IMG/VR virus record: IMGVR_UViG_3300017740_000088
Coordinates: 1-22,910 of that record
From: a virus
DNA: 22,910 bases
Reading direction: 5' to 3' (one strand)
Below the pieces are notes generated by a model. The model had not been told where the DNA came from. It saw only the letters and a program-made list of their open reading frames with translations, and did no database searches. Position 1 is the first letter of the stretch; each line of letters opens with the position of its first letter. Positions 1 to 22,910 of the stretch are shown one piece after another. The translations under genes and the position numbers were made by a program.

Positions 1-118
1 CACCCATAGAATATCTAGTAATAGTAGCTAATTTTTTATTATTTTTAATGATAGTAGTTATACTGGGGCTAGATATAAATTCTAAACCTCTCATTGTATG
101 TTTTTTTAAGTTGTTCAT
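1..118 (-). CDS. Small unknown phage protein, C-terminus cut by window edge
   Basis: An ATG at 118 opens a frame that stays open for 39 residues to the window edge, so the C-terminus is missing. The product starts MNNLKKHTMRGLEF and is basic, with no motif I recognise. It begins 2 nt after the stop codon of the upstream 59-residue gene, and the end of that gene supplies a GGAG ribosome-binding sequence about 9 nt before the ATG, so the two are probably translated together from the promoter at 324-353. Function unknown. Confidence 0.5.
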   Translation of the reverse strand, partial: MNNLKKHTMRGLEFISSPSITTIIKNNKKLATITRYSMG

Positions 119-120
119 TG

Positions 121-300
121 TTATACACTCCAATCCATACGTTCATAATTTAATGCTTTTTCTAATTTTCTAAACACTCTTAAAGCTGCTCTTGAGTGTG
201 TAGTTTTTTCACCAGCATCTTCATAAAATTGTAATATACCTATCATTGAGGTATATGTTTCATCTAATTCTTTGTCTGTAAGTTTTATTGTATTAGTCAT
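121..300 (-). CDS. Small unknown early protein (59 aa)
   Basis: This 59-residue protein begins MTNTIKLTDKELDETY and ends in MDWSV. It is charged, apparently mostly helical and has no transmembrane segment. The start is strongly supported by CAGGAG six nt before the ATG. It is the first gene behind a recognisable promoter (-35 at 348-353, -10 at 324-329) whose -35 box lies inside a 17-bp palindrome shared with other promoters of this phage. Its 16-nt leader (303-318) is identical to the leader of the gene at 12729-12914. I do not recognise the family; the context suggests an early regulatory or host-interaction protein, which is inference. Confidence 0.65.
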   Translation of the reverse strand: MTNTIKLTDKELDETYTSMIGILQFYEDAGEKTTHSRAALRVFRKLEKALNYERMDWSV

Positions 301-323
301 TGTAATCTCCTGTTTATGTATCG

Positions 324-353
324 AGATTACTACTATATGACATATAGTGTCAA
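324..353 (-). promoter_or_regulatory. Sigma70-like promoter with palindromic operator
   Basis: On the minus strand, TTGACA (348-353) is followed after 18 nt by TAATCT (324-329). The -35 hexamer is one arm of a 17-bp imperfect palindrome at 337-353 (ATGACA, 5-nt spacer, TGTCAA on the plus strand). The same layout recurs at 4220-4236 and 12949-12965, so a repressor or activator probably binds here. It drives the genes at 121-300 and 1-118. Confidence 0.6.
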
Positions 354-356
354 CAC

Positions 357-503
357 CTATTTAATATTAATACATTCTACTTTAGGTATAGGTTCTTGAT
401 TAGATGCTTTTATAACGATTACTACAAAGATAACTATAAGCATGATTGATATAGTACCTAGTATAGTCATTAGTCCTTTAAACATTTTTTCTATTAGTTT
501 CAT
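357..503 (-). CDS. Small single-pass membrane protein (48 aa)
   Basis: This 48-residue protein has a short basic N-terminus (MKLIEKMFKG), one hydrophobic segment of about 21 residues (roughly 11-32, rich in I, V and L) and a polar tail with one cysteine. It looks like a single-pass inner-membrane protein with its basic end in the cytoplasm. CAGGAG lies 7 nt before the ATG, and the start is 12 nt after the stop of the preceding HTH gene, so it belongs to that operon. Its stop codon abuts the next promoter. Family unknown; a superinfection-exclusion or lysis-related role would be guesswork. Confidence 0.6.
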   Translation of the reverse strand: MKLIEKMFKGLMTILGTISIMLIVIFVVIVIKASNQEPIPKVECINIK

Positions 504-515
504 ATTTTTCTCCTG

Positions 516-932
516 TTATTCATCATAGACAATCCATGATTTAATTAATGCACCTCTATAGTTTGATTTAACCGTCCTACGATCACATCTAAACCTTTTA
601 GATAATCTACTCCATGTTCCATACGATCTGTTGGCCATTGATAATGCTACTGACCATATCAATTTTCTATCTTCTAATGATAACTTTAAACCAGTCTCTA
701 ATGCTTTATCATAATTATCTATTTGTTTTCTACTTGGACTTAACCTTACTTTAGCAGTTTTATCCCATCCATAAGATGTCCAATCCGGTGGAATATCTAA
801 CCAACTATTACTAATCTTTTTTTTAGTTAATGGTGGTAACATCTTGTCTGTTCTAGCTGCTTCTTTAAATACATAGTCCATGTGTGCTATCTGTTCATCC
901 GTTGCCCATATTTTTTTTCTTTTAATGTCCAT
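516..932 (-). CDS. Helix-turn-helix protein, DUF6362-like
   Basis: A 138-residue basic protein. Its C-terminal third reads as a helix-turn-helix: NRSYGTWSRLSKRFRCDRRT followed by VKSNYRGALIKSW, the pattern of phage DUF6362-type proteins, in which a 'rocky-W-rx-lar-f-crrt' helix pair precedes a short terminal helix. The N-terminal part (about 30-80) contains WLDIPPDWTSYGW. I chose the ATG at 932 because AGGA sits 7 nt upstream; an in-frame ATG at 974 would add 14 residues but has no ribosome-binding site. It overlaps the end of the preceding 70-residue gene by 11 nt, suggesting coupled translation. A DNA-binding regulatory role is likely, but its target is unknown. Confidence 0.65.
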   Translation of the reverse strand: MDIKRKKIWATDEQIAHMDYVFKEAARTDKMLPPLTKKKISNSWLDIPPDWTSYGWDKTAKVRLSPSRKQIDNYDKALETGLKLSLEDRKLIWSVALSMANRSYGTWSRLSKRFRCDRRTVKSNYRGALIKSWIVYDE

Positions 933-1134
933 TAGTAGTTCCTTTATCACGTTGCATTTCTTTTGATACTTCACATAGATCAGCTATAAGATTTAATATC
1001 TGATAACTATCTACTTCTTTAATTAAAACATAACCTTCTTGAGTTCGATCATCAGAAGCAATATAGATGTGTATACTTGCCTTTTTTTGTTCATATCTAG
1101 GCACGATATATATATTGTTTAATTGCTTTTCCAT
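922..1134 (-). CDS. Small unknown phage protein (70 aa)
   Basis: A 70-residue protein starting MEKQLNNIYIVPRYEQKKAS, with alternating hydrophobic residues in the first half (IHIYIASDD, GYVLIKEVD) suggesting beta strands, then a helix (QILNLIADLCEV). No known motif. Its ATG directly follows the stop codon of the small 41-residue frame at 1135-1260, and its end overlaps the HTH gene, so it is embedded in a tightly packed operon. No strong ribosome-binding site is visible, which fits translational coupling. Function unknown. Confidence 0.55.
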   Translation of the reverse strand: MEKQLNNIYIVPRYEQKKASIHIYIASDDRTQEGYVLIKEVDSYQILNLIADLCEVSKEMQRDKGTTNGH

Positions 1135-1260
1135 TTAGTTATCCACTTTATTCACATTTATACACAGATTTTTATATTGACTACTTTTTTTAAACACCTG
1201 TATAATTGATTGTACAATCACTTCAAGAGTTGAATTTTTAAAAGTTTGTTTTACTGACAT
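1135..1260 (-). CDS. Possible small protein (41 aa)
   Basis: The ATG at 1260 gives a 41-residue basic peptide beginning MSVKQTFKNSTLEV, ending with TAA immediately next to the ATG of the following gene. The adjacency supports coding, but there is no clear ribosome-binding site, and the same DNA carries three DnaA-box-like repeats and a 14-bp palindrome. It may therefore be a control region rather than a gene. An upstream in-frame start at 1350 would run through the 23-bp palindrome and into the methyltransferase gene, giving a low-complexity N-terminus, and is less likely. Confidence 0.3.
   Translation of the reverse strand: MSVKQTFKNSTLEVIVQSIIQVFKKSSQYKNLCINVNKVDN
1139..1166 (+). other. 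Three tandem DnaA-box-like repeats
   Basis: Three 9-mers lie almost head to tail in the same orientation: TTATCCACT (1139-1147, 8 of 9 to the DnaA consensus TTATNCACA), TTATTCACA (1148-1156, exact) and TTATACACA (1158-1166, exact). AT-rich DNA and two palindromes follow within 150 bp. This resembles an initiator-binding site. Chance is possible in AT-rich DNA, but two exact boxes plus one near-match in 28 bp is unusual. Confidence 0.4.
1207..1220. repeat. 14-bp perfect palindrome
   Basis: TGATTGTACAATCA is a perfect palindrome. Its core ATTGTACAAT is related to the centre of the 23-bp palindrome at 1289-1311 (ATTGTA-G-TACAAT), suggesting two sites for the same dimeric DNA-binding protein. 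It lies inside the possible 41-residue frame. Confidence 0.45.
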
Positions 1261-1288
1261 TGTAATTAAATAGAAATACAAGAATTGG

Positions 1289-1311
1289 AATATATTGTAG
1301 TACAATATATT
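1289..1311. promoter_or_regulatory. 23-bp perfect palindrome, probable operator
   Basis: Two 11-bp arms, AATATATTGTA and TACAATATATT, are perfectly complementary around a single G. The sequence lies in the gap between the methyltransferase stop (1337) and the next small frame. No T-run follows on either strand, so it is not an ordinary terminator; a one-base loop cannot form a good RNA hairpin, which favours a binding site for a dimeric protein. Confidence 0.5.
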
Positions 1312-1336
1312 GTAAGCAAAACCATTAAAAAAAAAT

Positions 1337-1876
1337 CTATTCAATCTCATTACCCCAGCTATCCCATCCCTCTATTTTTTGTCTTGCAAATAATTCTATT
1401 CTAGGTAAATCACCACAAAGTTCTACAATTCTATTTCTAGCTATATCAGGTTTTCTACTATGCTCTCTAATAGGATCATAAATTACTTGGTGAACACTTT
1501 TTGAAACTCTTTTAGGTTTACCTTTTGTGGCTAGTAAACAAATTTCATTGTTTGCTCTAGTCCAATGCCCTAAACCCCAAAACAAACTATCCGCAATTTT
1601 ATTTTTCTTTATCCAACTAAAACCACAAGTTTTATATGTAAATCCCCACCTATCTATTGTTTCTAATCCTTGAGTCAATAAAGGATATGTAACCCATAAA
1701 AATAAAATACAGTCTTTATTTGAAATTGTTTCTACAGGTAAATTAAAAATATCATTATCATCCATACAATCGTAATGGTTTTCTGCTGACTTTTTTTCTT
1801 TGCCTTTACCTGACCAAACTTTATAAGTCCAAGGAGGATCAGCATAAATTATATTGTATTTTTTATTAGGAAACAT
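1337..1876 (-). CDS. MT-A70 family DNA N6-adenine methyltransferase
   Basis: A 179-residue protein of the MT-A70 family, which transfers a methyl group from S-adenosylmethionine to the N6 of adenine. The catalytic DPPW motif is at residues 13-16 (YADPPWTYKV). Further landmarks are CILFLWVTYP (56-65), the central SWIKKNK, HWTRANNEICLLATKG (104-119), EHSRKPD (139-145) and ELFARQKIEGWDSWGNE near the end, all typical of phage and bacterial members. The length is complete for the compact phage type. The ATG follows the stop of the upstream 87-residue gene by 2 nt with GGAA upstream. In phages such enzymes usually modify the genome against host restriction, or mimic host regulatory methylation; which applies here cannot be seen. 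Confidence 0.9.
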   Translation of the reverse strand: MFPNKKYNIIYADPPWTYKVWSGKGKEKKSAENHYDCMDDNDIFNLPVETISNKDCILFLWVTYPLLTQGLETIDRWGFTYKTCGFSWIKKNKIADSLFWGLGHWTRANNEICLLATKGKPKRVSKSVHQVIYDPIREHSRKPDIARNRIVELCGDLPRIELFARQKIEGWDSWGNEIE

Positions 1877-1878
1877 AT

Positions 1879-2142
1879 CTATTCCACATTCTTTAACTCA
1901 GGAAATTCATTATTTTCTTTTTGTCTTTGTAGCTCTCTATATTTTTTTCTTTGATATGCTGTTAAATCACCTCTTAGTAATTCTTTTTCATAATCAATAA
2001 AATATCTATTCATGTTCTGTCTGTTATATTGTTCAGTTCTTTTTTTACGTTCATTATCAAAATGTTCTTCCGGTATAGAGTTTACTTTATCCATTACCCT
2101 ATCCAACATCTTATGAAATGACATATCATTCTTAGCTTTCAT
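1879..2142 (-). CDS. Unknown charged helical protein (87 aa)
   Basis: An 87-residue, highly charged protein (MKAKNDMSFHKMLDRVMDKV) rich in K, R, E and N, with long stretches that should be helical (LTAYQRKKYRELQRQKEN). No membrane segment, no cysteine and no recognised motif. The ATG has GGGAG upstream, and the gene overlaps the 3' end of the 59-residue gene by 11 nt while ending 2 nt before the methyltransferase start. It is thus a middle member of a coupled operon ending with the methyltransferase. It may be a partner of that enzyme; this is inferred only from adjacency. Confidence 0.65.
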   Translation of the reverse strand: MKAKNDMSFHKMLDRVMDKVNSIPEEHFDNERKKRTEQYNRQNMNRYFIDYEKELLRGDLTAYQRKKYRELQRQKENNEFPELKNVE

Positions 2143-2311
2143 CCATTGCTCCCATACGTGTATTTAAAAATAACTTAATACCATCACCTACTGGTACTTT
2201 ACCTAACATCATAGCCTTAATAGTTATTAACGGTAATCCACAATTAAACATCAAATCATTCTTTGATGTACCAGTCTTAATCATTAATCTCATCATCTCA
2301 TGGTGGTTCAT
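2132..2311 (-). CDS. Small possible HTH protein (59 aa)
   Basis: A 59-residue frame starting MNHHEMMRLMIKTGTSKNDL and ending in RMGAMDES. The segment LMIKTGTSKNDLMFNCGLPL plus ITIKAMMLGKVPVGDG has the spacing of a small helix-turn-helix (helix, polar turn, helix), though I cannot name the family. Its ATG overlaps the TGA of the upstream gene (ATGA) and GGAG lies 9 nt before it. Its 3' end carries the ribosome-binding site of the next gene. These overlaps on both sides support it as a real gene. Proposed role: small DNA-binding regulator, uncertain. Confidence 0.6.
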   Translation of the reverse strand: MNHHEMMRLMIKTGTSKNDLMFNCGLPLITIKAMMLGKVPVGDGIKLFLNTRMGAMDES

Positions 2312-2529
2312 TTTTGTAGCTCCATAAGTTTACTAAAAATTAAAAACTTAGTAAAATTATCAGTTGGTGAAAATTGATCAGATGACTTTTCTTTATCATC
2401 TCGATAGATACCATCAGCAAAACCAAAACCATGAACAATATCTAAATCATTTAATATACTAATATTAGTATATCTTTTATTTCTATAACTATCATATAAA
2501 ATTTCAGCTTCTTCTATCATATTTTGCAT
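2308..2529 (-). CDS. Unknown protein (73 aa), first gene of small operon
   Basis: A 73-residue acidic protein (MQNMIEEAEILYDSYRNKRY), with no known motif. It is the promoter-proximal member of the minus-strand cluster that ends with the methyltransferase. Start choice is uncertain: ATG at 2529 or 2520, neither with a clear ribosome-binding site. The operator-like palindrome TAGACA-N5-TGTCTA (2539-2555) lies only about 10 bp upstream. Its TGA overlaps the next ATG. Confidence 0.55.
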   Translation of the reverse strand: MQNMIEEAEILYDSYRNKRYTNISILNDLDIVHGFGFADGIYRDDKEKSSDQFSPTDNFTKFLIFSKLMELQK

Positions 2530-2538
2530 AATTTAAAT

Positions 2539-2555
2539 TAGACATGATTTGTCTA
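2539..2555. promoter_or_regulatory. Variant 17-bp operator (TAGACA-N5-TGTCTA)
   Basis: A perfect inverted repeat TAGACA / TGTCTA with a 5-nt spacer lies directly upstream of the small operon. It differs from the TTGACA-N5-TGTCAA sites at 4220 and 12949 by one symmetric substitution per arm and keeps the same arm length and spacing. This suggests a further site for the same regulator; no convincing -10 is correctly spaced from it. Confidence 0.45.
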
Positions 2556-2588
2556 GTTTGTAAATATATCTATAAAAATAAAAAAATT

Positions 2589-2645
2589 GACCTTCATATA
2601 TCGTCATACAGAAGGTTTTAGATAGTAGTTGATAGTAGAGTACCC
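2589..2645. repeat. 57-bp imperfect direct repeat, left copy
   Basis: This segment begins GACCTTCATA and ends TACCC. It aligns without gaps to 6263-6319, with 45 of 57 positions identical by my count; the first 10 bases match completely and the last 17 match at 15. In this copy ACCTTC and GAAGGT could form a 6-bp stem. It lies just beyond the terminator of the GHKL gene. The two copies are in the same orientation and bracket the divergent recombination cassette. Confidence 0.6.
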
Positions 2646-2647
2646 AT

Positions 2648-2677
2648 AAAAAAACCCCCAAATTAGATTTGAGGGTT
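2648..2677 (-). terminator. Rho-independent terminator after the GHKL gene
   Basis: Read on the minus strand, CCCTCAAAT pairs with ATTTGGGGG around a 3-nt loop (one G-T wobble), followed by seven T residues (2648-2654). It lies about 20 bp after the stop codon of the 2699-4201 gene, whose transcription it should end. Confidence 0.85.
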
Positions 2678-2698
2678 CTTAAACTTTATGTGTGATAT

Positions 2699-4201
2699 TT
2701 AGATTGTGCTATTATTATCTTTTAAGATAATTAATTTTGCACCAATCTTACAAAGTCCATCATAATAATTAGTTGATAAATGATCTGATGAATAGTAATG
2801 ACCAAACTCATGTATCAACAGTTCAAGTATCTCTTGTTTGTTTGTATCTAAGTCAAACCATTTACGACCAAGAACATTAAAGAACAACTGCAAGTTCCCA
2901 CGACCATAACTTGCTAAAGCACCTGAACCGTCATGTACTGTAACTGATAAACTTCCAAAGCCTAATTGTTGATGTAAGAACTTTGCATAGTCAACTACTT
3001 CTTGCATCTTATCATCAACATTAACTTCTTCTGCTCCACCAGTAAACTCAGGTCTTGCATATTTACTAATTTGTCCTGATGGTAAAGCAAAATTAGAATA
3101 CTCCTCTCTTGCTTCTCTGATTTTTACCCAAGCATCTTTTGAAAGTTGGCTACCTGATATAACCTGTCTATCATCAGCAAATGCTTTTTTATTTGCTTCA
3201 GGATCAGACATATCATATACAACAGCATCTTCACCAAACTTGGCCTCAATAACAGATTTAACTGCATCAGAATTAGCTTCTTTTTGCTCTAAGGCTTCTT
3301 GTGCAAAAGTTGTTTGCAATTCATCTTCAGATAAATCAGCATGAGTTTCATTTAAAACAAATGCTTTTAACTTTTTAAGATAAGCTTGTTTAACATTATC
3401 TCTATCTTTAGATAGAGGAACTTTTTGATTAACATTTATTGTAAATGGTATATCAGTTTCAACAACTGGTATTCCTAATTCACAAATATAGTTTGTGTCT
3501 AAAGATTTAAACAATTCAATTTCAGTTAATCTTGAGGTTGGTGTAAAGTTACCTTCTTCATCAACAGTTACAGTTGGTAAAGTTTCTGTAAATACTGAGT
3601 GAGTGTTTGATCTTTTTATTAAATTATTATTAATCACAAACTCAACATTTTTTGGTGGAATTATAGTTTTTGATAAATCTAATAATTCATCAAACTCAAT
3701 TTTTTTTAGTTTGATAACACCCTCAAAGATAGAACCTAATTCTGTCTTAGTTCCAGTTTTAGTTCTAGTACCATCTGATTTAAAAAGTACAGTCCCTTTT
3801 GTGCTTTTTATTTTAGCACTTTTAAACATGGCTAATGTAGATTTAGTACCATAAGAAAAACGACCTCTTTTAGATGTATCACCAGCTTTATAACTTTCAT
3901 TAAAAAGTGTATAAGCATCAGCTAACTTTTTAAAACCTTCAGCACTATCATCTTCAACTTTAATAAATGTACCTTCAGGATTCCAATCAATGATAACATT
4001 GCATTTACTAATATTTTCATCAAAAGCATTTGAAACTAACTCTTTAATAATAAAAATTTTGTTTTTATCATTTTGATTTTTTCTTAATCCAACTTGATTA
4101 ACATTAAACCATGTAGAGTTATTGCGAGAAGTTTTGTCTAGAACTTTCTTAGACTCTGCTTCACCAGTATTACTGGATTTATTTTTTGTCATATTTAACA
4201 T
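2699..4201 (-). CDS. GHKL ATPase with C-terminal zinc metallopeptidase-like motif (RIIA-like?)
   Basis: A 500-residue protein with two recognisable parts. The N-terminal 200 residues carry the Bergerat (GHKL) ATP-binding motifs: N-box KELVSNAFDE (53-62, with E54, N58, D61), a G1-like VEDDSAEGF (82-90) and a glycine-rich lid KRGRFSYGTKS (111-121). Near the C-terminus, LLIHEFGHYYSSDHL contains HExxH (464-468) with a further His at 474, the spacing of metzincin zinc ligands (HExxHxxxxxH). The linker around 280-400 is charged and probably helical. GHKL proteins in phages include the RIIA family; this may be a relative. It is transcribed alone, divergent from the recombination genes, from an operator-bearing promoter and with its own terminator. 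ATG 4201 leaves almost no leader; ATG 4192 is an alternative. Confidence 0.75.
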   Translation of the reverse strand: MLNMTKNKSSNTGEAESKKVLDKTSRNNSTWFNVNQVGLRKNQNDKNKIFIIKELVSNAFDENISKCNVIIDWNPEGTFIKVEDDSAEGFKKLADAYTLFNESYKAGDTSKRGRFSYGTKSTLAMFKSAKIKSTKGTVLFKSDGTRTKTGTKTELGSIFEGVIKLKKIEFDELLDLSKTIIPPKNVEFVINNNLIKRSNTHSVFTETLPTVTVDEEGNFTPTSRLTEIELFKSLDTNYICELGIPVVETDIPFTINVNQKVPLSKDRDNVKQAYLKKLKAFVLNETHADLSEDELQTTFAQEALEQKEANSDAVKSVIEAKFGEDAVVYDMSDPEANKKAFADDRQVISGSQLSKDAWVKIREAREEYSNFALPSGQISKYARPEFTGGAEEVNVDDKMQEVVDYAKFLHQQLGFGSLSVTVHDGSGALASYGRGNLQLFFNVLGRKWFDLDTNKQEILELLIHEFGHYYSSDHLSTNYYDGLCKIGAKLIILKDNNSTI

Positions 4202-4207
4202 AAATAC

Positions 4208-4236
4208 AGATTACTACTATTGACATATACTGTCAA
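4208..4236 (-). promoter_or_regulatory. Promoter of GHKL gene with 17-bp operator
   Basis: On the minus strand TTGACA (4231-4236) and TAATCT (4208-4213) are separated by 17 nt. The palindrome TTGACA-tatac-TGTCAA occupies 4220-4236 and covers the -35 box and half the spacer, so a bound protein would block polymerase. Transcription should start near 4201, practically at the first ATG. Confidence 0.7.
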
Positions 4237-4256
4237 CAACTAAATTAAAATAATAT

Positions 4257-4285
4257 TTGACGAATCACTTTGTTACGTTTTACAT
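4257..4285 (+). promoter_or_regulatory. Probable promoter of the ERF operon
   Basis: TTGACG (4257-4262) and TTACAT (4280-4285) are 17 nt apart on the plus strand, placing the start of transcription near 4292 with a leader of about 30 nt ending in AACAGGAG before the ERF start. The operator at 4220-4236 lies 20 bp upstream and could coordinate both divergent promoters. Confidence 0.45.
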
Positions 4286-4323
4286 GGTTATTAATAATAT
4301 GAAATTATGAACAGGAGAATTAA

Positions 4324-4845
4324 ATGAACATTGAAGATATTGAAAGGGAAATTGCACCTTATAGTAATGAACATAATGAGCCGCCATCACTAATTCAATC
4401 AGATGAAATTGGTAGTTTAGTATTAGCTTTATCTAAAGCACAAGGTGAGTTTCCTATCATTGGTAAAAATCAAACAGCAAAAGCTGGAGCAAGAGTTTAT
4501 GATTGGGCAGACTTATCAGCAATACACAAAGGTATAAAAGAAATACTAAGTAAGTATGAGTTAGCTATAATTTTTACACCAAATAGAGTTGTAGATAAAA
4601 ATGGTGTTACCCTAATGTTATCTATGAAGTTACTTCACTCCTCAGGTGAATACACAGAAGGTTCATTGCCTTTAATGTTAGATCAATCTACTTCACAAGC
4701 AATGGGATCAGCAATCTCTTACGCAAGACGATACTTAATGTATTGTATGTTAGATATTTCTACAGATGATGATGATGGTGTAGCTGCAACAACTAAACCC
4801 CCAGTAAAACAGACTAAAGATAACTACAATAATTATGGTCGCTAG
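4324..4845 (+). CDS. erf: ERF family single-strand annealing protein
   Basis: A 173-residue ERF-superfamily protein, a Rad52-like recombinase that anneals complementary single strands during phage recombination and genome circularisation. Family hallmarks are the N-terminal block LSKAQGEFPIIGKNQTAKAG (36-55), YDWADLSAIHKGIKEILSKY (59-78), and the signature MGSAISYARRYLMYCML (127-143) followed by the acidic DDDDG (148-152). The C-terminus is short and polar. The ATG has AGGAG 6 nt upstream. It leads the rightward operon and is followed by an SSB-like protein, its normal functional partner. The ATP-independent annealing role is inferred from the family. Confidence 0.9.
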   Translation: MNIEDIEREIAPYSNEHNEPPSLIQSDEIGSLVLALSKAQGEFPIIGKNQTAKAGARVYDWADLSAIHKGIKEILSKYELAIIFTPNRVVDKNGVTLMLSMKLLHSSGEYTEGSLPLMLDQSTSQAMGSAISYARRYLMYCMLDISTDDDDGVAATTKPPVKQTKDNYNNYGR

Positions 4846-4906
4846 AACTTTAGGTAGTTCTTTAAATGGTATTAACAATAAAATTTATTTAAGGAGATTA
4901 GCAAAA

Positions 4907-5377
4907 ATGCAAGAACAAAATAAAAAGCCACCGGAATATTATAAAAGTAATGAAACTTTTTTAGACTTTTATATAAAGCGTAATTTTAGTGAACAAGGTA
5001 GAAATATTGGTATTGAATATCAGAGCTGCTTAGTAACTTTAAAAAAAGAACAAGTTTTAAATTTATTAAAAGCAATGGGAGATAATGAAGAAATTATGTT
5101 AACCGGTAAAGGATGGTTAAATGATATAAGTGATCCAAATAAAAGTTCTCTACACGTTCAATGTGTATCTCATAGTCAGAATGATTTAGATTATTTAGCA
5201 AAATATAATGAAAGAAATTTAAACTCTAATTATCAAAGGCCTAATCAATCTACACCATCACAATATTTAGAAGCTAAAAATACTCCTAGTGATACTTATG
5301 TGACGGAAACAGATTATAGAGCTAATGCTAGTCAAGTTAAGACAACTACGGATATGGATGATGACATCCCCTTCTAA
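4907..5377 (+). CDS. SSB-like protein with canonical DDDIPF tail
   Basis: A 156-residue protein whose last residues are TTTDMDDDIPF, essentially the acidic C-terminal tip of bacterial single-stranded DNA-binding proteins that docks replication and repair enzymes. Preceding it is a low-complexity N-, Q-, S- and T-rich linker (about 100-145), also typical of SSBs. The N-terminal 95 residues should form the DNA-binding domain but I do not recognise a standard OB-fold SSB pattern: it has IGIEYQSCLVTLKKEQVLNL and IMLTGKGWLND. I chose the ATG at 4907 because AAGGAG lies 10 nt upstream; an in-frame ATG at 4835 overlaps the ERF gene and lacks one. Its position after ERF supports a role in recombination or replication. 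Confidence 0.65.
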   Translation: MQEQNKKPPEYYKSNETFLDFYIKRNFSEQGRNIGIEYQSCLVTLKKEQVLNLLKAMGDNEEIMLTGKGWLNDISDPNKSSLHVQCVSHSQNDLDYLAKYNERNLNSNYQRPNQSTPSQYLEAKNTPSDTYVTETDYRANASQVKTTTDMDDDIPF

Positions 5378-5621
5378 AAATAATGAATTTTTTACATATA
5401 AGGGATTTGGTGAGTTACTAACCACTAAGGAGGTATGTTTAATTTGTTGGAATAAAGATGATCATAAAACGAGAAGTAAACTATATCGTTTAGTTAAGAA
5501 TGATTTATTTCCTAAACCAAGAGTTGATTTAGGTACAAAGAAACGCCACAAATTTTATTTTAGTAATGAAGAAATCTTTAGATTTAATAGATCAGGAGAA
5601 ATTAATCATGGGAATACTTAA
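5358..5621 (+). CDS. AlpA/excisionase-like winged-helix DNA-binding protein
   Basis: About 87 residues from the ATG at 5358 (5361 and 5325 are alternatives). The core LLTTKEVCLICWNKDDHKTR and SKLYRLVKNDLFPKPRVDLG is the MerR/AlpA-type winged helix: 'lttkEv..l..' recognition helices, then 'lyrlvk.glFPkP.' leading into a strand pair and a final 'n.eei.rf' helix. Such small proteins act as excisionases or transcriptional regulators. The helix-turn contains an extra charged insert (NKDDHKT). It overlaps the end of the SSB-like gene by 20 nt, so it is part of the same operon. No integrase is in the window, so a regulator role is as likely as excision. Confidence 0.7.
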   Translation: MMTSPSKNNEFFTYKGFGELLTTKEVCLICWNKDDHKTRSKLYRLVKNDLFPKPRVDLGTKKRHKFYFSNEEIFRFNRSGEINHGNT

Positions 5622-5659
5622 TACTTAGGATTAAATGTCCTAACACTTGTGAGATTGTT

Positions 5660-5776
5660 TTGAATATATTTTTATTTGCTGTATGCACGTTAAACATAAT
5701 GGGAAATACAGCTGAGGAACTAAAGTTAGTAAGTCGCAGAAATGGTCAATCTGCTGATATAATTGTTAGTGACTAA
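5660..5776 (+). CDS. Possible small protein between winged-helix and nuclease genes
   Basis: The frame ending TAA at 5774-5776 is open from 5606 and encodes a plausible tail (MGNTAEELKLVSRRNGQSAD, then IIVSD). Possible starts are TTG 5660 (38 residues, with a hydrophobic IFLFAV stretch) or ATG 5699 (25 residues); neither has a good ribosome-binding site. It fills the 168-bp gap between two genes. It may be a small protein or the remnant of one. Confidence 0.25.
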   Translation: MNIFLFAVCTLNIMGNTAEELKLVSRRNGQSADIIVSD

Positions 5777-5790
5777 AACAGGAGATAAAT

Positions 5791-6249
5791 ATGAATAGAG
5801 ATAATATGCCACCACTACTTTATGAAAGTGAACTAGATAGAATTAATCAACAAAAAGCCATTGAATATTTAATGACTAAATGGAATTTTACAGCGTATGA
5901 TTGTCCACCTAATTATCCATTAGACTATCTATGCAAGAGAGATAAAGATACTGTAGCTTTTGTTGAAGTTAGAGTTAGAACTAATAGAATGAATAAATAT
6001 CCCACTATGATATGTTCATTAAAAAAATATAAATTTGCTAAAGAAGTTGGTGAATTATTTAACATCCCTATTTTGTTCTTAGTTCATTGGACTGGATGCG
6101 GAACTACAGCTTTTATAGATATGGTCTCCAATGAACCAAAACTAGACATTCAATTAGTCGATTACAGGAATGATGTTAGGGATTTAGAACCTATAGTCCA
6201 TTGGAGTATTGATAGCTTTACTATACTAAATAAAGCAATTCAACACTAA
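5791..6249 (+). CDS. PD-(D/E)XK-like nuclease
   Basis: A 152-residue protein with the layout of a small restriction-endonuclease-like nuclease: N-terminal helix (INQQKAIEYLMTKWN), then PLDYLCKRDKDTVAFVEVRV (43-62), where D45 and E59-V60-R61 fit the D-(x)n-ExK core with Arg in place of Lys, then a conserved-looking helix KKYKFAKEVGELFNIPILFL typical after the core. Similar small phage proteins act as Holliday-junction resolvases or DNA end-processing nucleases. CAGGAG lies 7 nt upstream of the ATG. It is the last gene of the ERF/SSB operon, a logical place for a recombination nuclease. The Lys-to-Arg change leaves catalytic activity uncertain. Confidence 0.6.
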   Translation: MNRDNMPPLLYESELDRINQQKAIEYLMTKWNFTAYDCPPNYPLDYLCKRDKDTVAFVEVRVRTNRMNKYPTMICSLKKYKFAKEVGELFNIPILFLVHWTGCGTTAFIDMVSNEPKLDIQLVDYRNDVRDLEPIVHWSIDSFTILNKAIQH

Positions 6250-6262
6250 ATTTTTAAAATTC

Positions 6263-6319
6263 GACCTTCATAGAAGCTCGTACAGACGTTTTTAGGTAGT
6301 CTTTGATACTAGACTACCC
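6263..6319. repeat. 57-bp imperfect direct repeat, right copy
   Basis: Begins GACCTTCATA and ends CTACCC; aligns without gaps to 2589-2645 (45 of 57 identical). It contains an 8-bp stem GGTAGTCT / AGACTACC with an 8-nt loop (6295-6318), which is absent from the left copy. It lies between two convergent genes and its last bases overlap the end of the metallophosphoesterase gene. No T-run follows the stem on either strand, so it is not a standard terminator. Confidence 0.6.
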
Positions 6320-7417
6320 TATGGATTTAGACCTTTTCCAGTTTAAAAACTCTACCCCTTCTTCAGGATCACTAAAGCAAGTCACAAAAGATTGCTCTGA
6401 TTTAGCATCAGGATCAACTACAACAAAGATACTTTCAAAACCTTGTGCATGAGCATCAAATTCAAAATTTAACCTTTCATGTGCGTAACTATCCCACCAT
6501 TTATAACCTTTAGCTCTACAAACCCATACAGTCTCACCACTTTCATCTAAAGGAGTCTGCATGATGCTACCAGTATGTAAATGACCGGCTATGTATAAAT
6601 GACATCCACGTCCTTGGCCTAACATAGCAGCTCTTAATACTCCATGTAATTTATTGTAGATACTTGATCCTTTAAAGTTATGCTTGTTATACATTTTAAA
6701 TTCCCTACCATTAGGAAATTGAAAATTAACTTTTATACCCCAGTCATCCTCAAGAATATTTTTTGGTTTTAACATCCATTTAACTGGATCACCTGATCCT
6801 GACCATGCACCATGATTACCGCTAATTGCACAAATAGGATTACATCCTTCTTCAGATACTAACCATTGTACTAATTGCCATGCTTGATGAGTAGTTGTCT
6901 CAGAATAAGCGTAGTTTCTAGCCAAAAAGCCTATCCAATTATCTAAATGGTCGCCAATCATTATACCTCTTACGTGAGGTTTATTGTCTTGTACTACCTT
7001 AATATGTTTTAATAATGTAGGTATATCTGCGTGTGGACTATCAATGTGAATATCACCAAAGACATTAAATCCTACAGCACCATCAATATTAATTTTTATT
7101 TTAGTTTCATCTTTATAAATTTTGTGAGCTTTTTTCTTTTCAAAACTTGTAGCCATTTTTTCTAATAGTTGGTCTACCGGTAATTCATCAGATGGTATAA
7201 ATGGTACTTCAAACGCTTCAAATGGAGATTCTTTTTTTTGTTCTACATTTCCTGATTCTTCTAAATCTACTAATGATCTAGCTTGTTTTAAACGTGATTT
7301 TAAAGCGTATATAGTTAAACCAAGTTCAGTAGCTAACCCTTGTTGATTTTTTAATCTTTTACCTTCACCAACATCATCTAGTTGTTGTAAAAGCCTTCTA
7401 GCTTCTTGTATTAGCAT
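6314..7417 (-). CDS. Calcineurin-like metallophosphoesterase with N-terminal HTH
   Basis: A 367-residue protein. The catalytic domain (about 115-350) has the dinuclear-metal motifs in order: GDIHIDSPHAD (121-131), GDHLDN (155-160), GNHGAW (200-205) and AGHLHTG (277-283). Residues 1-50 look like a helix-turn-helix (QQGLATELGLTIYALKSRLK), followed by an acidic linker; phage members of this group often carry such a DNA-binding front end. The enzyme probably hydrolyses a phosphodiester, plausibly in DNA, but the substrate cannot be told from sequence. It overlaps the SNase-like gene by 7 nt. It is the last gene of the leftward late operon and ends inside the right copy of the direct repeat. Confidence 0.85.
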   Translation of the reverse strand: MLIQEARRLLQQLDDVGEGKRLKNQQGLATELGLTIYALKSRLKQARSLVDLEESGNVEQKKESPFEAFEVPFIPSDELPVDQLLEKMATSFEKKKAHKIYKDETKIKINIDGAVGFNVFGDIHIDSPHADIPTLLKHIKVVQDNKPHVRGIMIGDHLDNWIGFLARNYAYSETTTHQAWQLVQWLVSEEGCNPICAISGNHGAWSGSGDPVKWMLKPKNILEDDWGIKVNFQFPNGREFKMYNKHNFKGSSIYNKLHGVLRAAMLGQGRGCHLYIAGHLHTGSIMQTPLDESGETVWVCRAKGYKWWDSYAHERLNFEFDAHAQGFESIFVVVDPDAKSEQSFVTCFSDPEEGVEFLNWKRSKSIG

Positions 7418-7713
7418 GATTGGAATCTATTACATTTACCACTTGTTAACATTTTTTCAGATATACTTTCACCTCCCACCATTATATCAGCAATAATTAA
7501 ACCACCATCCATTTTAGTCTTAATAGAAAATTTTTGTGGCATAATGCTTGTTAAATAATCTTTAGCATCTTCACCAGCTACACCACTAGGACTTTCAATG
7601 TTTAAAAGTTTTATTTTCATGTTTTGTAGGATAATACAAAAACCTAAATCTATATTACAACGTACAGTATCACCTGAAACAACTCTTATTAAATTAGCTT
7701 TATAAATATACAT
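7411..7713 (-). CDS. SNase-like (thermonuclease fold) protein, catalytic residues degenerate
   Basis: A 100-residue protein with the staphylococcal-nuclease layout: ANLIRVVSGDTVRCNIDLGF (7-26), MKIKLLNIESPSG (32-44), GEDAKDYLTSIMP (47-59), then KFSIKTKMDGGLIIADIMVG (61-80) and ISEKMLTSGKC. Compared with active nucleases, the GDT aspartate is kept, but the RLxxIDxPE motif reads KIKLLNIESP (Arg to Lys, Asp to Glu, catalytic Glu lost) and the later Arg before the 'lA.v' strand is missing. It is therefore probably an inactive or altered-specificity member. Its ATG overlaps the stop of the 67-residue gene (TAATG). It precedes the metallophosphoesterase, and the two may act together on nucleic acid. 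Confidence 0.65.
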   Translation of the reverse strand: MYIYKANLIRVVSGDTVRCNIDLGFCIILQNMKIKLLNIESPSGVAGEDAKDYLTSIMPQKFSIKTKMDGGLIIADIMVGGESISEKMLTSGKCNRFQSC

Positions 7714-7916
7714 TACTTTTCTACCATAGTTTGTGTTTCTATATCGTATTTAAAGGTTTCAGCGTCATAAGATTGATTAGTTGATGCAAAACCAATACAA
7801 CTTTTTCTAAATTCTAATAGATCGTCCATATTATCTAAATCACCATAGCCTAAATAATACTCTAGCAATTCACCATCAGTATTATAAAAATATCCTCTTA
7901 ATTTTTCAAAAGCCAT
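7713..7916 (-). CDS. Unknown small protein (67 aa) following tail fn3 gene
   Basis: A 67-residue acidic protein: MAFEKLRGYFYNTDGELLEY, with several aromatic residues and an acidic C-terminus. No family recognised. I chose the ATG at 7916 because GGAG lies 9 nt upstream and the start overlaps the stop of the fn3 gene (TAATG); an in-frame ATG at 7964 lies inside the fn3 gene. Its stop overlaps the start of the SNase-like gene the same way. It could be a tail accessory protein or fibre chaperone from its position, but nothing in the sequence proves this. Confidence 0.6.
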   Translation of the reverse strand: MAFEKLRGYFYNTDGELLEYYLGYGDLDNMDDLLEFRKSCIGFASTNQSYDAETFKYDIETQTMVEK

Positions 7917-8881
7917 TATCTTTTTAACTCCGTTACAGTTAATCCACTTCCACCAAATATCCAATATTGATCAGTTGTTTCAGTTGTTTCATACAAAAAT
8001 AAAGCGTATTTAGTTCCGGTAGTACCAGTAACACCAGTAGCACTATCTATAAAGCTAGTAGAATAATTACCTTGTATGCCTTCCGTAGAACTTTGACTGG
8101 TAGCATCACCACTACCTAAAAATGTACAAAAGTTACCACCATCAGTTGCTTTTTCATAATAGGAGTTAGATGGTAGTTTTTGTAACACAATAGCATAAGC
8201 ATATTTACTAGTAGCAATAGTTCTTTTTGAAGCCATTGCATTAGCATTTATTAATAAACCAGCTACTGTACTAGGAATAGTACCTAAAGTTATTTCATTA
8301 CACATAAAGCCATTTAACGTAATTACAGATGAACCATTAAAATATGAAATAGAATCTTGAGTAGTGCTTTCACCAGTAACACTAGAACTTACAACAGAAT
8401 TAAATACACCTGATACAGCATTTAAAGTAATATCACTTGTATTAACTGAAGCAAATGCCGCTGTAACTTCACTTGTATATGATGAAGCAACTGCACTTGT
8501 GTTTACAGCTCTAACAGTAAAATAATATGTTTGATTTTGTGAAAAAGTTACGGAATCGTAAACAAGATTGTATTCTTGATTAGCTGATCTAACAGCATCA
8601 ATAGAACCTATAAGATTTTTAGTACCACTTGAAGATGTTGAATAATATATTTCAACTGATTTTAAATCTTTATTACTAGGATTAGTCCAAAATAAAGTAA
8701 TAGCTAATGGATCACTTGAAGCTGATAAACTTGTAGGAGTTGATGGTAGTGAAGTTGAAGCTGGAACAATTACCTGTTGAGTAGTGTTAAATGTACTGTA
8801 ATTGCCTGCCATGTTTCTAGCACGAACTTTTACATCTATGGTTTTTCCACTTGTTACCGGTGTTAATAATAATTTTGTCAT
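7916..8881 (-). CDS. Fibronectin type III tail protein (J-like C-terminal part)
   Basis: A 321-residue protein. Residues 1-40 (SGKTIDVKVRARNMAGNYST) are the second half of an fn3 domain, lacking its first strands. Residues 46-143 are a complete fn3 domain (SLSASSDPLAITLFWTNPSN to TYYFTVRAVN). The rest is a Ser/Thr/Gly-rich region ending in YWIFGGSGLTVTELKR, probably a distal receptor-binding or fibre-attachment domain. The missing half of the first fn3 domain is at the C-terminus of the J-like gene 9439-11109, with the two lysis genes in between. It starts with an ATGA overlap with the holin gene. Likely at the tail tip. Confidence 0.75.
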   Translation of the reverse strand: MTKLLLTPVTSGKTIDVKVRARNMAGNYSTFNTTQQVIVPASTSLPSTPTSLSASSDPLAITLFWTNPSNKDLKSVEIYYSTSSSGTKNLIGSIDAVRSANQEYNLVYDSVTFSQNQTYYFTVRAVNTSAVASSYTSEVTAAFASVNTSDITLNAVSGVFNSVVSSSVTGESTTQDSISYFNGSSVITLNGFMCNEITLGTIPSTVAGLLINANAMASKRTIATSKYAYAIVLQKLPSNSYYEKATDGGNFCTFLGSGDATSQSSTEGIQGNYSTSFIDSATGVTGTTGTKYALFLYETTETTDQYWIFGGSGLTVTELKR

Positions 8882-9267
8882 TTTCTCGCTACACCTTTAC
8901 TTTTTTCAAAACTTCTACTTGCTGATAATCCTAACATACCCATTAAAACAGGATAAAGCATTGCTAAGTCAAATTCAGGAAATTTAAAATCCAATCCAAA
9001 CGCTCTTAATATTACTTCTAAGATAGGTTGTATCATTGCATGATAGGTTATAGCTATTCCACAAGACCATCCTATAAATGGTCTCCATCCACTAACAAAT
9101 AATGAACTATGTTTAGCTTCTTCTTTGTTTACGCCTATTTGTGCTAAATCTAGTTTTTGTAAACCAGCTAATAATTGATGTTGTAGAGTTATTCTTAAAT
9201 CTTTATCCTCTACAAACTTATCAAGTGTTTTTGTTATAGATGGTATTAATGCTAATAAATTCATCAT
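8878..9267 (-). CDS. Holin, GTA 3TM type
   Basis: A 129-residue protein resembling the 'holin of 3TMs' family from gene transfer agents and alphaproteobacterial phages. The N-terminal 50 residues are amphipathic (LRITLQHQLLAGLQKLDLAQ), followed by the family signature SGWRPFIGW (59-67), a hydrophobic segment (68-88) and another (101-115, AMLYPVLMGMLGL), ending in a basic tail. Holins make the inner-membrane lesion that starts lysis. Two adjacent ATGs (9267, 9264) are possible; AGG is better spaced for the second. The stop overlaps the fn3 gene start (ATGA). It sits behind an XhlA-like gene but no endolysin is adjacent. Confidence 0.8.
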   Translation of the reverse strand: MMNLLALIPSITKTLDKFVEDKDLRITLQHQLLAGLQKLDLAQIGVNKEEAKHSSLFVSGWRPFIGWSCGIAITYHAMIQPILEVILRAFGLDFKFPEFDLAMLYPVLMGMLGLSASRSFEKSKGVARK

Positions 9268-9271
9268 TTAC

Positions 9272-9439
9272 CTAAAAAAAAGATAGTTTAACTAACAGGC
9301 CAATAACTGTAGCTGTTGAGCCTATCATAAGTTGTTCAATTCTTACTAAACGTGCCTTAATATTGTCATATTTCTCTAAACATAATTTTTCGTGATCGTT
9401 TATTTTTTGATCTACTATTGCTACTGTTGGTTTAATCAT
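9272..9439 (-). CDS. XhlA-like small membrane protein (55 aa)
   Basis: A 55-residue protein that starts at an ATG overlapping the stop of the J-like gene (TAATG). The first 37 residues are a charged, probably coiled helix (VDQKINDHEKLCLEKYDNIK), followed by a C-terminal hydrophobic segment (MIGSTATVIGLLVKLSFF). This helix-plus-terminal-anchor design is that of XhlA-type haemolysin/lysis accessory proteins, which often accompany holins. It is immediately upstream of the holin, 4 nt from its ATG. I infer a lysis accessory role. Confidence 0.65.
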   Translation of the reverse strand: MIKPTVAIVDQKINDHEKLCLEKYDNIKARLVRIEQLMIGSTATVIGLLVKLSFF

Positions 9440-11109
9440 TATACATCTCTTAATACACTTACTGTTTCAAAATTAGACTGAGTGCTTTCTTTAAAATATA
9501 CATCATATTCAATAATATGAGGATCATTAGGATCATCCGTTATTGTAACCTCTACAGCGTCTTGAATAGTTCCATCTTCAGCTGTATTACTAACAATAGA
9601 TAGTGAAGATACTGGTGTAGCTACATTCATATAATTAGTAGCAACTGGAGCAGTTGTTTGTGTATATCCAATTTCTTCAGCACTTGTCCATCCATATACT
9701 AAAGCGTCTGTTTCTTGTAACATAACAGAAACACCTAAAATATTATCTTGATTTTCTAAACTCCAACTTACAATTTCAAATGTTTTGTTTTCATATCCAA
9801 GTGAAGGTAAAGTTACATTTACCACTTGCATAGGCTCTAACGCAAATTGCTTTAATGATAAAAGCATAGTCATGTTGACTTGCCTTCTGTTCTTTTCTAA
9901 ATAAATTTTAGCTATTCGTTCACAAGCTACAGATGTATTTGTCATTGGTAATGGTAATTCTTTTTCTAAAACTTCACCATCTTCAGCGATTGCTGTTGTA
10001 GATTTTATAGTTGCATAATCCGCTGGTACATTGTCTGTTTCATCACCCATAAAAATACCTTTTATAGAGTTAAATTGATCTCTACGTGAGTTTTTACTAT
10101 GTATGTCTAATGTACCTACAATATCATCTTCTGTAATAGTCGCTGTAGGTGATCTGTATTCTCCACCATACAATTTAAATTTTCCACCGGAATATACTAA
10201 GTTTCCAGCAAGTGAAGAAAGTATAGTTTCTATATTATCTTGAAAAGAACTAGCTGTATCTAATACACCGTTACAGGTATATCTTTTTTGAGTTGAACCA
10301 TCATCTAATGTGACTAACTCATCACATAAATTAGCAGCTGAACTAAATGTTGTATCATCTATTCTTGCTGTTGAAACACCTAATCCATATTGTGTATTAG
10401 TTAGATAATCTCTTAAAGCTAAAGCTGGATTATCACTCCATGCTGTAGTGTTGTTTCTAGGATCAAAAACTTTAGCTCCTTTAACTTTTACAGTTAAATT
10501 TGGAATACCATTTACATAAATTTCCTGATTGTAGCCAAGAATCATAGGCACACACGCTATTCCTTTAAAAGTATCTGATGCTGTTAAATCAGTATAGGTA
10601 ACAAAATTACTGTTTTGTGTTTGTCCTGTTTGTCCTCTCATAGATGAATCTATATTAGCGTATCTATCACTAGAAGATGGATTTGGATTATATCTTGATG
10701 GAGCGTCTACTTGTCCATTAACTATAGTTAATTCTTCACCATCAAAATAAAATTTTTCAAATTCTTCTACTTCGTGTCCAGCTATACCTAGCAAAATATA
10801 AAGATTACCTCTATCTATATTTCCAGCTATTTGACTTTCAGAAATATATAAGATTGTGCCACCCATTACAGCACTTCCATATACTATTTTTCTACTTTGA
10901 ATAGGACTTCTAATAGTATCAGTTCTACCCATCATAGTGGCCATTTTAGGCATCATAGCTTGAGCTGCAAAGAATAAAGGTACACCAGTAATTATTGTTG
11001 TAGCTGACCAAACTACAGCGTTATAAATTGCCGTTCCTTTTGTTAAACCAAGAGCAGTACCAGCTATCCATTTAGCTGCGTCTGCTATAGCTAATCCAAT
11101 CGCTTCCAT
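9439..11109 (-). CDS. J-like tail tip (host specificity) protein, ends in half an fn3 domain
   Basis: A 556-residue tail protein of the lambda J / GTA tip type. After a hydrophobic N-terminal stretch (Ala-rich, about 1-60) comes the family landmark SPIQSRKIVYGSAVMGGTIL (68-87), then LLGIAGHEVEEFEKFYFDGE, the NPALALRDYLTNTQYGLG block and the 'LSLKQFALEPMQVVNVTLPS' block typical of the central domain. The last 58 residues begin an fn3 domain (PVSSLSIVSN ... EYDVYFKESTQSNFETV) that stops midway at DV. The rest of that domain is encoded at 7916-8881. It lies after the NlpC-like gene, the standard tail-tip position. It should form the tip or baseplate hub that contacts the host receptor. Confidence 0.85.
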   Translation of the reverse strand: MEAIGLAIADAAKWIAGTALGLTKGTAIYNAVVWSATTIITGVPLFFAAQAMMPKMATMMGRTDTIRSPIQSRKIVYGSAVMGGTILYISESQIAGNIDRGNLYILLGIAGHEVEEFEKFYFDGEELTIVNGQVDAPSRYNPNPSSSDRYANIDSSMRGQTGQTQNSNFVTYTDLTASDTFKGIACVPMILGYNQEIYVNGIPNLTVKVKGAKVFDPRNNTTAWSDNPALALRDYLTNTQYGLGVSTARIDDTTFSSAANLCDELVTLDDGSTQKRYTCNGVLDTASSFQDNIETILSSLAGNLVYSGGKFKLYGGEYRSPTATITEDDIVGTLDIHSKNSRRDQFNSIKGIFMGDETDNVPADYATIKSTTAIAEDGEVLEKELPLPMTNTSVACERIAKIYLEKNRRQVNMTMLLSLKQFALEPMQVVNVTLPSLGYENKTFEIVSWSLENQDNILGVSVMLQETDALVYGWTSAEEIGYTQTTAPVATNYMNVATPVSSLSIVSNTAEDGTIQDAVEVTITDDPNDPHIIEYDVYFKESTQSNFETVSVLRDV

Positions 11110-11110
11110 G

Positions 11111-11524
11111 TTAAATCCTTAAACTTCTTACGTTAAAAAAATGCTCTCCAACATCTAAATCAAATGTCTTTAATCCTTCTTTTGAAGGAGCTAATAATTT
11201 ATTCTTATAATAAACTAATGATATGTCTTTAAAGCTATCATCAACTCTAGCTATAGTAGATGTAACAACATCACCATCTTGTAATTTATTTAAATTGGTA
11301 TGTTGTCTAAATCGAACATCAAAAATATCAAACATTGATTTATATTTTAGTTTTACCATTAATTTTTTTACACTATCCACGTCATGCCATTTTCCAATGC
11401 CTTTAACATGATTAATACCAGTAGCTATTTCTACAGCTTCATTAGCAAATAAGATACAATCATTAGCACCCCATTTAAAAGGTTCTTGTAATTTACGTTC
11501 TACAAAATCGTCTAAAATATTCAT
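11111..11524 (-). CDS. NlpC/P60-like (DUF6950-type) tail assembly protein
   Basis: A 137-residue protein whose N-terminus contains PFKWGANDCILFANEAVEIA (15-34), the Cys-containing signature of NlpC/P60-like phage tail proteins in the DUF6950 group, with C23 as presumed nucleophile and H47 in KWHDVDS as a possible partner. The later DGDVVTSTIARVDDSF matches the 'GDVv' strand of the fold. In lambda and GTAs the equivalent gene (K-like) sits just before J, exactly as here. It may be a peptidoglycan hydrolase delivered with the tail or an assembly factor. Lysis function is less likely, given its position. Confidence 0.75.
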   Translation of the reverse strand: MNILDDFVERKLQEPFKWGANDCILFANEAVEIATGINHVKGIGKWHDVDSVKKLMVKLKYKSMFDIFDVRFRQHTNLNKLQDGDVVTSTIARVDDSFKDISLVYYKNKLLAPSKEGLKTFDLDVGEHFFNVRSLRI

Positions 11525-11528
11525 TTAA

Positions 11529-12497
11529 TTAATAAACAATTCCTCTTTTTATAATATCTTCTATTTGTTGATCTATCTCAGCTTGAGTAGGTGTTTTAAC
11601 AACTTTAGCAACTTGTGAATAAGGAATACCCCATAATATCTCTTTATTTTGTAAATCAGCGACATACCGCAAAGAAACATCTCCAGTATGAAGGTTTTGC
11701 TGGTCTTCGTCTGTGAATCTACTAATCCGTGTACGTTTTAAGTTAATTAATGAAGATTCTACATTTAATGTAATGTTAGAAGTATCACCATTTTGTGTAA
11801 TATTCATTGTGTCCATTAAACCAGTAAATATTTCATAAGGTGTTACTGTTAATTGACCATTAACCAAACATCCAAAATAAATTGTACAATCCCTATTTTG
11901 ATATGTCTCGTAAAGTGCGCTAGTCATTAAATTAGATGGAATACCACTTAAAGATAATGTAATACCTTTAGCTTCAACTTTATTTGATTCTCCAATAGAT
12001 GAAATACCACCTAGTTGGCCTGCTCCTACATACGTTTCAGAATCAATCGTTATATTACCATACCCAGTCCATAATCTTACAGCTGGATCAACAACTCTAA
12101 CTTTTGCACCCATACCACTATGATTAGCACATTTATACCATACTTCATCAGGTGCATTAGATGGTACAGTCCATGTATTTTTTGCTCCAGTAGTTCCAGC
12201 AGTACCACTATAAATTTGTCCACCTACTAGAGTAGCGCCATCTTCGCTTGTTACAATAAATAATGGATGATTACTGTTAGAGTTATCAGACTGATCAAAT
12301 ATAACAGTATTTCCCCTAGCTACTGTAAAATCATATTGCTGTAATCCATCTACCTGATATTTATTTCCATTACCAGTTGTCATTACTTTAGTATTAAAAG
12401 TTCTTGTTACGATTCCTGAAAAGTCACAATCAACAGCATAAAATGGCTCTACTACATCACCAGCGATCTGAGATGAAAAGTTAATATTTCTAGACAT
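11529..12497 (-). CDS. DUF2163-like tail protein with inserted cupredoxin domain
   Basis: A 322-residue protein. The C-terminal part (about 139-310) matches the DUF2163/BR0599 tail family: VRLWTGYGNITIDSETYVGA, LGGISSIGE, LSGIPSNLM, PYEIFTGLMDTMN and QNLHTGDVSLRYVADL. The N-terminus (1-37) also belongs to it (PFYAVDCDFSG). Between them, residues about 39-137 form a plastocyanin-like domain: YQVDGLQQYDFTVARGNTVI, HPLF (H77), TWTVPSNAPDEVWYKCANHS and GMG. H77, C123, H126 and M129 give all four ligands of a type-1 copper site. Such domains occur in marine phage structural proteins as surface decorations. The gene lies in the usual place between distal tail and NlpC genes. Confidence 0.8.
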   Translation of the reverse strand: MSRNINFSSQIAGDVVEPFYAVDCDFSGIVTRTFNTKVMTTGNGNKYQVDGLQQYDFTVARGNTVIFDQSDNSNSNHPLFIVTSEDGATLVGGQIYSGTAGTTGAKNTWTVPSNAPDEVWYKCANHSGMGAKVRVVDPAVRLWTGYGNITIDSETYVGAGQLGGISSIGESNKVEAKGITLSLSGIPSNLMTSALYETYQNRDCTIYFGCLVNGQLTVTPYEIFTGLMDTMNITQNGDTSNITLNVESSLINLKRTRISRFTDEDQQNLHTGDVSLRYVADLQNKEILWGIPYSQVAKVVKTPTQAEIDQQIEDIIKRGIVY

Positions 12498-12660
12498 AGA
12501 GATGCTTCCTCATTTCTTCTATTTTAATTTGTTTTTTTCTTTTTTTACGTTGTGATTTATGACCTTGAATAAACAACTCAGGATATAATTCTTTCATCCA
12601 TAATACTTGACCTTTCATTCCTCTATGACTCCTTTTACCATGTGGATTTTTGTCTTTCAT
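12490..12660 (-). CDS. Small basic unknown protein (56 aa)
   Basis: A 56-residue, very basic protein: MKDKNPHGKRSHRGMKGQVL, a helical middle (WMKELYPELFIQG) and a Lys/Arg cluster (HKSQRKKRKKQIK). It looks able to bind nucleic acid but has no named motif. I chose the ATG at 12660 because GGAG lies 6 nt upstream; ATG 12672 abuts the terminator of the neighbouring unit. It overlaps the start of the DUF2163 gene by 8 nt. Its small size, charge and place beside a moron-like unit suggest an accessory gene inserted in the tail operon. Confidence 0.5.
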   Translation of the reverse strand: MKDKNPHGKRSHRGMKGQVLWMKELYPELFIQGHKSQRKKRKKQIKIEEMRKHLYV

Positions 12661-12672
12661 TATTTTCTCCAT

Positions 12673-12700
12673 AAAAAAAGGAGAGTTAAAAAACTCTCCT
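12673..12700 (-). terminator. Strong rho-independent terminator
   Basis: On the minus strand AGGAGAGTT pairs perfectly with AACTCTCCT (9 bp) around a TTTT loop, followed by a run of seven T (12673-12679). It ends transcription of the small gene at 12729-12914. It could also dampen read-through from the upstream tail operon, so partial read-through or antitermination would be needed for the genes to its left. Confidence 0.85.
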
Positions 12701-12728
12701 CTTAATTTTATATTTTAATGTATATTTT

Positions 12729-12914
12729 TTAACACCATCTTTGTATATCAGCTGGTGTGTGTTCTTTAGTTAATTTTTTCATAAAATATTCAGCGTGTTT
12801 TTTTAACTCATAAAAATCTACAAATAAAACACTTTCATATTCAGTATTTACATCTTGTTTTAAAACTACTTGGTAAAGATCGTTTGTTGTTTTTTTCATT
12901 GTTAAAGTTTTCAT
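12729..12914 (-). CDS. Independently transcribed small protein (moron-like, 61 aa)
   Basis: A 61-residue protein (MKTLTMKKTTNDLYQVVLKQ) with strand-rich first half and a helical, basic second half (YELKKHAEYFMKKLTKEH), ending in a lone Cys. No family recognised. The second of two adjacent ATGs is preferred: AGGAG is 6 nt before it, against 3 nt for the first. The gene has its own promoter with the phage's 17-bp operator upstream and its own terminator downstream, although it sits among tail genes read in the same direction. That arrangement defines a moron, which often acts on the lysogen or the host cell. Its 16-nt leader is identical to that of the gene at 121-300. Confidence 0.65.
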   Translation of the reverse strand: MKTLTMKKTTNDLYQVVLKQDVNTEYESVLFVDFYELKKHAEYFMKKLTKEHTPADIQRWC

Positions 12915-12937
12915 CATAATCTCCTGTTTATGATTTT

Positions 12938-12965
12938 AAGATATCACATTGACAACAGGTGTCAA
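12938..12965 (-). promoter_or_regulatory. Moron promoter with 17-bp operator
   Basis: On the minus strand TTGACA (12960-12965) is followed after 16 nt by TATCTT (12938-12943). The perfect palindrome TTGACA-acagg-TGTCAA (12949-12965 on the plus strand) covers the -35 box. It lies in the only sizeable gap within the tail operon. Confidence 0.65.
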
Positions 12966-12998
12966 CAATAAAAAACACTTTTTTTAATTTTTTTTTAT

Positions 12999-13628
12999 TT
13001 ACGTTATAGACTCAATAGCTGTAAACCCTAAACCATAGAGAGATGCTTGATTTACGTTATAATTCATCTCATTACTTGCCATTCTAAATATACCAGTAGC
13101 ATTAGTTGTTGTTATAGCTTCTGAGCCTGTTAGGTTCGTTCTAAGAGCTGGATATATATCTAATACCACATTACCACTAGAATCTGTATTTGCGTTTGTA
13201 AGCACCTTTAAAAGTTGTCTACTACTACCAGTTAAAATACTAATAAAATCACCTGCCTTTAGCCAATTTGTCGTTGAAGCAGTTGCACCTGTTACTGATA
13301 AAGATTGAGAGTTAGCCGAATGAGAACCATTGACTGTTGGAGTACCGCCACCATTTCCTTGAGGAGTTAAACTATCAGGATTAGGTTGCATATAAAACGT
13401 ACCTTGCATACCTCTTAAAGAAGTTAACCATGCTATCCATGTTTCAGCGTTTTCACGTTTTAATGGAATAAGTCTGACATCAGCTTCCCAAGTCTCTCCA
13501 CTCCATTTATAAATTTGTTGTTGATAAGTAAAAGGAGAAATATTGATGCCATTGGTCGATCTTGCTGTTAAGGTTACGGATTGAAAAGATGTTGTATCAG
13601 GTAATGTTAAAGGATAGGTAATAGTCAT
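12999..13628 (-). CDS. Distal tail / minor tail protein
   Basis: A 209-residue protein of a widespread siphovirus minor-tail family: it opens YPLTLPDTTSFQSVTLTARS, then INISPFTYQQQIYKWSGETW, EADVRLIPLKRENAETWIAW and LTSLRGMQGTFYMQPNP, a pattern seen in genes that directly follow the tape measure. The centre (about 95-150) contains a Gly/Thr/Ser loop and then WLKAGDFISI and VVLDIYPALR. By position and pattern it should be part of the distal tail ring that links tube and tip. The ATG abuts the tape measure stop (1 nt gap). Confidence 0.75.
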   Translation of the reverse strand: MTITYPLTLPDTTSFQSVTLTARSTNGINISPFTYQQQIYKWSGETWEADVRLIPLKRENAETWIAWLTSLRGMQGTFYMQPNPDSLTPQGNGGGTPTVNGSHSANSQSLSVTGATASTTNWLKAGDFISILTGSSRQLLKVLTNANTDSSGNVVLDIYPALRTNLTGSEAITTTNATGIFRMASNEMNYNVNQASLYGLGFTAIESIT

Positions 13629-13629
13629 T

Positions 13630-15264
13630 TTATCTCCTCAGTTGTGCGTCTTGAACAGCACCTTTAGATACTTGTGCAATAGCTGGTAATAATTGTAAAA
13701 CTTCACTTCTTACACTAGCTTGAATACCGGTAGCAAAATTAATGTTTTGTTCAATGGTAATACCACCACCTGATCCTAATTTATTATTAGGAATAATAGC
13801 ACCATTTGTTGATGGCACAAATAATTCAGGTTGTCCATTTTCTCCCACCATATAAGGTCTACCACCAACTACATTTCGGCCTACTACACCACCTGCCGGC
13901 TTAGTAAATCCTAATCCATCTAAAAAACCACCAAATGCACCTGTAATTGGTGCCATTATAGCCCTAGCTACAAACATTTTTACTATTTGAGCTAAAATAA
14001 TTTTACCTAAATCTCTAAAAGCATCACCAGCGTTTTTAGTTCCCATTATTATATCTTCAAATGCTTTACCCATAGATGTAGATATAGTTACAGCTAAAGT
14101 ATCAAATTGATCTGTCATATTTAAAGAGTCTTTTCTAAGTTTACTTAATTTAAGAAAAGTTTGTTGCCATCCTCTATTTTTTTCTTCTTGACTTCGTTGC
14201 CAAGCCTTCATGTGTTCGTCTTGTTGATTTGCTTCTTGTTCTCTATCAAGTTTTCTTTGTGCTTTGTAATCTAATAACGATTGTAGTTGTTTATTACTAA
14301 AATTATTCATAGAAACTAACATTTTATCAATGGTTTTTTCAAATTCATCAACGTCAAATAAATCAGTAGTACCAAAGGTAAACACTTTAACCATTTTTCT
14401 AAAAGCTAATGCTAATTTTCTAAAGACTAAAACAAAATTAATTGAAAATGTTGTTAATGCAATAGTTATATCTAATAATAAATCATATAATCCATTAAAA
14501 AAATCATCCATTCCACCATCTTTTATAAAATCCTTCATAAAATTAGTTAAAGAATCCGTTATTTTTTGCATTGCAGGTGCTAATTCAGCTGTTAAACTGT
14601 TTGCTATACCTCTTAACGTAAACTTAAAACTTGATAAACTATCGTTAAAATCTTCTATACCTTTAGCTGATGCTGAACTTAGTGCAATTCCTAATTTTAA
14701 TGCTTCTTCCTGCATTTTTGATAGACCATCACCACCAAGATCAAGCATATTGACCATAACCATACCAGCTCTACCAAACAACTGACTTGCTACACCTAAT
14801 TTTTCAGATTGTGTACTTAAATCAGATATTCTATCAGATATTAGTTTTATCTGTTCGTCAAAACTCATAGTCATTAAAGTCTTAGCTTCAAGATTTAATC
14901 TATCTAATCCGTAAACAGCAGTTCCTAAATTTCTACTTGCTTCATATATATTTTTAGATAATTTTTGAAAAGCACTTTGTACTGTTTCGACACTTTCACC
15001 AGCTAAAACAGATGCTAATTCATACCCTGCTAGTTGTTGAGTAGTTAAGCCTAATCTATCTGCTAATTTTTTATTAGCATCAACTAATTTTAAACTACTT
15101 CTTATCATTAAGCCAATACCAGCTAAACCAGCAACACCAACTAAAGCTGTTTTCATGCTAAATATAGACTTAGTTGCTGTTTTTAAACTACGTCCAAGCG
15201 TAAGAAACATACCTTTAGTTTTATCTTTACCGGTAATTGGAATCTGTACTGGTACTCTTGTCAT
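13630..15264 (-). CDS. Tail tape measure protein
   Basis: A 544-residue protein with the expected tape-measure features: N-terminal hydrophobic segment (FSMKTALVGVAGLAGIGLMI, about 35-54), long helical repeats (LGLTTQQLAGYELA; LFGRAGMVMVNMLDLGG), a second hydrophobic stretch around 260-285, a charged coiled region near 320-380 and the typical C-terminus GGRPYMVGENGQPELFVPST. It sets tail length and helps DNA entry. At about 1.5 angstrom per residue it predicts a tail near 80 nm, an estimate only. Its ATG overlaps the stop of the T frame (ATGA), as expected for the gene after the G/GT chaperone pair. Confidence 0.92.
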   Translation of the reverse strand: MTRVPVQIPITGKDKTKGMFLTLGRSLKTATKSIFSMKTALVGVAGLAGIGLMIRSSLKLVDANKKLADRLGLTTQQLAGYELASVLAGESVETVQSAFQKLSKNIYEASRNLGTAVYGLDRLNLEAKTLMTMSFDEQIKLISDRISDLSTQSEKLGVASQLFGRAGMVMVNMLDLGGDGLSKMQEEALKLGIALSSASAKGIEDFNDSLSSFKFTLRGIANSLTAELAPAMQKITDSLTNFMKDFIKDGGMDDFFNGLYDLLLDITIALTTFSINFVLVFRKLALAFRKMVKVFTFGTTDLFDVDEFEKTIDKMLVSMNNFSNKQLQSLLDYKAQRKLDREQEANQQDEHMKAWQRSQEEKNRGWQQTFLKLSKLRKDSLNMTDQFDTLAVTISTSMGKAFEDIIMGTKNAGDAFRDLGKIILAQIVKMFVARAIMAPITGAFGGFLDGLGFTKPAGGVVGRNVVGGRPYMVGENGQPELFVPSTNGAIIPNNKLGSGGGITIEQNINFATGIQASVRSEVLQLLPAIAQVSKGAVQDAQLRR

Positions 15265-15407
15265 TTCTTCATCCTTTTAGATTCTAATGAATAAAAAGCT
15301 ATCCATTGGTAAAATTCTTCTAAAGTCATATCTTTAATGGTTTGTAATGGTAAATGTAAGCGATCCGCAAGCTGAAATTGTGCCATCAGTTGAGAATCGC
15401 TTATTAT
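15261..15407 (-). CDS. T extension of tail chaperone GT, read by -1 frameshift
   Basis: The -1 frame downstream of the G gene encodes 48 residues (IISDSQLMAQFQLADRLHLP ... TLEEFYQWIAFYSLE) typical of the T half of lambda-type G-T tail assembly chaperones. There is an ATG at 15386 but no good ribosome-binding site. The last sense codons of G are GAA AAA AAA before TAA; slipping back one base on the A8 run (15407-15414) continues directly into this frame, giving a 174-residue GT protein. The TGA overlaps the tape measure ATG. Confidence 0.75.
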   Translation of the reverse strand: MISDSQLMAQFQLADRLHLPLQTIKDMTLEEFYQWIAFYSLESKRMKK

Positions 15408-15784
15408 TTTTTTTCAGATGCTTCCAAGCTAATATCTTCAGCAAATAATTTTTCTAACATTTGTGAGGAAATGTTGGTAACAAAGTTAATATCCATTCCT
15501 AAGAACGCTTGTCTATCACCTTCATCAAATATTTTTTTGCCTTCTTCGTTTTTAGCTTTTAGCATAATTAAATCTAAGAGAGATGCAAAAGATGGAATAT
15601 CACCATTCATAATTCTATTGTAAAAATCAGGATGTTGTTTTCTTATTCTCTCATCTTCTCTAACAGTCATCTTAGTGAAATAAATGTGCAATGGTTCACC
15701 ATCTACACCTAACTCAGCAACTTCAATACAGAATTTATCTTGATCTTGTTGCAACGCTTTCATGCGATCACTAATTGATGACAT
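15404..15784 (-). CDS. Tail assembly chaperone G
   Basis: A 126-residue protein located between tail tube and tape measure, the position of lambda gpG. It is mostly helical, with a strand pair early on (IEVAELGVDGEPLHIYFTKM) and MTVREDERIRKQHPDFYNRI, a recurring pattern in phage tail chaperones. It ends in SLEASEKK on the A8 slippery run. The unshifted product is G; a minority product GT continues in the -1 frame. G and GT bind the tape measure and recruit tail tube subunits. The start has no strong ribosome-binding site; it follows the tail tube gene by 2 nt. Confidence 0.8.
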   Translation of the reverse strand: MSSISDRMKALQQDQDKFCIEVAELGVDGEPLHIYFTKMTVREDERIRKQHPDFYNRIMNGDIPSFASLLDLIMLKAKNEEGKKIFDEGDRQAFLGMDINFVTNISSQMLEKLFAEDISLEASEKK

Positions 15785-15786
15785 TA

Positions 15787-16194
15787 TTAACTAGCTGTAG
15801 CTTCTGTTAGTGTACCAGTACCGGTGATGCTGACGGACGCTGTAAATACGCCGTTGGCTTCACCATTCCAGCTAATTCCTGAAATTAAACCATTTCCAGT
15901 TAAATATTTATCTACTCCAGCTGCTGTACCTTCATAATAAAATGATACGGAAACTGCTGCTGAATTACCAACTGCTGCAGCTAAAATTGCTGCTGTTGCT
16001 TGATCACTCTCATCATAAAAAATCTCAAGACTGGCAGTAAAACTGTCAAGAGTGTTAACAAAAGTTTTTGAAGTTGTGCCTATTGCACTAGTTTCTGCAT
16101 TGTCTACGGTTTTATCTATAGAAAATGCACTACATTGAGTAAGTGTGTCTGAGCCAATTTTAATAACTGCATCAGAACCGGTTGCGTATGCCAT
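15787..16194 (-). CDS. Major tail tube protein
   Basis: A 135-residue protein rich in beta strands and small residues, with the tail-tube pattern: AYATGSDAVIKIGSDTLTQC, FSIDKTVDNAETSAIGTTSK (24-43), a central SFTASLEIFYDESDQATAAI and a terminal ISWNGEANGVFTASVSITGT. It polymerises around the tape measure to form the tail tube. AGGAG lies 7 nt before the ATG. It follows the tail terminator gene and precedes G, the canonical order. The length is at the compact end of the family. Confidence 0.88.
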   Translation of the reverse strand: MAYATGSDAVIKIGSDTLTQCSAFSIDKTVDNAETSAIGTTSKTFVNTLDSFTASLEIFYDESDQATAAILAAAVGNSAAVSVSFYYEGTAAGVDKYLTGNGLISGISWNGEANGVFTASVSITGTGTLTEATAS

Positions 16195-16205
16195 TTAAAT
16201 CTCCT

Positions 16206-16649
16206 TTATAATGGTGTTGATGAATTCGTTACAGTATTCATATAACGAACATTGTACGTGAGTTTACAGATGCCTAATGGCTTTTCACCCTCACTTGTGA
16301 AATCAATATCCGTACTGGATAAAAATTGTGTTATACATAAGTTGTTTAAAGTTAAATCAGTTCCTAAACTGTTCTCAACTTCACCAGCTATTGTATCTAA
16401 TGTGTTTTCAATATTTTGATTAGCTTCCGCATAACACTCAATTATAACTTCTAGTTCTCTATCAAGAGTTACATTAGGCGCTATTGTAGAAATTTCAGAT
16501 GTTTCATTTTGTGTATAGACTGCTAAGGCCGGTAATTCACCTTGTAGGATATTGTATAGCTTACTATCGTAAACATTTGCTCCGGTAGTCGCTAAACCAG
16601 TTACATCAGCTATTATTCTGTCTCTTATCTGTTGTCTAATATGTGTCAT
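16206..16649 (-). CDS. Tail terminator / tail completion protein
   Basis: A 147-residue protein: a helical N-terminus (IRQQIRDRIIADVTGLA), VYDSKLYNILQGELPALAVY (27-46), a strand LDRELEVIIECYAEANQNIE and C-terminal strands GICKLTYNVRYM. This is the lambda gpU-like/minor tail Z pattern of proteins that cap the tail tube at the head end. It sits between the head-tail joining gene and the tail tube gene, as expected. Its ATG overlaps the stop of the preceding gene by one base. Confidence 0.75.
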   Translation of the reverse strand: MTHIRQQIRDRIIADVTGLATTGANVYDSKLYNILQGELPALAVYTQNETSEISTIAPNVTLDRELEVIIECYAEANQNIENTLDTIAGEVENSLGTDLTLNNLCITQFLSSTDIDFTSEGEKPLGICKLTYNVRYMNTVTNSSTPL

Positions 16650-16972
16650 TATTGTTTTTGTAAATGTATCATAGTTACATTCGTTCCATCACGTTCAATA
16701 ATTTTTACTTTATATGTTACGTCTACATTGTTTATTGGAATAATTAAAAAATCGTTTTCTTTTCCGTTTTCAGGAATACTTGATGTTTTTAATGTAAAAG
16801 TAGGTTGGCTTGTAGATACTGGTGCATTTAATTCATCAAAACCAGTAAAGAATTGATTATCAAATATACCAGTAACTACATATTTATCATTATTTGACGC
16901 ATATCTCCATGTAGCACTTACTGCAAAATCATTGAGATTAAAAAACGCATCATTAGCTAGATTGAGATTCAT
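16649..16972 (-). CDS. Head-tail joining protein (lambda FII-like)
   Basis: A 107-residue protein with an N-terminal polar segment (NLANDAFFNLNDFAVSATWR) and a beta-rich remainder including GIFDNQFF, PTFTLKTSSIPENGKENDFL and VTYKVKIIERDGTNVTMIHL. This is the compact beta barrel pattern of FII-type proteins that join portal/connector and tail. Its position, just before the tail terminator, agrees. It starts inside the preceding small gene (20-nt overlap); AATGAATC-type start context with no strong ribosome-binding site except GAAGAAAATG. Confidence 0.7.
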   Translation of the reverse strand: MNLNLANDAFFNLNDFAVSATWRYASNNDKYVVTGIFDNQFFTGFDELNAPVSTSQPTFTLKTSSIPENGKENDFLIIPINNVDVTYKVKIIERDGTNVTMIHLQKQ

Positions 16973-17141
16973 TTTCTTCTACTTTCTCTTGAGGTTTAGC
17001 TTCAGATTGACCTAAATCTAATGTAGCTACATTATGATTAACTAATTTATCGGCATAAACACCACCAACATCCACAATATCGCCTTTTTTATAAGAAACG
17101 CCTAATATTTCAGTTTTTATTAGTAATTTAATTTTAGCCAC
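16953..17141 (-). CDS. Small head protein, paralog of its upstream neighbour (62 aa)
   Basis: A 62-residue protein: MAKIKLLIKTEILGVSYKKG, DIVDVGGVYADKLVNHNVAT and an acidic tail (EKVEENESQSS). The core 'IKLLIKTEILG..YKKGDIVDV....A.KLV...VATL' repeats that of the 88-residue protein encoded just upstream (ITLLRATRVDGKVVNSGDTI ... GVATL), so the two are tandem paralogs. The domain is a small beta-rich unit seen near phage capsid genes. Its ATG overlaps the end of the upstream gene. A capsid-associated or connector role is inferred only from position. Confidence 0.65.
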   Translation of the reverse strand: MAKIKLLIKTEILGVSYKKGDIVDVGGVYADKLVNHNVATLDLGQSEAKPQEKVEENESQSS

Positions 17142-17400
17142 GATTTTTTACCTCTTTAGTAGTAGAAGATTTTAAACCGTCACTTCTATCAGTTTTTTTT
17201 TCTTTCTTAGCAGATGATAATGTTGCTACACCAGTATTAACAAGAAAATTTCCATCTTTTTCAGAAATTTCAATAGTATCACCGGAATTAACTACTTTTC
17301 CATCTACTCTAGTTGCTCTAAGTAATGTTATTTTCATAGTATTCATGGGAGCGGATTTCTCCGCTCCCTTCCCTTCAAATTGTTGTTGAGTTAATGCCAT
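17134..17400 (-). CDS. Small head protein, paralog of its downstream neighbour (88 aa)
   Basis: An 88-residue protein with domain MKITLLRATRVDGKVVNSGD plus TIEISEKDGNFLVNTGVATL (22-61) and a Lys/Ser-rich, disordered-looking tail. The start is uncertain: ATG 17400 lacks a ribosome-binding site, while ATGs at 17346 and 17337 (residues 19 and 22) begin exactly at the conserved domain, and a strong hairpin covers the DNA between. If the later start is right, the protein is about 67-70 residues. It follows the major capsid gene and could be a decoration or connector protein. Confidence 0.6.
   Translation of the reverse strand: MALTQQQFEGKGAEKSAPMNTMKITLLRATRVDGKVVNSGDTIEISEKDGNFLVNTGVATLSSAKKEKKTDRSDGLKSSTTKEVKNRG
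17346..17367 (-). other. GC-rich hairpin with GAAA tetraloop after capsid gene
   Basis: On the minus strand GGGAGCGGA and TCCGCTCCC pair perfectly (9 bp) around GAAA, a GNRA tetraloop. It begins about 35 nt after the capsid stop codon. No T-run follows, so it is not a classical terminator. In this AT-rich genome such a stem is conspicuous. It may protect the 3' end of capsid mRNA, mark a processing site or gate translation of the next gene, whose ATG directly follows the stem. Confidence 0.6.
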
Positions 17401-17402
17401 AA

Positions 17403-19706
17403 TTAAGCAGAAACACAGAATGAAACAGGATGTTTCACGCCAAAGTCAACTGAACTAAGAGCTATAAGTCTTAATCCACCTGAAGTAGCTAAAGCATACG
17501 GATCGGATTGAATTTCTAATCCTGCCCATGTTGCTACTATAAACTCTGAGAAGTCCCCAAGAATTATAGTGTTATTTGTTACCTGCGAACTAATTAAAAC
17601 TTCTCTACCGTCTACAAAGCCGTCACGTTGAGCTACAGGAGAACCTGCACCATTTGTGGCTAGTGACTTCATGTAACCATTAAGAGCTGGAGTTGTGATC
17701 CAATAAACAGAATTTCCGTCTAATGAAGCATTGTCTGCAAAGATAGCAGATTCCATAGCAATTAGCTCGGCATAAGTAGGAGCACCAGCTACACCAAATG
17801 CAGTTGCATTAACGCCAGCAGTAAACTCAATACCTCTAGGTGAAGCAGCTACAGCAGCAGGATTACCAGCTACAGAAGCAGCATCCCATGCAGTACCCAT
17901 AGCACGTAAAAGATTATTTCTAACCATTTGTTCTACGCTAAAGCCATCAGTATTTTGTAAAAGACTTCTAGTCATATCGGTAAAGCACCCATTAGTATGT
18001 TCAGAAAGTGTAACACTATCTAAAGTCGGATCAGAAGATGCTACTGCAACGCCTTCTCCAATCCAATTACTAGTTTGAGTAGCTGTAGTTCTAGGAATAG
18101 ATACATTACCTGTATTATTAGCTAGAATTGTTGGATTAGCTCTTAAAACTGTTGAAAATGGTGTTAAAGCTCCAATCATATCCTGATAACGTAAATCATT
18201 ATAGACAACATTTGCACCTGAGCCAGCAGTTGATAATGTTCTTTCTGACCATTTATTAGTTACATCTTCAGGTACAAAAAATCCTTTAGATTCTCTACCT
18301 AATTTTTGAGCGTATGCTTCAGCAGCTTCTAATTCAAAAGCAGCATCTTCACGTGAAATTAAACCAGCTTGTGCTTTTGCAGCTCTAACTATTGAAAATG
18401 ATCTTGATTCTGTTTCATTTAGACCAATTTCATTAGTTTCTAATGGTTTATTTTCAATTTCTTGTAATAAAGCACCTCTAAAAGCGTCTAATGATAGACC
18501 TTTAGCAACAGCTTCATCCGCCATTGGTGTTTTATTGTGTCTTGAAGCTAAAGAATAGATTTCTGATATATCTTTTTCTCTTTTTTGTACAGCTTCGGTA
18601 GATGCAACACGGATTTTTTCTTCAATGTTAACTTCTACTTTGTTTTCTTCTGTAGTTTTTTCCATAATAGTCTCCTTTGTTATGGTTTGGGGTTGTAAAG
18701 ATAAAGAACGTCCAATGCCTACGGTTTGATCCGCACCCATTGATACAATACTTACTTCATGTGGAGTAAAAGCAGCTCTATAGGCTTCTTCTTCTTCATC
18801 ATCATAGTAAGATTCACGCTCTAAGTTGGTTATGGTATATCCAATACTTACTTGTGTACGGATCCCATCTAAGACATCATCAAATACTTCCCTAGCCATA
18901 GTAGATTTACCAAATCGTACTGTAGAGTAAAGCCGTCCCTGACTTTCATCTAGTCTAGTATTTTCTATAACACCTATTTGTTGTCGGCTATCATGGTCAA
19001 GCAATAATGGTGCTTTATTATTTAGCCTATTAAGATCAACGTCACCTGTTCTATGTGAAAGAATTTCCAATCCAAATTCACGCATAACAGGAGATTCAGA
19101 AGATACAGACATTGTTATAGTTCTGTTTTCTACTTCGTCCCTCTCAAATTCCATAGGAAAGGCTGCTCTATGTTCTACAGTCTTTTCCTGTTTAGTTTCA
19201 ATTCTAGATTCCTCTAAAACTTCACTATTCTCAATAGTTATTTCTTCTGTTTCTTCTTCTGTAACTTCCTCTGTTTCTTCTTCTTCATAAGAATCAGCTT
19301 TTAGAAATTTTACAGTATAAGAGTCATCAGTTTCAATAACTTCCTCAATATGTCTTTTAACTTCTTTATTTTTAGTCATTGACTTCTCCTTCTTCATTTT
19401 TTCAACAAGTTTTCGTGACCAGCTAAAGCCTGCGTCTCCACCCCATAACGCCCAAGCTATTCTGCCGTTAGATGGATAACCTTCTTCACCTTGCTTAAAT
19501 CCTTCAGCTTTTTTGACACCTTCTTGCCTACTAAAAAAACTAAACATTCTTTTAACTGTATCATCAGATAGATTTTCACCAGCAATAATTTGTCTAGCCC
19601 TAACAGCACCAACTCTAGTACCACCTCTACCAAATTCTTCACGCCAAGCAATGCCCTTACGAGCTTCATCTTTCATGCCTGCGTTTGGATAATTACTAAC
19701 TGGCAT
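17403..19706 (-). CDS. Fused prohead protease - HK97-fold major capsid protein with N-terminal extra domain
   Basis: One frame of about 767 residues holds three parts (numbering here from the in-frame ATG at 19772). Residues 24-125 are a small domain often seen in phage head genes: KDEARKGIAWREEFGRGGTR, GAVRARQII, RMFSFFSRQE, PSNGRIAWALWGGDAG. After an acidic linker, residues about 200-360 are an S78-like prohead protease, with H260 in LLLDHD and S309 in QVSIGYTI as catalytic candidates. Residues 370-789 are an HK97-type capsid protein: helical delta region (371-500), then the shell domain (SERTLSTAGSGANVV onward). AAGGAG precedes an in-frame ATG at 19379 and AGGAG one at 18665, so protease and capsid may also be made separately. 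Start at 19706 or 19709 is chosen because GGTGAGG lies just upstream; it overlaps the portal end. Confidence 0.85.
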   Translation of the reverse strand: MPVSNYPNAGMKDEARKGIAWREEFGRGGTRVGAVRARQIIAGENLSDDTVKRMFSFFSRQEGVKKAEGFKQGEEGYPSNGRIAWALWGGDAGFSWSRKLVEKMKKEKSMTKNKEVKRHIEEVIETDDSYTVKFLKADSYEEEETEEVTEEETEEITIENSEVLEESRIETKQEKTVEHRAAFPMEFERDEVENRTITMSVSSESPVMREFGLEILSHRTGDVDLNRLNNKAPLLLDHDSRQQIGVIENTRLDESQGRLYSTVRFGKSTMAREVFDDVLDGIRTQVSIGYTITNLERESYYDDEEEEAYRAAFTPHEVSIVSMGADQTVGIGRSLSLQPQTITKETIMEKTTEENKVEVNIEEKIRVASTEAVQKREKDISEIYSLASRHNKTPMADEAVAKGLSLDAFRGALLQEIENKPLETNEIGLNETESRSFSIVRAAKAQAGLISREDAAFELEAAEAYAQKLGRESKGFFVPEDVTNKWSERTLSTAGSGANVVYNDLRYQDMIGALTPFSTVLRANPTILANNTGNVSIPRTTATQTSNWIGEGVAVASSDPTLDSVTLSEHTNGCFTDMTRSLLQNTDGFSVEQMVRNNLLRAMGTAWDAASVAGNPAAVAASPRGIEFTAGVNATAFGVAGAPTYAELIAMESAIFADNASLDGNSVYWITTPALNGYMKSLATNGAGSPVAQRDGFVDGREVLISSQVTNNTIILGDFSEFIVATWAGLEIQSDPYALATSGGLRLIALSSVDFGVKHPVSFCVSA
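18659..18679 (-). promoter_or_regulatory. Internal ribosome-binding site and start for free capsid protein
   Basis: On the minus strand AAAGGAG is followed 7 nt later by an in-frame ATG (18663-18665) exactly at the protease/capsid junction, giving a 420-residue capsid protein with its own delta region. This is the best Shine-Dalgarno in the frame and would supply the excess capsid needed over protease. Confidence 0.6.
19377..19391 (-). promoter_or_regulatory. Internal ribosome-binding site and start for protease-capsid form
   Basis: AAGGAG lies 6 nt before an in-frame ATG (19377-19379) just after the N-terminal extra domain. Initiation here would give a 658-residue protease-capsid polypeptide without the first domain. 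Confidence 0.5.
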
Positions 19707-21189
19707 CATCCTCACCATCTTCATCAAATGGCACACCAGTTTGAGCATTAAACTTAGTTCCATAAGGTTCATAAGCTAAATCAATTCCCATTTTAGCAGC
19801 TAAACCAGCTTGTGCGTCTAATTCTGAGAAATGTTGACTTAATTCTTTACCGCTTTGATTTAAAACATCCTGTATTGTAGATAGTCCATTTGTTAAGTTA
19901 AGCTGATTAGCTTGTGCTTCTTTTAATGGATCAACAGAATGATAACCTCTAGCAGAAAATTCTATTGGATTAGCCCACTTTTCATAACGAGTCATGGGTA
20001 AAGGTAAAGTACCTGATATAATAGCCATTTCTAACCATTTTTTATAAACTGGTTTACAGAAATGCTCTATAATAAAAGATTGAGAGTGTTTATAGCTGTC
20101 TCTCTCGTCCAATAGGCCTACTCTAGCACTACTATAACTAGTCTGCGTCAAGTCATTGGAAAGTGACGCATAAGAGACTCCTAGTCCACTAGCTATTGTT
20201 CTAAGCATTGCTTTATCAAATTCACCTACACCAGTATTAGGATGATTCCAATTAGCAAATTCAATATCAGTACCTTGTGGTAAAATATCTATAGTTGCAG
20301 GTTCAAAATTCATTGCCGGCATTGTAGCAGCTTCACCATCTAGATACGCTTCAGTAGTCATTGAATCACCTGCTGGTGTTTTAATAAAAGCCATTTTAGA
20401 TGCGGCAGCTTTACTAGCTACTAGTTCTGATAGTCTAAAATCTTGTAACCATTTGATGGCAGTCATTGTAGATGCTAATTTTTTTGGATAACCTCTAGTT
20501 TGTCCAAATCTATCAGGACTATAAAGGTGTAACATTTCAGAAGCATCAATTCTATCTTCTTTAGATGGATTACTATAGTTTGCTACAACTGTAGAACTAT
20601 AAGGATCACGATTTATCCAATACGCTAATGGTTTTTGAGTGTATTTATCTATTTCTACACCCATTTTAATACATCTACCATTACCTAATTCTTTATTAAG
20701 TGTAGAATCAAGATAATCAGGTTCTAAAAAGCTAAGTTTTAATCCTTCTTTAGTATTTATATAATGACATAATACCTCGCCATCTCTAGCTAAACCTTCT
20801 ACAATCATATTGTAAATATCAGGCATTGTATAAGTGTTACTAACTTCAGGACTTTGACACCATTGATACCAACTTCTTTCAATCAAATCATTATCAAAAT
20901 CATCTAAAGTACCATCATCATTTCTACTATGGACTTGAATTTTAAATCCTTGTCCATTTCCTATAGTACCTTGTTTAATTAATTGAAAGTATCTTTGAAC
21001 AATAGGATTATTTCTAGCTAAGTCTCTACATCTATCTCTTAAAATCTTTAGGTTGTTTTCAAGTTCTGCATCAGGACTAGAGCTAGTTGCTTTCCAATCA
21101 TTAAATAATCTTCCAGCGTTTGCGCCAGTAAAGTTTCTTTTACCAGTTTTTTTATTCTTTTTTCTTCTAAATCTATCTAAAAAAGCCAT
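19696..21189 (-). CDS. Portal protein, lambda gpB type
   Basis: A 497-residue portal protein. Landmarks are the basic N-terminus (MAFLDRFRRKKNKKTGKRNF), LFNDWKATSSSPDAELENNL, LRDRCRDLARNNPIVQRYFQ (50-69), NGQGFKIQ, the WYQWCQSPEVS block, MIVEGLARDGEVLCHYI, LEPDYLDS, SEMLHLYSPDRFGQTRGYPK and SYASLSNDLTQTSYSSARVG near 355, all in the order of the lambda family. Twelve copies form the channel for DNA packaging and head-tail attachment. The length matches the family (about 500). It begins 9 nt after the gpW-like gene and its 3' end overlaps the start of the protease-capsid gene. Confidence 0.95.
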   Translation of the reverse strand: MAFLDRFRRKKNKKTGKRNFTGANAGRLFNDWKATSSSPDAELENNLKILRDRCRDLARNNPIVQRYFQLIKQGTIGNGQGFKIQVHSRNDDGTLDDFDNDLIERSWYQWCQSPEVSNTYTMPDIYNMIVEGLARDGEVLCHYINTKEGLKLSFLEPDYLDSTLNKELGNGRCIKMGVEIDKYTQKPLAYWINRDPYSSTVVANYSNPSKEDRIDASEMLHLYSPDRFGQTRGYPKKLASTMTAIKWLQDFRLSELVASKAAASKMAFIKTPAGDSMTTEAYLDGEAATMPAMNFEPATIDILPQGTDIEFANWNHPNTGVGEFDKAMLRTIASGLGVSYASLSNDLTQTSYSSARVGLLDERDSYKHSQSFIIEHFCKPVYKKWLEMAIISGTLPLPMTRYEKWANPIEFSARGYHSVDPLKEAQANQLNLTNGLSTIQDVLNQSGKELSQHFSELDAQAGLAAKMGIDLAYEPYGTKFNAQTGVPFDEDGEDDAS

Positions 21190-21198
21190 TATATATCC

Positions 21199-21792
21199 TT
21201 AAAATCCTGAATTACCGGTAAAATTAGCTCTAATAATTTGTCCAGTTTCCAGTCCTTGCTTGGCTCTGTTTTGACGTAATTCAGCTATAACTATACGTTC
21301 ATACTCATGTTTAGTCTCTATTAACTCTAAAGGTGTTAATTTTGTAATACTTCTACCGGCTACAGAATAAGATGAAGCGTCATCAACAAAACGTCCTTCT
21401 AATAGTGCCTTTATAGCTTCTAATACTTTTTGAGCGTGGGTTCTTAAATCTTTACCAGTTGACTGGAGATTAAAGTCAGGCAGTATTTCTAATTGCCCTT
21501 GATAGACTATAAATCTATCATTTCCACTTGTTACAAAACCTTGACCTTGATAAATAGCTGGAGCTATATCATCCGTACTTGTAGCTAAGTGATTTACCCT
21601 AAAAGTACCATTGTTATTGGTAGCTGTTACGTCAAAACTATATTTTCCATCAGACGATCTAAAAAAATACTTTAAAGTCCAAGTTGCTGGTGGGAAATTA
21701 GATAAATTACGTTCCCATCTCCAAGTTGTACCGGCATAAACTAAAGTAGGCTCTACAGGTAAATATTCTACACCTAAATCTGAAACACTCAT
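21199..21792 (-). CDS. gpW-like head-tail connector with N-terminal beta domain
   Basis: A 197-residue protein. The C-terminal part (about 115-180) AQKVLEAIKALLEGRFVDDA, YSVAGRSITKLTPLELIETK, HEYERIVIAEL resembles lambda gpW (helix, 'v...gr.it.....eL' hairpin, helix), which sits between terminase and portal as this does. The N-terminal ~110 residues form a predicted beta sandwich (YAGTTWRWERNLSNFPPATW, TLKYFFRSSDGKYSFDV) found fused to gpW-like domains in other phages. It should help complete the head and join it to the tail. The ATG overlaps the stop of the preceding gene (ATGA). Confidence 0.65.
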   Translation of the reverse strand: MSVSDLGVEYLPVEPTLVYAGTTWRWERNLSNFPPATWTLKYFFRSSDGKYSFDVTATNNNGTFRVNHLATSTDDIAPAIYQGQGFVTSGNDRFIVYQGQLEILPDFNLQSTGKDLRTHAQKVLEAIKALLEGRFVDDASSYSVAGRSITKLTPLELIETKHEYERIVIAELRQNRAKQGLETGQIIRANFTGNSGF

Positions 21793-22094
21793 CTCGGTTG
21801 TACTCCTATAGAAAATAACCTAACCATAGTTCTACCTTGATCGGTTACAATAGTATTTTTTAAATCATAATAGTACGCATCACGTCCACCTGAAATAAAA
21901 ACACTTGTTGATGTATTACTAATACTACTAGAAACAATAGTAATATCTGTACTAGATGCTGTCCACGTTGAAGTGTTGATAGTTTCTGTACTAGATATTA
22001 ATGCACTCCAATCTATAGAGTAGTCTAAAGTTGCACCAGCACTTTTGATAGCGTCAACACTTTGTAGAGCAACATTATATGGTGATTTAACCAT
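21789..22094 (-). CDS. Virion adaptor-like structural protein (101 aa)
   Basis: A 101-residue protein with a pattern common in siphovirus virion genes: LDYSIDWSALISSTETINTS (24-43), TWTASSTDITIVSSSIS, FISGGRDAYYYDLKNTIVTD and GRTMVRLFSIGV. It should be a beta sandwich ('fibre-tail adaptor' type). AAGGAGC lies 6 nt upstream of the ATG. It is followed directly by the gpW-like gene and preceded by another small beta protein, suggesting head or adaptor decoration. The exact role is unproven. Confidence 0.6.
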   Translation of the reverse strand: MVKSPYNVALQSVDAIKSAGATLDYSIDWSALISSTETINTSTWTASSTDITIVSSSISNTSTSVFISGGRDAYYYDLKNTIVTDQGRTMVRLFSIGVQPR

Positions 22095-22117
22095 TTTAAG
22101 CTCCTTTTATTAAAGTG

Positions 22118-22540
22118 TTATGAAATAGTTGCTATTCCGCTTGCAGATGGCGTCACTTGAAACGTGCTATTGCTGCTTGAAACACTACCACCACCAGTAT
22201 CTAGGTCAACATACGCTAATAAAGCATTAGATGCTGTTGAACTAAATAATACTAAATATTTAGCGGTAATTGTTACGCTGCTACCAAATGAAATATCAGC
22301 TGCATCAAATGTCACCGTGCCACCTGATTCTGTGAGAGTTACAGAAGCAAGAGTCTGACGGCTATAGTCGCTATCTGTTACTTCATTCGTAATATCAGTA
22401 AGGTTGCTTTGAGTAGCTACATTAGGTGTGTAACTTGATGTAGTCATTAGTGCAATAAATGTATCGCCATCTAGGTCGATTGCGTTGTCGGCAATTTTTA
22501 ACTTGCCTGAGTTGTAAAATGTAAATGATCCAGCTGCCAT
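22118..22540 (-). CDS. Beta-rich virion structural protein (140 aa)
   Basis: A 140-residue Ser/Thr/Asp-rich protein: AAGSFTFYNSGKLKIADNAI, LDGDTFIALMTTSSYTPNVA (23-42), then DSDYSRQTLASVTLTESGGT and ITAKYLVLFSSTASNALLAY. The 'idl..d...valm...y.p' opening and 'y.vly......LL.yvd.g' ending match a family of phage structural proteins found beside adaptor and fibre genes. No enzymatic motif. GGAG lies upstream of the ATG. Likely a surface or fibre component. Confidence 0.6.
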   Translation of the reverse strand: MAAGSFTFYNSGKLKIADNAIDLDGDTFIALMTTSSYTPNVATQSNLTDITNEVTDSDYSRQTLASVTLTESGGTVTFDAADISFGSSVTITAKYLVLFSSTASNALLAYVDLDTGGGSVSSSNSTFQVTPSASGIATIS

Positions 22541-22549
22541 GTTAATCTC

Positions 22550-22910
22550 CTATGCTGCTTTAATTGTGACTTTTGGTGTATTTTTGTATGTTCTGAGAAC
22601 TCTACTATCAGATGCAATTAAAATGCCACCTGCACCACCTGAGTCTGTTGTTGCGGACACTTGTTGTCCAGTTATTGTAAGCGTTCCAAGTCCTGTTGTT
22701 ACGTTTACTGCTATATTAACAGCAACACTTTGTCCTGTTAAAGTTAATGAACCAGTACCAACTACAATATCGTCACCATCTTGTATTGTAACTTGTTGTC
22801 CAGTAATGGTTAAACTACCTGTTTGTGGTTGTATATTTTCATTTTCCACAAATGTAGGTTGTAATCCTGTTATGGTTAAAGCACCTGAACCTAATGATAT
22901 TACATTACCA
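22550..22910 (-). CDS. Tandem-repeat virion protein, N-terminus cut by window edge
   Basis: The frame is open to the right window edge, so the N-terminus lies outside; 119 residues are visible. It consists of repeats of about 22 residues with the motif G(S/A/T)LTITGQQV: GALTITGLQ, GSLTITGQQV, GSLTLTGQSV, GTLTITGQQV, followed by the tail SDSRVLRTYKNTPKVTIKAA. The repeats should fold as short beta arches, as in fibres or surface decorations. A GTG at 22849 is only an internal codon because the repeat pattern continues upstream of it. Confidence 0.6.
   Translation of the reverse strand, partial: GNVISLGSGALTITGLQPTFVENENIQPQTGSLTITGQQVTIQDGDDIVVGTGSLTLTGQSVAVNIAVNVTTGLGTLTITGQQVSATTDSGGAGGILIASDSRVLRTYKNTPKVTIKAA

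Follow-up and report, generated by a model that had tools for sequence, protein, structure and literature searches.

The GHKL machines Hsp90, MutL and MORC close by ATP-dependent dimerisation of their N-terminal domains, and the GHKL clamps of MutL and of the topoisomerases work on DNA. The well-known ATP-dependent proteases are driven by AAA+ motors; in AAA+ metalloproteases such as FtsH, which has a ring motor and a membrane anchor, an ATPase and a zincin protease occur in one chain. Zincins of the ImmA/IrrE type cut repressors in mobile elements.

Phages are known to encode RIIA-like proteins, which begin with a GHKL domain, vary strongly at the C-terminus and have been tied to counter-defence (PMC7824862). 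In the same survey of jumbo phages, RIIA-type GHKL proteins and SprT-like peptidases were reported separately, and the searched passages contained no GHKL-zincin fusion. The best-known WLM/SprT-like proteases are activated by DNA (PMC4559962, PMC5127644), and yeast Wss1 binds zinc through His115, His119 and His125, with Glu116 as the catalytic residue (PMC5557861). For the plasmid antirestriction protein ArdC, the protease activity was dispensable for antirestriction (PMC7213743).

Here we analysed a stretch of viral DNA of 22,910 nucleotides (the window), in which one gene encodes a GHKL ATPase and a zincin in a single chain. Both parts were already known. Their combination was absent from the names in Pfam, PHROGs, NCBIfam and PADLOC, and searches of about 5.4 million open papers gave no description of a GHKL-metallopeptidase fusion. 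FtsH offers a possible working analogy, but GHKL is an ATPase fold unrelated to its AAA+ motor. ArdC-type antirestriction zincins are likewise mobile-element proteins with another domain joined to a C-terminal zincin; their partner domain binds ssDNA, whereas here it is an ATPase.

The gene, its relatives and their conservation

The window is a tailed-phage record of 22.9 kb, whose minus strand carries the portal, head, tape-measure and J-like tail genes. The GHKL-zincin gene (500 aa, ATG start) also lies on the minus strand; the original prediction had its coordinates right and gave no strand. Beside it, a plus-strand block encodes an Erf-like annealing protein, a protein with an SSB-like tail and a PDDEXK nuclease, and downstream an MT-A70 methyltransferase gene is located on the minus strand. 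These surroundings are the early, DNA-metabolism side of the phage genome. The features of the gene are listed in Table 1.

Table 1. Features of the GHKL-zincin gene and its upstream region, in window positions; residue numbers are those of the window protein.
Feature	Position	Strand	Evidence
GHKL ATPase-zincin fusion, whole gene	2699..4201	-	80-100% identical relatives in 8 viral contigs; dN/dS about 0.2
Minimal zincin domain, residues 396-496 (helix, three strands, HExxH helix, helix)	2714..3016	-	pLDDT 90.3; best PDB fold match selecase 4qhi, prob 0.98; members match WLM 2.6e-5, YgjP 6e-6
Zinc-site motif H464-E465-x2-H468-x5-H474	2780..2812	-	All intact relatives retain it; same spacing in yeast Wss1 (His115/Glu116/His119/His125)
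Mostly helical linker domain, residues 291-395, conserved FGE..V.yD.sD.EAN	3017..3331	-	Conservation, model; partly common to the PHROG 6077 sister family
Second domain (S5/middle-like transducer), residues 181-290, invariant Q259, K/R260, R267	3332..3661	-	Foldseek match continues from the ATPase domain into the Hsp90 middle domain; conservation
GHKL/Bergerat ATPase domain, residues 31-180	3662..4111	-	pLDDT mostly >90; Hsp90-family fold match E 4e-12; Pfam HATPase_c_3 in 83/96 members, best 3e-8
ATP lid R112-G-R-F-x2-G-x-K120	3842..3868	-	R112, G113, G118, K120 114/114; R114 113/114
G1 box D84-D85-x3-G89, first Gly not kept	3935..3952	-	D84, G89 invariant 114/114
N-box E54-x3-N58-x2-D61 (E54 the expected catalytic base)	4019..4042	-	Invariant 114/114
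Promoter-like TTGACA-17-TAATCT, ends 6 bases before ATG (leaderless-like)	4208..4236	-	Sequence; inference only
Perfect palindrome TTGACATATACTGTCAA, overlaps -35, candidate operator	4220..4236	.	Exact copies at 4220 and 12949

Relatives were gathered from viral contigs, plasmids and bacterial genomes. Near full-length matches were obtained with one huge-phage record and six plasmids; pattern scans yielded 32 bacterial loci and at least 133 viral contigs, and we retained 80 of the contigs. The alignment contained 115 sequences with a median pairwise identity of about 40%.

The ATPase residues E54, N58, D61, D84, G89, R112, G113, G118 and K120 were invariant (114/114), Q259 and R267 were kept in 113 of 113 sequences, and further invariant residues were G156, E241, G243 and P245. 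In the zinc site, H464, E465 and H468 were each found in 110 of 111 sequences and H474 in all 111. In L039, the sole exception to the first three, a frameshift has put HELAHALGDTPMEH, itself intact, into the next frame. Other broken copies were L029, with an in-frame stop ahead of an intact HEFGH, and the truncated L033 and L047. Variation of H464, E465 and H468 among homologs, which would have spoken against a working zinc site, was looked for, and the three residues were kept in every intact copy.

Both domains were present in the same order in all intact family members found, and dN/dS was about 0.2-0.24 against relatives of 80-85% identity, a sign of purifying selection. From the residue conservation and dN/dS we rejected a chance motif or a spurious ORF; the pattern HExxHxxxxxH arose in 10 of 200,000 shuffles of the window protein. 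Among about 110 relatives, all intact ones retain the catalytic residues of both halves, so neither is a relic.

The GHKL ATPase half

The window protein contains the N-box E54-L-V-S-N58-A-F-D61 and the lid R112-G113-R114-F-S-Y-G118-T-K120. These Bergerat motifs had been predicted at the N-terminus, and their invariance and a confident Hsp90-like model bear them out. The G1 motif is D84-D85-S-A-E-G89, with its glycines only partly kept, as had been noticed: one Gly is retained, and in place of the other there is A here and P in most relatives. The window protein alone gave a weak family match (HATPase_c_3, E 0.002), and the NCBIfam sacsin-type ATP-binding domain was matched by 91 of 96 members.

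Structure prediction and fold search of both halves gave confident models, with a Bergerat fold in the N-terminal one. The AlphaFold2 model, for which 96 aligned members were the input, had a pLDDT of 90.8, and its two N-terminal domains matched structures of the Hsp90 family with E as low as 4e-12. By its motifs and predicted fold, this half is a member of the GHKL (Bergerat) superfamily. The likeness to Hsp90, HtpG and TRAP1 extends over the fold of the ATPase domain and the middle-type domain; the identity is about 11%, and the C-terminal dimerisation domain of Hsp90 is replaced by the linker and the zincin.

With Hsp90 as the closest solved fold of the two N-terminal domains, one might think of a maturation or chaperone-type protein aiding the folding or processing of virion proteins, and for jumbo phages other chaperone-peptidase pairs were proposed to serve in virion assembly (PMC7824862). 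We consider such a role most improbable, since the gene lies among early and not structural genes in the window, those of its neighbours elsewhere that can be named belong mostly to DNA and nucleotide metabolism, and copies are found on plasmids.

The protein had also been suggested to be a RIIA relative. T4 RIIA and RIIA-like proteins are indeed phage proteins with an N-terminal GHKL domain, but hhalign aligned T4 RIIA with residues 46-193 only (probability 62%), all within the GHKL domain, and T4 RIIA has no HExxH; membership in RIIA was rejected on these two points. A RIIA-like function is a separate matter: the protein could be an exclusion-protection factor whose GHKL clamp acts by binding a host complex, the C-terminal domain giving specificity only. 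RIIA models were among the viral fold matches, and zincin-less sister proteins, one of them annotated as RIIA, occur in cultured phages. The strict conservation of the zinc and catalytic residues would be left unexplained by a mere binding domain, and we regard this role as quite unlikely. The best BFVD match was A0A1B1ITP9, of 399 aa.

The zincin half and its class

The HExxHxxxxxH motif predicted near the C-terminus is real; it reads HEFGHYYSSDH at residues 464-474. Folded separately, the C-terminal domain gave a model in which HExxH is on a helix after a three-stranded sheet and the third ligand follows downstream, the arrangement of zincin metallopeptidases. The best PDB match of this model was the archaeal minigluzincin selecase, with a TM of about 0.5, and the top 20 matches were all metallopeptidases, with modest E-values (0.05 and up), which is to be expected of a domain of this size.

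The motif had been called metzincin-like, an assignment that we rejected. The His spacing alone fits; position 471, the metzincin Gly, is S in 28 members, E in 23, A in 17, C in 16, G in only 10 and N in 9. The window protein has no Met beyond H474, where a single helix precedes the chain end and leaves no room for a Met-turn, and the family matches point elsewhere. Myroilysin, the top PDB sequence match of the zincin (E 2e-4), is counter-evidence to a non-metzincin class, but domain searches with the C-terminal half returned mainly the WLM, YgjP, SprT and minigluzincin families. The Pfam-type matches of members to WLM, YgjP-like and SprT-like families were weak, and their best E-values (WLM and YgjP, Table 1) come from members other than the window protein, which itself matched neither WLM nor YgjP. 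An aromatic residue follows HExxHx5H (HEAAHALNMHHGEDF in cyanobacterial members), and with its core of about 100 residues the domain agrees with the minigluzincin, WLM, SprT-like and YgjP proteins. In motif spacing, family matches and predicted fold, the zincin half best fits the Wss1/WLM/YgjP minigluzincin type, from which it differs in being fused to a GHKL ATPase.

This class brings in the main rival explanation, a DNA-gated protease like Wss1 or SPRTN. The GHKL clamp would close round phage DNA or track along it, and the zincin would strip host or crosslinked proteins. The zincin is closest to the WLM/SprT-like proteases in motif spacing and family matches, the window protein has a GHKL domain of basic pI (9.3), and the neighbours are DNA recombination, replication and nucleotide genes. 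However, over their full length the proteins are mildly acidic, with a median pI of 6.0 in the family, and have no recognisable DNA-binding domain, and the neighbourhood only marks the early region. Nor does a Wss1-like fold mean DNA substrates; selecase and abylysin are not known to be DNA proteases. We consider this explanation unlikely.

The sister family PHROG 6077 and the history of the fusion

Three large viral contigs have a further, divergent GHKL-zincin gene near the target gene (L068:6145-7461, L103:5486-6865 and L118:2822-4129). It belongs to PHROG 6077, which is of unknown function in PHROGs and present in many cultured phages, for example Moorella phage MTATph1 (CDS0173, L129:3998-5338). 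Other GHKL proteins of PHROG 6077 are coliphage 4MG gp173 and a 'histidine kinase-like ATPase' of Vibrio phage 1.158.O. At the profile level the GHKL domain, the transducer and part of the linker align between the two families (97.7%, E 2e-12). Of 83 members of PHROG 6077 examined, 47 end in an HExxH zincin and 36 do not; unlike the target family, PHROG 6077 has its zincin lost or dead in about 43%, and the spacing after HExxH is different.

A tree of both families was made with the zincin columns excluded. The target family formed one clade with 100/100 support outside PHROG 6077, and on the PHROG 6077 side the zincin-bearing lineages were basal, so that about three losses of the zincin are needed. 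Long branches meet at the deepest split, but this join separates the two families and leaves the loss count inside the sister family unaffected. From the tree it appears that the zincin was present in the common ancestor of both families and was later lost about three times. With the zincin on both sides of the deepest split and few losses, the coupling of the two domains seems long-lasting.

Two zincin-less sister clades have recognisable dead motifs, HE being changed to EE in L161 and to RG in L180 and L194. From these changes, the three look like protease-dead descendants, and such motifs are expected if an active protease was switched off. The simplest history would be an ancestral ATPase-protease, of which the protease half was later disabled in some phages. 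The idea of a RIIA relative with an added effector probably has the direction wrong, the zincin being ancestral by the tree and later lost in relatives.

Distribution and neighbouring genes

The copies of the target family were mostly viral, including those in contigs of 485, 435 and 407 kb. The family is widespread in viral contigs, several of them over 200 kb, and has almost no annotation. One full copy per genome was found, in 20 records. Bacterial and plasmid copies were interspersed among the viral ones, and few were found in cells, namely in 2 of 386 cyanobacterial genomes and in 1 of 385 Roseomonas-class genomes, the starting genome being included in each count.

No conserved neighbour, partner gene or operon was found across the loci read. 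The nameable neighbours elsewhere were dUTPase, ThyX, thymidylate kinase, RecA, PDDEXK nucleases, Gam, DNA polymerase A and topoisomerase. Having no conserved neighbour and the usual early gene set around it, the gene looks like a single-gene module. In the PADLOC defence-system search the window protein was unmatched; TmtA of PADLOC gave weak matches in up to 65 of 96 members, with a best value of 6e-9.

Several loci showed particular arrangements. Three Picosynechococcus plasmids (L014:7416-12693, L015 and L016) contained a DAC (DisA_N) nucleotidyl cyclase gene, then the GHKL-zincin gene, then a CHAT-domain gene, an arrangement that may be a small module for signalling or conflict. Diadenylate cyclase and CHAT were rejected as fixed partners, being confined to these three plasmids and absent from the other cyanobacterial-type loci read. 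A SIR2-HerA anti-phage pair is about 3 kb away from the copy in a Rhodovastum plasmid (L012:1767-4798), and the identical protein is also encoded by L094, a contig classed as viral. Three related viral contigs have, immediately beside the target gene and separate from it, a small zincin gene with HELFH (L063:2941-3258).

Proposed mode of action

The original prediction of an ATPase clamp and a protease in one phage polypeptide stands as far as the parts are concerned, both of which are present, conserved and confidently modelled; ATP use and proteolysis are what these parts suggest. The explanation that we favour, and hold to be slightly more likely than not, is that phages and related mobile elements have here an intracellular metalloprotease that is gated by ATP and acts without a partner, most likely early in infection. 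The GHKL and transducer halves would form a clamp, in which ATP binding would lead to N-terminal dimerisation and closure, most likely as in Hsp90, MutL and MORC. Closure would be relayed through the linker domain, so that a protein substrate is presented to the C-terminal zincin or trapped there, and the substrate would be cut by E465 and the H464/H468/H474 zinc site. In its likeliest use the enzyme would inactivate a host protein early in infection, for example a defence or regulatory protein. In the original suggestion it might act on the host or on rival phages.

Since every ATPase and zinc-site residue is strictly selected and the domains have long been kept together, ATP-gated proteolysis by a clamp seems the likeliest function. 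The location on the early, DNA-metabolism side, the lack of a fixed partner and the patchy spread point to early use against a host protein. Against this explanation, zincin-less sister members are common in cultured phages, so the GHKL part is useful without a protease; ArdC did not need its protease activity for antirestriction (PMC7213743); and the gene neighbourhood points to no substrate.

More broadly, we might speculate that ATP-dependent proteases of an ancient class exist in phages and plasmids, with a GHKL clamp in place of the AAA+ ring as the motor. One chain would close on its substrate with ATP and cut it, a host protein, with its built-in minimal zincin, and common cultured phages would have protease-dead or protease-less descendants of it. 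We rate this view as plausible and somewhat short of probable. If it is true, such a protease, driven by a GHKL clamp, would solve the problem of the AAA+ proteases in another way. PHROG 6077 offers natural experiments with active, dead and missing protease domains, including the member of coliphage 4MG, which is accessible in laboratory E. coli.

The upstream region and other observations

The gene is divergent from the Erf gene, and a palindromic site lies in the intergenic region common to both. This arrangement, and the presence of PprI far down the zincin fold matches, would suit a regulatory protease of the ImmA/IrrE type, cutting a phage or host repressor on an ATP- or damage-linked signal and so switching phage development. 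We think this highly unlikely, because no repressor gene is conserved beside the GHKL-zincin gene and the family spans large phages of many kinds as well as plasmids.

The gene had been described as encoding an early protein under its own operator-controlled promoter, which is borne out in part only. A promoter-like site and a perfect palindrome are indeed directly upstream, but close relatives do not keep the second half of the palindrome and a generic promoter scan found promoter-like sites no commoner than by chance. The arrangement TTGACA-17-TAAxxT near the ATG was also found upstream of the gene in L002, L004, L005 and L056. With the -10-like box six bases from the ATG (4202-4236) and a similar spacing in close relatives, the mRNA may be leaderless. 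The palindrome TTGACA-N5-TGTCAA occurs in the window as exact copies at 4220-4236 and 12949-12965 and with one mismatch at 337-353. All three copies are in an intergenic gap upstream of a minus-strand gene, and the palindrome is a candidate phage operator; in close relatives the second half of the copy at 4220-4236 is not conserved.

Two other proteins of the window were recorded. The 180-aa protein encoded at 4835-5377 has an SSB-like acidic tail (DDDIPF), no PHROG match and a weak match to the KwaB Pfam family (E 0.013). The 789-aa protein encoded at 17403-19772 is composed of an uncharacterised N-terminal part (PHROG 2859), a part like a head maturation protease and a major head protein.
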